From: Cloacibacillus porcorum
Lineage (GTDB): Bacteria; Synergistota; Synergistia; Synergistales; Synergistaceae
Assembly (NCBI RefSeq): GCF_001701045.1
Contig: NZ_CP016757.1
Span: 1 to 64,000 of the forward strand
Direction: 5' to 3'
DNA: 64,000 nucleotides
The notes below the pieces were generated by a model. The model was not told the DNA's origin and searched no databases. It worked only from the letters and a program-made list of their open reading frames with translations. Every line of letters begins with the position of its first letter. Positions within the stretch are counted from its first letter, which is position 1. The position numbers and the translations under genes are program-made. This document shows positions 1 to 64,000 of the stretch, one piece after another.

Positions 1-266
1 TCAGTAAAAAAAGAGTATCGTCAGCTATCATCAAATTTTCAGATTTTTGCATCTATCAACGAATTTGGCTCTGCAACTGACTTCCTAGCGCTGTCAATAT
101 TTTTGTGTTTCTCGATGTGTATATGTGAATAACTTTTGTGGATTTCTTTCTAAAACTTCGATTATCCTATTGACTTGAAATCTTCTTTATGCCTGGCTGA
201 AAAAAATCTTCCAATTGTGTATTCAAAAAAATCATTGAAATTTATTTTTTGGTCTTTAGCTGATTC
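1..266. promoter_or_regulatory. Upstream region of dnaA with DnaA-box-like sites
   Basis: No gene is supported here. The stretch is AT-rich. It contains TGTGAATAA at 124-132 and TGTGGATTT at 137-145, which are one and two mismatches from the DnaA box TGTGGATAA. With the denser cluster after dnaA they suggest sites on both sides of dnaA, either for autoregulation or as part of a bipartite origin. I do not see a convincing promoter pair. Confidence 0.4.
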
Positions 267-323
267 ATGATAAAATCTCTAGTTGGAAGAATATCTATTT
301 TATCTTCTGTTGGAGTGAACCGA

Positions 324-1658
324 ATGGATTTAGACATTATTTGGAAAGAATACTATAAGTACTGCATGGAAAAGATGGGGGCCGAGGATAAGACTGCGGA
401 GATATATCTTCAGACCTGTATGCCGCTCTCGCTTGAAGAGGGCGTGCTTGTACTTGACGTAGCCACTCAATTCGCGATGGATCAGATAAAGTCAAGATAT
501 CTCGCAAGGATGAAGGAGCTGCTCATCGAGACCAGCTTCGGCACGGATATCAAGCTTAAGATCTCTTCCGATCAGCCGGAGGCCACAAAAGTGCAGGAGC
601 CGCAGCCCAAGAATCCGCAGTCAAAGCCGTCTGCGGGCCGCAACGGCCTTAATCCGAATTATGTCTTCTCGACATTCGTCGTCGGAAAATCAAACAGGCT
701 TCCTCACGCCGCAAGCCTGGCGGTCGCCGAGTCTCCCGGAAATACCTACAATCCTTTCTTCATCTGGGGGAAGGTCGGACTTGGCAAGACGCACCTTATG
801 CACGCCATCGGACATCATATCGCGGCTACGAATAATAATACGAAAATACTTTATGTCAGTGCGGAAAAGTTCACTAACGACCTGATCACCGCGATCAGGA
901 ACAACACCAATCAGGAATTCCGCGCGCGGTACCGCGAACTTGACGTGCTGATGATAGACGACGTGCAGTTCATCGCCGGCAAGGAGCAGACGCAGGAAGA
1001 ATTTTTCTGGACCTTCAACACCCTGCACGACGCGAAGAAACAGATAATCATAAGCGCCGACCGTCCTCCCAAAGACATTGAAGGTATCGCAGACAGGCTC
1101 GTCTCCCGTTTCGAATGGGGACTGGTAACCGACATCCAGCCGCCTGATTTGGAGACCCGCGTCGCCATACTTCAAAAAAAAGCTGAGATGAAAAAGTACA
1201 TGAACATCCCTGAAGATGTCATCATGTTCATCGCGCAGAATATTCCGAGCAACATCCGCGAACTCGAAGGCTCCCTGAACAGGATCGTCGCCTGTTCGGA
1301 TCTCAACCACGAACCTATCAACATCGAGAACGCAAGCGTGTGGCTCAAGGATCTGATCAAAGAACATCCGCTGGGAACCGTGAGTATCGGCCTCATCCAG
1401 CAGCTGACGGCCGAATCTTTCGGCTTTACCGTCGAAGAGCTGCTCTCTAAGAAGCGGACCGCCGACCTGGCCCTCGCGCGTCAGGCCGCGATGTATGTAG
1501 CACGCAATAAGACAAATGAGGCGCTGATCCAAATTGCCTACGCCTTCAACAAAAAGGATCATACGGTCGTTATCCACGCCTGCAAGAAGATCGCCGAACT
1601 TATCAAGACGGATCTTAGGGTACGCTCTTTTGTGGATAACATTGTGAATAAGTTATAA
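324..1658 (+). CDS. dnaA: Chromosomal replication initiator DnaA
   Basis: DnaA is the AAA+ ATPase that binds DnaA boxes, melts the origin and helps load the replicative helicase. The N-terminal domain (about residues 1-75) is followed by a Pro/Gln-rich linker. The AAA+ core has Walker A (GKVGLGKTH near residue 150) and Walker B (LMIDDVQF). The C-terminal DNA-binding domain carries the signature DHTVVIHACKKI. The frame is open from an ATG at 267, but the ATG at 324 is preferred: it has a GGAGTGA ribosome-binding site 5-6 bases upstream and starts the conserved N-terminus (MDLDIIWKEYY), giving 444 aa. DnaA-box-like sites lie on both sides and dnaN follows, which is the usual order. The 3' end of the gene itself contains DnaA boxes. 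Confidence 0.97.
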   Translation: MDLDIIWKEYYKYCMEKMGAEDKTAEIYLQTCMPLSLEEGVLVLDVATQFAMDQIKSRYLARMKELLIETSFGTDIKLKISSDQPEATKVQEPQPKNPQSKPSAGRNGLNPNYVFSTFVVGKSNRLPHAASLAVAESPGNTYNPFFIWGKVGLGKTHLMHAIGHHIAATNNNTKILYVSAEKFTNDLITAIRNNTNQEFRARYRELDVLMIDDVQFIAGKEQTQEEFFWTFNTLHDAKKQIIISADRPPKDIEGIADRLVSRFEWGLVTDIQPPDLETRVAILQKKAEMKKYMNIPEDVIMFIAQNIPSNIRELEGSLNRIVACSDLNHEPINIENASVWLKDLIKEHPLGTVSIGLIQQLTAESFGFTVEELLSKKRTADLALARQAAMYVARNKTNEALIQIAYAFNKKDHTVVIHACKKIAELIKTDLRVRSFVDNIVNKL

Positions 1659-1887
1659 TTTTTCGCGAAAAATTGGTGCATTGATTTGTGGGCAGTTTTA
1701 TTTTACAGATTTTCCACACAAAAATTGTGGATAGTGTGAATAAGTTTGTGAATTAATAAAAATCTTTTGCACATCGAAAAATTACGTCAGAGCGGGGTGA
1801 AATATACTTTTCCACATTTCCACAGCCCCTACGACGACGAATACGATTTTATTTATAAAAAAGGTGTATTAATAGGAGGGCTCGTAC
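1631..1887. other. Candidate replication origin (oriC), DnaA-box cluster
   Basis: The end of dnaA and the dnaA-dnaN spacer hold a dense set of DnaA-box-like 9-mers. On the + strand are TGTGGATAA (1631-1639), TGTGAATAA (1643-1651), TGTGGATAG (1726-1734) and TGTGAATAA (1735-1743). In the opposite orientation are TTTTCCACA (1710-1718 and 1809-1817) and ATTTCCACA (1817-1825). AT-rich stretches (about 1744-1775 and 1850-1870) could serve as the unwinding element. The dnaA-dnaN spacer is a classic bacterial origin position. The spacer also contains the dnaN ribosome-binding site (AGGAGGG near 1876). No experimental or skew data are available. Confidence 0.7.
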
Positions 1888-3054
1888 ATGAAGCTTACAA
1901 TCAACAAAAAGCAGTTCCTTGCAAGCTGGGGTCTCGCTGAGAGAAGCACATCCGCCTCAGGATCGGTGAGCATACTCTCGTCAATCCTCGTTAAGGCAGA
2001 CTTTGAATCGGTGCTGCTGCAGGCAACCGATATAAAGACGTCGATAATCTGCTTTGCGTCAGGCATTACCGTAACCGAACCCGGAGAGGCGGTATTCCCG
2101 ATCAAAATGGTCAGCGACCTCTTCAAGAAGGCTCCGGGAGAGGAGTTCACCATTGAGGTAAACGAAGGAAAGGTAATTCTGAGGGCTGGCAGGAGCAAAT
2201 ATAACTTCTCCAGCTATCCGGTGCGCGAATTTCCCGTACTGCCGTCGTCGGACAGCGCCGACCTCTTCTGCCGCATATCGGCGGCGGAGCTAGCGAAGGT
2301 TATCGAAGAGGGGACGCTCGCAGCCTCGACCGGCGAAGAGTTCCCGCTCTATCTCTCCTCCGCAAATCTGCAGATAACGCAGAACATGCTGAATATTGTC
2401 TCTACGGATACGCGCAGGCTCGCGCTATCCTCGGCGGCGGTGGCCGACGGGGCCGAAGCGGCGACGGCGCTGCTGCCGATGAAGGGGGTAAAGGAGCTTC
2501 AGCGGATACTTGGCTCGCTGAACCCGGAAACGGAGGTAAAGGTGCTCTTTGACAGCGCGCAGTTCTACTTCAAGACAGACACGCTCGAATTCACCGTCCG
2601 CCGCGTGGAGTCAAAGTTTCCGCCCTATGAAAAAATACTGCCGAAGAACAGCACCCTCAGCGTCGTTACCGACAGAGGCGCTCTCATCTCCGCCCTTGAA
2701 CGCGTGGATGTCATCGTTCGGGACTTCAACCGCATGGTAGTTCTGGACATCATCCCCGGCTCGGAGATGGTACTGCGCGGCAAGGCTCCGGATTTCGGAC
2801 AGGCCAAGGAAGAGATCGGCGCGGAGGCGGAGGGCGAAAAGCTGAGGATCGCCGTCAATTCCAAGTTTTTCTTGGAGGCTCTAAAGGTGATGAGAGATCC
2901 CGAGGTAAAGCTTTCTTTCAACGGCCAGGCCGGCCATATGGCGGTAAAACGCAGTGACAGCGACGATTTCTTATGTCTCATCGCGCCGATCAACCTCTCT
3001 GAGGATGAACTCAGGATGTTTGATACGGAGCAAAACGGAGCGGATGGGATTTAG
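1888..3054 (+). CDS. dnaN: DNA polymerase III beta subunit (sliding clamp)
   Basis: This encodes the ring-shaped processivity clamp that tethers DNA polymerase III to DNA and acts as a hub for repair proteins. The 388-aa length is typical. The start MKLTINKKQFL resembles the usual clamp N-terminus, and the interior fits three repeated clamp domains (for example STDTRRLALS near residue 170). The C-terminus is less canonical than the usual clamp ending: after LIAPINLSED it runs on another ~15 residues. An AGGAGGG ribosome-binding site lies 8 bases upstream. The end overlaps recF, indicating a dnaN-recF operon. Confidence 0.96.
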   Translation: MKLTINKKQFLASWGLAERSTSASGSVSILSSILVKADFESVLLQATDIKTSIICFASGITVTEPGEAVFPIKMVSDLFKKAPGEEFTIEVNEGKVILRAGRSKYNFSSYPVREFPVLPSSDSADLFCRISAAELAKVIEEGTLAASTGEEFPLYLSSANLQITQNMLNIVSTDTRRLALSSAAVADGAEAATALLPMKGVKELQRILGSLNPETEVKVLFDSAQFYFKTDTLEFTVRRVESKFPPYEKILPKNSTLSVVTDRGALISALERVDVIVRDFNRMVVLDIIPGSEMVLRGKAPDFGQAKEEIGAEAEGEKLRIAVNSKFFLEALKVMRDPEVKLSFNGQAGHMAVKRSDSDDFLCLIAPINLSEDELRMFDTEQNGADGI

Positions 3055-4108
3055 CCGGGTTCGGTTCAATAATTTTAAAAATCTTGAGCCCCGGGAGATG
3101 AGATGGTCCCCGGGGCTGAATTTGCTTACCGGCGAGAACGGCGCGGGAAAGACAAACATCCTTGAGGGGATAAATATCGTCTCCGGGTGGGGTCCGCTTG
3201 AGCGCGGCGCGAAAACTCTCTCGATGCCTACCTGGGGCAGCGGTTCTTCCGAGGTGCAGCTGACCGGAGAGCTTGAATCCGGCGGGATAATACGCGTGAA
3301 AATATCGCGCCGCTATATGCTGAGGCTGGATGATAAATCAGTTACCGCCGCGGATCTGCGCTGGAACATACCGGTGCTTACCTTCCTTCCCGACGACATG
3401 TCTATCGTGGAGGGCTCTTCAGCCTTCCGCCGGAGGCTGCTTGATATGCTGCTGGCGCTGATAGTTCCCTCTTACGCGATGCGTCTTGCCGAGTACAGGC
3501 GCGGCGTCCGCCAGAAGGCGGTATTTCTTAAACGCGGGATGCCTGCGATGATCGCCGACCGGGCGCTGCTGCCGCTTGCCGCCTGGATATGGCGGATGCG
3601 GATAGAGGGGGTAAAGCTGCTCTCCTCATGCCTTGAGGGAATGTCGGAGCTCACGCCGGTGAAGATCACGCTCTCGCTGAAGAGAGGCGGAGCCGGTTTT
3701 GACGACGACTGCGAGAACGATTACGCGAAGGCGGTCATCGCAAACCGCGGCCGCGAGGCGGCGGTGAAATTCCCCGTAGTTGGACCGCACCGCGACGATA
3801 TTATCATCATGGCCGGCGAAAGGTTGGCCTCCGAGGCTTTGAGCCGCGGACTGCGCCGGCGTACGGCGATTGCGATGATGCTGGCCGCCGCTGACGGCGT
3901 GAAGAGAAAGATCGGCCGCGACCCTGTCCTCCTGCTCGACGAGGTGACCGCGGAGCTTGATTCCTCCGGGCGGACGCTGCTCTTTGAGTCGTTGCTCTCG
4001 CGGGAGACGCAGGTATTCGCGGCGACGGCTGAGCCCTTCGTCGAAAAATTTCCCGGGCTCATCCACAGGGTATCAGAGGGAAGAGTGACGGAGAGCTACG
4101 AGAATTAA
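3044..4108 (+). CDS. recF: DNA replication and repair protein RecF
   Basis: RecF is an SMC-like ABC-type ATPase that helps load RecA at single-strand gaps. The P-loop GENGAGKTN is at about residue 30. An ABC-type signature lies around SEALSRGLRRR, and Walker B (PVLLLDEVTAELD) is near the C-terminus. The ATG at 3044 gives a 354-aa protein that begins with the family-typical GFSRVRFNNFKN. It overlaps the last 11 bases of dnaN, with CGGAG 3-7 bases upstream. The open frame extends further upstream inside dnaN, but that extension does not match the family. mnmG follows after 32 bases; gyrB, the common next gene, is not here. Confidence 0.95.
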   Translation: MGFSRVRFNNFKNLEPREMRWSPGLNLLTGENGAGKTNILEGINIVSGWGPLERGAKTLSMPTWGSGSSEVQLTGELESGGIIRVKISRRYMLRLDDKSVTAADLRWNIPVLTFLPDDMSIVEGSSAFRRRLLDMLLALIVPSYAMRLAEYRRGVRQKAVFLKRGMPAMIADRALLPLAAWIWRMRIEGVKLLSSCLEGMSELTPVKITLSLKRGGAGFDDDCENDYAKAVIANRGREAAVKFPVVGPHRDDIIIMAGERLASEALSRGLRRRTAIAMMLAAADGVKRKIGRDPVLLLDEVTAELDSSGRTLLFESLLSRETQVFAATAEPFVEKFPGLIHRVSEGRVTESYEN

Positions 4109-4140
4109 GGGTAATATTTTTTAATCATGAAAGGCGTAAA

Positions 4141-6021
4141 ATGTTGATAAACGACAGATATGACGTAATCACTATCGGGGCCGGACATGCCGGATGCGAG
4201 GCGGCGCTCGCCGCGGCAAGGATGGGGGCGCGCACGCTCATGATCTGCCTCTACCTCGACAGTATCGCGATGATGCCCTGCAACCCCTCGATCGGCGGCC
4301 CGGCAAAGGGGCATATGGTGCGGGAGATCGACGCCCTCGGAGGCGAATGCGCCTCGGCGGCGGACAGCGCCACACGCCATCTGCGCTGGCTTAACACCTC
4401 CAAGGGGGAGGCGGTGCGCACGCTGCGCGCGCAGTGCAGTCCGCGGCGCTACAGCGACCACTACCGCACGGCGCTTCTGACGGAAAAAAATATTGCGCTG
4501 CATCAGGCGCAGGCGGCAGATCTTATCATCGAGCACGGCGAGGCGCGCGGCGTTAAAATCAAGACGGGACAGGTATTCTACGCGGACTGCGTGATACTTG
4601 CCACCGGCACCTATCTCGATTCCAAGATACATATCGGGATGACGTCTCATAAATCGGGTCCTTTGGGGATGGTTGCCTCGACTGAATTTGCGAGGAGCCT
4701 GCGCAGAAGCGGCCTCGAAACTGGACGTCTGCGCACCGACACGACGCCGAGGCTGCACTTCGACACGATAGACTGGGAGGCTCTCGACTGTCAGCGCAGC
4801 ATTGAGGAGCCACAGGCCTTTTCTCATTTTGGAGTAAAGAAAAGATATGACGAAATGATCTGCGGGCTGACGCGCACAAACGCGGAAACTCACAGAATAA
4901 TCAGAAAATATTTTTCCGAATCGCCGCTCTACATGGGTAAGCTCGACACGGAGGGACCCAGATATTGCCCTTCCATCGACGACAAGATAATAAAGTTCCC
5001 CGAAAAGGATACCCATCCCCTCTTTCTCGAACCGATAACCTCTGAGGGCAGGGAGGTTTATGTTCAGAACTTTTCCACTTCGATGTGCCTTGAGGCGCAG
5101 TTAGAGAGCATAAAGACGATAAAGGGCTGCGAGAGGGCTCATATCCTGCGTCCCGGCTACGCCATCGAGTATGATTTCGTCGTCCCGACGCAGCTTAATC
5201 CGTGGCTGGAGACAAAACAGGTGAAGAACCTCTTCCTCGCGGGACAGATAAACGGTACCTCGGGATACGAAGAGGCGGCGGCTCAGGGGCTGATCGCCGG
5301 CATCAACGCGGCGCTGCGCGTGAAGGGGGCCGAGCCCTTCGTTCTGCGGCGCGACGAGGCCTATATCGGCGTGCTCATAGACGACCTCGTCACCAAGGGG
5401 ACCAACGAACCCTACCGTATGCTCACGAGCCGCTGCGAATACAGGCTGCTTCTGCGTCACGACAACGCCGCCGACCGCCTCTGCGGGACGGGGCATAGTC
5501 TAGGGCTTTTACCGGATGAAAAATATGAATCCTTCCAAAAGATGGCCAGGGCGGCGGAGGCTGAGGAGAGACGCTTAGAAGAGTTAAAAATCCCGCCCAC
5601 CGCCGAGGTCAATGAGAGGCTCGCCGCAATGCCGTCGTCGCCGCTCAGCGAGGGGATATCGGCGAAGAACCTGCTGCGGCGTCCCGAAGTGAGCTGGTCC
5701 TTCATTGCCGAACTTACGGGATCGGAGCTTGATCCAGAGTACGGTGAGAAAATTGCGAACGAGCTCAAGTATGAAGGCTACATCAGCCGCCAGCTCAGGC
5801 AGGTCGATAAATTCAGGCGCATGGAGCTTCTGAAGATACCGCCGTATATTGATTTTAACGATGTTCACGGGCTATCCGCCGAGGGACGCGGCAAGCTGGA
5901 AAAGATCAGGCCGGCGACGCTGGGACAGGCCTCGCGCATCCCCGGAGTGCCGCCTACCGATATCCAGCTTCTTTGGGTCGCGATAGAAAACGGACGCAGG
6001 CAGCGGCATGAAAAAGATTGA
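4141..6021 (+). CDS. mnmG: tRNA uridine 5-carboxymethylaminomethyl modification enzyme MnmG (GidA)
   Basis: MnmG is the FAD-dependent subunit that, with the GTPase MnmE, installs the cmnm5 group on wobble U34 of certain tRNAs. The Rossmann motif GAGHAGCEAAL is near residue 13. The family signature CNPSIGGPAKG and the later GQINGTSGYEEAAAQG are both present. The 626-aa length is normal. The start MLINDRYDVITIGAG has a modest AAAGGCG ribosome-binding site. The following gene overlaps the last 14 bases, suggesting translational coupling. Confidence 0.97.
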   Translation: MLINDRYDVITIGAGHAGCEAALAAARMGARTLMICLYLDSIAMMPCNPSIGGPAKGHMVREIDALGGECASAADSATRHLRWLNTSKGEAVRTLRAQCSPRRYSDHYRTALLTEKNIALHQAQAADLIIEHGEARGVKIKTGQVFYADCVILATGTYLDSKIHIGMTSHKSGPLGMVASTEFARSLRRSGLETGRLRTDTTPRLHFDTIDWEALDCQRSIEEPQAFSHFGVKKRYDEMICGLTRTNAETHRIIRKYFSESPLYMGKLDTEGPRYCPSIDDKIIKFPEKDTHPLFLEPITSEGREVYVQNFSTSMCLEAQLESIKTIKGCERAHILRPGYAIEYDFVVPTQLNPWLETKQVKNLFLAGQINGTSGYEEAAAQGLIAGINAALRVKGAEPFVLRRDEAYIGVLIDDLVTKGTNEPYRMLTSRCEYRLLLRHDNAADRLCGTGHSLGLLPDEKYESFQKMARAAEAEERRLEELKIPPTAEVNERLAAMPSSPLSEGISAKNLLRRPEVSWSFIAELTGSELDPEYGEKIANELKYEGYISRQLRQVDKFRRMELLKIPPYIDFNDVHGLSAEGRGKLEKIRPATLGQASRIPGVPPTDIQLLWVAIENGRRQRHEKD

Positions 6022-6541
6022 CGGCGCAAGAGCCGCCGGCGATATTGTCAGAGCCGGGATCGGCAATCAGGCCAAATCAATGGCCGACGCCGAGAGATGG
6101 GCGCAGCTGACCCTATCGGTAAAACTCGCCGAACTCGAAGAGCGCTGGGAGGAGATTGCCGGTTCGCCTCTGGCCCAGAAGAGCCAGCCATCCCAGTGCG
6201 AATACTCCGAAGAGATAATGACGCTCACCATAAATGTCGCCGAACAGAGTATCCTCTCCGCGGTACGGTTTCGCCGAGCGCAGATAGAGAGGCGGGTCGC
6301 CGCCTTCTTTGGCTGTAAAAAAATTAAGGTCGATTTCCGCGTCGGCCCCATAGTCCGCCGCTCGCAGGCCCAAGAGCCGCTTCCTTCATACAAAAGACGC
6401 GCGCCGGTAGTTCTATCCGAGGAAGATGTCGAGGCGGAGAGGCGTAATTTCGAAGAGTCGGGGATCTCGGAGGAACTTGCGCTGCGGATGGCGCGCGTCA
6501 AGCTGTCGCTGGAAAAACTGGCAAAGAGAACCTCCAATTAA
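6008..6541 (+). CDS. DUF721/DciA-family protein, probable helicase loader
   Basis: This 177-aa protein contains a DUF721-like region at about residues 25-115: a Trp-containing helix (ELEERWEEIAG), a SPLAQKSQPSQC segment, a beta strand (IMTLTINVAEQS) and a helix with FRRAQIERRVAAFFG. DciA proteins of this family act as loaders or recruiters of the replicative helicase DnaB in bacteria without DnaC or DnaI. That fits the dnaA-dnaN-recF neighbourhood, but the function here is inferred. The start overlaps mnmG by 14 bases. The charged C-terminal ~60 residues (SEEDVEAERRNFEESG) are outside the core fold. Confidence 0.72.
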   Translation: MKKIDGARAAGDIVRAGIGNQAKSMADAERWAQLTLSVKLAELEERWEEIAGSPLAQKSQPSQCEYSEEIMTLTINVAEQSILSAVRFRRAQIERRVAAFFGCKKIKVDFRVGPIVRRSQAQEPLPSYKRRAPVVLSEEDVEAERRNFEESGISEELALRMARVKLSLEKLAKRTSN

Positions 6542-6691
6542 CAATAAGTAGGCCATTATACTGATAATTATGTTAAAAATAAGAAAAAACTATGTATTTT
6601 TACTCTTATATACACAAAAGATAGAGATTATGATATTATTAACGCAGGCAATTAAAAAAGAATATAAAAATCTAAAAACGGAGGAATAGAA

Positions 6692-7084
6692 ATGAAAATT
6701 GGAGAAGTAATCAAAGACGGAGATTTTAAGGCTGAGAAGCACGTGCCGACGATAGAGGCCCCCGAAAAGGTAAAGGCTGGGGAAGAGGCGCTCGTTAAGG
6801 TAATGGTGGGACAGGAGATCAAGCATCCCAACACACCCCTTCATCACATCAGCTGGATCCAGCTTTACTTTAAGCCGGAGGGTGCGGCACCTGTAGTCGA
6901 AGTTGCCAGATTCAACTACAGCGCCCACGACGACACGATGAACCTTGAGACGCCGGGATGCGTTGCTGCCGATCCCGCAAGCTGCGTGAGAGTCAAGCTG
7001 ACAAAGCCTGGAACATTTATCGCGGTAAGCTACTGCAACATCCACGGCCTCTGGGAGAGCGCTAAGAAGATCGAAGTCGAATAA
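6692..7084 (+). CDS. Superoxide reductase (neelaredoxin, class II)
   Basis: This 130-aa protein reduces superoxide to peroxide without releasing oxygen, a defence typical of anaerobes. The ligands of the catalytic Fe(His)4Cys centre are visible: EKHVP (residues 15-19, with the conserved Glu-Lys pair), HHISW (around 50) and CNIHGLW near the C-terminus. The N-terminal desulforedoxin Fe(Cys)4 domain of class I enzymes is absent. A GGAGG ribosome-binding site lies 9 bases before the ATG. The gene stands alone between an AT-rich 150-base leader and a strong terminator. Confidence 0.93.
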   Translation: MKIGEVIKDGDFKAEKHVPTIEAPEKVKAGEEALVKVMVGQEIKHPNTPLHHISWIQLYFKPEGAAPVVEVARFNYSAHDDTMNLETPGCVAADPASCVRVKLTKPGTFIAVSYCNIHGLWESAKKIEVE

Positions 7085-7108
7085 ATCCAAATTTTTAAAG
7101 ACCGATAA

Positions 7109-7151
7109 GGAGCGCAGCCCTGCTAAACGAAGGGCCGCGCTCCGCTTTTTT
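7109..7151 (+). terminator. Intrinsic terminator of the superoxide reductase gene
   Basis: Arms 7109-7121 (GGAGCGCAGCCCT) and 7131-7143 (AGGGCCGCGCTCC) pair with one mismatch around a 9-base loop. A run of Ts follows at 7145-7151. Confidence 0.85.
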
Positions 7152-7207
7152 ATAAAAAAATCTAAAATGGTCATTTCACATAAATAACAGATACGCCTAT
7201 CCAGCAT

Positions 7208-7348
7208 ATATCCACATGGAAATTCACCCTTTTGACCGACTTATACACATATATTGTCAAAATTACAGGCCGTTTTGTCCTCTATCTGCGCCAAAATATG
7301 GGTTTGAGCACATAAGTGTCCACATTTTGTGGATAACTTTGTAGATAA
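7208..7348. promoter_or_regulatory. Second DnaA-box cluster in a gene-free stretch
   Basis: The region 7152-7787 has no ORF I would support. Its left part holds DnaA-box-like 9-mers: ATATCCACA (7208-7216), TTATACACA (7241-7249), the perfect TGTGGATAA (7328-7336) and TGTAGATAA (7340-7348), in AT-rich DNA. It lies about 5.5 kb from the main origin candidate. It could be a second origin segment or a DnaA-titration site. Confidence 0.5.
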
Positions 7349-7787
7349 GTGGGTGCAAAAATTACGTACTTTAATTTATTCGGCTTCTATTGGCGATGGG
7401 AAAATAGTCGTAAGTTAGGTAATATTTACTTCGCCGTAACAGGTAAACAAGCTCAAAAATCGTGGAAATTTCTATAGAATGATTTCTAAGCTGCACAGAC
7501 TTACCGCGGCTGGATGAGTGTCGTTCAATTTTATCTCGGCAATTTTTTTGATACGCCCTCCAGTCCGTGGTAAACACATCAAGTCTTTGACGAACATGTA
7601 GCAGCCCGCAGTGTCTCGCGGTAGCTGGCGGCGAACATCCATCGGAGAGAAATCATGTCATTTTTCATAATATCTCCGGAGTAAATTACGGCGAACGCTG
7701 TGAAGGCGGTAAAAATGATACGGAACGGCAGCTCAAGCGGCGGCTGACAGATGCGCCTGCGCTGTTTTCTGCCGCTGGCTCGCATAG

Positions 7788-7823
7788 AAAAAACGCCGCC
7801 GCAGTATGATACCATCGGCGGCG
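7788..7823 (-). terminator. Intrinsic terminator of the cupin gene
   Basis: Read on the minus strand, CGCCGCCG (7823-7816) pairs with CGGCGGCG (7801-7794), followed by six Ts (7793-7788). It lies just downstream of the cupin gene that ends at 7850. Confidence 0.8.
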
Positions 7824-7849
7824 GTCTCTGTTACAGCTAAGACAACTGG

Positions 7850-8197
7850 CTATCCGCGCTTGGCGATCGCCGCTCCTACCACCAGCGTATCTTTTCCGGA
7901 GTTCTCTATGCCGTGGGAACACCCCATGCGGCAGAGCATAATGTCGCCGGCCTTTACATGCTGGGTTTCATTCTCTTCTGTGTAAAGCCCTTCGCCGCTC
8001 ATAATAAAATAAACCTCTTCATTGTCGGCGTGCAGATGATAGCCTACGGAGGCTCCCGGCTCAAGCTCAAGACGGGTCGTCATCGTGAAGGCTCCGTCCT
8101 GATCGGGAATTGCTATCGGAAAGGCCAGCGCATGTCCCTTGCCGCTGCCTCCCAGCTTTTCTCTCTTTATTCCATCTTCCTGGTTTTTTAATATCAT
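7850..8197 (-). CDS. Small cupin-domain protein
   Basis: This 115-aa single-domain cupin has motif 1 metal-ligand residues in GYHLHADNEEVYFIMSGEG (residues ~52-70) and motif 2 in DIMLCRMGCSHGIEN with the final His. Such proteins bind a metal ion and are often isomerases, dioxygenases or sensors; the substrate cannot be read from sequence. An AAGGAGA ribosome-binding site lies 6 bases from the ATG. It is monocistronic, with its own promoter and terminator, and is divergent from the YfcC-type carrier. Confidence 0.85.
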   Translation of the reverse strand: MILKNQEDGIKREKLGGSGKGHALAFPIAIPDQDGAFTMTTRLELEPGASVGYHLHADNEEVYFIMSGEGLYTEENETQHVKAGDIMLCRMGCSHGIENSGKDTLVVGAAIAKRG

Positions 8198-8244
8198 CTT
8201 CGATTCTCCTTTTTGCAGAGTCGGATTTTATGCTATCCAAAGAA

Positions 8245-8272
8245 ATTATATTGCCTCTGAGAGATATGTCTA
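8245..8272 (-). promoter_or_regulatory. Promoter of the cupin gene
   Basis: On the minus strand, TAGACA (8272-8267) and TATAAT (8250-8245) are separated by 16 bases, about 48 bases before the cupin start. The rest of the AT-rich divergent spacer (8273-8600) shows the AAAGGAGG ribosome-binding site of the next gene but no clear promoter. Confidence 0.6.
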
Positions 8273-8600
8273 TTCTTTCTTTATAGATAAAAGAGTTAAA
8301 TATTATTGACCTTTAATGATTATTACTTTTCTTCTCCACTAAAAAGATGAGATATGGGCGGCAATCTATTTTTAATGGGTATCAGGCGTGCGTCATTGAT
8401 AAAAATCTTGAATATTATTTGAATGTAAAAAATTAAATTAATGACTAGTTAATATTATATTACTATGTTAAAATGATATATCGCCCTACAAGGCAATATG
8501 TTGTTATACCTTAAACCGTTCCGGCGGATAGAAAGGCGGCGGATAACAGTAACCGGTAGAGAATATAAGACTAATATAATAAATAAAGGAGGAAAATCTT

Positions 8601-10001
8601 ATGACAGAAAAGAAATCAAAGCTTAATCTTCTGATGCCTCACACCTACGTTCTTCTTTTCTTCCTGATCGTCCTTGCGACCATCGGCACCTATGTTGTGC
8701 CGGCTGGTCTATACGACCGCATCACAGACCCCAACACCGGACGCATGGTCGTCGATCCGACGACCTATCATATCGTCAAGTCGACGCCGGTGGACCCCTT
8801 CGCGATGTTCATCAGCGTCTATAAGGGACTCGTTCAGGCAGCCGATATTATATTCTTTATAATGATCTCATACGCATGTTTCTATCTCGTCCTCGTCAGC
8901 GGCGCTCTTAACGCCGCGATGGGTGCCCTGCTGCGCGCGACGAAGGGGCGCGACGCCTTCGTCATGCCGCTCTTTATGTATCTATTCGCCACCGCCGCCA
9001 CCTTCTTTGGTATGTTCGAGGAGGCCTTCGGGTTTATCCCGATCTTTGTTGGCCTCGCCGTCGCGATGGGCTATGACGCGCTGGTCGGCATGTCCGTCGT
9101 CGCGATGGGATGCGGCCTCGGCTTTGCCGCCGCCTTCATGAATCCCTTCACGGTCGGCCTCGCGCAGAAGATCTCGGAACTGCCTCTCTTTTCGGGACTT
9201 GGTTTCCGCATCGTGTCATGGTTTGTTTTTGTGACGATGGGCGTCATCTGGATGATGCGTTACGCGGCGAAGGTGAGAAAAGACCCCAGCAAGAGCCTCA
9301 TGAAGGGCATTGACGTCGGTGCGCTGGCGCTTGACCATAATGAGCTTGTAGATTCAAAGTTCACCGGCCGCAATAAGGCGGTCCTTCTCGTTCTCTTCGT
9401 CGGTATGTGCTTCCTGGTATGGGGCGTGCTTAAGAGAGGCTGGTATTTTGACGAGCTCTGCGGGCTGCTCCTCGTGACTGGCATCGCCTGCGGTCTGGCC
9501 AACGGATACGGACCAAGCCGCATAGCGCAGATATTCATTGACGCCTGGAAGGATATCATCTTCGGAGCCTGCGTTGTCGGTATCTCGCGCGGCGTGCTCG
9601 TCGTCATGCAGCAGGGACAGATCATCGACACCGTCATCTATGCGCTGGCGGCGCCTCTGAGCGGACTGCCGAAATGGGTGGCCGCCGAAGGGATGCTCTT
9701 CGTACAGACCCTGATAAACTTCTTCATCCCCTCCGGCTCGGGACAGGCGGCGACCACCATCCCGATCATGTCTCCGCTTTCCGACATCCTCGGCATCCCG
9801 CGTCAGATAGCGGTCCTCGCCTATCAGTACGGCGACGGATTTTCAAACATCCTCTGGCCGACGACGAATCTGCCTGTCATGTGCAGCCTTGCGAAGGTGC
9901 CGATCGAGAAGTGGTGGAAATACTTCGTTCCCTTTTTCCTCCTCCTCTTCGCCGTGCAGATGGCCTTCATATTTGTCGCGGTAATGATCAATTATCATTA
10001 A
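8601..10001 (+). CDS. YfcC/DcuC-family membrane carrier
   Basis: This 466-aa polytopic membrane protein has about 12 hydrophobic segments. It resembles the C4-dicarboxylate anaerobic carrier (DcuC)/YfcC family. Diagnostic stretches are the N-terminal PHTYVLLFFLIVLATIGTYV followed by PAG, the central FGMFEEAFGFIPIFVGLAV, and NFFIPSGSGQAATTIPIM near the C-terminus. Members carry dicarboxylates, arginine/ornithine or other amino-acid-type anions. Linkage to two deacylases suggests an N-acylated amino acid or peptide-like substrate (inference). AAAGGAGG lies 9 bases upstream. The next gene starts 11 bases after the stop, so they are probably co-transcribed. Confidence 0.85.
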   Translation: MTEKKSKLNLLMPHTYVLLFFLIVLATIGTYVVPAGLYDRITDPNTGRMVVDPTTYHIVKSTPVDPFAMFISVYKGLVQAADIIFFIMISYACFYLVLVSGALNAAMGALLRATKGRDAFVMPLFMYLFATAATFFGMFEEAFGFIPIFVGLAVAMGYDALVGMSVVAMGCGLGFAAAFMNPFTVGLAQKISELPLFSGLGFRIVSWFVFVTMGVIWMMRYAAKVRKDPSKSLMKGIDVGALALDHNELVDSKFTGRNKAVLLVLFVGMCFLVWGVLKRGWYFDELCGLLLVTGIACGLANGYGPSRIAQIFIDAWKDIIFGACVVGISRGVLVVMQQGQIIDTVIYALAAPLSGLPKWVAAEGMLFVQTLINFFIPSGSGQAATTIPIMSPLSDILGIPRQIAVLAYQYGDGFSNILWPTTNLPVMCSLAKVPIEKWWKYFVPFFLLLFAVQMAFIFVAVMINYH

Positions 10002-10012
10002 AGATTACAGTA

Positions 10013-11371
10013 ATGGAAAAATTTGAACTTCTTATCCGGGGAGGAGAGGTCATCCTCCCCGGATGTGCCAATCCTGAAAGGGTCAACATTGCCGTAAGCG
10101 GCGGCCGCGTGGCGGCGCTGACGGCGGAGGAACCTTCGGCGGCCAGCGTCATTGACGCCGCCGGACTCTGCGTCTCTCCGGGTTTTATCGACACACATAT
10201 GCACGATGAAGAGGCCGAGGACGGTGACACGGTCGAACAGGCGCTTTTGCGGCAGGGGGTCACGACGGCGATCGCCGGAAACTGCGGCTCCGGCCCGCTG
10301 GCGGCCGATATCAGGCCATACAGGAAGAACCCCTGGCTTAACCTGGGCTACCTGACGGGACATACAAAGCTCAGGGAAAACTCCGGGGTGACGGATATAT
10401 ACGCCGCCTCCCCGCCGCAGGCGATCGAAAAGATGCGCGTTCTGCTCCTTCATGAACTTGAAGCAGAGGGTTCATTCGGTCTCTCTTTCGGCCTCGAGTA
10501 TATGCCTAATACCTCGGCGGAGGAGATCGAAGCGCTTCTTAAAACTGCCAGCGGCTTTAAAAATATCTGGATACCGGTGCACATCCGCGCCGACGGCCCC
10601 GCCGCGGTGGAGGCCGTGGACGAAATAATCGGCTATGCTCATAAATATCCGCTCCGTTTTCAGATATCACATACCGGCAGCATGTGCGCCTTCGGCCATC
10701 TCGCTGAGGTGCTCGACCATATCTCCGCCGCCGTCGCCAACGGCTGTGACATAACCTTCGACTGTTACCCGTACGACGCCTTCTGCACCAACCTCGGTTC
10801 GGCGGTATTTGACGAGGGTTTCGAAGAGAGATGGGGACGCGGCTGCGCATATCTGGAGGTGGGAAGCGGGCCGTACCGCGGGAAATTTCTCTCGGAGGAC
10901 GGCCTTTACGCAAAACTGCGAAAAGAGGCTCCCGAGACCCTTATCATCGCCCATGTGATAAACGGGGCCGAGGTCGAGGAATGCCTCATGCACCCGCGCT
11001 GCGCCGTCGCCTCGGACTCAATTCTTCTCAAGGGGCACGGACATCCGCGTGCCGCGGGGACCTTCCCGCGCGCGATAAATATCATGCGGAAAAAGGGGCT
11101 GAGTCTCGTTGAGGCGGTGCGGAAATGTACCTCGCTGCCGGCGGCGATGGCCTTCCTCGATAAGGGCGAGATCAAACCAGGCGCTGACGCCGACTTTGTC
11201 CTCTTTGACCCTCAGCGGCTGGTTGACCGGGCCACCTTCGCCGAAGAGCTTCTGCCTCCCGAGGGTATAGAGTGGGTCATCATCGGAGGGGAGCCCGCCG
11301 TACACAAAAACGAGATTATCGGAGGCCCCAAAGGAAGGCTGATCACCCGCCAAACCTTCGCGGCTGTATAA
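10013..11371 (+). CDS. Amidohydrolase of the N-acyl-D-amino-acid deacylase/dihydroorotase type
   Basis: This 452-aa metal-dependent hydrolase has the N-terminal metal motif FIDTHMHDE (residues ~58-66). Other features are GVTTAIAGNCG, a conserved ISHTGS segment and the C-terminal composite sandwich motif GEIKPGADADFVLFDP. The open frame extends to 9674 inside the carrier gene, but recognisable family sequence begins at the ATG at 10013, 11 bases after the carrier stop. The family hydrolyses N-acyl-D-amino acids or cyclic amides. Position between a carrier and an M20 amidase suggests a three-gene uptake-and-hydrolysis unit. Substrate unknown. Confidence 0.85.
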   Translation: MEKFELLIRGGEVILPGCANPERVNIAVSGGRVAALTAEEPSAASVIDAAGLCVSPGFIDTHMHDEEAEDGDTVEQALLRQGVTTAIAGNCGSGPLAADIRPYRKNPWLNLGYLTGHTKLRENSGVTDIYAASPPQAIEKMRVLLLHELEAEGSFGLSFGLEYMPNTSAEEIEALLKTASGFKNIWIPVHIRADGPAAVEAVDEIIGYAHKYPLRFQISHTGSMCAFGHLAEVLDHISAAVANGCDITFDCYPYDAFCTNLGSAVFDEGFEERWGRGCAYLEVGSGPYRGKFLSEDGLYAKLRKEAPETLIIAHVINGAEVEECLMHPRCAVASDSILLKGHGHPRAAGTFPRAINIMRKKGLSLVEAVRKCTSLPAAMAFLDKGEIKPGADADFVLFDPQRLVDRATFAEELLPPEGIEWVIIGGEPAVHKNEIIGGPKGRLITRQTFAAV

Positions 11372-11411
11372 TAACGGCAGGAGATATAGCATACAAAGGG
11401 AGGCTGACGTC

Positions 11412-12599
11412 ATGGAGCTTCGGCAGATGATAGCGGAACTTGATAAAAATATCGCAGTAAACGCCCCCGCGATGGCGGCCATGAGCGACGGTTTCGCCGC
11501 GCGCCCCGAGGTTTCGGGAAAAGAGTTTGAGACCAGCAAAGAAATCGTCCGTGTGCTGAAAGATGCGGGCTTTGAGGTCGAATATCCGGCGCTCGGCATT
11601 CCGACCGCCTTCACCGCGCGCTGCGGCAGAGGCGGCGGCCCGAAGGTCGCCATCCTCACGGAATACGACGCGCTGCCGGAGATCGGCCACGCCTGCGGCC
11701 ATAACCTGCACGGTTCGATGTCGGTCCTGACGGCGCTTTCACTTCTTCCGATCCTGAAGGATATAGACTGCGAACTGCTGGTGGCCGGTACTCCCGCCGA
11801 GGAGACTGACGGAGCCAAGGTTGAGATGTCCGCCAAAGGGCTCTTCGACGGCTGCGACTTCGCGATGATGATCCATTCCTGCGGCGGAAAAAACATGGTC
11901 GAATACCGTTCGCTTGCGATGGACGCGGTGGAGTTTACCTTCACCGGCAAGACCTCGCACGCCGCCTCCGCCCCCTGGGAGGGGCGCAACGCGCTGAACG
12001 GCCTGCAGCTGTTCTTCCACGCGGTGGATATGCTGCGCCAGCATGTGAGGCCGGAGGCCCGCATGCACGGCATCGTCTACGACGGCGGCGCCGTGCCGAA
12101 TATCGTACCTGAGCGCGCCGTCGGGCGCTTCTACTTCCGCGCCCCGAAGCGGGCCTACCTCGATGAAATTATCAAAAAGGTCCACAACTGCGCTCGAGGC
12201 GCGGCGCTCGCGACGGAGACAGAGGTGGCATGGCGCAACTTTGAGGCGAGCTTTATGGATATGCTTCCCAACGGCCCCGCCGAGACAATGGCGAAAAAAT
12301 ACTTTGCGGAAATGGCTCTTGAAGTGACCCCCTGCAGTACGTTTATGGGTTCGTCTGATATGGGCGACGTCTCCTACAGATGTCCGGCATTGCAGCCGGA
12401 GATAGACATCTCAGGCGAAAACATCGAGGCCCACACCCGCGCCTTTGCCGAGGCGACGCAGAAGCCGCGCGCGCACGAGGCGATGAGGGACGGGGCGAAA
12501 ATAATCGGACGCTGCCTGCTTGAAGTCATAACTGACGAAGAGCTGCGCGGCAGAATGTGGAAGAGCTATAAAGAGGAGATCGCCGCCGCGAAGAGATAG
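11412..12599 (+). CDS. M20-family amidohydrolase (AbgB/carboxypeptidase-like)
   Basis: This 395-aa M20D-type metallo-amidase has metal and catalytic motifs AILTEYDALP, GHACGHNLHG and GTPAEETDG. The dimerisation domain contains TGKTSHAASAPWEGRNAL, and the C-terminal ligand region follows. Relatives cleave aminobenzoyl-glutamate, N-acyl amino acids or peptides. The start has a weak AGGGAGG-type site 9 bases upstream, 40 bases after the previous gene. It is the third gene of the carrier-deacylase-amidase unit. It is followed by a terminator-like hairpin. Confidence 0.9.
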   Translation: MELRQMIAELDKNIAVNAPAMAAMSDGFAARPEVSGKEFETSKEIVRVLKDAGFEVEYPALGIPTAFTARCGRGGGPKVAILTEYDALPEIGHACGHNLHGSMSVLTALSLLPILKDIDCELLVAGTPAEETDGAKVEMSAKGLFDGCDFAMMIHSCGGKNMVEYRSLAMDAVEFTFTGKTSHAASAPWEGRNALNGLQLFFHAVDMLRQHVRPEARMHGIVYDGGAVPNIVPERAVGRFYFRAPKRAYLDEIIKKVHNCARGAALATETEVAWRNFEASFMDMLPNGPAETMAKKYFAEMALEVTPCSTFMGSSDMGDVSYRCPALQPEIDISGENIEAHTRAFAEATQKPRAHEAMRDGAKIIGRCLLEVITDEELRGRMWKSYKEEIAAAKR

Positions 12600-12633
12600 G
12601 CGTCGCGGCGCCGGAATATCGGTATAAACGGAA

Positions 12634-12680
12634 TAAGGGCTGCCGAAAAATAGAGGCGGCCCTTGCCGTTTCTTTTCGTT
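12634..12680 (+). terminator. Terminator-like hairpin after the M20 gene
   Basis: AAGGGCTGCC (12634-12643) pairs with GGCGGCCCTT (12655-12664, one T-G pair). A loose T-rich tail follows to 12676. Confidence 0.55.
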
Positions 12681-12757
12681 AATTCTAAACTTACCCTCCA
12701 CATGATAAAATTATCAGCGGGTTTGAAAGAAAAGTAATATAACAGGGGGAGACAAAA

Positions 12758-13870
12758 ATGCCGTCAAAGGTATATTTCACAAATATGAGAGCGACACCGG
12801 AACTTAACCTGCTTCAGAAACTCGAAAAGCTGATGAAGAGCGCAGGGATCGGCGAGATCGACTTCAAAAAACAGTTCACGGCGATAAAAATACATCTCGG
12901 GGAGCCGGGAAATATTGCCTATCTGCGTCCGAACTTCTCAAAGGTTGTGGCGGACGTCATTAAGGAACTTGGCGGAAAACCCTTCCTCACAGACAGCAAC
13001 ACGCTCTATGTCGGCCGCCGCAAGGACGCGCTTGAACACCTCGACGCCGCCTACGAGAACGGCTATAACCCCTTCTGCACCGGCTGTCAGGTGATAATCG
13101 CCGACGGCCTCAAAGGGACCGACGAAGCCCTGATTCTGGTGGAGGGCGGCGAGTATGTCAAAGAGGCAAAGATCGGCCGCGCCATCGCCGACGCCGACAT
13201 TATCATCTCGCTCTCCCATTTCAAGGGACATGAGCTTACCGGCTTTGGCGGCGCGGTCAAGAATCTCGGCATGGGCTCGGGGTCGCGCGCCGGCAAGATG
13301 GAGATGCACAGCGAGGGAAAACCGTCTATCAGCGAAGAAAAATGTATCGGCTGCGGACGCTGCGCCCGCAACTGCGCGCAGAGGGCGATCTCAATAAAAG
13401 CCGGAAAGGCCTCCATAGACCATGAAAAGTGCGTCGGCTGCGGGCGCTGCATCTCAGCCTGCCCATTTGACGCCGTCATGCCGGACTGGGATGGCTCGAA
13501 CGACGTTCTCAACAAAAAGATGGCGGAATACGCGAAGGCGGTCATCTTCGGAAAGCCTAACTTCCACATCTGCCTCGTGATAGACGTTTCGCCCTTCTGC
13601 GACTGCCACGTGGAAAACGATGCCGCCGTCACGCCAGACATCGGATTCTTCGCCTCCTTTGACCCCGTGGCGCTTGACCAGGCCTGCGCCGACGCGGTGA
13701 TGAAGGCCCCCGCGATCTCCGGGACCTATCTGACTGACCAGCTGCATGAAAACGGTGCTGACCCCGATCATTTCCACGCGATGCACCCCACCACCAAATG
13801 GCAGGTGATGCTGGAGCATGCCGAAAAACTCGGTATGGGCACGCGCAAATATGAACTTATAGAGGTCTGA
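12758..13870 (+). CDS. DUF362-domain iron-sulfur protein
   Basis: This 370-aa protein has an N-terminal DUF362-type region beginning with the family-typical SKVYFTNMRATP and containing IKIHLGEPGNIAYLRP. Two 4Fe-4S ferredoxin motifs lie at about residues 195-240: CIGCGRCARNCAQRAI and CVGCGRCISACPFDAV. The DUF362 part continues to the C-terminus. The biochemical role of the family is not well established; an electron-transfer or sulfur/amino-acid role is possible. A possible extended -10 (TGATAAAAT, 12703-12711) and an AGGGGGAG ribosome-binding site precede it, so it is likely monocistronic. Confidence 0.87.
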   Translation: MPSKVYFTNMRATPELNLLQKLEKLMKSAGIGEIDFKKQFTAIKIHLGEPGNIAYLRPNFSKVVADVIKELGGKPFLTDSNTLYVGRRKDALEHLDAAYENGYNPFCTGCQVIIADGLKGTDEALILVEGGEYVKEAKIGRAIADADIIISLSHFKGHELTGFGGAVKNLGMGSGSRAGKMEMHSEGKPSISEEKCIGCGRCARNCAQRAISIKAGKASIDHEKCVGCGRCISACPFDAVMPDWDGSNDVLNKKMAEYAKAVIFGKPNFHICLVIDVSPFCDCHVENDAAVTPDIGFFASFDPVALDQACADAVMKAPAISGTYLTDQLHENGADPDHFHAMHPTTKWQVMLEHAEKLGMGTRKYELIEV

Positions 13871-13879
13871 GAAAACTAG

Positions 13880-13905
13880 GCGCGGGCAAAATACGCCCGC
13901 GCTTT
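13880..13905. terminator. Terminator between convergent genes
   Basis: GCGCGGGC (13880-13887) pairs with GCCCGCGC (13895-13902) around a 7-base loop, followed by TTT. It separates the DUF362 gene from the convergent amidohydrolase. Confidence 0.7.
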
Positions 13906-13922
13906 CTGCCTTTAGAAAAGAT

Positions 13923-15179
13923 CTATAATCTCTTTTCCGTAGGATAGACAGTTCCCTCTTTCATCACAAAGGCACAGTCTCTGAGGGCGTCAGGATCTTT
14001 TAAAAGGTCCCTCTTCCAGCCGGCGATATCGGCGAGCTTCCCGGGCTCTATCGTTCCGACAAGATGGTCGATTTCACAAATTTCGGCGTTATTCTTTGTT
14101 GCCGCCGCAAGAGCTCTGAATGGGTCCATGCCGCTGTTCAGCCAGGCGTTATATTCCCAGCCGCTCTCATAGTTCTGGTGTACGGCGACCATATCTGTCC
14201 CGTATCCGAGCTTTATCTTGCTTTCACGTATGATCTCGCGCCCCTCCCGAAGGAGCTTCTGGTATTTTTCCAGTTTCTTTCTGAAAGATTCGCTCTTTTT
14301 GGAAAGGCTATCCTCGTCGCAGTGTATCGCGTCGTCGTAGGGAACGAAGGTGGGTACGAGATAGGTCCCCGAATCCTCAAAAAGCTTGGCCGTCTCTTTA
14401 TCCATCAGTGAACCATGTTCGATGCCTGTAATCCCGTAACCAATCAGCTTCTTCATCAGCCGTGGCCCATAGGCGTGCGCCGTTACGGAAATTTTTACCT
14501 CCTGCGCCGTATCGAAGATCGCCTTAAATTCCGCATCGTTAAGCTGAATATCGTCTGGGTCGTCATTAGGCGTTGCAAAACCACCGGTGGCCATGATCTT
14601 TAGAAAGTCAAAGCCCATTTTCTTTTCCCGGCGCACGGCTCCCGTGAAAAAGTCGGCCCCATTACCACAGGTCGGGTACTCTTTCATCATATAATCTGAT
14701 AAATAAGGGTTATTCCTTACCGCCTGCGTCATATCTCCGTGGCTGCCGGGGGTGCAGAGGAAGTGCGATGAGACTATGAGCCTTGAGCCCTCAATGTATC
14801 CCTCATCTATCGCCCGTTTTACATCAAGTTCATAGGCCTCGCGGAACCATCCAAGCGAACGGATCGTTGTGAATCCACCCATGAGGGTTTTGCGCGCCGT
14901 TCTTGCGGTGGCAAGCGTTCGGTAGCCGTCCGAATTATAGACAGTATCGGTATAGATATCCCTCCAGTCGAAAAATTCCGGGTGGACATGCGCGTCTATC
15001 ATTCCGGGGGTGACGGTACAGTCGCTGAGGTCGATGGTCTCGAGCTTTTCCGGCCCGGGTATGTTGTGACCTACTTCAATGATTTTTTTACCTTTAATTA
15101 AAATTTCCATGTCTTCTTGCAGGGAATTTTTTAATCCGTCATATAATTTCCCGCATTTTATCTTTAAATACCCCTCCAT
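13923..15179 (-). CDS. Metal-dependent amidohydrolase (paralog 1)
   Basis: This 418-aa amidohydrolase-superfamily enzyme is of the imidazolonepropionase-like/Xaa-Pro dipeptidase-type branch. Metal-site motifs are GMIDAHVHPEF, the likely carboxylated lysine in FLKIMATGG, VTAHAYG, IEHGSL and GYGTDM. The start at 15179 (MEGYLKI) is chosen because GGGAGGA lies 6 bases upstream; the open frame continues to 15311 without family resemblance. Its closest relative in the window appears to be the gene at 20093-21358 (shared GGFA, DDP and WKRDLL patterns). It is divergent from the symporter at 15420. No signal peptide is seen, so it is probably cytoplasmic. Confidence 0.85.
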   Translation of the reverse strand: MEGYLKIKCGKLYDGLKNSLQEDMEILIKGKKIIEVGHNIPGPEKLETIDLSDCTVTPGMIDAHVHPEFFDWRDIYTDTVYNSDGYRTLATARTARKTLMGGFTTIRSLGWFREAYELDVKRAIDEGYIEGSRLIVSSHFLCTPGSHGDMTQAVRNNPYLSDYMMKEYPTCGNGADFFTGAVRREKKMGFDFLKIMATGGFATPNDDPDDIQLNDAEFKAIFDTAQEVKISVTAHAYGPRLMKKLIGYGITGIEHGSLMDKETAKLFEDSGTYLVPTFVPYDDAIHCDEDSLSKKSESFRKKLEKYQKLLREGREIIRESKIKLGYGTDMVAVHQNYESGWEYNAWLNSGMDPFRALAAATKNNAEICEIDHLVGTIEPGKLADIAGWKRDLLKDPDALRDCAFVMKEGTVYPTEKRL

Positions 15180-15419
15180 TTTGAATCCTCCCATCAACAT
15201 ATTTTTATTTTTAAATATTGACATAAAATTTTCTTGATATATATTATATATAATATATAATATTTTTACAAGTTGGGAGAGAGAACTTGTAAGGATCAAA
15301 AAGGTACCCAAACTGCTTTTTCCACCCGAACAATGATTTTTATAATAAAAAGGAGGCTGTAGAGCAGGTTTTTGTATGTTTTATTGTCAAATTTTTTAAA
15401 AAATTAGGGAGGGATTTTT
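15180..15419. promoter_or_regulatory. AT-rich divergent spacer
   Basis: This 240-base spacer separates a minus-strand amidohydrolase from a plus-strand symporter. It is very AT-rich, with an alternating TA/AT tract at about 15238-15262 that could hold several -10-like sequences. The AGGGAGGG ribosome-binding site of the symporter lies at its right end. No unique promoter or operator can be assigned by eye. Confidence 0.4.
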
Positions 15420-16856
15420 ATGAATGAAGCTTTAGCAGGTCCGTCATACGCAATAGCGATAGTGGTATATCTTTTGATCATGGTCGCAGTAGGCTGTTAT
15501 TTTGGTAAAAAGGCGCGCGACGATAAAGACGGTTTTCTTCTCGCCGGACGTGAACTTCCTAGAATAGTTCTTGTCGGTACGCTGCTTGCGACCTGGTTCG
15601 GCGGAGGCACAGTGGTTGGAGGAGCTGACTTTGTCTATAAGACCGGTCCTTGGGCAGGTATCTTTTTCTTTATCGGCGCGCCGCTTGGCGCCCTTGTTCT
15701 GATGGGGCTTGCGCCGAAGATCCGTGAGCTGGCGAAGTATACCGTGCCGGAGATCCTTGAGCAGACATATGGTCCGCATACAAGGCTGCTTGCCTCCATC
15801 TGCGTTCTGCTGGCCTATACCGGGATCGTCTCGTATAATTTTACCGGCGCGGCCTATATCGTAAACATCGTTACCGGTTTTGACCAGTCATATTCCGTCA
15901 TTATCGCGGCCGCGATAATGGTGCTGCTGGCCGTCACCGCCGGCATGAACTCCGTCGCCTGGACGGATGCCCTGAGCGCGGCGCTTATCTTCTTTGGCAT
16001 GGGCTTCGGACTTTATTTCGCGGCCTCTTCCGCCGGCGGATATGCGGCGACCTATGCCGCTCTCTCCCCTTCCCAGGCCAGTGTGTCGGGGGGACTCACC
16101 TGGACGCAGCTTGCGGGATACAGCCTGCCCCTCTTCTTCCTCTACATGGGTGACCAAAACCAGCTTCAGCGCTACGCCTGCGCCAAGACGCCGGCTGAGG
16201 CGCGCAAATCTGCTCAGATGCTCTTCTGTGGGATGTGCGTCGTCATCTTCCTTGTGCTCAGCTACTGCATGTTCGCCGTTAAGCTGATGCCCAACATCAA
16301 CGGCAATACGGCTGTAATGCGCATGGCGATCAACTATGTTCCCTTTATTTTCGGAGCTCCAATCCTCTGCGCCTGCGTGGCTTTCCTTGTTACGACCGGA
16401 GACTCTTTTATACTTTCGGCTTCGACAAACATAATGATAGATATTGTACAGAAGTATTTCAAACCTGATATGACGGATAAGGAGCTTGTCAGAGGCACAC
16501 GTATAACAATCGTCTGTGTCGGCATCTTCTCCTATGTCATGGCGGTATTTTTTCCCAGCGTCTTGAAGATGCAGATGTATTCCTATTCGATATACGGAGC
16601 CGGTGTAACGATTCCGCTGCTTGGAGCATTCCTCTGGAAAAAGGCCAGCCCCGGAGGCGGCATGGCCTCCGTCGTGACTGGCGGCGCGGCGATCCTTGCC
16701 TGGGACCTCTTCCTTAACCGGCCGATGGGCCTTAACGGAATCATCATCGCCGTCCCTCTTGCCACCGTAGCCCTTGTGGTATTCAGCCTCCTGTTCCCCA
16801 AAAAGGCCGGCGTCATAGACAGTACCGGGAACATTGATATGGAGGCGGCCGAATGA
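15420..16856 (+). CDS. Sodium:solute symporter family protein
   Basis: This 478-aa SSS-family membrane protein has about 13 hydrophobic segments. The N-terminal DKDGFLLAGRELPRIVLVGT motif, the LATWFGGGTVVGG segment, and GMNSVAWTDALSAALIFFG are characteristic of the LeuT-fold sodium symporters. Substrates of the family include amino acids, carboxylates and sugars. The stop overlaps the start of the next amidohydrolase (ATGA), so transport and hydrolysis are translationally coupled. This suggests that the symporter imports the substrate of that enzyme (inference). Confidence 0.9.
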   Translation: MNEALAGPSYAIAIVVYLLIMVAVGCYFGKKARDDKDGFLLAGRELPRIVLVGTLLATWFGGGTVVGGADFVYKTGPWAGIFFFIGAPLGALVLMGLAPKIRELAKYTVPEILEQTYGPHTRLLASICVLLAYTGIVSYNFTGAAYIVNIVTGFDQSYSVIIAAAIMVLLAVTAGMNSVAWTDALSAALIFFGMGFGLYFAASSAGGYAATYAALSPSQASVSGGLTWTQLAGYSLPLFFLYMGDQNQLQRYACAKTPAEARKSAQMLFCGMCVVIFLVLSYCMFAVKLMPNINGNTAVMRMAINYVPFIFGAPILCACVAFLVTTGDSFILSASTNIMIDIVQKYFKPDMTDKELVRGTRITIVCVGIFSYVMAVFFPSVLKMQMYSYSIYGAGVTIPLLGAFLWKKASPGGGMASVVTGGAAILAWDLFLNRPMGLNGIIIAVPLATVALVVFSLLFPKKAGVIDSTGNIDMEAAE

Positions 16857-18076
16857 TCACCGTCTTTGAGAATGCCCTTCTGCTTGACTGTACAGGCGCT
16901 GAACCTGCCGAAAATGGCTGGCTGACAGTGGATGATGGTGTCATCAAGGAGATAGGAAGCGGGAAAGCGCCTATATTCAGAGAGGCGGAAATCGTAAACT
17001 GCAAGGGCAACACCCTGATGCCCGGCCTCATTGACGCACATATCCACCTGAACCTCTTTGACGATAACCTCGCTGAGATCCCACGCAGAGACTATCCGGC
17101 GATGCATTTTGTGAAATGTCTGCAGGTGCTGAAGGATACGGGCGAGCAGGGCTTCACCACTGTTCGCGACGCCGGCGGGGCCGACGCCGGCTTTCGGGTC
17201 GCCGTTGAAAGAGGGCTTGTACCGGGACCGAAAATTTCCGTATCCGGCACCTCCATCTGCCAGACCGGCGGTCACTCCGATGTCAGGCTGTCGACGGAGG
17301 TCGCCGCGCCGATGCTCTCCCCGATTCCCATCGGCTGTGTGGCGGACGGAGTGGCAGAGGTCCAAAAGGCGGCGAGGGAACAGCTCCGGCGCGGCGTCGA
17401 CCATCTGAAGGTGATGGCTGGAGGCGGCTGCGGCAGCCCCGCGGATGAGCCGGATACCACGCAGTATTCCCTGGATGAGCTTAAAGCGGTCGTCGCCGAA
17501 GCCTCTGCGGTCAAAAAGGTCGTTCTTGCCCATACTTACTCCAACAGCAGCATGCGCCTCTGCGCGGAGGCTGGCGTCTACAGTATGGAACACGGTAACT
17601 ATCTCGACAGGGCCACGGCGCAGGTATTGAAGGAGAAAGACTGTTGGCTGGTTCCTACGCTTTCGACCTATTTCTATATGTCCGAACATGGAGAAGAGCT
17701 CGGGATCCCCTCCTATTTCCTGAGAAAGATGAAGCAGGTGCGCGAGTCGGCCCTGGAGGCGGTCCACAACGCGATGGAGGCTGGCGTCAAAATCGGGTCA
17801 GGCTGCGACATGGTAGGTTCCGGCCAGCCTTACAAGGCTATGGAGCTTGAGCTCAAGGCAAGGGTGATGGGGCCGATGGGAGCCATCCTCAGCGCTACCA
17901 GGGAAAATTCTAAGCTGATGAAGAGGGAAAAACAAATTGGCACGCTCGAGGCGGGGAAATGTGCAGATATACTTCTTGTAAGAGGCAACCCGCTGGATGA
18001 CGTCGCCCTCTTCCAAAACAGGGAGAACCTGTTTGTCATCATGCAAGATGGCTGCTTTGTTAAGAAAAAGCTATAA
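16853..18076 (+). CDS. Metal-dependent amidohydrolase (paralog 2)
   Basis: This 407-aa amidohydrolase of the imidazolonepropionase-like group has motifs GLIDAHIHLNLFDDN, HLKVMAGGGCG (candidate carboxylated Lys), VLAHTYSNSS, MEHGNY and GSGCDM. The C-terminus carries GTLEAGKCADILLVRGNPLDD. It overlaps the upstream symporter gene by 4 bases. Characterised relatives cleave N-acyl or dipeptide substrates with basic or cyclic residues, but specificity cannot be read here. No signal peptide is visible. Confidence 0.87.
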   Translation: MITVFENALLLDCTGAEPAENGWLTVDDGVIKEIGSGKAPIFREAEIVNCKGNTLMPGLIDAHIHLNLFDDNLAEIPRRDYPAMHFVKCLQVLKDTGEQGFTTVRDAGGADAGFRVAVERGLVPGPKISVSGTSICQTGGHSDVRLSTEVAAPMLSPIPIGCVADGVAEVQKAAREQLRRGVDHLKVMAGGGCGSPADEPDTTQYSLDELKAVVAEASAVKKVVLAHTYSNSSMRLCAEAGVYSMEHGNYLDRATAQVLKEKDCWLVPTLSTYFYMSEHGEELGIPSYFLRKMKQVRESALEAVHNAMEAGVKIGSGCDMVGSGQPYKAMELELKARVMGPMGAILSATRENSKLMKREKQIGTLEAGKCADILLVRGNPLDDVALFQNRENLFVIMQDGCFVKKKL

Positions 18077-18211
18077 AGAGCCATATTTTAGTTAAAAAAT
18101 GAAAAATAAAAAAAGAAGAGGGTTTATGGAAAATATCTTGGCAAAAAAGGAGAATGATGCCACAATATCAGTAAATTTCGACAATTAAACCTGCAAAGGA
18201 CGTGAATCCGT

Positions 18212-18874
18212 ATGGTAAAACCTAAGACTTTGACGGAGGCTGCTTATGAGGATATAAAGCAGTGGATACTTGAGGGAGAGATAACCCCCGGCAGCAAGAT
18301 AAGTCTTGAGGATACGGCGTCACGTTTAGAGGTAAGCATGACTCCAATTCGGGAGGCTCTTACGAAGCTTCAGCAGGAGGGACTTGTGGAATATATTCCG
18401 CGCGCCGGTTGGAGGGCGTCAAAACTCTCAAAGAAAACCTACTTCAAATATAGGGAATTACAGCTTCTTTTGGAGCTGACGCTCACAGAGCTGGCCTTTC
18501 CATATGTTACGGACGAGGCGATAAAGTCTATGGAAGAGGCAAACGAGAGGCTTCGCTATTTCCTTGAGACCCTCCCGAAGAAGGAGCTCCCGCGGGCTCT
18601 CCTTAAAGAAAACGATACAATTCATATGACCCTCTTTTCCTGTTACGGCAACGAGGTAATGACAAATATGCTCCAGAATGTGTGGGACTCGATGAGTTAT
18701 TACCGAATGGTCATGTTCAGCACCTACTATTATCGTGAGATTGGCTATAAAGATCACGAACAGATAATCAAAGCGCTTAAGAAAAAAGATGCTCAGGCGG
18801 TCAGATACGCGATGGAGCACCATCTCTCAGAGGGGCCGATATGTCTTGAAGAAAATTTTGACGAAGAACTATAG
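18212..18874 (+). CDS. GntR-family transcriptional regulator
   Basis: This 220-aa regulator has an N-terminal winged helix (residues ~5-75). It contains AYEDIKQWILEGEITPGSKI and the recognition-helix region ASRLEVSMTPIREALTKLQ, typical of the FadR/VanR subgroup. The all-helical C-terminal ligand-binding domain contains NDTIHMTLFSCYGNEVM. It sits between amidohydrolase paralogs 2 and 3 in the same orientation and is a good candidate for the local regulator of this island. Its start has AAAGGACGTG upstream. The 135-base spacer before it shows no clear operator. Confidence 0.9.
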   Translation: MVKPKTLTEAAYEDIKQWILEGEITPGSKISLEDTASRLEVSMTPIREALTKLQQEGLVEYIPRAGWRASKLSKKTYFKYRELQLLLELTLTELAFPYVTDEAIKSMEEANERLRYFLETLPKKELPRALLKENDTIHMTLFSCYGNEVMTNMLQNVWDSMSYYRMVMFSTYYYREIGYKDHEQIIKALKKKDAQAVRYAMEHHLSEGPICLEENFDEEL

Positions 18875-18911
18875 GCTGCACCAAACGACAGGCAGAAAAG
18901 GGTGGTTGTAA

Positions 18912-20093
18912 ATGGAGTCTCTGGTAATCAGAAAGGCGATGGTTTTCGACGGCGGAAGAGCGCTTGCGGGCCTCTACGATATCCTGATCGAAAAATCGGT
19001 CATTAAATCGATAACGCCATATGACCCCGATACAAAATTTGCGGGAATAGAGAGTATTGACGCGGATGGAAAGACAGCCATTCCCGGGCTGATGGATCTG
19101 CATGTGCATCTGACTTGGAACGGCGGCGCGGACCCCGCGGAGGATATTCGCCGTGAAAACGCGGAGGAGCACCTTCTCACAACTGTTGGCAGCGCATTAA
19201 AATACCTCGCGGCGGGGATCACCTCCGTAAGAGATCTTGGATCGCCGGGGGATGCCGCGATTTTCGTCGATCGGGCCATAAAGGCTGGCAAGTTCCAGGG
19301 GCCGAGAATCTTTGCGAGCGGTCAGTCTATCATTATGACCGGCGGACACGACCCTTTTCACGGGATTATGGCCGACGGTCCCTGGGAGGTGCTGAGGGCC
19401 GTAAGAAGACAGGTGGCGCTGGGAGCCCCCATGATAAAGATATCCGCGACTGGCGGCGTCTATGGCCGCACAGAGGGAGAGGGGGTCGACGATGTCGAAC
19501 TGCGTCAGGAAGAGGTCGATATGATCGTGGACGAGGCCCACCGCCGGAATGTGAAGGTCACGGCGCACGCGATCGGCGAAGCCGGCATCAGGGGCTGCCT
19601 GAAGGCGGGAATAGACTGCATCGAACATGGACACTGCATCACGGAGGATATGGCGGCGGAGATGAGGGAGAAAGGTACAGCCCTCGTTCCGACCTTCTAT
19701 ATTTATCAGCATCTTTCCTCAAGCGCCGAGGTGCCGGAATATGCCCGCAAAAAGGCTGCCGATATCATTGCGCGGCACCGTAACGCGCTTAAATGGTGCC
19801 ATGAGGCCGGAGTCCTTATCGGCGCCGGATCCGACGCCGGATCACCATACTCCCCGCACCCCTCGCTGATGGAAGAACTTTACGCTCTTGAAGAGGGAGG
19901 TCTCAGCAAAGAAGAGGTCCTGACCGCCGCCACGGGAAACGCGGCGAGGATAATAGGTGTTTCGGAAAGGCTTGGTTTTATCAAAGAGGGCTATCTGGCG
20001 GATATTGTGATCGTCAACGGCGACCCCTTGGAATCGCTCTCAGCGCTTGAACGGCCGGCGCATGTGATTAAAGATGGAGAGGTAATTTTTTAA
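18912..20093 (+). CDS. Metal-dependent amidohydrolase (paralog 3)
   Basis: This 393-aa enzyme is from the same group as its neighbours. Motifs are GLMDLHVHLTWNGG, MIKISATGGVYG, VTAHAIGEAGIRG, IEHGHCI and GAGSDAGSPYSPH, and the C-terminal GFIKEGYLADIVIVNGDPL. It begins 37 bases after the GntR gene. Its stop shares a base with the start of paralog 4 (TAATG), so the two are co-translated. The divergent residues after the fourth metal motif (SDAG rather than SDM or SDI) suggest a different substrate from paralogs 1, 2 and 4. Confidence 0.88.
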   Translation: MESLVIRKAMVFDGGRALAGLYDILIEKSVIKSITPYDPDTKFAGIESIDADGKTAIPGLMDLHVHLTWNGGADPAEDIRRENAEEHLLTTVGSALKYLAAGITSVRDLGSPGDAAIFVDRAIKAGKFQGPRIFASGQSIIMTGGHDPFHGIMADGPWEVLRAVRRQVALGAPMIKISATGGVYGRTEGEGVDDVELRQEEVDMIVDEAHRRNVKVTAHAIGEAGIRGCLKAGIDCIEHGHCITEDMAAEMREKGTALVPTFYIYQHLSSSAEVPEYARKKAADIIARHRNALKWCHEAGVLIGAGSDAGSPYSPHPSLMEELYALEEGGLSKEEVLTAATGNAARIIGVSERLGFIKEGYLADIVIVNGDPLESLSALERPAHVIKDGEVIF

Positions 20094-21358
20094 TGGAGCA
20101 GCATTACCTTATCTGCGGTAGGTTTTTTGACGGCGTCAACAACGACATTCAGACAGATGTAAAGGTCATCGTATGCGGCGGTAAAATTGTCGAGACCGGC
20201 AAAAATCTTCTGCCGCCGGCGGGCTCCGTTGTCACGGACCTGTCAATGTGTATGGTAACGCCGGGTTTTATCGACGCTCACGCCCATTATGAGTTTGTTG
20301 GGCCTGAGACTTTCAATTCTTTCTCCGTAACGGATTCTGAAGAGATGAAAGCTCTCAATATGGCCTATAACGCGACCCAGTCGCTGCAAAAGGGTTTCAC
20401 CACTGTGAGGATCACCGGTACCGCATTTCGGGGCTTTGGCTGCGTTGATGTAAAGAGGGCTGTCGAAAGGGGTTTTTTCCCCGCCTCAAGGATGATCGTC
20501 GCTCCGCATGCGCTGGGTACCCCCGGAGGGCATTGGGATTTTTCAATTTTTCACGGCAACGCCAACCCGTTTATCTCTGATTTTATGGAGCAGCCCTATG
20601 CGATTGGCACGGGGCCGGATATGTTTAAATACCTTGTCCGTAAACAGATAAAGTATGGGGCCGATTTCATCAAGATCATGGCGGCCGGCGGCTTCGCCTC
20701 TCCGGGTGACGATCCCGGAGAGATGCAGCTCGACCGCGATGAAATCAAGGCGATCATCGATACGGCCCACCTTGCGAAAAAAACGGTAATTGCCCATGCC
20801 TATACCGCGGAATCGATCGACCTGCTTATCGAGTTGGGAATAGATGAAATCGAGCATGGCACGCTGATGAACGGGAGAACGGCGCAGAAGATGTTGGAAG
20901 CCGATGTGAAATATGTGCCGACGCTTTTTTCACTGATGCCTCCGGACGATGATATCGACCCCTCGAAGCTGCCGCCAAAAAGCGAGGCTTTTGTCAGAAA
21001 ATTGGCGAAATATGACGAGCAGTTGAAGGAGAGCCGCGAAGTCGTCATCGATTTAGTGAAAAACGGCGGCATCAAGATCGGCCTTGGTTCGGATATCGTT
21101 GGTATCTATCCAAATCACGACGGTTGGCGAGAGTTCAAAGCATGGGTAGACCTCGGAATACCGCCGATGAGGGCGCTTTTTGCCGCGACGAGCGTCAATG
21201 CTGAAATCGTCGGGTGTCCTGACCTTGGCGCTCTCGTGCCGGGAAAGACGGCTGACATCGCGGCTTGGAAACGGGATCTTCTCACGGACCCCAGAGCAGC
21301 CTCGGAGTGTGCCTTTGTCATGAAAGAGGGTAAGATTTACAAGAATATAATAAATTGA
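20093..21358 (+). CDS. Metal-dependent amidohydrolase (paralog 4)
   Basis: This 421-aa amidohydrolase has GFIDAHAHYEFVG, FIKIMAAGGFASPGDDPG, VIAHAYTAES, IEHGTLM and GLGSDIVG. It aligns by eye most closely with paralog 1 on the other strand, sharing the GGFA/DDP region, an acidic lid and ADIAAWKRDLL near the end. It shares one base with paralog 3. A strong hairpin follows, closing the unit. The pair may form products with complementary specificities or a hetero-oligomer (speculative). Confidence 0.87.
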   Translation: MEQHYLICGRFFDGVNNDIQTDVKVIVCGGKIVETGKNLLPPAGSVVTDLSMCMVTPGFIDAHAHYEFVGPETFNSFSVTDSEEMKALNMAYNATQSLQKGFTTVRITGTAFRGFGCVDVKRAVERGFFPASRMIVAPHALGTPGGHWDFSIFHGNANPFISDFMEQPYAIGTGPDMFKYLVRKQIKYGADFIKIMAAGGFASPGDDPGEMQLDRDEIKAIIDTAHLAKKTVIAHAYTAESIDLLIELGIDEIEHGTLMNGRTAQKMLEADVKYVPTLFSLMPPDDDIDPSKLPPKSEAFVRKLAKYDEQLKESREVVIDLVKNGGIKIGLGSDIVGIYPNHDGWREFKAWVDLGIPPMRALFAATSVNAEIVGCPDLGALVPGKTADIAAWKRDLLTDPRAASECAFVMKEGKIYKNIIN

Positions 21359-21365
21359 ATTCTGT

Positions 21366-21412
21366 AGCCATAAGCGGCCATTGTCTTTCTGCCGTGGCCG
21401 CTTGTGGCTTTA
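21366..21412. terminator. Bidirectional terminator between convergent genes
   Basis: AGCCATAAGCGGCCA (21366-21380) pairs with TGGCCGCTTGTGGCT (21395-21409) with one mismatch. A short T-rich flank follows. Confidence 0.7.
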
Positions 21413-21440
21413 CTCGGCGTCAGCGCCGCGCCAATTCCCT

Positions 21441-22001
21441 TTATAGAACGTCGAAGATTATCTTCGCCGCTATCGCGAGCAGGACGCCGCCGCCGAGGTA
21501 TTCGGCCCTTTTGCCGAAGGCGGTCCCGAAACGTTTGCCGACAAGCGCGCCGAATATTGAGAGTGAGAACGTAATAATTCCGGCAAGTATGGCGAGGATC
21601 AGCGCCGAACCGCCGGTGCTTTCGATTGAAAAGCCCACCGCGAGGGCGTCGAGCGAGGTGGCGAAGGCCAGCATGACGACGTTCTTCAGTGTAACCGTCA
21701 TGCAGCTGCCGCCGCCCTTTTCACAGTCCCGCGCCTCCCTTATCATATTGACCGCCACCCATATTATGAGCGCCGCGGCGATCCACGGCGTCCAGCTGTC
21801 AAAGAAGCCGCTCAGGTGCTCTGCGATCTCGCCGCCGAGCAGAGGCATGAAGAACTGAAAGAGACCGAAGGCGGCGCCGAGGATGAAGGCCTCGCGCAGC
21901 CGCAGCCGTTCGTGGCAGAGTCCGATACAGATTGAGACGGAAAAGGCGTCCATCGCAAGCGACGCCGCGGTCGCCGCCGCGGCGAGATATTCTCCAAACA
22001 T
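21441..22001 (-). CDS. mntP: MntP-like manganese efflux protein
   Basis: This 186-aa, six-helix membrane protein is of the MntP (DUF204) family. Paired conserved segments SLAMDAFSVSICIG (helix 1) and FATSLDALAVGFSIE (helix 4) carry the acidic residues of the internal repeat. The family exports Mn2+. The gene follows the AI-2E-family gene with only 2 bases between stop and start, so the two form an operon. No yybP-ykoY-type riboswitch was recognised upstream. Ends convergently with paralog 4. Confidence 0.9.
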   Translation of the reverse strand: MFGEYLAAAATAASLAMDAFSVSICIGLCHERLRLREAFILGAAFGLFQFFMPLLGGEIAEHLSGFFDSWTPWIAAALIIWVAVNMIREARDCEKGGGSCMTVTLKNVVMLAFATSLDALAVGFSIESTGGSALILAILAGIITFSLSIFGALVGKRFGTAFGKRAEYLGGGVLLAIAAKIIFDVL

Positions 22002-22003
22002 AG

Positions 22004-23107
22004 TTAACCGTGATGCCTCCTGAGCCAGCGTTTCCGATATAGGTCACAAACTGATACAAAGAGTACAAGCACAAGCGGTCCGACGAATATCCCCAGGAAG
22101 CCCCAGACCATCACCCCGCCGAAGAGCCCCATTATTATCAGCAGCGTCGGTATCTCGCATCCGCCGCTGCCGCCGCTGATGAGGAAGGGACGCAGCAGGT
22201 TGTCTATAGTCCCTACCACGAGAAGTCCCCAGGTAAAGAGAATTGCCGCGTTTTTGAGGTCTCCAGTAAGGGCCAGATATATGGAGCCTGGAACCCAGAC
22301 GACCGCCGTGCCCGCAGGAAACATGCCGAAGAAAAACATCAGCATGCCGAAGAGCATCGGACTTCCGAGGCCGACGAACCACCAGCCGACGCCGCCGATG
22401 AGGGCCTGCAGCGCTACGGTGAGGATGATGCCGTAGACGATGGAGTTGAGGATGCTGCCGGTACGGGAGAAGAAATCTTCGCTTTCGTCATGGGAGAGCG
22501 GAATGACGCTCTTCACGTAGTCGACGATCTTTTCACCGTCGCGGATGAGGAAGAAGGAGATCATGGTGGTGATCATCACGTTGAGGATGAAGCTGGAGCC
22601 CTGCTCTATGAGATAGGCGGAGAGCGAGCTGAGGAACTTTGCCGACCACTGGGCGAAGTATTGCAGTACGGATTTCACCGCCTCGGAGTTTTCCAGGAAC
22701 GAGGTCAGATAGTCCGCGGCCCATACTGGCAGCCAGGCGGGGAAGTTGAAGTCCTTACCGCTGTAGGCTTGCTGCTGGATATTCGCGAGGAGTTGTGAGA
22801 AGTCGGCCCCCATGCCGGCCGCCTCGCGCCCCAGCGTTGAAAGGGCGTAGAGGATCGGAACTATACAGATCAGCAGGAAGAGCGTCAGTGTGATGCCAGC
22901 GGCGATACCGGGAAAACGGTTCCGCATCAGTCTCTGGTTAACGAAACGGTATATCGGCATTGAGATAAAGGAGAGCATTGCCGCCCAGAGGGTCGGCGTC
23001 GATATCGGCGCCGTTATATCCCAGGCGAGCAGGGCAAACAGCGCGAAAAAAATCATGAAAGGCAAGTTATCGCCTAAGAAATTTACTGATTCTTTATGTG
23101 GGCTCAT
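22004..23107 (-). CDS. AI-2E family (UPF0118) membrane protein
   Basis: This 367-aa polytopic protein has hydrophobic N-terminal helices, a middle soluble segment and C-terminal helices. Typical family stretches include YLIEQGSSFILNVMITTMIS, FFLIRDGEKIVDYV and MLFFFGMFPAGTAVVWVPG. The family includes the putative AI-2 exporter TqsA and some Na+/H+ antiporters, so the label is a family name only. GAGAGGAA lies about 10 bases upstream of the ATG. It is divergent from ftsZ, separated by about 85 bases. Confidence 0.88.
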   Translation of the reverse strand: MSPHKESVNFLGDNLPFMIFFALFALLAWDITAPISTPTLWAAMLSFISMPIYRFVNQRLMRNRFPGIAAGITLTLFLLICIVPILYALSTLGREAAGMGADFSQLLANIQQQAYSGKDFNFPAWLPVWAADYLTSFLENSEAVKSVLQYFAQWSAKFLSSLSAYLIEQGSSFILNVMITTMISFFLIRDGEKIVDYVKSVIPLSHDESEDFFSRTGSILNSIVYGIILTVALQALIGGVGWWFVGLGSPMLFGMLMFFFGMFPAGTAVVWVPGSIYLALTGDLKNAAILFTWGLLVVGTIDNLLRPFLISGGSGGCEIPTLLIIMGLFGGVMVWGFLGIFVGPLVLVLFVSVCDLYRKRWLRRHHG

Positions 23108-23192
23108 ATAATATAATTCCTCTCAATGCTATAATAAGATACGGAGAATATTATACATCAACCAGGTATAGAAAGAGGTGGGTGTTTTGAGC

Positions 23193-24566
23193 ATGCCGGC
23201 GGAAAATTTGTATGACCGGGAAGAGCGCGAGCTTATTGTTCCCGGCAGCGGCGATAGATCGGAAACTGAAATGTTAAATGAATCAGCACCGAAATCCCAG
23301 ACAATCTTTAAAAAGGCGATAAAGGTCATAGCTGTAGGCGGCGGCGGCGGAAACGCACTCAACCATATCATCTCACGTGGTATTGAAGGCGTCGATATGC
23401 TTGCCGTGAACACCGACATCCGTTCGCTTGAGATGTCGCTCTGCGATTCGAAGATCATCCTCGGAGAACAGGTGACGAAGGGGTTGGGTGCGGGAGCGGT
23501 TCCTGAGGTCGGCGAGCGTGCCGCGCTGGAGTCGATAAACGATATCCGCGCCTACCTCAAGGGGACCGACATGGTCTACCTTGCGGCGGGCATGGGGGGC
23601 GGCACTGGAACGGGAGCCATCCCTATCATCGCGCGCGCCGCGAAAGAGATGGGGATCCTTACTGTGGCTGTGGTGACTAAGCCCTTCTCGTTCGAGGGAA
23701 AGCGGCGGCGCCGCTACGCCGAAGAGGGGATTGAGAAACTCTTCCCGGAGGTCGACGCGCTGATCGTTGTGCCGAACGACAGGCTGCTCGACATCTCCCA
23801 TAAGACGACGTCGCTGATGGAGGCTTTTCCTCTTGCGGATGAGATACTCCGCCAGGCGGTTCAGGGCGTCACCGACCTTGTGACGCGTCCAGGACTTGTG
23901 AATGTCGACTTCGCCGACCTCAAGACCGTCATGCGCGGCGCCGGGCGCTCCGTGATGGGTATCGGAACCGCGAACGGCGAGGACTGCGTGATAAAGGCGG
24001 TGAAAAACGCGCTTGAAAGCCCGCTGATGGAATGCTCCATGCACGGCGCGAAGGGCGTGCTGATGAACATCACCTATAAAGGCGAACTGCCTCTCTACGA
24101 AATAAGCCGCGCCGCGGAGATCGTGGAAGAGGTTATCTCTGACGACGCCAACTTTATCTGGGGCTGCGTAGCTGATCCGTTAATAGAGAACGACGTCGAG
24201 ATAACGGTCGTCGCCGCCGGTTTTGACGAATCGCAGGGCAGCGTTATGCCGGCGGTGAAAAATGAAAAGCCGGAAACCTCCTTTGGAACGGCAAAAGCGG
24301 AGACCGTTGCCGTGTCCCGTGAGGAGGCAAATACTGCCGTTCAGTCCGAAGAGGTGGTCGAAGTTCCACCCGCGCCGCGATATGAGCGCCGCCGTCCGTT
24401 AGAGCGTGAGGCGCATATTCCCGCCTGGCTGCTTGAAGAGGAGCCCGAGGAGACGAAGGCCGCCGACAATAAGAAACCGACCACTTACACTAAGCCGTCT
24501 ACATACGAAGTCTATGAAAATCCGACCTTCGTCCGCAGGGGGAACAGTCTGAAGAAACCGCAGTAA
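23193..24566 (+). CDS. ftsZ: Cell division protein FtsZ
   Basis: FtsZ is the tubulin-like GTPase that forms the division ring. The GTP-binding motif GGGTGTGAIP and VGGGGGNALNHII are present, as is the T7 loop NVDFADLKTVM. About 40 residues precede the fold. The C-terminal tail contains IPAWLLEEEPE and, at the extreme end, NPTFVRRGN, both resembling the conserved C-terminal peptide. Start choice is uncertain: GTG at 23178, TTG at 23187 or ATG at 23193, with AGAGGTGGG at 23174-23182. It stands alone, without ftsA or ftsQ. A TATAAT at 23130-23135 may be its -10. Confidence 0.95.
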   Translation: MPAENLYDREERELIVPGSGDRSETEMLNESAPKSQTIFKKAIKVIAVGGGGGNALNHIISRGIEGVDMLAVNTDIRSLEMSLCDSKIILGEQVTKGLGAGAVPEVGERAALESINDIRAYLKGTDMVYLAAGMGGGTGTGAIPIIARAAKEMGILTVAVVTKPFSFEGKRRRRYAEEGIEKLFPEVDALIVVPNDRLLDISHKTTSLMEAFPLADEILRQAVQGVTDLVTRPGLVNVDFADLKTVMRGAGRSVMGIGTANGEDCVIKAVKNALESPLMECSMHGAKGVLMNITYKGELPLYEISRAAEIVEEVISDDANFIWGCVADPLIENDVEITVVAAGFDESQGSVMPAVKNEKPETSFGTAKAETVAVSREEANTAVQSEEVVEVPPAPRYERRRPLEREAHIPAWLLEEEPEETKAADNKKPTTYTKPSTYEVYENPTFVRRGNSLKKPQ

Positions 24567-24615
24567 TCAGTTCCCGCTTGTTTTTTTACTAAAAACTTTA
24601 TCTTTACGATATGTT

Positions 24616-24651
24616 AGGAGCTCTTCTCTATCAGGACGAGCTCCTTTTTTT
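24616..24651 (+). terminator. Intrinsic terminator of ftsZ
   Basis: AGGAGCTC (24616-24623) pairs with GAGCTCCT (24638-24645) around a 14-base loop, followed by seven or more Ts. Confidence 0.85.
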
Positions 24652-24724
24652 GGTCCTCTGTCATATTCCATGTGCGCTGCATATATAGGTTAATAAAAAT
24701 CAAATTAATTAGACACATTTTTAT

Positions 24725-24742
24725 TGTGGATATTGTGGATAA
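24725..24742. promoter_or_regulatory. Two abutting DnaA-box 9-mers
   Basis: TGTGGATAT (24725-24733) is followed without a gap by the perfect TGTGGATAA (24734-24742). They lie in the 270-base AT-rich spacer between the ftsZ terminator and the next gene. They may be a DnaA-regulated promoter element or a titration site. Confidence 0.5.
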
Positions 24743-24835
24743 ATGGGAGACATAGGCGAAAAATCCTGCCGGATGGTATAATGTATAGGTTTCGAGAGAG
24801 AGAAACAGCCACGCTATTAAACGGAGGAATAAAAG

Positions 24836-25336
24836 ATGTCCGTAAAGACAGACGCAGAATTTGATTATGAGATATGTTCAAGCAGAATAAGGCCGATAGC
24901 GGAGGCCCTCATCAAAAAATATGACGAACTGCACCATATAGACCCCGATAAGATTCTCTTTGTCGTCAACCATAAGAGCGCGGGCAGCAAAAAGCAGATG
25001 ACGCTCGCTAAGACGACGAAGATATCGCCGAAGTGGACGGAGCTGATCTATCAGCTCGGCTCCTGCTCCTATTTTTATATGATAGAGTTTTACGCGAAGA
25101 CGACGGCGACGATGGACGAAAGCCAGATGGTGGCGCTCGTATACCGCGAACTGCGCCGTATCGGACCGGAGGGCGAGATACTGACCCCCGACGTTCACGA
25201 CTGGTGGCAGATACTGATGGGGCTTGGACGTAAATGGTTCTATCCCGACAGCACCTGTCCCAATCTGCTTGACGAAAATGTCGACTGGAAGAAGCTCATG
25301 GGCACCTACTACGAGGAGATTCACCAGGGAGAGTAA
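24836..25336 (+). CDS. Putative metallopeptidase-fold protein with altered zinc motif
   Basis: This 166-aa protein resembles small putative metallopeptidases of the phage-associated type, which have an HELxH zinc motif followed by HDxxD/HDW. Here the corresponding stretch (about residues 100-125) reads LVYRELRRIGPEG ... VHDWWQIL. Both motif histidines are replaced by Arg while the Glu and downstream His-Asp are kept. If the family assignment is right, it is likely catalytically inactive or metal-free. Tandem DnaA boxes lie about 100 bases upstream. AAACGGAGG gives a good ribosome-binding site. Family assignment is from memory of patterns. Confidence 0.55.
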   Translation: MSVKTDAEFDYEICSSRIRPIAEALIKKYDELHHIDPDKILFVVNHKSAGSKKQMTLAKTTKISPKWTELIYQLGSCSYFYMIEFYAKTTATMDESQMVALVYRELRRIGPEGEILTPDVHDWWQILMGLGRKWFYPDSTCPNLLDENVDWKKLMGTYYEEIHQGE

Positions 25337-25448
25337 CACCCCGCGGAGCCCTCATATATTTAACACAAAAACGCCATATATCAGCCATAAAACCTTCACA
25401 TCGGCGGCCTATACTTTGTTTATGTAAGAAAAAACAGAGGTGGTGCAG

Positions 25449-25751
25449 ATGATGAAGGTTTTTTTCGATAAGATAAAGAAAGCGGCGGCGCTTGCGCTGA
25501 CGGTGGTTGTGGTCGCCGCCGGAAGCGCCGCTGCCGCCCCGCGAAGTCCCGCAATGCCGCCGAAAAACCACGGTCAGATGATGGTACATCCCAATCAGCT
25601 CCCGCGGCATAAGCCGGCGCCGCGTGTCGCGCCCAGGTCCGTTCCCGCGCCGCGTTATCACGACGGCGGTTCCGGCGATACTGTTAAAGCGCTGGCCGTC
25701 GGCGCCGTTATCGGCGCCGTCATCGGCAGCCTCGCCGCTAATTCAAAATAG
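25449..25751 (+). CDS. Small secreted Pro-rich protein with glycine-zipper tail
   Basis: This ~100-aa protein has an N-terminal signal peptide (about residues 1-30, KKAAALALTVVVVAAGSAAA). A short Pro/Arg/His-rich region follows. It ends in a hydrophobic Gly/Ala-spaced helix (LAVGAVIGAVIGSLAAN), resembling glycine-zipper outer-membrane-associated peptides. GAGGTGG upstream supports ATG 25449 or 25452. The next gene has the same layout. Function unknown. Confidence 0.6.
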   Translation: MMKVFFDKIKKAAALALTVVVVAAGSAAAAPRSPAMPPKNHGQMMVHPNQLPRHKPAPRVAPRSVPAPRYHDGGSGDTVKALAVGAVIGAVIGSLAANSK

Positions 25752-25860
25752 ACCTTCTTTTTATCTCTTGCGTAAAAGCCGGATTACCTCATCCTGCCGG
25801 GCATTATTTTCTGCCGCGGCCGGCTGTTGGTTTATCTCAGAGATGTGAGGAGGTGTGAAA

Positions 25861-26373
25861 ATGAAATGTCTAAGCAGACCTGCGGCGGCGCTTACGCTGC
25901 TGCTGTTTGCCGCTGGCGGGGCCTTTGCCGCCCCTCAGGGAGCGCCGCCCGGACACAGGCCCCCAATGGGAGCGGGCCCCGTGCGGATCAATAACTCCAT
26001 GCCGGCCGTGCGTCATAATGGCGGTCCTAAGCCTGGCGGTCCCGGACCTCAGATGCGTCCGCTGCCTCCGGGGCAGAACCGTCCCCCAGGTCCCGGGCAG
26101 GTGAGGCCTGGCGGTCCGCAGATGGGCCCCCGGCCCGTAAGGCCGCTGCCGCCGCGCCCCAATATGGCTCCCGGAGTTATGAGGCCGCCGCTTGTCCCCG
26201 TACCGCGGCCGAATTACCGTGCTCCCGTATGGCATCCGCGCCCGCAGCCTTATTACGGCCCAGGTTATTACCGTGAGAGGGATAACGACGATACAGGCAA
26301 GATCGTGCTCGGCGTCATCGGCGGTCTGATCATTGGCGGAATGCTGAGCGGCGCGATGAACAGCTCGAATTAA
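25861..26373 (+). CDS. Secreted Pro/Gly-rich protein with glycine-zipper tail
   Basis: This ~170-aa protein has a signal peptide ending near AGGAFAAP and a long low-complexity region dominated by Pro, Gly, Arg and Met (repeated GGP, RPLPP, GPGQ). A Tyr-rich patch (YYGPGYY) follows. It ends with a Gly-zipper helix (IVLGVIGGLIIGGMLSGA). GAGGAGGT lies 6 bases before the ATG. It parallels the preceding gene in layout and may share a cell-envelope role. It has no recognised homologue family. Confidence 0.6.
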   Translation: MKCLSRPAAALTLLLFAAGGAFAAPQGAPPGHRPPMGAGPVRINNSMPAVRHNGGPKPGGPGPQMRPLPPGQNRPPGPGQVRPGGPQMGPRPVRPLPPRPNMAPGVMRPPLVPVPRPNYRAPVWHPRPQPYYGPGYYRERDNDDTGKIVLGVIGGLIIGGMLSGAMNSSN

Positions 26374-26408
26374 GCGTCGTTTCGCCGCTTATGCGGTGCG
26401 AAACGCAA

Positions 26409-26453
26409 AAGCGGAAAGGGAGGTCATTATCCCTTTCCGCTTCCCTCTTTTTT
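26409..26453. terminator. Terminator between convergent genes
   Basis: AAGCGGAAAGGGA (26409-26421) pairs with TCCCTTTCCGCTT (26430-26442), followed by CCC and a T-run to 26453. A second inverted repeat (GTTTCGCCGC/GCGGTGCGAAAC) precedes it at about 26378-26404. Confidence 0.85.
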
Positions 26454-26487
26454 GAAGTCTCCCGCGCCGCGGGAGGGGCAGACGCTA

Positions 26488-26871
26488 TCAGCTGCCCAGC
26501 TTTATCCTCTCATAACGCGGCTTGAGGTCTTTGTCGGCGGTGATGGAGAATATCTCAAGGATCGGCAGCCTGCGCCAGACTATCTCCCGGCCGTCGCTCA
26601 TCGTCAGCTTGATGTCGCTGAGCCCGAGTATCGAGTCCCTGCCGATGTCGCAGGAGACTGACGCTCCCGCGGCCAGCGGTTCCGTCAGCCTGTTTGCCGA
26701 CCACCTCTCCATTCCCGTCTGCGAAATAGAGAGTCCCGTTATACTACCGCCGCTTTTGTTGACGATCTCCAGCGGCGCCCCGCCGCCCGCGCATTCCGCG
26801 GCGCGAAGCGCTCCCGCCGGAAGCGTAAGCATCAGCGCCACGGCAAATAAGATAAAGAATTTACGAAACAT
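26488..26871 (-). CDS. Secreted hypothetical protein
   Basis: This is a 127-aa protein from the ATG at 26871 (MFRKFFILF). An AGGGGGG ribosome-binding site is 8-9 bases upstream; an ATG at 26880 abuts that site and is less likely. A signal peptide runs to about ALRAAE. The mature part has a beta-rich pattern (IVNKSGGSITGLSISQTG; a single pair of Cys) reminiscent of small periplasmic domains. No family recognised. It lies downstream of yigZ in the same orientation, 33 bases away. Confidence 0.6.
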   Translation of the reverse strand: MFRKFFILFAVALMLTLPAGALRAAECAGGGAPLEIVNKSGGSITGLSISQTGMERWSANRLTEPLAAGASVSCDIGRDSILGLSDIKLTMSDGREIVWRRLPILEIFSITADKDLKPRYERIKLGS

Positions 26872-26904
26872 CAGGATCATCCCCCCTGCGGCAAATCATT
26901 GAAA

Positions 26905-27564
26905 TCAACGCCAGCGTTCGCGCACCAGCGGCTCTTCGTTCCAGCTCAGCTCCGTGAGGAATGAGCGCTGCGCCATCTCCGCAAGCGGCGCCTCCAGCTC
27001 CGCCCGCATCGACAGCGGTACTTCAAGTTTCATCACGACGTCCGCGCCGTATTCGATATTGACGCGCTCCTCCGAAAAACCCCACTTGCGCAGCGTGGAG
27101 GAGAGCGTCTTCGAGTAGTCGTAGCCGCAGCGGAGCCGGAGCGCGTTGTGGAATTCCATCTCGACGGCCCCCGCCTGCTCGACGGCGAGCTCCGCCGCCG
27201 CCTTGTAGGCGTCGATCAGGCCGCGCACGCCGAGCTTTATCCCGCCAAAATAACGCGTGACGACGATCAGGGTATTGGTAAGCTCGTGGCGCTTGATCGT
27301 CCCGAGGATCGGCCGTCCCGCGGTGCCGGCGGGCTCTCCCGCGTCGGAGCAGTGCTCGAGGGGCGCGCCGCCGCCGATGCGGTAGCCCCAGCAGTGGTGG
27401 TTGGCCTTCGGGTACAGCTCGGGAAATCTTTTGATCGTCTCCGCCGCCTCGTCCGCGTCGAGCACTATGCGCACGGAGCCGATAAAGCGGGAGCGCTTTT
27501 CGGTAAATTCCGCGTCGCAGTCCCGGCGCGGCGCGCGGAAGACGTTCAGCTGACCTGCGGCCAT
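26905..27564 (-). CDS. YigZ/IMPACT-family protein
   Basis: This 219-aa protein is of the YigZ (UPF0029, IMPACT N-terminal) family. The core has FTEKRSRFIGSV, ANHHCWGYRIG, CSDAGEPAGTAGRPIL and VVTRYFGGIKLGVRGLIDAY, all family hallmarks, and a C-terminal ferredoxin-like domain. The biochemical role is poorly defined; links to translation are reported for eukaryotic IMPACT. Its start overlaps the end of the HIT-family gene by 19 bases, so the pair is translationally coupled. Confidence 0.92.
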   Translation of the reverse strand: MAAGQLNVFRAPRRDCDAEFTEKRSRFIGSVRIVLDADEAAETIKRFPELYPKANHHCWGYRIGGGAPLEHCSDAGEPAGTAGRPILGTIKRHELTNTLIVVTRYFGGIKLGVRGLIDAYKAAAELAVEQAGAVEMEFHNALRLRCGYDYSKTLSSTLRKWGFSEERVNIEYGADVVMKLEVPLSMRAELEAPLAEMAQRSFLTELSWNEEPLVRERWR

Positions 27565-28049
27565 ATTGCCTTCAGCCTGGAATATGTCGAGGCAAGCGAC
27601 TCCGATACGACCCGTACCTCGCCGATGACGGGCATGAAGTTCGTGTCTCCGTTCCAGCGCGGTACGATGTGCATATGCAGATGCTGGTCGATGCCCGCTC
27701 CCGCAACCTTACCGAGGTTCATTCCGATGTTGAAGCCGTGCGGCTGCATCAGCTCCGTGAGCGCCTTGACCGATTTCTGGACGAGCGCCGTCATCTCGCC
27801 GAATTCCTCCGCCGACAGCGAGGTGACGTCCGCGGTGTGGCGGTAGGGGACGACCATAAGGTGCCCTGGGTTATAGGGATAGGCGTTCATTATCACGAAA
27901 CAATATTTCCCGCGTTCGATGATGAGGCGTTTTTCATCCTCGTCAAGCTTGGGGAAGTTACAGAAGATACAGCCCTTTTCCTGCGGGTCGCCGTTGTCCG
28001 AGTTTGAAAGTATATACTGCATGCGCCAGGGCGCGAAGATTTTATCCAT
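27546..28049 (-). CDS. HIT-family hydrolase/nucleotidyltransferase
   Basis: This 167-aa HIT protein has a CIFCNFP zinc-type motif near residue 27. The catalytic histidine triad reads QHLHMHIVPRW (residues ~126-136). Its length and the extended N-terminus resemble the AP4A phosphorylase-like branch of HIT proteins. It probably acts on dinucleoside polyphosphates or adenylated intermediates. It is the first gene of a yigZ-containing unit. Confidence 0.92.
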   Translation of the reverse strand: MDKIFAPWRMQYILSNSDNGDPQEKGCIFCNFPKLDEDEKRLIIERGKYCFVIMNAYPYNPGHLMVVPYRHTADVTSLSAEEFGEMTALVQKSVKALTELMQPHGFNIGMNLGKVAGAGIDQHLHMHIVPRWNGDTNFMPVIGEVRVVSESLASTYSRLKAIWPQVS

Positions 28050-28287
28050 AAATGATCATCCTTTCCTCTGTGATCCATGATGCAGAGAGCAATATTTCGT
28101 TCGGCTGGCCCCGCCGGACGGAGCCGCCTAGCCTATGCGAATAGATATATCCTATCCTATCTGTCCGCATTTACACCTTCATTAATTACATATATATAAT
28201 TATATTGCTTTTAATGGTTTTGATGGAGTCTATATTATAAAATAATAATATAATAAAAATAGAGACACCACAAAAGGAGGAAAAGGG

Positions 28288-28986
28288 ATGAAAGTTAGCA
28301 GAAAAATCACCATTTTTGCGCTGATCGCGCTTCTCGTCGCCGGCGCGGCGCAGGCCGCCTTCGCGGAGACGGCGCATATGAGGCGCATCCGGCTCTCGAC
28401 GGATCTTATCAACAAGATGGCCAAAGAGCAGGATGCCGACGCGCTGGCCGACGTTATAAAATCAGGCAAGGGCGTCGCCATCTTCCCAGCGGTGACGAAG
28501 GCCGGATTGGGCATCGGCGGGCAGACGGGCGAGGGAGTCGTATTCCTCCGCCAGTCCAACGGCAGATGGACGGGGCCGGCTTTTATGGGGATATCGGGAG
28601 CCTCGATCGGTTTCCAGATCGGAGTACAGTCCGTGGGGCTGGTGCTCGTCATCACCAATGAGCAGGGGCTGCGGGCCTTTACGGGCGGCAACAGCTTTAA
28701 GCTCGGAGCCGATGTGGCGATCGCCGCCGGTCCGGTTGGACGCGACACCTCCGCCGCGACGGACGGACGCGCTAAGGCCTCCATATACAGCTATTCGATG
28801 TCCAAGGGACTCTTTGCCGGCATCTCTATCGACGGCTCGGTCATAAACCAGAACCGCGACGCGAACAAGGCCTACTGGGGACGCGATATCTCGGCGGCAA
28901 ACGCGCTTAAGAAGCCCGCGACGGACAAACGGGTGGCGCCGCTCATCAAGGCGCTCAACAATCTCATCAAAAAGGCTCCTAAATAA
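28288..28986 (+). CDS. SYLF/Ysc84-domain lipid-binding protein (copy 1)
   Basis: This 232-aa protein has a signal peptide to about AAFAET and a SYLF domain. Recognisable stretches are IKSGKGVAIFPAVTKAGLGI, FMGISGASIGFQIGVQS, SFKLGADVAIAAGPVGRD and the namesake YSYSMSKGLFAGISIDG. SYLF proteins bind phospholipids or phosphoinositides. Bacterial versions are exported, with unclear function. AAAGGAGG lies 10 bases upstream. A near-identical layout is repeated by the next gene, indicating tandem duplication. Confidence 0.9.
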   Translation: MKVSRKITIFALIALLVAGAAQAAFAETAHMRRIRLSTDLINKMAKEQDADALADVIKSGKGVAIFPAVTKAGLGIGGQTGEGVVFLRQSNGRWTGPAFMGISGASIGFQIGVQSVGLVLVITNEQGLRAFTGGNSFKLGADVAIAAGPVGRDTSAATDGRAKASIYSYSMSKGLFAGISIDGSVINQNRDANKAYWGRDISAANALKKPATDKRVAPLIKALNNLIKKAPK

Positions 28987-29000
28987 TATTTCTGAACGGT

Positions 29001-29041
29001 AAGAGTCCGCCCCCATCGCCGCAGGGGGCGGACTCTTTTTT
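29001..29041 (+). terminator. Intrinsic terminator after SYLF copy 1
   Basis: A 14-base arm (29001-29014, AAGAGTCCGCCCCC) pairs with 29024-29037 and runs into a T-tract. Confidence 0.88.
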
Positions 29042-29167
29042 GCCGTCTATACGGAAAATAGGCTGATACGGTAATTTTACCGCCACGTCCGAAGGCAAAT
29101 TACCATCCCCGCAGCCCTCTCTCCGGAGTAAAACTATAACCAGCAAACGGGAAAGGGGAAATATAAA

Positions 29168-29869
29168 ATGAAAAAACTTATCGGACTTTTCTGCCTCATG
29201 ATAATGGCGGTATTCACCGTTATATTTGTCAATGAGGCCTATGCGGCGGAGACCCCGCTTTACATGAAGCGTATTGAGATGGCGACAGACCTTGTCAACA
29301 AGATGGCACTGCAGGCGGATGCCGCGGGAATGGCGGACACGATCCGCTCTTCTAAGGGCGTGGCGATCTTTCCCGACGTCGCCAAAGCGGGCTTCATAAT
29401 CGGCGCGGAGGAGGGACAGGGGCTCGTGCTGCTGCGCACGGAAAACGGCGGCTGGAGCGGCCCCGCCTTTATGGGGATCTCGGGAGCCTCAGTCGGCTTT
29501 CAGGCGGGCGCCGAATCGATCGGGCTCGTGCTGGTGATAAACAACGATAACGGCCTGCACGCCTTTACCGGCGGCAACAGCTTCAAGCTCGGCGCCGACG
29601 TGGCGGTCGCGGCGGGACCGGTGGGACGCGAGTTTGGCGCCTCGACCAACGCGCCGCTCAAGGCCTCGCTCTACAGCTACTCGATGACCGAGGGGCTCTT
29701 CGCTGGTATCTCCCTCAGCGGCCTGGTAATCAATCAGAACAGAGACCTCAACCTAGCCTACTGGGGAAAGAAGATGACCGCTCAGCAGGCACTCGCCGAT
29801 CCGGCTACCAACTCGCGTATCTTGCCGCTGGTGCGCGCGCTTGACGGACTGATGGAAAAGGGAAAATAG
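29168..29869 (+). CDS. SYLF/Ysc84-domain lipid-binding protein (copy 2)
   Basis: This 233-aa paralog of the preceding gene has the same signal peptide-SYLF layout. Shared signatures include MKRIEMATDLVNKMA, SSKGVAIFPDVAKAGFIIGA, FMGISGASVGFQAGAES and YSYSMTEGLFAGISLSG. Differences cluster in the N-terminal third. It has its own spacer and ribosome-binding site (AAAGGGGAA) and follows a terminator, so it is likely transcribed separately. Confidence 0.9.
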   Translation: MKKLIGLFCLMIMAVFTVIFVNEAYAAETPLYMKRIEMATDLVNKMALQADAAGMADTIRSSKGVAIFPDVAKAGFIIGAEEGQGLVLLRTENGGWSGPAFMGISGASVGFQAGAESIGLVLVINNDNGLHAFTGGNSFKLGADVAVAAGPVGREFGASTNAPLKASLYSYSMTEGLFAGISLSGLVINQNRDLNLAYWGKKMTAQQALADPATNSRILPLVRALDGLMEKGK

Positions 29870-29928
29870 GAAAACACAGCGCCCCGCAATAAAAACGGCG
29901 CTTTAAACATAGAGCGGCAAGGTAAGAA

Positions 29929-29972
29929 CAGGCGTCGCCCTCCGTTGAAGTGGAGGGCGCTGCCTGTTTTTT
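29929..29972. terminator. Strong terminator between SYLF copy 2 and pstB
   Basis: CAGGCGTCGCCCTCC (29929-29943) pairs with GGAGGGCGCTGCCTG (29952-29966), with a short internal mismatch, followed by TTTTTT. Convergent genes on both sides can share it. Confidence 0.85.
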
Positions 29973-29985
29973 ATTCTGGCCGTCT

Positions 29986-30744
29986 CTAAAGCAGCTCCTC
30001 GAGAAAAACCTCCGCCGCCTCTCCGCGCGGGAGAGCCTCACGCTCAAACTCGTTGATTATGCGTCCCTCGCTCAGGATCTTGAAGTGCGCTCCGAGCTTT
30101 CTCGCCTGCGCGAGGCTGTGCGAGACCATGATCAGCGGTATCCGCGCCTCTAGCTTCTTTAGATGTTCCTCAATGAGCTCGGCGGATTTTTTATCGAGCG
30201 AAGCCGTCGGTTCGTCAAGCAGGAGGATGTCCGGTTCGAGCGCGAGCGTCCGCGCGAGACACATCCTCTGCTGCTGGCCGCCGGAAAAACTTGCGGCGTG
30301 CCGGTTTAAGCGGTCCTTTACCTCGTCCCAGAGGCCGACGTCACGGAGGCTCTTTTCCATCCGCCCTTCGGCCTCGTCCCTTTTAAGGCCCAGCGTCAGC
30401 TCAAGGGGCAGGATCATGTTCTTCCTGAGGGAGAGCGGCAGCGGATTAGGGCTCTGAAAGACCATGCCGACGCTGCGCCGTATCCGCGTCAAATCCGGTG
30501 CCTCGCTGCCGTAAACCGGTTTCATGCCGCCCCCTATCGCAAGCCGCACCGTTCCCGTTCCCATGTAGCCGGCGAAGCTCTCGTTCAGCCGGTTCAGAGC
30601 GCGCAGCAGCGTCGTCTTGCCGGAGCCGGAACGTCCTAACAGCACTGTGATGCCATGCCGCGGAATATCGGTGGTAATGCCGTGCAGCACCTCTTCACCA
30701 TTGAAGGAGACGCACAGCCCCCTTATCTCAGCGCAATTTTCCAT
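29986..30744 (-). CDS. pstB: Phosphate ABC transporter ATP-binding protein
   Basis: This 252-aa ABC ATPase has Walker A (GRSGSGKTT), ABC signature (FSGGQQQRMCLARTLAL) and Walker B (LLLDEPTASLD), with the H-loop SHSLAQ. The start at 30744 (MENCAEIRGL) lies 4 bases after the permease stop; the frame extends to 30801 inside the permease without family resemblance. It energises phosphate uptake with PstC and PstA. Gene order is pstS-pstC-pstA-pstB, and no phoU follows, which is unusual for a canonical pst operon. Confidence 0.87.
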   Translation of the reverse strand: MENCAEIRGLCVSFNGEEVLHGITTDIPRHGITVLLGRSGSGKTTLLRALNRLNESFAGYMGTGTVRLAIGGGMKPVYGSEAPDLTRIRRSVGMVFQSPNPLPLSLRKNMILPLELTLGLKRDEAEGRMEKSLRDVGLWDEVKDRLNRHAASFSGGQQQRMCLARTLALEPDILLLDEPTASLDKKSAELIEEHLKKLEARIPLIMVSHSLAQARKLGAHFKILSEGRIINEFEREALPRGEAAEVFLEELL

Positions 30745-30748
30745 AACG

Positions 30749-31627
30749 TCAATATATCCCCTTCCAGCGGCGTTCCATGCCCCTTTGACAGAGCCAGGCA
30801 ACCCCCATCAAAAAGGCCGAGAGCAGCAATAAAACCAACGAGGCACCGAATCCGCGCAATAATTCGCTTTCGTCGGCATACTGCGCCGCGGTGTAATAGA
30901 CCAAAAACGGCAGGGCTTCAAACTTTGCGGCAAGACCGGCGGGCAGCCCTGAATTCACGACGACGCCCGTCAGCATTATCACGGCGGTATCCTCCGCCGC
31001 GCGCCCCATTGAGAGGATTATCCCTCCTAAGATACCGCGCGCGGCGGCGGGAAGCAGCAGGCGGCGCAGCAGCTGATTCTCAGAAAAACCCAGCGAGGCA
31101 CCGGTTAATTCAAGCATTGGCGGCAGGCTCTCCATCGAAGAGCGCGTTGTTACGACAAGCGACGGCATCACAAGCAGCGCCAGGCAAAAGGCGGCGAGAG
31201 AGATGCTCGTCGTCGCGCCGGGCGCGAAGGTGTGCCGCAGCGCGAGGATCAGCACAAAGCCGAAAAGCCCCATCACGATCGAGGGAACGCTCGCGAGCAG
31301 GTCGATGGCGAGCGAGAGGCGCTCCTTCGTATGGCCCCTGGCGAAACGTGCGAGGTAGATGCCGCAGCCGATGCCCGGGACCGCCGCCATCAGCATCGTC
31401 AGGAGGACGAGACAGAAGGTTCCCGCGAAGGCCGGCCAGATACCCTCCCAGACAGGACGCAGCCCCATGATCGCCTCATAGGGCGGCGTATCGCCGAAGA
31501 AAAGCTGCCGCCCGATAAGGGGGAATCCCTTTTCCGTGAGGAAAAAAATCAGTGCCCCGCAGGCTCCGGCCACATAGGCCGCCCCCGCGCAGGAGATAAG
31601 GCCGCAGATCAAAAGCCGTTTTTTCAT
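30749..31627 (-). CDS. pstA: Phosphate ABC transporter permease PstA
   Basis: This 292-aa membrane permease has six hydrophobic segments and an EAA-like loop typical of the PstA/PstC family. Recognisable stretches are DLLASVPSIVMGLFGFVLI and LILSMGRAAEDTAVIMLTG, which match the PstA signature of a GRAxGETAP-type motif. Its start overlaps the pstC stop by 4 bases. It pairs with PstC to form the phosphate channel. Confidence 0.9.
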   Translation of the reverse strand: MKKRLLICGLISCAGAAYVAGACGALIFFLTEKGFPLIGRQLFFGDTPPYEAIMGLRPVWEGIWPAFAGTFCLVLLTMLMAAVPGIGCGIYLARFARGHTKERLSLAIDLLASVPSIVMGLFGFVLILALRHTFAPGATTSISLAAFCLALLVMPSLVVTTRSSMESLPPMLELTGASLGFSENQLLRRLLLPAAARGILGGIILSMGRAAEDTAVIMLTGVVVNSGLPAGLAAKFEALPFLVYYTAAQYADESELLRGFGASLVLLLLSAFLMGVAWLCQRGMERRWKGIY

Positions 31628-32472
31628 CCTCTTTCACTCCCTCTTCGGATCGCTCTGAAGAGAATATTCGCCCCCGTGCTCAGCGCAAGCAGGATGCCGC
31701 CGGCGACGAAGAGAGAATAATAGGCCGTGCCGCCGACATCGGAGGAGAGTACGAGCCCGATATGCGCCGTCAGCGTACGGATGGCCTCAAAGGGCGAGAC
31801 CGGGTACTGCACGGCGTTGCCGGCCAGCATTGTGGGGATCATCGTATCGCCCGCCGCGCGTCCGAAGCCCAGCAGCGCCGCTCCCCAGAGCCATTCCTTG
31901 CAGGCCGGCAGCACGACATAGACGAGATGTTCGGCTCGGGAGAGGCCGAGAGATTCGGCGGCGAGGCGGCTCTCCCGCGCCGTCTGGGCGACGGCGCTCT
32001 CCATCGTCAGCACCATCGTCGGCGTGATAAGCAGCGAGAGTACGAGGGTGGCCGTAAACCAGGAGAAGCCAGAGCCTCCCATGCCGTCGCGTATCAGCGG
32101 CACGAGGAGGAATACAGAGGCAAAGCCGTAGACGACCGTAGGTATCGCCGTCATCAGGCGCAGGAGCGATGAAAGCAGCGAGGCGCTGTATTTTTCGCCA
32201 AAGCCGTGTATATGGCAGATACATCCGAAGGAGATGAGCCAGCCCAGGGCCAGCGACGAGAGGGAGAGCGCCGCGGTGGCCGCGATCATCGGCAGAATGC
32301 CGAAGTCCTGCGTCTCCGGATGCCATACGGAGGTAAAGAGCGTCGGGCCGCTCATAAAGAGCCCCTCCGCGGCGCAGAAGGTTATAAAGACGAAGACGGT
32401 CGCCAGCAGCGCCGTCACGTAAACCGCCGAGGCCCGCAGCCAGAGCGGGGTATTTGGGGAATCTATCATCAT
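31624..32472 (-). CDS. pstC: Phosphate ABC transporter permease PstC
   Basis: This 282-aa permease from the ATG at 32472 (MMIDSPNTP) has AAGGCGG upstream; the frame extends to 32502 across a hairpin, which is less likely to be coding. It has six hydrophobic segments. The MTAIPTVVYGFASVFLLVP and GFGRAAGDTMIPTMLAG loops are family-typical. It is the second gene of the pst operon, separated from pstS by a hairpin. Confidence 0.9.
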   Translation of the reverse strand: MMIDSPNTPLWLRASAVYVTALLATVFVFITFCAAEGLFMSGPTLFTSVWHPETQDFGILPMIAATAALSLSSLALGWLISFGCICHIHGFGEKYSASLLSSLLRLMTAIPTVVYGFASVFLLVPLIRDGMGGSGFSWFTATLVLSLLITPTMVLTMESAVAQTARESRLAAESLGLSRAEHLVYVVLPACKEWLWGAALLGFGRAAGDTMIPTMLAGNAVQYPVSPFEAIRTLTAHIGLVLSSDVGGTAYYSLFVAGGILLALSTGANILFRAIRRGSERG

Positions 32473-32492
32473 AAGCCGCCTTTTATAAAGAC

Positions 32493-32523
32493 GGGGCGCC
32501 AAGGTTGATTTTTCCGGCGCCCC
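32493..32523 (-). promoter_or_regulatory. Hairpin in the pstS-pstC spacer
   Basis: GGGGCGCC (on the minus strand 32523-32516) pairs with GGCGCCCC (32500-32493) across a 15-base loop. The tail is only weakly T-rich. Such a hairpin can lower expression of the downstream permease/ATPase genes relative to pstS, or protect the pstS mRNA end. Confidence 0.55.
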
Positions 32524-32530
32524 GCAGGAT

Positions 32531-33358
32531 TTACTTCTTTCGTGGAAGCGGGATGTAGCCGCTGTCTTTGATGATCTGCGCGCCCTCGGGCGAGTAGATA
32601 TAGTCGATGAAGAGCGCCGTAAGCCCTTCCGGCTTGCCCTTGGTGTTCATGAAAAGGTCGCGCACGACGGAGTATTTGCCGTTCGCGGCGTTCTCCTGCG
32701 TCGCGGTCATCCCCGCGAGCTTGGGGGCCTTGACCGAGCTGTCGATGTGCCCGATCCCCACGTAGCCGATCGCGCGGGCGTCCTTCGCCACGGCGGTCTT
32801 CATCGCGCCGTTGGAATTTACGACGTTGGCCTTCGCGGCGACGCTGCCCTTTTTGATTGCCTTGTCGGTGAATACCTCGCGGGTGCCGCTGCCGTCCTCG
32901 CGCACATAGAGATTGATCTCCGCGTCGCTGCCGCCGACCTCTTTCCAGTTGGTGATCTTGCCGGCGTAGATGTCGATAAGCTGTTCAAAGGAGAGCTCGC
33001 CCACCTTGTTGGCGGGATTCACGACGACCGCCACCCCGTCGATCGCGAAGGGGAAACTCTCAAGACCGTACTTCTCGATCTCGTCTTTTTTCAGCGGGCG
33101 GCCGGTGTTGCCGATCTCCACGAGCCCCTCGCCGGCCTGCTTGACGCCGACGCCCGAGCCGCCGCCGGCCACAGTGATGCGGATATCGGGATTCGCGCCC
33201 ATGATGCGCTTGGCCGCCTCTTTCATGACCGGAATATGCGCGGTGCCGCCCGCGATATCGATCTTGCCCTTCTGCCCCTTGAAAACGTCCAGCGGTGAGG
33301 CCGCAAAGGCCGTGGCCGCGAAAAGACAGATTACTGCCGCGATAAGAAATTTCTTCAT
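32531..33358 (-). CDS. pstS: Phosphate-binding protein PstS
   Basis: This 275-aa periplasmic-type substrate-binding protein has a signal peptide (MKKFLIAAVICLFAATAFAA). The PstS phosphate-binding signatures are GGGSGVGVKQAGEG and VREDGSGTREVF. The distal region has GYVGIGHID. It captures phosphate for PstCAB. AAGGAGT lies 9 bases upstream. It has its own long leader (about 270 bases) with a promoter candidate near 33640-33668. No Pho-box repeat could be assigned with confidence. Confidence 0.93.
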   Translation of the reverse strand: MKKFLIAAVICLFAATAFAASPLDVFKGQKGKIDIAGGTAHIPVMKEAAKRIMGANPDIRITVAGGGSGVGVKQAGEGLVEIGNTGRPLKKDEIEKYGLESFPFAIDGVAVVVNPANKVGELSFEQLIDIYAGKITNWKEVGGSDAEINLYVREDGSGTREVFTDKAIKKGSVAAKANVVNSNGAMKTAVAKDARAIGYVGIGHIDSSVKAPKLAGMTATQENAANGKYSVVRDLFMNTKGKPEGLTALFIDYIYSPEGAQIIKDSGYIPLPRKK

Positions 33359-33639
33359 AACAGAAACACTCCTTAATATTTTTATTGTCCGATATAAAAG
33401 GCCGAGTCACAGGCCAAAGACCGGCAGCAGCCGCGGGGCCGCCGCCATATCAAAACGCCACATCAATGCAGGGGGAAATTTATTATAGGGAGCCGGAACC
33501 GTTATCCGGCCGGAAAAGAAGATCCGGCGGAAAAAGAGGACCAGGCAACCGCGCAATGCATCCCGTGCATTTTATCAGCGCTAGATCACGTCATCTTTTT
33601 CCACCGTCCTTAAAATCGTTACATTATATTTACCAGTGT

Positions 33640-33668
33640 AATATCACACTGAACCGGCTAAATGTCAA
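33640..33668 (-). promoter_or_regulatory. Promoter candidate for the pst operon
   Basis: On the minus strand, TTGACA (33668-33663) and GATATT (33645-33640) are 17 bases apart. They lie between the mscL terminator and pstS, about 280 bases upstream of the start codon. The spacing is good but the -10 is only a partial match. Confidence 0.45.
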
Positions 33669-33701
33669 TGAGAGAATTTGCGTTAAAGTTAAAATTTAGG
33701 C

Positions 33702-33743
33702 AAAAAAACAAAAGGGGAAAACCTTTGGACTAAAGGTTTCCCC
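33702..33743 (-). terminator. Intrinsic terminator of mscL
   Basis: On the minus strand GGGGAAACCTTT pairs with AAAGGTTTTCCCC around AGTCC (33743-33714), followed by TTTTGTTTTTTTG. Confidence 0.88.
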
Positions 33744-33773
33744 TGTTGTCGGGCCGAAGACGGCGGCCGGCGC

Positions 33774-34214
33774 TTACAGCTCGGAGGTGCAGTGCGGGCA
33801 GCGGGTCGCCTTTTCATTGATCTCCGAGAAGCAGTAGGGGCAGAGGCGCGGCGGCTGTTCCGGCTCCGCGGGCTTCTCCGTTCTAAGCCTGTTGGCGAAT
33901 TTGACGACCACGAAGATGGCCCAGGCCTGGATGAGAAAATTTATGACGGTGTTGATGAAGGAGCCGTAGGCGATGACGGGGATATTCTGCGCCTGCGCCT
34001 CGGCGAGCGTCGCCGCGTGGATGCCCGAGAGGTTGATGAAAAGATTTGAAAAATCCATTCCTCCGGCCAGCAGCCCGATCGGCGGCATGAGCACGTCGTT
34101 GACCAGCGAGGTGACTATCTTGCCGAAAGCCGCGCCGATAATGACGCCGACCGCCATATCCACCACATTGCCGCGCATCGCGAATTCCTTAAAGTCCTTG
34201 AGCCAGCCTTTCAT
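33774..34214 (-). CDS. mscL: Large-conductance mechanosensitive channel MscL
   Basis: This 146-aa two-helix channel releases solutes during osmotic downshock. The N-terminal helix [20 protein letters not shown] and pore helix 1 ([20 protein letters not shown]) are standard. Helix 2 is [20 protein letters not shown]. The C-terminus carries a CPYC ... CPHC zinc-ribbon-like extension ([19 protein letters not shown]), which occurs in some MscL proteins. It is monocistronic with a clear terminator. Confidence 0.96.
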
Positions 34215-34386
34215 AACATGACCTCCTATAAATAATTACGGTGCTATAAGGGTAATATAACACCGAATTGCTGCTATCTATGTGCTGTTAGCATTTTATA
34301 TCAAAAATATATGCGTACAAGGGATAATTTACTGATAAGAGAGGAGGGCGGAACGTGGTTCTTCGATACACAATCTGCCGGCGCCA

Positions 34387-34416
34387 TAAAAAGGCGAAGG
34401 GAAAGATTCCTTCGCC
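34387..34416 (-). terminator. Terminator of the second cupin gene
   Basis: On the minus strand GGCGAAGG (34416-34409) pairs with CCTTCGCC (34400-34393), followed by TTTTTA. A GC-rich palindrome (GCTCAGGCCTGAGC) lies closer to the gene at about 34447-34460. Confidence 0.7.
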
Positions 34417-34478
34417 GCGATCCGTGGCCGTCGTTGTTTACCGCCGCTCAGGCCTGAGCGGGTTCTTAGAAACGGTGA

Positions 34479-34925
34479 TTATTCCTGGCCGGCGAGCTTG
34501 TCGCCCTTTGGCTTTACCCGCTCCCAGATCTTAGCCACCTTTTCGTCGTCCCAGACAAAGCTGTCATAGGTTCTCAGCTTATTGTAGCCCCAGAAAACCC
34601 TGATAGTTTTATCGCCGTTGTTGTAAATCGAATGTTTGGCGTTGACCGGCATATATATAGCCGTGCCGGGGCCGCACTGCTGCTCCTGGTCATCTACCCG
34701 CACAAGTGCGGTTCCCTCGATAAAATAGTACCATTCCGCCGCGTCTTTATGGTGATGCAGGACATGCTTTTCTCCCGGATCTAATTCATAGATGCCGAAG
34801 AACAGGTCGGGGCTGTCGGGGTCGGACAGGACTTTGAAGCGCCCCTTGTCCTCCGCAAAAATTTCCGGTATTCCCGTATAATCTCTCCAAGAATCAACTT
34901 CGTCTTCATGATAGAAATACTTCAT
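34479..34925 (-). CDS. Cupin-domain protein
   Basis: This 148-aa single cupin has metal-ligand motif 1 (HVLHHHKDAAEWYYFIEG) and motif 2 (PVNAKHSIYNNGD). The start at 34925 (MKYFYHEDE) is chosen because GGAGGG lies 8 bases upstream; a TTG six bases earlier is also possible. It follows the symporter gene in the same orientation after 89 bases. Membership in the component B/symporter neighbourhood suggests a role in the same substrate pathway, for example an isomerase or demethylating enzyme; this is inference. Confidence 0.8.
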   Translation of the reverse strand: MKYFYHEDEVDSWRDYTGIPEIFAEDKGRFKVLSDPDSPDLFFGIYELDPGEKHVLHHHKDAAEWYYFIEGTALVRVDDQEQQCGPGTAIYMPVNAKHSIYNNGDKTIRVFWGYNKLRTYDSFVWDDEKVAKIWERVKPKGDKLAGQE

Positions 34926-35014
34926 TTTCAAAAACCCTCCTGTTGTGTTTTATTGTGTTTCAAATCATTAAACCTATTTTGTAATCTCAATATAGATGCC
35001 GCCGCAAGGGCTTA

Positions 35015-36646
35015 TTAATTGGCGGCGACCCTTTTGAAGGCGCTGTCGAGCATCTTTATGCACAGGAACATTAGGATAGTGCCGATTATTATGTATATCC
35101 AATTTACCCATGTCCCGATACCTATTGAGAGGATCAGAGAGCCGGAGGCGCCGAGGAAACATGCTTTGAAAATGTCGGAATCGATCTTTTGCCCGCTTTC
35201 GTTAAAGCCGGGAAGCAGCGGTTTTATCGATTTTTCACCGGCGGTCAGCCAGGAGATGACGATCGTTGAAATGGCTGAGAAAGAGACTCCCCAGACTATC
35301 GGCAGCGGCAGTTTCATGCTGACGGTAACTACCGCTGTAACTGCGCCGACCACGATGCCGGTGATAAGTCCCTTCGCCGTGGCTTTTTTCCAGAACATGC
35401 AGCTCATCAGGGGGAAGAATATCGCCGAAGAGTAGACATTAAATCCGATGCCTATTATTGCGATTATCCCCTTTACTTTAAGTACGAAGAATATGGAGAG
35501 TACCGCAATAACTACGGTTATCAGGCGGCAATACAGAAGTTTCTGTTTTTCCGTCGTATTTTTAGGGAGTGAGGGCTCAACGATATCTATCATCGTGCAT
35601 AATACGGCGGTCTGCAGGTTAGAGTCGATCGTGGAAATTGTCGCCGCGAGAATTGCCGCGAGCATGAGTCCGACGAATCCCGGCGACAGTGCCCGTGAGA
35701 TCAGAGCGAATATAGCGCCGTCTTTATTGTCTCCCAATACCGACGGTTCGATCAGCATGGCGGCCGAGAGGCCGAAGAAAACTACAAAACCCGCAAGCAG
35801 CACGCAAAAAGTAAAACCAAACATGCTTCCGGTGACGGCGGTTTTCTCGTCCTTCGCTGTGATAAACCTCGTCAGATGCGAGACGTCGCAGCAGGCGGCG
35901 AGTATGCCTCCCAGCAGAAAACCGAACCACCATAAATTTGGCTGCAATGAAAAATACTTCGCGGCGTTTAAGGTACTGTGCAGCGCCTCCGGGGTAACGC
36001 CGCACTTTGTGACCAGCGCGTAGGGGAAGAGGAAGAAGATCAGGGGCATCATTATGCACCATTGAAGGACGTCGTTGTAGACGACGGATACGAGCCCGCC
36101 GATCGCGGTATAGGCGACCGCGACGCAGACGCCCAATATGAGGGAATATTCATATGTCAGTCCATATTTCCCGAACATGAGGTGCACAAGAAGGCCGATG
36201 GCCGCCATATTGCTGCTCAAGATTGACAGGGACATCCAGGTGCCGCCGAGTCCCACCAGTTTTTTTAGCGTTTCCGACCCGAACCGTCTTAAGAAAATAT
36301 CTCCGGCGCTGCGAATTTCGATGGTATTGGAGCACTTTTTGATCTTTCTCGCAATGCCGGACATGACCGCGATCCAGGCTCCCAGACTGTAGCACTGGCT
36401 GGAGATCAGCACGGACGCGCCGTTGACGTACGCTCCCGCGCTGTATCCTACCAGAGCGGAGGAGCCCTTCATGGTCGCTCCCTGAGTGCATAATGTCGAG
36501 AAGATCCCGAAGGACTTTCCGCCAAGAAGGAAATCGTCGCCCCCCTTTGTCTTTCTCACACTCTGATATATACCGTTAGCTATGATTACGAAGAAATAAA
36601 AAACAATCACCCATAGGTCTAAAGAGGTTACTCTTAGGTAAGACAT
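35015..36646 (-). CDS. Sodium:solute symporter family protein
   Basis: This 543-aa SSS-family membrane protein has about 13 segments. The N-terminal GGDDFLLGGKSFGIFSTLC motif, GAYVNGASVLISSQCYSLGA and the STIDSNLQTAVLC segment fit the family. The start at 36646 (MSYLRVTS) is chosen because AAGGAG lies 9 bases upstream; the ATG at 36655 abuts the ribosome-binding site. It lies between the AraC regulator and the cupin, all reading in the same direction as grdE-grdB. It is a good candidate importer for the substrate of the component B reductase. Confidence 0.87.
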   Translation of the reverse strand: MSYLRVTSLDLWVIVFYFFVIIANGIYQSVRKTKGGDDFLLGGKSFGIFSTLCTQGATMKGSSALVGYSAGAYVNGASVLISSQCYSLGAWIAVMSGIARKIKKCSNTIEIRSAGDIFLRRFGSETLKKLVGLGGTWMSLSILSSNMAAIGLLVHLMFGKYGLTYEYSLILGVCVAVAYTAIGGLVSVVYNDVLQWCIMMPLIFFLFPYALVTKCGVTPEALHSTLNAAKYFSLQPNLWWFGFLLGGILAACCDVSHLTRFITAKDEKTAVTGSMFGFTFCVLLAGFVVFFGLSAAMLIEPSVLGDNKDGAIFALISRALSPGFVGLMLAAILAATISTIDSNLQTAVLCTMIDIVEPSLPKNTTEKQKLLYCRLITVVIAVLSIFFVLKVKGIIAIIGIGFNVYSSAIFFPLMSCMFWKKATAKGLITGIVVGAVTAVVTVSMKLPLPIVWGVSFSAISTIVISWLTAGEKSIKPLLPGFNESGQKIDSDIFKACFLGASGSLILSIGIGTWVNWIYIIIGTILMFLCIKMLDSAFKRVAAN

Positions 36647-36752
36647 AGATATCATCTCCTTTAATATTGGTGTTTTATTGCCTCTTGTTTATACAAGCGG
36701 CAAAAGCAAAGTACGCAGCAGACATTTCCCGCGATTTTTCAGAGTTGATTTC

Positions 36753-37571
36753 CTAAGTCCCGCGGCAGACATTCCCGTAGCGGTTGGGGTTGACTCCGGT
36801 TATCTTCAGGAAGGTCTTTGAAAAATGGCTCTGGTCGGTGAAGCCGAGCTCGTAGGTTATCTGAAGCAGCGGAAGCCCCTCCGCCATCATCTCCTTCGCC
36901 CTGTTCACGCGCAGCTGGTTTATATAGGCATGAGGAGAGAGGCCGATCTCCTCCTTGAAGAGCCTCATGAGGTAAAAGGGGCTGATGTGGGCGATCTCCG
37001 CCAGCTCTTCGATGTTCGGCACGGAGGCGAAATTATCCTTCAGATATTCCTTCACGGCGAGGATGTGCGACGATTTTACGACCATCCTTGAGATGGTATT
37101 GCCGGCCATCTTTGAGAGAAGCAGCTCCGAGCTTTTGATGATGTCGCTGATATCGGACTCGGAGCCCGCTTCGACGCCGCGCTGGATATTCAGGTAGCTC
37201 TCCCAGAGCGCGGGGTCGGAGAAGCATGACACCGTGGCCTTTTCGTTCTCAACGGCCCTCTTTGCTTCGCCCGACAGTCCCTCTTCTTTGACGAAGACGG
37301 TCCTGTACGAGCACTCTCCCATCTGTGAGGAGAGGTTGAAGCTGTGCGGCACCTCCGGCCCCAGGATGAGGAAGTCTCCCGGTTTCAGGTCCAGCCGGAA
37401 ATCACGGAAGTTCATCGGCAGAATGCCGCTCTCCACGATGCTGATGGTGTAGCCGTGGTGCAGGTGCGAGGAGTCGCGCGAGGGCGGCAGATTTTTCGCC
37501 GTCAAAAAATCCAGACACTGAAGCGTCTTTCTGCTCCAAAGTTTTCTGATGGCTCTATTCTTTTCCTTCAT
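36753..37571 (-). CDS. AraC-family transcriptional regulator
   Basis: This 272-aa regulator has an N-terminal cupin-like sensing domain (HHGYTISIVESG ... PGDFLILGPEVPHSFNL). The C-terminal double helix-turn-helix contains ISPFYLMRLFKEEIGLSPHAY and GFTDQSHFSKTFLKITGVNPN. The start at 37571 (MKEKNR) is chosen for the AAGGGGGGC ribosome-binding site; an upstream extension to 37613 lacks one. It lies 60 bases after grdB and 106 bases before the symporter, so it probably controls both. Confidence 0.9.
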   Translation of the reverse strand: MKEKNRAIRKLWSRKTLQCLDFLTAKNLPPSRDSSHLHHGYTISIVESGILPMNFRDFRLDLKPGDFLILGPEVPHSFNLSSQMGECSYRTVFVKEEGLSGEAKRAVENEKATVSCFSDPALWESYLNIQRGVEAGSESDISDIIKSSELLLSKMAGNTISRMVVKSSHILAVKEYLKDNFASVPNIEELAEIAHISPFYLMRLFKEEIGLSPHAYINQLRVNRAKEMMAEGLPLLQITYELGFTDQSHFSKTFLKITGVNPNRYGNVCRGT

Positions 37572-37631
37572 CTGCACGCCCCCCTTTTTTGAACAAAGGC
37601 CGCCCGCCGGCATCGCTCCGGCAGGCGGTAG

Positions 37632-38909
37632 TTATTTAGTTACCTTCTCCAGCGCCTCAAGAATGAGGGCCCGGCGCTCGTTATATTCGGCGCCGCCGTC
37701 TTCGCTGGGATTGGCCAGCGGGTGTGGTATCGCCACTCCGTGGACGACGCGGTTGCTTCCGAATGTATGGGCGATCGGGTCTATCGCCGTGATATGGGCG
37801 CAGGGTATCCCCTTGCGCTCCACCTCCTTGGTTATCGCTGCGCCGCAGCGGGTGCATGAGCCTCAGGTGGAGACCATGATCGCGGCGTCGACGCCTGCTT
37901 TGCTCAGCGTCTCCGCGATGCCGCGGCCGAAGGCCTCGCCGTTGAGCAGCGACGCTCCGGTGCCGGCGGTGGTGTAGTAATACTCATGCAGCTTGCCGAT
38001 GACGCCCTCTTTTTCCAGGCCGCGCATGACGTCCACGGGCACGATGCGGTTGGGATCGGCGTTGGCGAAGCTGGTGTCGTACCCGCCGTGTATTGAGATG
38101 ACGGCGCCCGGCTCAAGGCGCTCCGCGCCGTCAAGCGGGTAGACGCCGTATTTGGTGGCGGAGGAGCTCTCTATCTTGTCGGGATTTCCCGCCGGTACGA
38201 TGCCGCCGGTATTGAGCAGCGCGACCGTCGCCTTGCTCAGGTCGCCGACGGCTTTGGCGACGGCCACCTTCTCGGGAATGGCCTGAAGGTATTCCGAGGT
38301 GAAGGGCTCGCCCTTCATCTTTTTAAGAAGCATCTCCACGGCCCGCTTGCCGCCGTTTTCTTCGCGGAAAAAGTTGTTCCTGATGTGACGGTGGAAGTAG
38401 TTCTCCTCCGCCGCGGAGCCTAGCTCCCTCTTCTCCAGCAGCTTTTCCGCGAGCTTTGCCATATCTTCGAGCGCCGGTTTGATGGCGCGCGCCGAATTGC
38501 CCGTCTTGACGATATACATCTCGTCGCGGAACATCTCCACGGCAGGGCTCTCGAAATTCATTCCGGCGACTCCGGGAATCCCCAGCGTTTCATGCGCCAG
38601 CCTGATCACATGGCCGCAGGCGAAGCCGTATCTTCCGGCGTAGAACGACGGTCCGGCGATGATAATGTCCGGCCGGTATTCATCGAGCGCCTTTTTGAAA
38701 TCGGCAAGCACCGCGTCGGTATGTTCCGCGAAATAATTGTCGCCGCAGACGTAGGTGGCGCAGATTCGGGCTTTGCCGTCAAGGAGCTTGTCCAGCTGCG
38801 CGCCGGGGCCGACGGCTCCCGCCACCAGCTTCGGTTCAAAGTCGGCCTTGTCCTCGCCGCCGATGCCCGCGAAGAACTGGTTTATATAGTGAAGGATCTT
38901 ATATGTCAT
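37632..38909 (-). CDS. grdB: Glycine/sarcosine/betaine reductase component B, selenoprotein subunit (UGA = Sec)
   Basis: This 425-aa subunit has an in-frame TGA at 37865-37863 (codon 349) read as selenocysteine. The flanking sequence is family-diagnostic: MVST-U-GSCTRCG ahead of the PIAHTFGSNRVVHGVAIPHPL region. Component B subunits bind a specific amine substrate and hand a carboxymethyl group to selenoprotein A. A hairpin follows the UGA at 37850-37836. The gene begins 12 bases after grdE. No component A (grdA) or C (grdCD) genes are in the window, so this is a satellite component B. Substrate cannot be assigned; glycine, sarcosine, betaine or another amine are possible. Confidence 0.9.
37836..37850 (-). 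promoter_or_regulatory. Candidate bacterial SECIS hairpin of grdB
   Basis: On the minus strand, CGCTGC-GGC-GCAGCG forms a 6-bp stem with a 3-base loop starting 13 bases after the UGA, a position expected for a bacterial selenocysteine insertion element. The fdhA element has the same stem-GGC-stem form. Confidence 0.65.
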
Positions 38910-38921
38910 CCGAAAGCCCCC

Positions 38922-40229
38922 TTATATCCAATCCGCGGAGAGGCGGCTAATGCCCGCCTGCGCGCAGGAACATGGTATATGGATGAGCTCGGTGTAAAAA
39001 TGCTCCGGCTCCTCCGGCCCGCAGCTGATCGCCGCCCTCACAAGCTCAAGCGAGGCGGGGTTTCCGATCAGCGTCTCAAGCCTCTCCGGTACGGCGAGCA
39101 GCTGGTGCGTGTTGCCTACGCTGACCATCGCGTCGCACTCCGGCACCCAGTCGGCGAGGCCGGGGCTCTTTCCGTCGCGGCCCCCGAGCTCGTCGGAGAT
39201 GATGACGGTCTTCACGCCCGCCGCCTCAAGATTCTTAACGTTGAGCATAATATCCTCGTCGGGATTGCCGTGTCCCTCAGTGACGAGGACCGCGCCCTCC
39301 GCCCCGAAAAGCTTTGCGAGCTTGGCGGTAAAGAGGCTCGCGCGCTGCTTGCCCTCCAGCGTTATCACCTCGTTGTGCAGGATCACGCCGAGGAAACGGA
39401 GGCGCTTTCCGTGCTGCTCGAAAAATTCCTCGATCACTGGGCTGTTCTGCACCTCGTACATATACTGCTTGTCCGAACATACGGTGCAGTGGGCGCCGAG
39501 GAAGGTTGTCACCGCTCCGTCGAGAATCTCGTTGGGGTGTAGCATCGTCGGGATCATCGTCGTTCCCGCGAGCTGCCCGTAGACGTGGAAGTCGATTATC
39601 TCGGGATTCTGTCCCAGCATCTGCATCACATAAACGACGCCTGGCAGCTTTTCGTCCGCCGGCGCCAGTTCATAACACTTCACCTCGTCGGCCTTGATAT
39701 CCGCGCAGCGTTCCGCGAGATAGGCGGCGAGTCGGAAAGAGGCGAAGCGGCAGGCCTCGTCCGTTGAAAGAGTCTCATCCTTGAGCCTCTCCGGCCTCAC
39801 ATGGGCCTCCAGCACCAGATTGAAGGTCTTTGAAAATGGCGTATATTCGGCGGCGGGACCGCTCATATCCACGAGCCCGCCCGTGCGGCACTTTAAGCCT
39901 TCGTCGCCGCTTTCAGTCACGAGCACCGCGCAGTTTTTCAGCGCCAGCGTCGCGCCGATACCGGCCTGTTTCATCCCGCCGACAATGCCGGGAAAGACCG
40001 CGCCCTCCGAAGAGAGCTTGCACCTTGGCTCGATGGCGGCCTTGACCGGGATGATCCTGACATTCTCTCCGGGGCGTGCGATATGCAGAGAGAAGCCCGC
40101 AACCACGGGAAAGTCACCGCATGACGCTATGGCCTCGTCCCTATTGACATAAAGGACGCCGTCTTTGACGGTGGTCTTTTCTCCCCACTCAAGGCCCCTG
40201 ATGTTTATCTTATGAAGATCCAGTTTCAA
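38922..40229 (-). CDS. grdE: Glycine/sarcosine/betaine reductase component B, alpha/beta proprotein
   Basis: This 435-aa proprotein is of the GrdE/PrdA family. It is normally cleaved to two subunits with a pyruvoyl cofactor derived from a conserved Cys. The relevant stretch here is GAHCTVCSDKQYMYEVQNSP, with the following FFEQHGKRLRFLGVIL matching the family. The TTG at 40229 is chosen as start: GGAGGG lies 5 bases upstream and the protein then begins LKLDLHKINIRGLEWGEKT, like GrdE. It is co-transcribed with grdB (12-base gap). The intergenic region upstream is AT-rich with no recognised operator. Confidence 0.88.
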   Translation of the reverse strand: MKLDLHKINIRGLEWGEKTTVKDGVLYVNRDEAIASCGDFPVVAGFSLHIARPGENVRIIPVKAAIEPRCKLSSEGAVFPGIVGGMKQAGIGATLALKNCAVLVTESGDEGLKCRTGGLVDMSGPAAEYTPFSKTFNLVLEAHVRPERLKDETLSTDEACRFASFRLAAYLAERCADIKADEVKCYELAPADEKLPGVVYVMQMLGQNPEIIDFHVYGQLAGTTMIPTMLHPNEILDGAVTTFLGAHCTVCSDKQYMYEVQNSPVIEEFFEQHGKRLRFLGVILHNEVITLEGKQRASLFTAKLAKLFGAEGAVLVTEGHGNPDEDIMLNVKNLEAAGVKTVIISDELGGRDGKSPGLADWVPECDAMVSVGNTHQLLAVPERLETLIGNPASLELVRAAISCGPEEPEHFYTELIHIPCSCAQAGISRLSADWI

Positions 40230-40504
40230 AACGACCCTCCCCTTTTCTATGCTCCCGCCATGCCGGCGTATGACGAAAGACACCGTTATAAGAACTCCGC
40301 TACTATATTAAAGTACGGGGACGGCCGAGGTCTTGTAAAAAAATGCAATAAAAATAATAGATGAAACAATTTTTTATAGATGGGCAAAAAATTTTTAATA
40401 AATCTATCTTATTGCAGGCAGAATGCTATCGTGATGGTCTAACGAGGGCTTTTATACGGGGTAATTAATAAAATAAAAGATATTATCTTAATATTAAATG
40501 AAGT
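40230..40504 (-). promoter_or_regulatory. AT-rich upstream region of the grdE-grdB operon
   Basis: This spacer between grdE and the Cys-rich gene has no ORF. It contains GGGGAGGG for grdE at its left end and many AT-rich stretches that could be -10 elements. I see no convincing promoter pair, riboswitch or sigma-54 site. Confidence 0.4.
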
Positions 40505-40542
40505 ATAGATAAAAGAAGAGAGATCTCTCTTCTTTTATCTAT
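40505..40542 (-). terminator. 38-nt perfect palindrome at the end of the Cys-rich gene
   Basis: Two 19-base arms (starting ATAGATAAAAGAAGAGAGA) are exact reverse complements with no loop. The palindrome includes the stop codon of the preceding gene (TAG at 40541-40539). There is no T-tract on the downstream side, so it is not a typical terminator; it may be a transcript-end hairpin or a protein-binding site. Confidence 0.6.
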
Positions 40543-40901
40543 CCGTTACACCCGGTACAGCCGCCGCAGGCATCGGTGCGGAGGCCGGAACAGCCCTCCG
40601 GTTTTGCCCCGGGACGCGGTTCGTGATGGCAGCCTCCGCCCTCCGTCATCATCTCGTATACCGGCAGGTAAATAGAAATGATGGCTTCGACATTCTCACG
40701 GCAGCCGCGCCCTGAGGGGTTGCGCGACGCGCATTCGTTGTCCTCGCAGAGCGGCACGGCCTTGGCCATCGCCTCGTAGCTGTGAGCGCCCTCCATCATC
40801 GCGTTAAGAATCATATTTTTCGTGGTTCCCGTGACGGTGCAGACGGGCGTGTCGGCCCGCGCATCGCGCCAGAGACTCTCCAAATCTATCATAAAACTCA
40901 T
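40539..40901 (-). CDS. Small Cys-rich protein, BFD-like (possible 2Fe-2S)
   Basis: This is a 120-aa protein. Its N-terminal part resembles the BFD-like [2Fe-2S] domain: PVCTVTGTTKNMILNAMMEG with following CEDNECASRNPSGRGC. The C-terminal ~35 residues are Cys-rich (GGGCHH, EGCSG, CGGCTGC) and unusual. BFD-like domains often serve as electron-transfer or regulatory modules. The cysteine spacing differs from classical BFD, so metal binding is likely but the cofactor is uncertain. AGGAAGGG lies just before the ATG. It is upstream of grdE in the same direction but separated by a palindrome. Confidence 0.6.
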   Translation of the reverse strand: MSFMIDLESLWRDARADTPVCTVTGTTKNMILNAMMEGAHSYEAMAKAVPLCEDNECASRNPSGRGCRENVEAIISIYLPVYEMMTEGGGCHHEPRPGAKPEGCSGLRTDACGGCTGCNG

Positions 40902-41012
40902 TCCCTTCCTGTGTTTTTTCTATTATAGCCTATCGGCGGTATGGGTTGACCCGCAGCTCCATAACCTTTATAAATATGAGACCGGTAACCGCCATAAAAG
41001 GAGGCGAACTCA

Positions 41013-41567
41013 GTGATCGAGACAGAACGGCTCATAATGCGCAAAATAACCGCGGAGGATTTTGAGGCCGCGTCGCGGATACTTGGCGACGCGCAGGTGA
41101 TGTACGCCTGGGAACACGGCTTCTCCGAGGATGAGGTCCGCTCGTGGCTCGGCGAAAACGCGGCGAGATATGAGCGCGACGGATTCAGCTTCCTCGCGGC
41201 GGTCGAGAGATCCAGCGGCGAAATAATCGGCTTCATCGGCCCCCTTGTCGAGACCATAGAGGGATGCCGCCATTTTGGCATCGCCTACATATTAGATAAA
41301 GAGCGCTGGGGCTTGGGCTACGCCACGGAGGGGGCGCGGGCCTCCCTCGCCTATGCCTTTGAGCGTCTGGGGGCGGAACGGGTGATCGCCGAGATCCGGC
41401 CGGAAAACGAGGCCTCGCGCCATGTCGCCGAGCGCCTCGGCATGAAAACGGCGGGCAGCTTTATAAAATATTACCGGGGAAAAAATATGCCGCACCTCAT
41501 CTATGCCGTCTCAAGAGAAGAATGGGCGGCCTCCAATCAGACGCCGCCCGCTCCGGAATCCGCTTAA
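41013..41567 (+). CDS. GNAT-family N-acetyltransferase
   Basis: This 184-aa protein is of the RimJ/RimL type (Acetyltransf_3). N-terminal ETERLIMRKITAEDFEAASR is typical. The acetyl-CoA loop region reads LDKERWGLGYATEGARASL. The C-terminal ENEASRHVAERLGMK is also typical. Substrate unknown. AAAGGAGG lies upstream. It ends in a 4-base overlap with the convergent acetyltransferase. Confidence 0.9.
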   Translation: MIETERLIMRKITAEDFEAASRILGDAQVMYAWEHGFSEDEVRSWLGENAARYERDGFSFLAAVERSSGEIIGFIGPLVETIEGCRHFGIAYILDKERWGLGYATEGARASLAYAFERLGAERVIAEIRPENEASRHVAERLGMKTAGSFIKYYRGKNMPHLIYAVSREEWAASNQTPPAPESA

Positions 41568-42325
41568 ATATCATCTGTCAGCGAGCAGATGGGAATCTTG
41601 TCTATCACCTTAAAGCCATAGTTGATGTAAAAGGGCAGCCCCGCCTCCGTCGCGAGAAGCACGAGCGGCTTGCCCTTATGCGCGAGCGCCGCCGTGAGAC
41701 CGTCCATCAGGCGCGCGGCGAAGCCGTGGCGGCGGTGTTCCGGCAGAGTGGCGAAATAATAGAGACCTACGGTGCCGGCCGTCTCATGGATGAGCGCCGT
41801 TGAAAGATACCCCTCTTCGCCCTCAATCGCGAAGGCCGCGTTGGCCTTGTGCGTGGCGAGATAGGCTCCGTATCTCTTGTAAGAATCTACACCGGCCGAG
41901 GCCTCCCCGCCAAAGGCGAACCAGGCGGCCTCGCCCCATCTCAGCGCATCCCTCTCCGTTATCCGCGAAACACCCTCCGGCATCTCACCGGCGCGCATGC
42001 TTTCCGCGGGCAGATACATCGAAGTGTATATCCGTCGGCGCAGCAGCCCGCGCTCCTCAAATATCTGCGCAAGGCTGTAAGGCGTCTGCGGCAGCCAGGG
42101 AGCGACGAACTCCGCGCGGCGATTGCTGAAAAAGGAGAGCGCCGCCGAGACGTCCTCACTTTCCGCGCCCGCGCCGAAGATCGCGTAATTCTCACCAGCG
42201 TAAGGCTGACCGCTCGCCGCCGCGAGCGACGGGGCCTTAAAGGGCAGGGCCGCGCCTCCCGGCGCGCCGCTTAACATCTCCGCGAAGGAGAAGAAATTTT
42301 CATCGAAAGCCTGCAATCTATCCAT
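41564..42325 (-). CDS. GNAT-family N-acetyltransferase
   Basis: This is a 253-aa protein with a C-terminal GNAT domain (about residues 130-245). The acetyl-CoA motif is VGLYYFATLPEHRRHGFAAR. An N-terminal ~120-residue extension contains little recognisable sequence. It ends with the AGLPFYINYGFKVI motif. GAGAGGT lies 8 bases upstream. It overlaps the convergent neighbour by 4 bases, which limits transcription termination between them. Confidence 0.88.
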   Translation of the reverse strand: MDRLQAFDENFFSFAEMLSGAPGGAALPFKAPSLAAASGQPYAGENYAIFGAGAESEDVSAALSFFSNRRAEFVAPWLPQTPYSLAQIFEERGLLRRRIYTSMYLPAESMRAGEMPEGVSRITERDALRWGEAAWFAFGGEASAGVDSYKRYGAYLATHKANAAFAIEGEEGYLSTALIHETAGTVGLYYFATLPEHRRHGFAARLMDGLTAALAHKGKPLVLLATEAGLPFYINYGFKVIDKIPICSLTDDI

Positions 42326-42541
42326 AAGTAATACCTCTCATATCCATATTTCACTCTATTATAATTAAATAGCCTAAACTTAAAAACAACAAGGGTGAAT
42401 TACAGATTTAACGCTGAAATATTAGCAAGAGAGAGGTTCGGCCAATGTCCCTTATGGTCTTCGCTACCTTGCGCGGCGCTCTTATCCTATAATTCTAACT
42501 GCCGGCAATCTTTGCCATGTTCAGGGAAGGAGAAAATCGAA

Positions 42542-42976
42542 TTGAGAGAGAAAAAAAATAAAAAACTTACCGAAGGCGAAGGCTTTTCCCTCTCGCAGCA
42601 GGGGCCGCTGGGGATATCGCTCGGAGCTCTGCTGGGCGCGGAAGAGGCGAGGCCCGCGGACTCCGCCGCCGCAGGGAAAGAAACGGAAAAAATACCACCG
42701 AAACCGTCGCCGGAGAAATCCGCTGCCGAGGCGAAGATCTCAAAGGCCGCGCTGCGGCGCGAACGCGCGGGGCGCGGCGGCAGGACGGTGACGATCGTGA
42801 CACTGCCGCAGGACTACCGCGGCGACCTCGCGGCGCTCGCGAAGGAGCTGCGCAAAGCTCTCGGCTGCGGCTCCACAATAGAGGAGGGAAAAATTGTCCT
42901 TCAGGGCGACATCATGGAGCGCGTGGAGGCCTTTTTCAACAAAAAGGGCGTGGCAAAGGTGACGAAAAGCGGATAA
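42542..42976 (+). CDS. SUI1/YciH-family translation-initiation-factor-like protein
   Basis: This is a 144-aa protein with an SUI1/eIF1-like domain in the C-terminal ~70 residues (GRGGRTVTIVTLPQDYRG, ALGCGSTIEEGKIVLQGD). The N-terminal half is Ala/Lys/Pro-rich and probably disordered. The TTG at 42542 is chosen because AAGGAG lies 9-10 bases upstream; the open frame extends to 42395 without a domain. YciH-type proteins influence start-site selection in translation. Confidence 0.85.
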   Translation: MREKKNKKLTEGEGFSLSQQGPLGISLGALLGAEEARPADSAAAGKETEKIPPKPSPEKSAAEAKISKAALRRERAGRGGRTVTIVTLPQDYRGDLAALAKELRKALGCGSTIEEGKIVLQGDIMERVEAFFNKKGVAKVTKSG

Positions 42977-43061
42977 AAAGAGTTTATTTAATTTGATTTA
43001 TACTGACTAATAATTAAACGGCGGGAGTTATAAAAAACCAGCCGTCCGTTCGTCTTTTTAT

Positions 43062-43118
43062 AAAGGCCGGATGGGCGTCCTCTATATCAGTGGCGCCCGT
43101 CCGGCCTTTAGTAGTTCT
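43062..43118. terminator. Terminator-like hairpin after the SUI1 gene
   Basis: AAAGGCCGG (43062-43070) pairs with CCGGCCTTT (43101-43109), and the arms extend inward via ATGGGCG/GCGCCCGT. The T-tract is weak. It closes the SUI1 transcription unit within the 500-base spacer. Confidence 0.65.
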
Positions 43119-43163
43119 GTTTCAACTGCCTGGATAATGCTGTCTTATTTGGAACGTTTTCTC

Positions 43164-43340
43164 CTAGCGATAAACAACGTAGACGCCGATACGTGTATCA
43201 GCAGACAGGCGAAGTCCGTTCCGGCGTTGTTCGTGTAAAACTTGGATTTCGTGCCTGTTCCAGTTCGATCCGACCCAAGACATCGAATTATCCTGAATAC
43301 GCAGACTGAAATAACCATTTACATCGCTCAATCCGAAAAA
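43164..43340 (-). pseudogene. Possible coding remnant in the spacer
   Basis: On the minus strand about 58 codons are open between stops, without a start codon: a Trp-containing stretch (SWVGSNWNRHEIQVLHEQ) followed by RLSADTRIGVYVVYR and a stop. It looks protein-like and may be the C-terminal end of a lost gene, but I recognise no family. The remaining spacer 43120-43480 has no other supported feature except the ribosome-binding region of the XRE gene. Confidence 0.25.
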
Positions 43341-43480
43341 TTAAAAGTCAATAATGAATATTATAAGTCTGTAAGCCATATTTCAAAATAAATCAAGCCT
43401 TATGGCCTTTTGAATATGACGTAAAGTCCTTCCATAATCACATTATAGTTTTTTGATATTCTGTTGAGGGGCGACAAAAG

Positions 43481-43882
43481 ATGATAGGAGATGTCGTGAG
43501 AAAATACCGGAAGCTAAGAGGGCTCACCCAGCCGCAGCTCTGTGAGATCCTGAATATCCATCAGACCCACATAAGCAAGATCGAACAGAACAAACGCTGC
43601 CCATCCGTAGAGCTGCTTGCGGAGATACGCAAAGTTCTCGATATACCGCTTATGGAACTTTGGCGTGATGAAAATACGGAAAAAGTTTTCTCAGATGGCT
43701 TGCGGGTTGGAAGCCCTTCGACGTCGGGGGAGTTTTGGGATGCGGAGACATTGGAGGATGCCGTCGCCGGCGTGATGGCGCAGCTTGACGACATCCAGAA
43801 GGAAAAGGTGCTGGATTACGCCCGCGGACAGCTGGAGGTAAAAAGGGCTAAGGAGCTAATAAAAATTTACCGGAACAGTTGA
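43481..43882 (+). CDS. XRE-family helix-turn-helix regulator
   Basis: This is a 133-aa protein with an N-terminal Cro/CI-type HTH (residues ~4-60: YRKLRGLTQPQLCEILNIHQ and THISKIEQNKRCPS). A C-terminal ~60-residue segment of unknown function follows (LDDIQKEKVLDYARGQLEVK). Likely a DNA-binding repressor. Its upstream region is AT-rich. No partner toxin or protease gene is adjacent. Confidence 0.88.
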   Translation: MIGDVVRKYRKLRGLTQPQLCEILNIHQTHISKIEQNKRCPSVELLAEIRKVLDIPLMELWRDENTEKVFSDGLRVGSPSTSGEFWDAETLEDAVAGVMAQLDDIQKEKVLDYARGQLEVKRAKELIKIYRNS

Positions 43883-43935
43883 TACGCGCGCTGCGTGTTT
43901 AGCGAACGCGACGGCAGCGCGGAGACGATTTTCTT

Positions 43936-44146
43936 TTATGTGTCTATCCTTGTAAATTCTCTGATTGTTTTATTTCTGTATATCAGATCCTCCCTCACGG
44001 AAAAGCCGCGGTTTTCCCAGAAGGCGTTTCCCGTCTTGTTGCGCGCGAAAACGACAAGCGCGGCGGCGGTATGGTAGATATATCCCCTTCTGCCATCATG
44101 ACCGCTGATGATTACATAGAAGAGCAGAGGCGGCGGGCCATTTTAA
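43936..44146 (-). pseudogene. GNAT acetyltransferase remnant lacking the acetyl-CoA loop
   Basis: The minus-strand frame reads FYVIISGHDGRRGYIYHTA directly joined to ALVVFARNKTGNAFWENRGF and ends NKTIREFTRIDT before a stop (43938-43936). The usual VPEYRGRGIG-type acetyl-CoA segment of about 30 residues between these parts is missing. There is no start codon; a stop lies just upstream in frame. It is therefore a degraded acetyltransferase gene. It lies 3' of the symporter at 44312. The plus-strand ORFs across this region are antisense shadows. Confidence 0.7.
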
Positions 44147-44311
44147 AGCTTCGGCAAAAATATTGCCGTCCAAACGGGCTTATGCGGGAGCCGTTCCCGC
44201 CGGGTATGAAAAGGCCCCCGCCGCCTCTGTTGCTGTTTTGGCGGCGAAGGGTCTGATTGTACGTTCTATGGACATTGGGTCTATGCGAGGATATCTTTTT
44301 CGGTATCGTCC

Positions 44312-45757
44312 CTATGCCTCCGCTCCCGCTTCGGCCTCCACCCTCACTCTCTTCGCGCAGAGGGCGAAGATCGCCACCGAGGCGAGGATTCCGGGGATTA
44401 TCGGGTGAATCGCGCCGAGGATTCCCGGGGCGGCGAGGCCGGTCAGCCCCTTCGAGGTTGAGGCGTAGGCGGCGGCGTACCAGGCGATGGAGCCGAGGAA
44501 ACCGCCGAGCGAGCTGAAGAGGGCCGCGCGGGGGCCCGCCTTGGGGCCGAAGGCCAGCAGGCCGAGGTAGGGGACCATGATCGCGCAGGCCAGCAGCGTC
44601 CAGCTGGTGGCGCAGATCACGGCGATGATGGAGCCGCTTTTGAGCGCGAAGATGCCGCTGCCGAGTGTGCAGAGTACGACGGCGATGCGCCATGACCAAC
44701 CCTTGAGTTCCTTTTTGAGCACGTCGCGCCCAAGGCTGCCGCTTGCGATGTGGAGCAGAGCGGAGGCGGTGGAGAGCGAGGCCGAGACGATTGCCAGCGC
44801 GAATAGCTGCTGTCCTATCGCAGGCAGGAGGTTATGCACAAGGGTCGGGAGCACGGTGTCGGGGTTCGTGATGCCGCCGCCGAGCATGACGCGGGAGAGC
44901 GCGCTTGCGAAGTAGGCCCCGCCCACCACCACGGAGAGTGCGAGCATCGCGAGGGGGGCCGCCTTTTTCGTCTCCTCCATACTGCGCAGCGCGAAGTGGC
45001 GCTGGATCAGCTGCGGCTGCGCCCAGATGCCGACGGAGGTCACTATCGTGAGAAAGATGACGTTGAGGCCGCCGGCGCCGCTGGAGAGGGCGAGAAATCC
45101 GTTATCGGCCCCTTTGGCCGGCGGCAGCGCGGCGAGCTGCTGCAGTCCCGCGACGGGGCCGCCTACCGCTCGGAGGAGCGCGATCAGCAGCGCGCCGACG
45201 CCGATTATCATCACAAGCCCCTGGATGGCTTCGGTGTACAGCACTCCGCGCAGGCCGCCCCAGATGACCGAGAGGCCGACGATCGCCACCAGCGCCACCA
45301 GCGCCGCGTTCACGGAGATCGGGAGCACTCCCGCCACCATCACAGCCGCGCCCTTAAAGACCGCGGAGCCGTAGACGACGAGAAGAACGACGGAGATGGC
45401 GCCGAGAAAGGTCTGCAGGACCGGTATCTGGTAGGCTTTGGCCAGCAGCTCCGCCGGTGTGCGCGCGTCGAGCTTTCTCTGCCAGAGGCGCGTCGGCCAG
45501 GCGAGGAACCTGTAAACGAACCAGGTGCCGAGCCAGACGTTGCCGGCGGCTACGAGCAGCATTTGCAGCCCGAAGAGGTAGCAGAGGCCGCCGAAGCCCA
45601 CCAGAGCCACGGCGGAGATGTAGGTGGCGACATAGGCGAGCGCCTGCACGACGACGCCGACCTTACCGGGCAGCAGTGCGTCGTGGCTGCGCGAGTATTT
45701 GGCGATGAGGACGAGAACGAGGGCGTAGCCTATCCAGAGCGGCGCGAAGGTGAACAT
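44312..45757 (-). CDS. Sodium:solute symporter, predicted tyrosine/aromatic-responsive
   Basis: This 481-aa SSS-family symporter has about 13 hydrophobic segments. It contains GLRGVLYTEAIQGLVMIIGV, AIVSASLSTASALLHIASG and the N-terminal ISAVALVGFGGLCYLFG. The mRNA begins with a leader carrying a Tyr-rich peptide ORF and an intrinsic terminator (see those entries). A 33-residue membrane protein precedes it with one base between stop and start (TAAAATG). The leader suggests that expression rises when charged tRNA-Tyr is low, so the transporter likely imports tyrosine or a related aromatic compound. Direct proof of substrate is absent. Confidence 0.85.
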   Translation of the reverse strand: MFTFAPLWIGYALVLVLIAKYSRSHDALLPGKVGVVVQALAYVATYISAVALVGFGGLCYLFGLQMLLVAAGNVWLGTWFVYRFLAWPTRLWQRKLDARTPAELLAKAYQIPVLQTFLGAISVVLLVVYGSAVFKGAAVMVAGVLPISVNAALVALVAIVGLSVIWGGLRGVLYTEAIQGLVMIIGVGALLIALLRAVGGPVAGLQQLAALPPAKGADNGFLALSSGAGGLNVIFLTIVTSVGIWAQPQLIQRHFALRSMEETKKAAPLAMLALSVVVGGAYFASALSRVMLGGGITNPDTVLPTLVHNLLPAIGQQLFALAIVSASLSTASALLHIASGSLGRDVLKKELKGWSWRIAVVLCTLGSGIFALKSGSIIAVICATSWTLLACAIMVPYLGLLAFGPKAGPRAALFSSLGGFLGSIAWYAAAYASTSKGLTGLAAPGILGAIHPIIPGILASVAIFALCAKRVRVEAEAGAEA

Positions 45758-45758
45758 T

Positions 45759-45860
45759 TTACCTCGCCCTCCTTGCGATCATCACGATAGACCAGGCCGT
45801 ACTCCAAATAAGCGAAGCTCCCGCGCATACTACCCAAAGATCCGTTCCAAACATTTTCAT
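45759..45860 (-). CDS. Small membrane protein, symporter accessory subunit
   Basis: This 33-aa ORF encodes a single predicted helix (LWVVCAGASLIWSTAWSIVM) followed by a positively charged end (ARRAR). Small accessory proteins of this size are known immediately upstream of some SSS symporters. A GGAAG ribosome-binding site lies close to the ATG at 45860; a second ATG two codons later has better spacing. Its stop is one base before the symporter ATG, so they are translationally coupled. Confidence 0.75.
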   Translation of the reverse strand: MKMFGTDLWVVCAGASLIWSTAWSIVMIARRAR

Positions 45861-45914
45861 TACTTCCTTTCATCGTTAAAATTTTATTTATAAATTTTTA
45901 ATTGCCCGCAATAT

Positions 45915-45951
45915 CAAAAAAGGACCGCTGCCCCTGAGGGCGGCGGTCCTT
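45915..45951 (-). terminator. Attenuator terminator in the symporter leader
   Basis: On the minus strand AAGGACCGC (45951-45943) pairs with GCGGTCCTT (45928-45920). An inner GCCC/GGGC stem and a 4-base loop extend it, followed by TTTTTT. The hairpin lies between the leader peptide ORF and the accessory/symporter genes, so transcription must read through it to express them. No minus-strand gene upstream (46092-46238) would need it as an ordinary terminator. Confidence 0.85.
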
Positions 45952-45989
45952 GAAGTATCTTTCAGAGTTATTACCTTATGCTGTCTGAA

Positions 45990-46091
45990 TCACTTCGTGG
46001 AAAACACCGAAAACCCCGAGGCATCGTCTGTGCGGGGATAAGCATAAAAGTAATAATAATAGCGGCTGTTATTAAATATTGCCTTTTCCAT
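45990..46091 (-). CDS. Tyrosine-rich leader peptide of a putative attenuator
   Basis: This 33-codon ORF starts at ATG 46091-46089 with GGAGG 7-8 bases upstream and stops at TGA 45992-45990. It contains six Tyr codons within eight codons (RYYYYFYAYP, codons 10-19). This is the hallmark of a ribosome-stalling leader that senses charged tRNA-Tyr. RNA segment UUAUUACUUUUAUGC (46056-46042, Tyr codons) is complementary over 14 bp (one bulged base) to GCAUAAGGUAAUAA (45981-45968). UGCCUCGGGG just after the Tyr codons can pair with the terminator loop and 3' arm. These are the elements expected for alternative structures. The ORF has a ribosome-binding site, promoter and terminator in the correct order. 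Confidence 0.78.
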   Translation of the reverse strand: MEKAIFNNSRYYYYFYAYPRTDDASGFSVFSTK

Positions 46092-46146
46092 CGCGCGTGC
46101 CTCCTTTGGTTTCGAAAATCTTTACCACTTTTCGTTGGTGAAGTGA

Positions 46147-46181
46147 ATGATACGCCGATATTATCTCCCTGTCAAGACAGG
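46147..46181 (-). promoter_or_regulatory. Promoter and overlapping operator of the attenuated symporter unit
   Basis: On the minus strand TTGACA (46175-46170) and TATCAT (46152-46147) are 17 bases apart, a near-consensus pair. The perfect inverted repeat CCTGTC-TT-GACAGG (46181-46168) covers the -35 element, as a repressor site would. Transcription would start near 46140, about 50 bases before the leader peptide start. Confidence 0.7.
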
Positions 46182-46238
46182 ATTTCAATTTTTCGGGGCT
46201 TTTGTTAATTGCAAAAGTAAAAGCGTCCCCAAAGAGAA

Positions 46239-46553
46239 ATGAGCATCGCGTTAACCTCTGCGGATGAGGACGCGGCGGCCCGCCTGCGCAGGGCGCGCGC
46301 CGAGGGCGGCGAACTGTTGCTGGAAGAGCCGGAAGAGAGCTTCGTCGCGGAGGAGGAGAGATACGCGGAGGCCGAACTGTGGGCGACGCTCGGCGGCGTC
46401 CTCACCGCGAAGGAGCTTAAGTTCACGCGGGCGCTGTCGGAGGGTCGGAGCCAGCGTGAGGCGGCGGAACGGCTCGGCGTAAGCCGGCAGGCCGTGGCGG
46501 AACGGCTCAAAAAAATCCGCGTGAAGGTGAGGGAGGCGCTGACGATAGAATAA
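46239..46553 (+). CDS. Sigma-70 region 4-like HTH protein
   Basis: This 104-aa protein has an acidic N-terminal half and a C-terminal helix-turn-helix (LTAKELKFTRALSEGRSQRE followed by AAERLGVSRQAVAERLKKIR) resembling sigma-70 region 4 or a LuxR-type HTH. No region 2 is present, so it is not a full sigma factor; it could be a fragment or a small regulator. The ribosome-binding site (AAGAGA) is weak. It is divergent from the attenuated symporter unit and could read the promoter-overlapping repeat (speculation). Confidence 0.55.
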   Translation: MSIALTSADEDAAARLRRARAEGGELLLEEPEESFVAEEERYAEAELWATLGGVLTAKELKFTRALSEGRSQREAAERLGVSRQAVAERLKKIRVKVREALTIE

Positions 46554-46674
46554 GAGGAGACGGATAATCGGGGAAAAAATAAAAAGGCTTCACAAACGCC
46601 AAAAACTGCGGTAGGATAATGCGTGAACCAACAAAATATCCACAGTAAAAATACTTAATAAGGAGACAAAAAAG

Positions 46675-48615
46675 ATGAAAAAACATCATAATGACCATAA
46701 GCTAAACCGGAATACCCCCCCCCAAGAACTAAAATCAAGTTTACTTTGTCGCTCACCCTCTCTCTTAATCTTTCTCTTACTGTCACTTACACTAGTATTG
46801 GGCGCGGCGCGGAACGCCGCGGCGCTGACGAGCGCGGACGTCGTCTATTACGGGGCATACCCGCAGTCCGGCACATCGGATGACTTCAAGGTGGAGCCCG
46901 TTCTCTGGCGCGTGCTCGAAGTGAGCGGCGATAAGACGGCGCTCATGCTTTCGGAAAAGATACTGGACGGCGGCGTGTCATTCAATCCCGATTACAGCGA
47001 TACCGATCCATACTATTCCTGGTGGAGCGAATCGCAGATCCGCAAATTCCTCAATGGCAAAGAATATGTCGAGTCGGTCTCAGCGGATGTGACCAAGATA
47101 ACGGTGAGGAACCCGAAGCCCTATTCCTTCTACGGGAAGGCCTTCTCCGCGGGCGAAGGCGGCGGGATAATAAAGGCGGATGTGGACAACTCGAGCACAC
47201 GGGGTGCTACCCCCGGTCCCAAGACAACCGATAAAATATTCCTCCTTTCCTACGCCGATGCGAAAAATACTGCCTATGGTTTTGCCAATGATGATAATAG
47301 CAGTAGTTCCCGTAAAGCGGAGCTTACCGGCTATGGCGCGTCGCAGGGAGTCATGAGTAATACGGAAGGTAACAAGAAGTATGGTTATTGGTGGCTTCGT
47401 TCCCCCGGCGGCGGCGTCTACTGAGCGTCAGACGTCGATAGCGTCGGCGGCCTCGACGATGGCGGCGTTTATCTTGGGGCTGTCGGCCTTCGTCCGGCTT
47501 TTCATTTAAATCTTGAAAACATCATCTTCACATCTCCCGCCGCAGGCGGGAAACAGGATGACCTGACCGCCTCGCTCTATAAGCAGAGCTACGCCTCCGA
47601 CGATAAGGGAAGAGATGAACACAAACTGACCCTCGCGACAAATACCTACAAACTCGTCTCTGCCGACGTTACCTCAGGGAAGATAACCGCCGCCGCCAGC
47701 GTTGACGTGGCCTACTCCGGGGCCTCCACGGGCGCGGGCTACCACCTCGCCGCCGTTATCACGAGCGGCGACCGCTCCCTCTATTACGGACGGATAAAGA
47801 GCCTTGAAACGGCGGCCGACGCGTCGGGCGCCGCCACCTTCGTCATCCCCGAATACCGCGAGGGCGAAGAGGTCTATATTTTCGTCGAGGGCCGTAATGA
47901 CAATGACGACTATAAGACGGATTTTGCGGGCGTGCCGATCTGTATCGCGGGAAGCGGCAGAACGATAGAGCCGCTCTCCGAAGATGTGGAAGAGCCGCGC
48001 CCGGAGACAAAATTTGTGACCGTAAATCCCTCGGAGCTGACCCTCGTAAAGGGTTATGACAAAAAACTCACGGTATCCTTTGCGCCCGAGGGGGCGCTGG
48101 AGGAGGTAACCTGGAGCAGCGACAGCCCGGATGTCGCCGCCGTCGACCCCGTGACGGGAGTCGTCAGCGCGCTGAAGGCGGGGAGCGCGAAGGTCACGGT
48201 GAAGGCGAAAACGAGCGGTAAAGAGGCTTTCTGTACCGTCACGGTGACGGAAAAGCCTCAGGCTTCCGGCCTGATACTCACACCCGCGGCGATGACGGTC
48301 AGCAAAGGCGTGACGGAAAAGATAACCGCCTCCTTCCGGGGTATCGCCGAACAGCCGCTGACCTGGAGCAGCAGCAAAGAGTCGGTCGCCACGGTGGACA
48401 AAGAGGGTAAGGTTACCGCCAAAAGCGAAGGAACCTGCGTGATAACGGCGGTCACAAAAGACGGCAATTACAGCGCCTCCTGCGAGGTGAAGGTGACGGC
48501 GGCGACGGTGGTCCACGGCGGTGGCTCAGGCGGCTGCAACGGAATCGGCGCCGGCGCGCTCGCGCTGCTGGCCATGCTTCCCTGCCTGCTGATAAGGGGC
48601 AAAAGGGAGAGATAG
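46675..48615 (+). pseudogene. Secreted DUF6273/Ig-like surface protein with in-frame stop (Synerg-CTERM)
   Basis: One reading frame is interrupted only by TGA at 47422-47424. The first part has a signal peptide (LLIFLLLSLTLVLGAARNAA) and a domain ending in YGYWWLRSPGGGVY, a DUF6273/C-type-lectin-like module. After the TGA the same frame continues with VGLRPAFHLNLENI, completing the domain's usual end. Two bacterial Ig-like (BIG2) repeats follow (about codons 440-600). The C-terminus GGGSGGCNGIGAGALALLAM plus basic residues fits the Synerg-CTERM sorting signal. The simplest view is a nonsense-mutated surface adhesin or enzyme. A GTG at 47707 could start a truncated C-terminal product. AAGGAG precedes the ATG. 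Confidence 0.65.
46715..46723 (+). repeat. C9 homopolymer near the 5' end of the surface protein gene
   Basis: Nine consecutive C residues fall at codons 14-17, before the signal-peptide hydrophobic core. Such tracts slip during replication, changing the reading frame and switching surface proteins on or off. The frame shown here (C9) is the one that encodes the signal peptide. Confidence 0.7.
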
Positions 48616-48687
48616 GCGGGTACCGCCTATATGTGGCCGCCTCAGCAGAACCGCGGCGGCCAGAGGAAGTGAATTTTTAACGGGAGC

Positions 48688-48723
48688 AAAGGAGGCGCGC
48701 GGCACCGACCGCGCGCCTCCTTT
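48688..48723. terminator. Terminator between convergent genes
   Basis: AAAGGAGGCGCGCGG (48688-48702) pairs with CCGCGCGCCTCCTTT (48709-48723) around a 6-base loop. Confidence 0.82.
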
Positions 48724-48737
48724 GCCATTATGCTCCC

Positions 48738-49247
48738 CTACGCGAAAAATTCTTCCGCGTATTCCACCGCCGCCTTGGGCGCGGGGAGCCCTTCGCGCAG
48801 AGGCAGGGCCATGAAGTTTGCCTCCGGAACGTCGAAGGGCGCTTTGATGGCAAACTCCGAGGCCGGGCGGTATCCGGCGCGCGGATAGTAGTTCTCGCTT
48901 CCCAGAACGACGGAAAATTCGTAGCCGAGCTCTTTGGCTATCCGGTGCCCCTCGGCCATGAGCCGCGAGCCGACGCCGCGCCGCTGGAACTCCGGCAGGA
49001 CCGAGAGCGGCGCCAGCGCCAGCGCGGGGGCCTCTCCGAGCCCGATCCTGGTAAACATGATGTGGCCGACGATCCGTCCCTCTTCTTCCGCGACAAGCGA
49101 AAGTTCGGGTACGAAAGCGCCGCTTTTTCTGAGCCGCGCTACAAGCTCATGTTCAGTGCCGTCGCGGTGCTCGGCGTTTTCAAAGGCCCTCTCCACTACA
49201 CGGCAGACCTCGGCGTGGTCTCTTTCCTCTTCTCTTCTGTATATCAT
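48738..49247 (-). CDS. GNAT-family N-acetyltransferase
   Basis: This is a 169-aa acetyltransferase of the YhbS-type. It contains IVGHIMFTRIGLGEAPALA, the acetyl-CoA motif PLSVLPEFQRRGVGSRLMAEG and YEFSVVLGSENYYPRAGYRP. The start at 49247 (MIYRREEERD) has GGAGG about 10 bases upstream; the frame extends to 49274 across that ribosome-binding site. Substrate unknown. Confidence 0.9.
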   Translation of the reverse strand: MIYRREEERDHAEVCRVVERAFENAEHRDGTEHELVARLRKSGAFVPELSLVAEEEGRIVGHIMFTRIGLGEAPALALAPLSVLPEFQRRGVGSRLMAEGHRIAKELGYEFSVVLGSENYYPRAGYRPASEFAIKAPFDVPEANFMALPLREGLPAPKAAVEYAEEFFA

Positions 49248-49609
49248 TCTGTCGTTTCCTCCATTATCAATCATATGCCGCTGGCGTCACTCTGCGGCGG
49301 ACAGCGTCTCGGTTTTTTTACGGTTTTATCGGGCGGGGAGGGGTAGATTTACGGGAGACTTTGCCCATACGAAACAAAGGGTGCGGTTGAAACCGTGACC
49401 ATCGAAAGGCCATTTATTGGTACGCCCGTCACCGCCCTGTATGAAGCAAAACCACATACCAACATAATACGGTATAAAACACCGTTTACGCAGTCCCCTT
49501 ATGCGGTTTGGTCTCCCTTACAATGCGGTCAAACAGGCACCCCTTGTGTAATTCATTTTTTCAACGATAGCATCAGGTGCGCAGGCTGTCAACAATAGGG
49601 CGGGCGCCG
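49248..49609. other. Gene-free spacer
   Basis: No gene, terminator or clear promoter is seen in this 360-base stretch, which lies between the minus-strand acetyltransferase and the 3' end of the DMT exporter gene. It has lower GC in its centre and short imperfect repeats of GCGGT/ACCGC-type words only. Confidence 0.4.
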
Positions 49610-50533
49610 CTATTTTTTATTTACCAGCCAGATGCCGCTCATGATCATCGCCGCGCCGAGCAGGAGCCAGAGGGTGTAGCGTTCGCCGATGAGGAAGTAG
49701 GAGATGACCATGCCCGCGACGGGCTGGAGGAACTGGAAGACGATGAGTTTCGCGACGGGCATTACGGCGAGGGCTTGATACCAGAGCAGGTAGGCGAAGG
49801 CCGAGGAGAGCGCGCCGAGGAAGATTATCGAGAGCCAGGTCTGTACGGTGAAGGTGGGTATTTGGGAGAAATCGGTGCCCACGATGAAGCTGGCGACGAG
49901 CGCGTAGAGGAAGGCAAAGACTATCTCCCAGAAGATGGAGAAGGCGGGAGACATTTTGGCTTTGAGGAATTTACGCGAAGCGACAAGGAAGACGGCCCAG
50001 TTGAGTACGGATAGCAAGATGATGTAGTCGCCCACGGTGCCGAAGGAGCCGGTTTCGGCGGTCTCTTTCACCGTTCCCCAGGCGAGCACCATCATGACGC
50101 CGGCGGCGGAGAGGATGAGGCCGAGCACGCCGGCGCGCGAGATTTTTTCCCCGAGGAAGACGCGTCCGAGCACCGCGACGATCGCGGGAGAGGCGACCAT
50201 CATCCAGTTCGCGTTGCCCGCGCCGGCGGTCTTCATCGCCACGGCCTGTATCCCCTGGTGGAAGAAGATGCCCTGGAAGCCGATGAGGAGCAGTATAACC
50301 GCCTCCTCTTTCGTCGGCAGCCGCAGGCTTTTTTCAAAGAGGCAGCCGGCGGCGAGCACCGGGATGCCGAAGAGGAAGCGCAGCAGCAGGATCAGCGAGG
50401 GCTCCGCCTGCGCGAGCGCGTATTTTGTCGAGGCGAAGCTGCCGCCCCAGATCGTGACGGTGACGAGGATGATTATATAGTCATAAAGGCGCGGTCCCGC
50501 CGGACGCGCGTTGTCTAGTTCTCCCGATGGCAT
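49610..50533 (-). CDS. EamA/DMT-family transporter
   Basis: This 307-aa protein has ten predicted helices in two EamA repeats. Typical sequence: TIWGGSFASTKYALAQAEPS in the first repeat and GALSSAFAYLLWYQALAVMP in the second. Members export amino acids or metabolites. An AGGAGGT site is 13 bases before the ATG at 50533, slightly long; no better start is seen. Confidence 0.9.
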   Translation of the reverse strand: MPSGELDNARPAGPRLYDYIIILVTVTIWGGSFASTKYALAQAEPSLILLLRFLFGIPVLAAGCLFEKSLRLPTKEEAVILLLIGFQGIFFHQGIQAVAMKTAGAGNANWMMVASPAIVAVLGRVFLGEKISRAGVLGLILSAAGVMMVLAWGTVKETAETGSFGTVGDYIILLSVLNWAVFLVASRKFLKAKMSPAFSIFWEIVFAFLYALVASFIVGTDFSQIPTFTVQTWLSIIFLGALSSAFAYLLWYQALAVMPVAKLIVFQFLQPVAGMVISYFLIGERYTLWLLLGAAMIMSGIWLVNKK

Positions 50534-50733
50534 AGGAACGGAGACACCTCCTTGATAAAAATCTGCTGAACCAGGAGAAATTATACCCTTATTTCGCCGT
50601 TATGAGCGCGCCAACATGGACAAAGGATGCGGCGATCTTGGAGTTCATAAATGAAATTCGCCGGTTTTTTGAGGGAGGTTGTCCGCGCGAGAAGCTATTT
50701 GTTAGCCCGCGCACGAATTTTTCACTCGCAGGA

Positions 50734-51351
50734 TCAGAGATTCAAAGAGGCCAGCGTCTGCGAGAAAGGCTCAAAGATCAATTTATCATACATAAAAAAT
50801 TCCCTCGGCAGCAGGTTCTTCGTTTGAAGCATATAGAGGCCGTTGAAAACCGACGTTATGACGACGGCTATTTTTTCTGCCTCAATGTCTACGCGGATCG
50901 CTCCCGCCTCTTGGGCTTTCTTTATGTGAGCTGTAACGATCCCGCGTTCCTTAAGGCCCGCGTCGTGGAGCATGTCGAAAACACGGTTCCTGAGGTCTTC
51001 CGGCCAGCTGTGATTCTGGCTCAGCAGATTGTAAACGCGAATAAACCGTTCGTCAGAGGTGAAACAGTTCAAGCTCTTTTTGTAAAAGGAGTATAAAGTT
51101 TGCTCCGGCATAGGGTCGCTCAGCGCGTTCACCGCCTCTTGTATCTTGGCTTCGCAATGGCGTTTGACGATATGGAGAAGGATGTCCTCTTTATTTTTAA
51201 AGTGCCAGTATACGACGCCCTTTGTGATGCCGAGGCTGTGAGCGATCTCCGTAAGCGACGTATTGGAGAACCCCTTTTCTATAAAAAGATCCAGCGCGCC
51301 CTCCATTATCCGCTTTCGCGTATTTTCCGCCGCTTCTTTCGTCCTGCGCAA
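50734..51351 (-). CDS. TetR-family transcriptional regulator
   Basis: This 205-aa regulator has an N-terminal TetR HTH (FIEKGFSNTSLTEIAHSLGI, then TKGVVYWHFKNKEDIL) and a C-terminal domain resembling AcrR/TtgR (ITSVFNGLYMLQTKNLLP). The TTG at 51351 is the start: GGAGG lies 8 bases upstream. It is divergent from the second TetR gene and is clearly paralogous to it; it may regulate the RND operon or the DMT exporter. Confidence 0.9.
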   Translation of the reverse strand: MRRTKEAAENTRKRIMEGALDLFIEKGFSNTSLTEIAHSLGITKGVVYWHFKNKEDILLHIVKRHCEAKIQEAVNALSDPMPEQTLYSFYKKSLNCFTSDERFIRVYNLLSQNHSWPEDLRNRVFDMLHDAGLKERGIVTAHIKKAQEAGAIRVDIEAEKIAVVITSVFNGLYMLQTKNLLPREFFMYDKLIFEPFSQTLASLNL

Positions 51352-51738
51352 AAGGTTTTCCTCCTTACACCGCTTTGAAATCGGTACCCGCTTCTATGCC
51401 GGTTTTTCTGGGGTCAATGATAGCACATATTTTTACGGGCGGCTTCGGTTACTATGCATTTGGCCGCGTTATACTGTTGAATGGACGTAATCAAGAATGT
51501 AATTATGGTTATTTTCAATAAAAATATCTGCTTTGGTTTTTACCTGGGACGGCTGTCGTAAGCGCGGCGTTGTTTTTCTTATGCTGTGAGGCGAATGCCC
51601 GTCAGTGTTTTTTGCCGCCCTTTAGGGAGCGCGGAATTCCGTCTGTTTATCGTTTTGACATGTCATTGATCCGCCATTAGCTTATGAAATTAAAGTCGTT
51701 CTAATCTTTTTGCACATTTAAAACGAGGGCTGTTCATA

Positions 51739-51802
51739 TTGACTTACATACTCCGCGGTAAATATAATCCTCGCACTTTATTTATATTCACTGGGGGTGA
51801 AT
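51739..51802 (+). promoter_or_regulatory. RND operon promoter and inverted repeat over the ribosome-binding site
   Basis: TTGACT (51739-51744) and TATAAT (51763-51768) are 18 bases apart. Downstream, ATTCAC-TGGGG-GTGAAT (51786-51802) is an inverted repeat that includes the GGGGGTGA ribosome-binding site of the TetR gene and could be its operator or an mRNA hairpin. The rest of 51352-51738 shows nothing else I can support. Confidence 0.6.
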
Positions 51803-51804
51803 GA

Positions 51805-52443
51805 ATGAAAAGAACAAAGAAAGAGGCTCTTGAGACTCGCGCCAACATACTCGAATCGGCGCTTGACATACTCAGCGTAAAAAATTTCGCGAATACCTCC
51901 GTTACGGAGATATCGAAGCGCGCAGGCCTAACCAAGGGGGCGTTTTACTGGCATTTCCGGAATAAGAGCGACCTCCTGCTCCAGCTCGTCGAATCCATTT
52001 GCCAGGATAACGAGGAGAGTTTTAGAAATATCCTGAGCACGCCGCATTTAAGCGGAGAGCTGTGGGGCTATTACAAAAAAGAGTTGGCAAAATTAGAGGA
52101 GGACGCCAGGTACGCGAAGATCCACATGATGATGGCCCGCCGGCAGTACGAGTGGCCCGTCGAGGTCCAGGAAAGAGCGCGGCAGATAATCGTCGACTAC
52201 TTTGAACGCGACAGGCTGGCCGTAGAGCGGTTCGTCGTCCTGGGACAAAAAGAGGGCCGTTTCAAAAAGGACATTCCGACAGGAGATATCGCCGTACTGA
52301 TCAGCTCCATATTCCACGGCCTGTATATGATGCAGCTCGCGGGAAACCTTCCGAAAAGTTTTTCCGAGCATACGGATATCCTCTTTGACACTTTCAACAA
52401 GATATTGACTGCGGATGAGAACGCGGTGCTGCTGCGAAACTGA
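51805..52443 (+). CDS. TetR-family regulator of the RND efflux operon
   Basis: This 212-aa TetR protein has FANTSVTEISKRAGLTKGAF YWHFRNKSDLLLQ as recognition region and the C-terminal ISSIFHGLYMMQLAGNLPKS pattern shared with the divergent TetR paralog. It is the first gene of the efflux operon (adaptor starts 75 bases on), so it probably represses its own operon in response to pump substrates. Confidence 0.92.
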   Translation: MKRTKKEALETRANILESALDILSVKNFANTSVTEISKRAGLTKGAFYWHFRNKSDLLLQLVESICQDNEESFRNILSTPHLSGELWGYYKKELAKLEEDARYAKIHMMMARRQYEWPVEVQERARQIIVDYFERDRLAVERFVVLGQKEGRFKKDIPTGDIAVLISSIFHGLYMMQLAGNLPKSFSEHTDILFDTFNKILTADENAVLLRN

Positions 52444-52517
52444 TAGGGCGAACCATTGCGGTATTTAAAAAGGTATCTGCAAAAGGTACGAAATTCAAAA
52501 GAGAAGGTATATTAAAT

Positions 52518-53747
52518 ATGAGAAATCATGAACCGTACAGCGACATAGAAGTCAAAAGCAAACCGAAATCAAAAAAATGGATAAAAGCTGCGGCGGCCGC
52601 GGCGCTGATCACCGCGGCCGTTTGCTGCTGGTACGCGGCGCCAAGGATGGGCGGCGGCGCTAAAGGCGGGAACGCTGTCGCCGAAGCGCCGAGCGTGACC
52701 GTGGCCGTCGTGAAGAGCGCGGATATCTCAGCGCGGCCGTCGGAGTATGTGGGGCGCGCCGAGGCTATTCAGAGCGTGCAGGTCAAACCGCAGATATCCG
52801 GCGAGATCGCCCGCGTCTATTTTCAAGAGGGTTCCATGGTCAGGGAAGGACAGCCGCTTTTCCAGATAGACCCAGCACGCTATCAGGCGACGGTGGAGCT
52901 CCGCCGCGCGGAGCTTGAAAAGGCCGGGGCCTCGCTCGCCGAGGCCGACAAATATTACCGAAGGGTGACCTCCGCGGACAGCCGCGCCGTCTCTGCCGCG
53001 GAGCGGGACAGCGCCGAGGCGAACCTTCTTCAGTGCCGCGCCGCTCTCTCGCAGGCTAAGGCCAGCCTGCGTCTCGCCGAGATCGACCTCGGCTACTGCC
53101 GTATCACCTCTCCGATCACGGGCAAGATCGGCGCGGCAATTTTCACGAAGGGCAACTATGTGACCCCCGCCTCGGGACCGCTTGCCTCCATCGTCCAGAT
53201 GGACCCTATCCGCGTCTCCTATACGCTGCCGGACCGTGATTACCTGGACCAGCTTGAATATTTTAAAAGTCAGGGCGCGGTTTATAAAACGAAGCTCGTC
53301 CTCAGCAACGGCACGACATTCGGCGCGGCTGGCTCCCGCGATTTTGAAGACAATATTGTGGACCGTCAGACGGGAACGGTGCTTATGCATTTACGCTATA
53401 AGAACGGGGACGGCCGGCTCATTCCCGGCGAAATGGTGCGCGTATTCACGCAGTCTGTAAAGAGCCGCATGGTCCCGGTCATTCCGCAGGCGGCGGTCAT
53501 GGCCGACGCTAAAGGCGACTTCGTATACGTGGTTGAGGCTGACGATACGGTTCGCGACATACGCGTGAAACTTGGCCGAGAATTCGGTATGCAGCGTGAA
53601 GTCGACGCCGGATTGTCGGAAGGGCAGCGTGTCGTCGTCGCGGGGCTGCAGAATATCCGGCCCGGCGTGAAGGTCAAGGTAAACGCTCCGGCTCCGTCCG
53701 GCAAGGCGTCAGATTTGGCCGGTGACAGCCGGAAAAAAGAGGACTAA
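52518..53747 (+). CDS. RND efflux periplasmic adaptor (MexA/AcrA-like)
   Basis: This 409-aa membrane-fusion protein has an N-terminal membrane anchor (about residues 24-45). The lipoyl half-motifs ([20 protein letters not shown] and [20 protein letters not shown]), an alpha-hairpin of ~70 residues and the C-terminal membrane-proximal domain follow. It bridges the inner-membrane pump and outer-membrane channel. It precedes the pump gene by 4 bases. Confidence 0.93.
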
Positions 53748-53751
53748 GAGG

Positions 53752-56700
53752 ATGTTCTCTAAATTTTTCATCGACCGCCCGCGTTTTGCGATCGTCATCT
53801 GCGTGCTGATGGCGTTCTCGGGCATGATCGCCGCTTTCTCTCTGCCGATCGAACAGTATCCCAACGTCACTCCGCCGCAGATCCAGGTGACCACCACCTA
53901 TCGCGGCGCGGACGCGGTGACGCTGGCCAACACGGTCGGCGCGCCGCTGGAAGAGATGGTCAACGGCGTCGAGGATATGATCTATATGAACTCGAGTTCG
54001 AGCAACAACGGCGAGTATAAGCTGACCGTTACCTTTGCGACGGGCACCGATCCCGATATGGCGCTCGTGCGCGTGCAGAACCGCGTATCGCAGGTAACGC
54101 CGCAGCTGCCTGCCGAAGTCGTCGCGGAGGGCGTCACTGTGGAGACGGCCTTTTCGGACATACTGGCCTTTCTCGCGATCATTTCACCCAACGGGACTCA
54201 CAGCGAGCTTGATCTGTCAAACTACGCCCACGCGAATATCAAAAACGTCCTGAAACGCGTTCCCGGGATGGGCGACGTCCAGGTCTACGGTTCAAAATAC
54301 AGCATCCGCATCTGGCTCGACCCCGTGCGGATCACATCGCTGGGGCTCTCTATCGGCGACGTGGCGGTGGCCATCGAGAGCCAGAACAAACAGGCCTCCA
54401 TCGGCTCCGTCGGCGCGATGCCCAGCGCGACGGACAGCCCCATCGTCTACACCTTGATGACCAAGGGGCGGCTCACGGATATCAAAGATTTTGAAGAGAT
54501 CGTCGTCTCCGTAAACAAAAACGGCGGCGTCGTCAAGCTGCGCGATATATCGAAAATCGAAATAGGCAAGGAGACTTACTCTATCAAGGCTATCGTGAAC
54601 GGCGCGCCCTCTACGATGATATCGCTTTCTCAGGCCGCCGGCTCAAACGCCCTCAACGTTATGAACGGCGCGAAAAAAACGATGGCGGAGATAAAAAGCA
54701 CGCTGCCGGACGACATGGAATTCGTCATTCTGCGCGATTCTACCGACTATGTAAAGGCAACGATCCACGAGATACTGCTGACGCTCATTCTCACCTTCAT
54801 GCTTGTCGTCATCGTCTGCTACCTCTTCCTTCAGGACTGGCGCGTAACGCTCGTCCCCGTGGCGGCCATACCTATCTCTCTGCTGGCTACCTTCGCGGGG
54901 CTCGCGGCTATGGGGTACAGTATCAACATCCTGTCGCTGTTCGGCCTGGTACTTGTGATCGGGACCGTCGTCGACAACGCGATCGTCGTCGTCGAGCGCG
55001 TGCTCTTCGTTATGGACAGGGATGGCTGTTCGCCGGAGGAGGCGACGCTTCAGGCGATGGGCGACGTTACCGGCCCGATGTGTGCGACGACGCTCGTATT
55101 TCTTGCGATATTCGTGCCGGTGGGATTCATGAGCGGGATCACCGGGCAGATATACAAGCAGTTCGCCGTGACGATATCCTTTGCCGTATGCTTCTCGCTC
55201 GTGGTGGCGCTCACGCTGTCGCCGGCGATGTGCGCCCATATACTGCGCAGCGTGAGACCGGCGGAGAGAGGGCCGCTTAAATGGTTCAACATCACGCTCG
55301 CGAAATCCACACGCGGCTATGTCGCGGGCTCCGTCTGGCTTGCGCGGCGCACGCTCGTCACCTTCGGCATTTTCGCGCTGATGATCGCCGGCTGCGGGGT
55401 CCTGGGTAAAACTATGCCCTCATCGTTCATCCCAGACGAGGACCAGGGCGTCGTCTTTTCTACCATACAGCTGCCGGAGGGCTCTCCCCTTACGAGTACG
55501 GAAAGGGTGACCAGCTCCATGGGGGCCGAGGTCTCAAAGCTCGCGGGGGTAGAGAGCGTTTCCAGCATCAACGGAGTCAACATCATGGGAGGTTACGGCG
55601 AAAACGTCGCCTCGCTGCTCGTTCCGCTGAAACATTGGGACGAACGGAAGACAAAAGAGACGCAGCTTTTGACGATAGCCGACGAGATCAAAAAGATAGC
55701 CGCGAAGTATCCCGAAGCCGCGGCGAACATCTTCACGCCGCCGGCGATAATGGGGCTCGGCATGGCCTCCGGCCTTGACTTGAGGCTGCAGTCGCGCGAG
55801 GAAAACGACCCAGAAAAGCTCGCGTCGGTGATGCAGGGGCTTCTCGCCGCGCTGAACCAGGCGCCGGAGTTTCTCTACGCCTTCAGCACCTACTCCGCCG
55901 ACACACCGCACCTATTCCTCAACATCGACCGCCAGAAGGCCGAGATGATGGGCGTTCCGGTAAGCTCCATCTTCTCAACGCTGCAGACCTATTTCGGCGT
56001 CGCGTATATCAACGATATCAACATCGGCACGCAGGTCAATAAGGTCATGCTCCAGTCCGAGTGGAGCTATAGAAACAGCGCGGACAGCATCGGCGGCATC
56101 TTCGTGCGCAACAGCGACGGCGGGCAGACTCCGATGCAGAGCCTGGCCGCGGCGCGCAAAACGCTGGCCCCGCGCACGCTCGACCGCTACAACCTCTTCC
56201 CCAGCGCCGGCATAACGGTCGTTATGAACCCCGGCTATTCGACGGGACAGGGAATAGCGCGCGTGGCGGAAATAGCGAAAGCGGCGCTGCCCCGCGGCTA
56301 CGGCTACGAATGGTCCGGCATGACCTATCAGGAACAGGAATCCGGCAGCAGCGTGGTGGTCGTTCTCGTGATCGCGCTCATCTTCGCCTACCTCTTCCTC
56401 GTCGCACAGTATGAAAGCTGGTCGGTGCCGGTACCGGTAGTTCTCTCGCTGCCGGTGGCCATGTTTGGCGCACTCGCCGGGCTTTGGGTGATGGGGCTTT
56501 CGCTTTCCATTTACGCCCAGCTGGGGATACTGCTGCTGGTGGGTCTCGCCGCGAAGAACGCGATACTTATCGTCGAGTTCGCCAAAGAGCAGCGCGAGGA
56601 ACACGGCCTGCCGCTGATTCAGGCGGCCGCGCGCGCCGCAAGCGAACGTTTCCGCGCCGTCCTCATGACGGCCTTCACCTGCGTCCTCGGCGTGCTTCCC

Positions 56701-56892
56701 ATGCTCTTCGCCTCCGGCGCGGGAGCCGCGAGCCGCAAGGCGGTCGGCACGACGATGTTCTTTGGAATGAACGCAGCCACGATCTTCGGCATCTTCTTCA
56801 TTCCGGCGCTCTACGTATTCTTCCAGAGGATACGCGAAAAGGTGAAGCGGCGTATCAAAGCTATGGATAGGAAAGCGAGGGCGGCACAATGA
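53752..56892 (+). CDS. RND multidrug efflux pump (AcrB/MexB-like)
   Basis: This 1046-aa HAE1-family pump starts [20 protein letters not shown] at 53752, with GAGG just upstream. It is a typical AcrB-size protein with 12 helices and two large periplasmic loops. Family segments include [34 protein letters not shown] with the Asp relay residues in helix 4, and [18 protein letters not shown]. It uses proton flow to export drugs, bile or other amphiphiles. It overlaps the outer-membrane gene by 4 bases. Confidence 0.96.
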
Positions 56893-58394
56893 GAATGATA
56901 AATATTCTTCGCGGATGCACGGCGGCCGTCACAATAACGGCGTTTGCGGCCTCAGCGATAAATGCCGCCCCGAAGGCCGGGGCCGTTTTGCCCGCCGCCG
57001 ACAGGCAACTCGCAGAGAACGCGTGGACGGAGCTCGCGCGGGCATACCCCGTGGCGGCGGCATCCTCCGATACGTCCGAGGCGCTCACGCCGGAGAGGCT
57101 CGCAAGCTGGTGGGATGCCTTCGGCGACCCTATAATGACCTCGCTGATAAAAAAGTCGCTTGAGAAAAACAGAGATCTCGCCGCCGCGAGAGCCGGAGTG
57201 ACGGAAGCGCGTGCCGCGCTCGGCGTAAGCCAGGCGGCGCTCCTGCCGTGGCTCGACACGACAAATTTCTGGAACAGCAGCCGCACGCCCGTCGACGCCG
57301 GAGGCACGGGCGGCGGCGGCAACCTCTATCGCCTCGGTGTCGACGCTTCGTGGGAGATAGACGTCTTCGGCGGCCGGCGCGAGAAGGTCAAAGCACAGCG
57401 GGCGACGCTTGAGGCGCAGTACGCGGCGCTATACTCGACGTGGACCTCGCTTGCCTCGGAGGTCGCGATAAACTACATCTCGCTGCGCACGCTGCAGGAG
57501 CGCCTGGATATCGCGAATTACAACCTCGGGCTGCAAAACGACACCGTTGAGATACAGCTGTCGAAAACAAACTCCGGCCTTACCGATTCCCTCACTCTGA
57601 AACAGGCGCAGTACACGATGGAACAGACAAAAGCCATGATCCCGAACATCGAAGCCGCGCTCGAACAGGCCAAAAACGCGCTCGCCATCCTCACGGGCGA
57701 ACTTCCGGGGACGCTGGAAGCGGAACTTTCTGTGAAAGGCCCTATCCCCGTTCTTGAAAACAGGGAATATATCGGCATCCCGGCAAACGCCATCCGCCAG
57801 CGCCCTGACATCCGCCGAGCGGAACGGCTCCTTGCCGCGCAGCTCGCGCGCAAAAAGTCCGCGCAGGCCGACCTGTGGCCCAAATTTTATTTGACGGGCT
57901 CGATCGGCACCGAAGCCGGCGGCTGGGGAAGCCTATTTGAAGGCCCCGCCAAACTTTACGGCTTCATGCCGCAGATAAGCTGGCCCATCTTCCACGCCGG
58001 CGCGATCAGGAACAACATAAAGGTGCAGGGCGCCGTCGCTGAGCAACTACTCAACAGCTATGAACAGACCGTACTCACGGCAGTTGGCGAAGTGAGGAAC
58101 GCTCTCTCCGCCAACGTGCGGGAATATGAGAGAAACGGTTCGCTTAAACGTGGCATGGAAGCGGCCCAGACGGCGCTTGATGTGGCAAACGACAAATACG
58201 CGAACGGCCTCGTTGATTTCACAAACGTGATTAACGCGCAGCGTTCACTGACAGAGCTCTCCGAAGAATACACGATAAGCAGAGGCCAAATATCCACAAA
58301 CGCCGTCCAGCTATTCAAAGCGCTCGGAGGCGGCTGGCAGCCGCTGGACGAGGCGGAAAAAGAGATGGCCGCGGCAGGCTCAAAGAAGAACTAA
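56889..58394 (+). CDS. Outer-membrane efflux protein (TolC/NodT-like)
   Basis: This 501-aa outer-membrane factor has a signal peptide (to about AINAAP) and two TolC-like repeats. Typical NodT motifs are [40 protein letters not shown] and [16 protein letters not shown]. No lipoprotein Cys box is evident. It completes the tripartite pump TetR-adaptor-pump-OMP. Confidence 0.93.
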
Positions 58395-58465
58395 AGGCTG
58401 TATATAAACTGTTCCCGTCCTGTCTAAGCGGTGCGGGTGAATAAAAATGGAAAGGTTGGAATGAT

Positions 58466-59176
58466 ATGGAAAAAAAGTCTCGCATTTTTCTTATCGGTGC
58501 CGGCGACCACGCGAAGGTCGTTCTTTCAGCGCTAGTGACGTGCGGTTTCGAATGCAGAGGGATTTACGACGATAACCCGGAACTGTGGGGGCAAACGCTC
58601 TGGTGTCTGCCAATTTACGGGCCCGTCTCCAAAATGCCCGATACCGCCGAGACAATGGCGGTTATCGCGATCGGAGATAACAGTGTGCGCCGTGTTATTT
58701 GTGAGAAGTTTAAAAATGTCTGCTGGCCTGTCATCGTTCACCCGAAAAGTGTTGTTGACAGCTCCGTGCGTATCGGTGAGGGTACGATCGTCATGGCTGG
58801 CTGCATAATAGAATCTGACGCGGCAATAGGCCGCCACAGCATCGTCAATTCGGGCTGCTACATCGGCCACGATACGAAGGTTGGCGATTACTGCCACGCG
58901 GCTCCAAGAAGTGCCGCCGGCGATAACGTGACGCTTGCGGACGGCGTTTTTCTCGGCATTGGTTCTCTCGTCCGCCCTTACGCGGCGATCGCCGAAAATG
59001 CTACCGTCGGCGCAGGCAGCACCGTCATAAAAGATATTGGCCCAGGAGGTACCTGGGTAGGCAGTCCCGCCCGAAGGATACCGTCCCCTGCGCGGATGCG
59101 CTATGCCGGACGTGCGAGTATCACCGGAACGGAGTTGACGGGCGGCTGTGATGACGGTCAGGCGTCTTCAGAATAG
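58466..59176 (+). CDS. NeuD/PglD-like sugar O/N-acetyltransferase
   Basis: This is a 236-aa protein with an N-terminal nucleotide-sugar-binding-like fold (RIFLIGAGDHAKVVLSALVT) and a C-terminal left-handed beta-helix of hexapeptide repeats (GEGTIVMAGCIIESDAAIGR). The catalytic His candidate is in NSGCYIGHDTKVG. The family acetylates amino-sugars for surface polysaccharides. No other glycan genes are adjacent, so it is orphaned here. It ends convergent with mobA. Confidence 0.9.
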   Translation: MEKKSRIFLIGAGDHAKVVLSALVTCGFECRGIYDDNPELWGQTLWCLPIYGPVSKMPDTAETMAVIAIGDNSVRRVICEKFKNVCWPVIVHPKSVVDSSVRIGEGTIVMAGCIIESDAAIGRHSIVNSGCYIGHDTKVGDYCHAAPRSAAGDNVTLADGVFLGIGSLVRPYAAIAENATVGAGSTVIKDIGPGGTWVGSPARRIPSPARMRYAGRASITGTELTGGCDDGQASSE

Positions 59177-59194
59177 GCCGCCAATATTTCGCCG

Positions 59195-59821
59195 TTATGA
59201 GCGCATAATCATCGACAGATCGCCGGGGGTGTTGAGATTTGTAAAGGATTTTTTGTAGCCGGGAGAGAGGCGCGAGAGCGCCTCTTCGTTCAGGATGGTG
59301 AGACGCGATTCGCGGTAGAAGGCCTTTATCCGTCCGCCCTGCGCGAGCGCCGCTTCGGCGCGGGGCAGGCAGCGGCGGCTGTAGAAGGCGTGCAGCGGCT
59401 CAAGCCAGCCGCCGATCTCCGCCGTCACCACGTCGGTCTCTTCCGCGCGGAGGGCCGCCATGCCGCGCAGCACCGCTTCGTCCGCGAAGGGCATGTCGCA
59501 GCCGAGCAGGAGGCCCCACTCGCCGTTCATCGCCGCAAGCCCCCGGCAGAGTCCCTCAAGGGGGCCGCGCCCTTCGGCGCGGTCCTCCGTTATGCGGACG
59601 TTCCACCTGTCAAGCAGCGGTCCCAATCTCTCCCGCGCCTCCCGCGCGCCGCCCTTTGCCGCGAGCAGCAGCGTTTCGTCAAAGAGCGGCGAGAGGCGCG
59701 TCAGGATCTGCCCGAGCAGCGGCGCGCCGCCGAGTTCGAGATATAGTTTATTTTTTCCCCACATGCGGCTGCCAAGCCCTCCGGCGAGCAGCAGGAGCGA
59801 GCCTCCAATGGCGCGGGTCAC
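59195..59821 (-). CDS. mobA: Molybdenum cofactor guanylyltransferase MobA
   Basis: This 208-aa enzyme converts Mo-molybdopterin to the guanine dinucleotide form used by formate dehydrogenase. The nucleotide-binding motif LLAGGLGSRMWGKNKLYLEL and GCDMPFADEAVLRG are diagnostic. The TCCCGG terminus and length fit. It begins 4 bases after fdhA in the same direction, so the enzyme and its cofactor-maturation gene are co-expressed. Confidence 0.9.
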   Translation of the reverse strand: MTRAIGGSLLLLAGGLGSRMWGKNKLYLELGGAPLLGQILTRLSPLFDETLLLAAKGGAREARERLGPLLDRWNVRITEDRAEGRGPLEGLCRGLAAMNGEWGLLLGCDMPFADEAVLRGMAALRAEETDVVTAEIGGWLEPLHAFYSRRCLPRAEAALAQGGRIKAFYRESRLTILNEEALSRLSPGYKKSFTNLNTPGDLSMIMRS

Positions 59822-59825
59822 GGCG

Positions 59826-62513
59826 CTATCCCTTGGAGAGCCTCACGGCGCTCACCTTGAAGCCGGGCGTCTCGGAGGTCGGGTCCCAGACCGCCGCCGT
59901 CAGCAGGTTGGCCGGGGCCTCGGCGAAGTGGAACGGCAGAAAGACCATTCCCGGAGCCACCTTTTCCGTGATCCGCGCGCGCCCCGAGACGGAGCCGCGC
60001 CTGGAGGTCACGGTGAGCGTCTCCCCCTCGGCCAGCGCGAGGTTTTTCGCGTCCGCGGGGTTGATTTCTATGTAGAGCTCTTTAAGATGCCGTCCGGGCG
60101 CGCCGCGTCTCGTCATGCTTCCGGAATGGTAGTGGAACAGGCTGCGCCCCGTCGTGGCGATAAAGGGGTATTCGCCGTCGGGCCATTCGTGCGGCGCGCT
60201 CCATTCGCAGGGCGAGAAGATGGCTTTGCCGCCGGCGCGCGCGAATTTTTCTTTATGCAGGACCGGCGTTCCCGGATGGTTTTCATCAGGGCAGGGCCAC
60301 TGCAGATATCCCCTCTCAAGCCGTTCGTAGTTCATGCCCGCGTAGGCGGGGTTGGCCTTCCGTATCTCTTCAAAGATGTCTTTGGCGCTGTCGAAGCGCC
60401 ACTGGTGTCCGAAGCGCTTTGCGAGTTCAACGAAGGTGCGCCAGTCGTCGCGCGCCCCGCCTGGCGGATCGCAGGCTTTGCGCAGCAGCTGCACGGCGCG
60501 CGTCGTGTTGGTGCAGGTCCCCTCTTTTTCAGGCCAGCAGGCGGCCGGCAGCACAACGTCCGCGAGCCGCGCCGTCTCGGTGAGGAAGATGTCCTGCACG
60601 GCGAGGAAGTCTAAGTTTCCTAGGGTGTGAACGGCGTGGCCGGTGTCGGCGTCGGTGACGGCGGGGTTTTCACCCATGATGAAGAGCGCCCCGATATCGC
60701 CCTTCGCCGCCGCCTCCATCATTGCCGCGACGGTGAGTCCGGCCTTTTCCGGCGGGGCGCATCCCCAAAGGGCGCGTGTCTTTTCCGCGGCGGCCCCGGT
60801 GTTCACCTTGAGGTATCCAGGCAGCGTAGCGGGAAGGCATCCCATGTCGCAGGCTCCCTGCACGTTGTTTTGGCCGCGCAGCGGGTTTACCCCGGTGCCG
60901 GGCCGTCCGAGGTTGCCGCAGAGCAGCGCGAGGCTGCAGAGGCTGCGCACGTTGTTCGTCCCCGTGACATGCTGCGTGATGCCCATCGTGTAGAAGATTG
61001 CGGCGTTTTTCGCGCCGCCGTAGAGGCGCGCCGCCCTGACTATCGTCTCCGCCGGCACGCCGGTTATCTCTTCGGCGTATTCGGGGGTGTATCTCTGAAC
61101 GAGGGCCTTGAGCGCCTCGAAGCCCTCGACGCGCTCTCTGACGAAGGCTTCGTCGTGAAGCCCTTCCTTTAATATAACGTGCATCATCGCGTTGACCAGC
61201 GCGACGTCGGAGCCGCTCCTCTGGCGCACCGACGCGTCGGCGTACCGGTGCAGCTCGATGAGGCGCGGGTCGCAGACGATAAGCTTGGCCCCCGCGCGCA
61301 CGCGTTCTTTGATCATCGCGCCGATGACCGGGTGGGCCTCCGTCGTGTTGGAGCCGATCACCATGATTGTATCGGCATGTTTGATCGATTCATAGTCGTT
61401 TGTCATCGCGCCGCTTCCGAGGGTCTCGCCGAGACCCGCCACCGTAGCGGAGTGTCAGAGGTGGGCGCAGTGGTCGACGTTGTTGGTGGACATCACCTCG
61501 CGCGCGAAGCGCTGCATGAGATAGTTTTCCTCGTTCGTACAGCGGGCTGAGGTGAAGAAGCCGGCGCGTCCCATGTTGCGGCGAAGTCCCGCCGCCACCG
61601 TGTCGAGCGCCTCATCCCAGGAGGCGGCGCGAAATTCTCCGTTTTCTTTTATCAGCGGCGTCGTCAGGCGGTCGGGGCTGTTCACGAACTCCCATCCGAA
61701 GCGTCCCTTGACGCAGCTTCTGCCCTGGTTGAGAGAGTCCGTGTCGGTGTGGTCGGTGGTGACGTTTGTCACCCTGCCCTGCCGGTTTACCTCGACGACG
61801 ACGGAGCAGCCGACGCCGCAGTAGGGGCAGACCGTCTTTACGCGTTTTATATCGGCGGCGAGGCCGCCGCCGAGCGCCGGCCTCTCGGCGAGGGCTCCGA
61901 CGGGGCAGACGGCGACGCACTGGCCGCAGAATTTACAGTCGGAGGACTCGATGCCGAAATCCGCGGGGCGCTGTATCACCGTCTTGATGCCGCGGTTCAG
62001 AAAGTCGATAGCGCTGTATTGCGCGTGGCTCTCGCAGACGCGCACGCAGCGGCCGCAGAGCACACATTTGTCGGTATCGCGGATGAAGAATTGATTTGAT
62101 TCGTCGACGGGATGCGGCGTCGGCGAACGGTCCGCGCGCCCGGGGAAGGAATCTCTTTTGATCCCGAGATTATAGACGAGCCTCTGCAGCTCACAGCGGC
62201 CGTTCGCGTGGCAGTAAAGGCATTCGAACGGATGGCGCAGCAGCATCAATTCCACGATGGCGCGGCGCGTATCGCGGATAAGAGGGCTCTCCGTGGTGAT
62301 TTCCATGCCCTCCGAAATGGGGGTCGTGCAGGCCGGAAGGAGTTTGGAAAAGCCCTTCGCCTCTACCAGGCAGATACGGCAGCCGCCGAATGTCTCAAGC
62401 GCCGGATGGTAACAGAGCGTCGGGATCGTTATCCCGGCGCGCGCCGCCGCCTCTAATATTGTCATTTCCGGCTCAAAGGAGACCCTTTTGCCGTTTATTA
62501 CCGCCTCCGGCAT
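59826..62513 (-). CDS. fdhA: Formate dehydrogenase alpha subunit (selenoprotein, UGA = Sec)
   Basis: This 895-aa subunit has an in-frame TGA at 61457-61455 (codon 353) in the family-diagnostic context VDHCAHL-U-HSATVAGLGET, where formate dehydrogenases have Sec or Cys. The N-terminal ~220 residues are NuoG-like, with a 2Fe-2S ligand set (CRICLVEAKG), a His-Cys ligand cluster (HPFECLYCHANGRC) and two 4Fe-4S motifs (CVLCGRCVRVCE, CKFCGQCVAVCPVGAL). The MopB region follows: KTVCPYCGVGCSV, then the bis-MGD domains. A SECIS-like hairpin lies 16 bases after the UGA. mobA follows after 4 bases. It is divergent from the Hnd-type operon. Confidence 0.93.
61422..61438 (-). promoter_or_regulatory. Candidate bacterial SECIS hairpin of fdhA
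   Basis: On the minus strand GGGTCTC-GGC-GAGACCC is a perfect 7-bp stem with a GGC loop, starting 17 bases after the UGA. It shares its loop sequence with the grdB hairpin. Confidence 0.7.
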
Positions 62514-62556
62514 TTATAAATTCCTCCTACGGCGTCATTTTTTATATTTGGTGGCC

Positions 62557-62562
62557 ATTATA
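62557..62562 (-). promoter_or_regulatory. -10-like element of fdhA
   Basis: On the minus strand TATAAT occurs about 45 bases before the fdhA ATG. The -35 (about TTTATT) is poor, so assignment is tentative. TAGGAGGA gives the ribosome-binding site. Confidence 0.4.
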
Positions 62563-62796
62563 CGTTTTTATTGATTTTTAATAAAGAGAAAGAATACTCT
62601 CACCGTATGGATCATATATTTGAATTTGGCGCAGATTTGTTAAACGAAGCGAAAAAAACCTAAAAATTCTGTGTTTGACGGTAAGAAAAAACGGAATTTT
62701 CGGAAATACAAGGTGTTTTTATGACATAAATCGTGAACAAAAATGGACAAAAAAGCATAAATATAATTTTATTTGTCTGAAAAAAGAGATTTTCGG

Positions 62797-62826
62797 TTGC
62801 AGTTATTCTCATAGAGGGGCTATAAT
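62797..62826 (+). promoter_or_regulatory. Promoter candidate of the Hnd-type operon
   Basis: TTGCAG (62797-62802) and TATAAT (62821-62826) are 18 bases apart. They imply a leader of about 175 bases before the first gene. The rest of the 62563-62796 spacer is AT-rich with no other feature. Confidence 0.55.
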
Positions 62827-63009
62827 AAACATGCTTTGTGTACTTTTTCGCAAGTGCTGTCTCGCACAGTACGTCTGCCAATATAGAGTGTCTCATTACG
62901 AGCGTTTTTGAGGCGTGCGGATTACCTGTAACTTTTCTATTGGGGTTACATCTTCATCTTTTCAGGCGGGAGGGCCTGAGAAGGAGACAACTTAAGGAGG
63001 GTGCGTTTT

Positions 63010-63486
63010 ATGGTGGAGAAAGCGTCGGAAAAGCAGTGGGAGCAGCTTGCTGAGCTCCTCGGCAAATACCGCGGCACTAAGGGAAGCGTCATTCCCGTGC
63101 TTCAACAGGCACAGGAAATCTTCGGCTATCTGCCGAAAGAGGTCCTGATCGAAATCAGTAATCAGCTTGATGTCCCCGTCAGCCAGATATTCGGCGTGGT
63201 GACATTCTATGCTCAGTTCCATCTTGAGCCGCGCGGAAAGAACATCGTCAGATCATGTCAGGGTACGGCCTGCCATGTTCGCGGAGCGAAGGGCGTTCTC
63301 AACGCCATCCGCGAAAAGCTCGGCCTCAAAGAGGGCCAGGTCACAACCCCCGACCTCAAGTTCACGCTTGAGACGGTGGCCTGCATCGGCGCATGCGGCC
63401 TCGCCCCGGTGTTCATGGTCAACGACGAGACGCACGGCAGACTTACGCCCGAGTCGGTCGGTCCGATACTGGACAAGTACGCTTAG
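63010..63486 (+). CDS. hndA: NADH/ferredoxin module 2Fe-2S subunit (NuoE/HndA-like)
   Basis: This is a 158-aa thioredoxin-fold 2Fe-2S protein. The cysteine ligands are in SCQGTACHVRGAKGVL and VACIGACGLAPVFMV. Its N-terminal helical part (LAELLGKYRGTKGSVIPVLQ) is family-typical. It is the small subunit of NAD-linked formate dehydrogenase or electron-bifurcating hydrogenase complexes. The ATG at 63010 is chosen for AAGGAGG 9 bases upstream. Confidence 0.92.
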   Translation: MVEKASEKQWEQLAELLGKYRGTKGSVIPVLQQAQEIFGYLPKEVLIEISNQLDVPVSQIFGVVTFYAQFHLEPRGKNIVRSCQGTACHVRGAKGVLNAIREKLGLKEGQVTTPDLKFTLETVACIGACGLAPVFMVNDETHGRLTPESVGPILDKYA

Positions 63487-63506
63487 GAATAAGGGAGGAA
63501 CTTTAA

Positions 63507-63887
63507 ATGGCAATCAAGAGTCTTGAAGATCTTCGTAAGATAAAGGCTGAATCCAAAAAACAGACTGAAACTAGAAAGCTCAACGACAGACAGATCATCA
63601 TCGGCATGGGCACCTGCGGCATCGCCGCCGGCGCGCGCGCGGTAATGACGGCGGTCCTCGAGGAGCTTGCCAAGCGCAACATACACGACGTGGCGGTTCT
63701 CCAGACCGGATGCATCGGTATGTGCCAGAAAGAACCCCTTCTCGACATAGTGCGCCCCGGCGAAGACAGAGTCACCTACGGCCCTGTCAGCCCGACGGAT
63801 GTCCCGCGCATCATCGCGGATCATCTCATCAACGGCGTCGTCGTCGAGGATCTTGTGGTAGCCAAGATCCCCAACAAAGAAGCATAG
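63507..63887 (+). CDS. hndB: 2Fe-2S ferredoxin-like subunit (HndB-like)
   Basis: This is a 126-aa thioredoxin-like 2Fe-2S protein. It contains IIIGMGTCGIAAGARAV and LQTGCIGMCQKEPLLD (Cys pattern C..C, C...C). It matches the small second subunit found between NuoE and NuoF in Hnd-type complexes. It follows hndA by 20 bases with AGGGAGGA upstream. Confidence 0.88.
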   Translation: MAIKSLEDLRKIKAESKKQTETRKLNDRQIIIGMGTCGIAAGARAVMTAVLEELAKRNIHDVAVLQTGCIGMCQKEPLLDIVRPGEDRVTYGPVSPTDVPRIIADHLINGVVVEDLVVAKIPNKEA

Positions 63888-63907
63888 GTCGAAGGGAGGA
63901 ATTTTAA

Positions 63908-64000
63908 ATGGCTCTCGTAAGAGCTCACGTACTGGTCTGCACCGGAACGGGCTGCGTCTCCTCCGGTTCAAAAAAGGTAATCGCAAAGCTTGAAGAGGAA
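63908..64000 (+). CDS. hndC: NuoF/HndC-like flavoprotein (5' end only)
   Basis: The first 31 codons are present (MALVRAHVLVCTGTGCVSSG and on); the gene runs beyond the window. The start of the thioredoxin-like 2Fe-2S domain of NuoF-type NADH-binding subunits is recognisable. AGGGAGGA lies 9 bases before the ATG. The window thus ends inside an Hnd/Nuo-type operon that may extend to a hydrogenase subunit. Confidence 0.75.
   Translation, partial: MALVRAHVLVCTGTGCVSSGSKKVIAKLEEE

Follow-up and report, generated by a model that had tools for sequence, protein, structure and literature searches.

The minus strand of the window (the whole 64,000-nt stretch of DNA analysed here) very probably carries a tyrosine-codon-read, ribosome-mediated transcription attenuator of the starvation type, positioned before a small membrane protein and a sodium:solute symporter of the SSS family. 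The original prediction, made from the sequence alone, had proposed a tyrosine-specific attenuator of this kind, and the interpretation is now supported by conservation of the leader, by co-evolution of its pairings and by a re-coded paralogue located upstream of aroE. We infer that the ribosome stalls, and the operon is switched on, when tyrosine is low, and that tyrosine is the substrate of the symporter. If so, ribosome-mediated attenuation extends to tyrosine as a further sensed amino acid, and does so in a phylum for which no described example was found; in addition, an orphan sodium symporter together with its unnamed 31-aa partner gains a testable substrate.

Organization of the locus

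All parts of the regulator are encoded on the minus strand. The sigma-70-type promoter, TTGACA-N17-TATCAT, is present where it had been proposed (46175–46147), scores 11/12, the highest among nine promoter-like sites in the region 44000–48000, and has its box kept in relatives. The predicted leader ORF of 33 codons (MEKAIFNNSRYYYYFYAYPRTDDASGFSVFSTK, 46091–45990), identified from the ORF list and from its orthologues, is preceded by the Shine–Dalgarno sequence GGAGG (46104–46100), which varies little or not at all in alignment A1. The control codons, hereafter segment 1 (46061–46038), include six tyrosines in eight codons, exactly as claimed; because Tyr accounts for only 2.9% of the codons in the long ORFs of the window, the probability of encountering at least six Tyr in eight codons is as low as 1.5e-8 per site. 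The motif CCCCGC (46037–46032) directly follows and is a candidate for pairing with the CGGGG that opens the antiterminator strand, in a short sequestering hairpin. The antiterminator strand itself (segment 2, CCTCGGGG...CGGTG...TTCC...GAAGT, 46021–45991) ends with the leader stop codon TGA (45992–45990). Beyond the stop codon lie segment 1' (AGCATAAGGTAATAA, 45982–45968), complementary to the Tyr codons, and segment 3 (45956–45933), which comprises ACTTC, the 5' arm of the terminator and its loop, and pairs with segment 2. The intrinsic terminator with its T tract (AAGGACCGCCGCCCTCAGGGGCAGCGGTCCTT and the T tract, 45951–45915), a further element of the original prediction borne out by the sequence and by covariation in A1, separates the leader ORF from the structural genes.

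The first structural gene had been described as encoding a 33-aa membrane protein. An ORF of that length is indeed found at 45860–45759 (minus strand) and encodes a single-helix protein that is a conserved partner of the symporter, but translation probably starts at 45854, yielding 31 aa, because the orthologues begin with MFGTDLW. No NCBIfam or Pfam family was matched by the small protein. The symporter gene follows at 45757–44312 (minus strand), as anticipated, and its product matches the SSF profile PF00474 with an E-value of 8.5e-29 and 101 bits against a cut-off of 22.8, whereas the score against TIGR00813, 99.9 bits, is under the cut-off of 184 for that model. It resembles only distant SSS models, and no match to chains of solved structures was obtained at 1e-5. 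The symporter is a probable tyrosine importer. The window genome has both chorismate synthase and prephenate dehydrogenase, so that tyrosine import is not obligatory for this organism, and on the same grounds the idea that the symporter accompanies tyrosine auxotrophy was discarded here. Six other SSS genes checked in the same genome (L002–L007) are devoid of a Tyr leader.

On the plus strand, an ORF divergent from the leader promoter (46239–46553) encodes a protein of 104 aa whose helix-turn-helix resembles that of sigma region 4; this ORF is absent from all retrieved loci except copies of the window itself. Further along the plus strand (46675–47424) lies the gene for a DUF6273 protein that appears to have a signal peptide.

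Conservation across Synergistales

Orthologues of the symporter (E <= 1e-60) were identified in 26 of the 183 genomes of the order, the window's own included, which are distributed over four families; a scan of public genomes yielded nine orthologues, all in MAGs of Synergistaceae, Synergistes or Caccocola. Upstream DNA was readable in 25 of the 26 genomes, G122 being left out at a contig end. The original prediction had been made contingent on conservation of the leader and its Tyr run in relatives, and both are kept in all 25 testable orthologues, invariably in the order Tyr-codon leader, terminator, membrane ORF of 31–36 aa and symporter (in L030, the start of the leader falls off its contig). 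The Tyr runs themselves are variable, including YYYYYYAYP (L008), YYYAYSYP (L010), YYYRYYAYP (L021), RYYYYPNP (L035), YVYSYIYAP (L037), YYYYLYFTP (L038) and YLYVYAP (L040); the weakest orthologue leader, L036, has two Tyr only, in the form YAY, and the leader of one lineage combines Tyr and Cys (L016). TTGACA, spaced 16–18 nt from a -10-like hexamer, was present in each of the 20 leaders with enough upstream DNA.

Across the families, conservation of the peptide is confined to the YxY(P/A) core, and the N-termini are unrelated. The DNA located 3' of the Tyr codons is strongly conserved in 13 close leaders. In L015 and L027, length changes directly 3' of the Tyr codons alter the reading frame, yet both retain the RNA motif CCTCGGGG...GGTGTTTTC...GAA, which argues that, in these leaders, the stretch is selected as RNA rather than as peptide.

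Mutually exclusive RNA pairings

Folding of the leader RNA with and without a ribosome had been proposed as a check on the prediction. If the last Tyr codon is occupied by a ribosome, the rest of the window leader RNA folds into a long antiterminator, in which CCTCGGGG/CGGTG/TTC/GAAGT (46021–45991) pairs with ACTTC/GGA/CGCCG/terminator 5' arm and loop (45956–45933). The 10-base stretch that had been expected to pair into the terminator does so, but constitutes only the start of this longer strand. When the ribosome is placed at the stop instead, 16 of the 21 leaders keep an unbroken terminator in their minimum-energy fold; in the window leader, the terminator is retained in folds begun further upstream or downstream of the stop codon. 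In nested folds, the antiterminator and the pairing between the Tyr codons and the post-stop segment are mutually exclusive. In every one of the 29 leaders examined except L036, strand 2 occupies the interval from the Tyr codons to the stop codon, beginning 1–27 nt past the last Tyr codon (about 17 nt in the window leader); in L036, it is located 3' of the stop codon.

Shuffle tests on single sequences were weak for many leaders, whose antiterminators exceeded chance only modestly. The antiterminator of the window leader gave a modest signal, with 12 of 200 shuffles being as good, and 12 of the 21 leaders stood at <=10/200. A cross-lineage swap test was therefore used, in which strands were exchanged among ten divergent leader groups in 20,000 permutations. 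The leaders' own antiterminator pairs sum to -244.8 kcal/mol compared to -201.4 +- 10.7 for the permuted ones, and the swap test for segments 2 and 3 across the ten groups returned p = 5e-5. The second pairing, that between the Tyr codons and the post-stop segment, is likewise supported by the swap test, the p value being 1e-4 for the close family, 0.0004 once near-identical leaders are pruned and 0.0034 across the ten groups; in the window leader, the predicted 14-bp complement of the Tyr codons corresponds to 45982–45968 and the duplex amounts to -13.6 kcal/mol. The PaaK-like and lyase-like leaders described below took part in these tests.

Covariation of the antiterminator within the close family is weak, in an alignment that is highly conserved. 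The terminator does covary in A1, with nine double-change cells, a number reached by none of 500 shuffles. The CCCCG/CGGGG hairpin is 98.5% paired in this highly conserved alignment and, because it displays no covariation there, the sequestering hairpin is regarded as a candidate; by inspection, it is longer in L038. In ribosome-free folding, many leaders form much of the antiterminator, implying that the default-off state depends on timing.

A re-coded copy of the leader upstream of aroE

A covariance model built from the close leaders and searched over the 183 genomes of the order matched the symporter leaders as well as unexpected sites. The window genome contains a second copy of the scaffold (G000 418432–418558, E = 5.8e-18; locus L110, G000:C1:418380–418700) encoding MGKALLNKNFYFYWFFTFPRSFDASGFLAFFAK, and its counterpart in G132 (L111, E = 3.6e-16) differs by one residue. 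In both copies, the control codons carried by the same scaffold are a mixture of Phe, Tyr and Trp, and the gene located 3' of the leader is that for shikimate dehydrogenase, aroE, assigned above curated cut-offs. The codon/post-stop duplex of the G000 aroE leader is -18.1 kcal/mol with its own strands and falls to -8.4 and -9.9 when these are swapped with those of the symporter leader; judged from these sequences, the post-stop segment is changed along with the codons. For G132, pairing the aroE leader with its own segment (-13.3) offers no advantage over pairing it with the segment of the symporter leader of that genome (-13.9). The aroE copy in the window genome represents a natural codon-swap experiment, whereby both the codons and the RNA segment pairing with them have changed, and the use of Tyr codons at the symporter versus Phe, Tyr and Trp codons at aroE suggests that codon choice is meaningful. 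After aroE, a gene for a TctC-like transporter subunit is found in G000 and genes for a TRAP-type transporter in G132.

The scaffold has also been combined with a different transporter. In G167 and G166 (L112 and L113), the same Tyr leader precedes a non-orthologous SSS symporter of about 520 aa, without the small membrane ORF, so that the regulator is retained and the transporter exchanged.

Other aromatic leaders in the order

Further leaders were found by pattern searches, the matches of which were then read individually; many matches to the SD-ATG-TAY-run pattern were discarded as coding genes or as being out of frame. Tyr-only leaders followed by terminators precede PaaK-like phenylacetate-CoA ligases (L046–L049, L054 and L056), and in L060, L061 and L072 a Tyr leader, such as MFTCFGTCVVLNAYYYYGSEPFARRLEP, and a terminator precede a gene of the tyrosine-phenol-lyase/tryptophanase family; the PaaK-like and lyase-like genes score under the PaaK, lyase and tryptophanase equivalog cut-offs. 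All these leaders have the same architecture as the symporter leader. Control by starvation of a supposedly catabolic enzyme of the lyase family is odd. Chorismate synthase was not detected in the lyase-leader genomes G031, G032 and G105, nor in the g30 ligase-leader genomes G025 and G027. Mixed Phe/Tyr leaders (e.g. VYFYFYYWF) with a terminator were found before another SSS symporter (L131–L133), and in G169 a Phe/Tyr leader, MASKGKFFVGCDNYFYFYFIGGQWRFYYYAADPL, precedes a gene for DAHP synthase (L143); matches to prephenate dehydrogenase and chorismate synthase are located on the same contig and strand as the latter leader.

The Tyr leaders at the lyase-like and CoA-ligase-like genes raise the question of whether these enzymes make or break tyrosine. 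We tentatively consider it possible that Synergistota possess a modular, re-programmable family of attenuators, in which the scaffold is copied between genes and acquires new control codons, Phe/Tyr/Trp in place of Tyr, along with a changed pairing segment, and in which tyrosine-phenol-lyase-like and PaaK-like aryl-CoA ligase genes are likewise turned on at Tyr starvation by Tyr leaders built in this way. Should this be true, these ‘catabolic’ enzymes would run towards tyrosine synthesis in the genomes without chorismate synthase.

Proposed mechanism and alternative explanations

In the proposed mechanism, transcription would begin near 46140, and the leader ORF would be translated behind the RNA polymerase. 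When charged Tyr-tRNA is available, the ribosome would clear the Tyr codons and arrive at the stop codon that ends segment 2, thereby covering this segment, while the freed Tyr codons could pair with segment 1'; with segment 2 covered, the terminator would form and transcription would stop. When charged Tyr-tRNA is scarce, the ribosome would stall on the Tyr codons and leave segment 2 free to pair with segment 3, so that no terminator would form and the small membrane protein and the symporter would be expressed.

Three alternatives deserve consideration. The strongest, which we nevertheless regard as unlikely, retains the attenuator but posits a broader signal, such as general aromatic or charging stress, and a symporter cargo other than tyrosine, for example, an aromatic compound or a dipeptide. 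The match of the symporter only to distant SSS models would fit such a cargo, as would the mixture of Tyr and Cys in the leader of L016 and the mixtures of Phe and Tyr in related leaders before other genes; by contrast, nearly all control codons specify Tyr in the window lineage and in most orthologues, and the F/Y/W set is found at aroE, which speaks for a meaningful codon choice. Considerably less probable is arrest of the TnaC or Erm-leader type, whereby a Tyr-rich nascent peptide would stall the ribosome together with free tyrosine or another small molecule and the operon would be induced by high tyrosine. Such an arrangement would accommodate the Tyr leaders that precede usually catabolic genes, namely, those of the tyrosine-phenol-lyase/tryptophanase family and of the PaaK-like ligases. 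These leaders are the sole fact possibly pointing to induction by high tyrosine, and the enzymes may alternatively have a role in tyrosine synthesis in these genomes. Against peptide sensing, a conserved nascent peptide as in TnaC was not found among the leaders, the peptides having only the Tyr core in common and the frames of L015 and L027 being different; moreover, the antiterminator strand is placed directly 3' of the Tyr codons, as in attenuators of the starvation type, and the codons of the paralogue were changed to F/Y/W before a biosynthetic gene. Finally, that the leader ORF of 33 codons yields a functional small protein of the symporter operon, with a terminator that merely marks an internal site of processing or attenuation and senses nothing, hardly appears credible. 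The conservation of the ORF, its good ribosome site and its location upstream of another conserved small ORF would fit this reading, but frame-shifts occur with the RNA kept, both alternative RNA pairings co-evolve and, across the families, conservation of the peptides stops at YxY(P/A).

Comparison with known attenuators

Trp, His, Leu/Ile/Val, Thr and Phe codons serve as control codons in the classical attenuators. The leaders of the trp, phe, his and leu operons of Escherichia coli are subject to ribosome-mediated transcription attenuation (PMC1183508, PMC11802643). The leader described here shares with them a short ORF rich in the relevant codons, a mutually exclusive antiterminator and intrinsic terminator, and a stop codon positioned to mask the antiterminator strand; in its pattern, the leader peptide is like PheL. 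Unlike in the E. coli leaders, the control codon is Tyr, a sodium symporter is controlled in place of a biosynthetic operon, the phylum is Synergistota, the codons have an additional pairing partner past the stop codon, and one genome has two copies of the scaffold that differ in their codon sets.

Aromatic codons are also read in the AroR leader of Corynebacterium glutamicum aroF, in which Phe-Tyr-Phe codons are reported to mediate attenuation that responds to the availability of Phe, not Tyr (PMC11802643, citing Neshat et al. 2014). Both AroR and the present leader combine aromatic codons with attenuation, but their sequences are unrelated and, in our case, Tyr codons alone dominate. Comparative genomics has also predicted candidate uORFs upstream of shikimate genes in which Phe/Tyr codons adjoin a terminator (PMC8632094, PMC6429828); one of these, uORFC-13-1, precedes aroF and occurs only in Acholeplasma and environmental sequences (PMC8632094). 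Intergenic regions of Thermovirga lienii were among those screened in PMC6429828, and that screen may overlap a T. lienii leader of the present kind. In the literature covered by our search, most of it outside subscription journals, we found neither a published Tyr-specific example of ribosome-mediated attenuation nor a leader of this kind in Synergistota.

In Firmicutes, the charging of Tyr-tRNA is sensed by Tyr T-box leaders, which can control tyrosine transport. T-boxes for tyrosine have been noted (PMC1262725), and, with regard to a T-box in our locus, no Rfam family was above threshold anywhere in the 64,000-nt window. The two devices differ in the way in which charging is read: the T-box RNA binds the tRNA directly, without a leader peptide, whereas the leader described here would depend on a ribosome translating tyrosine codons.
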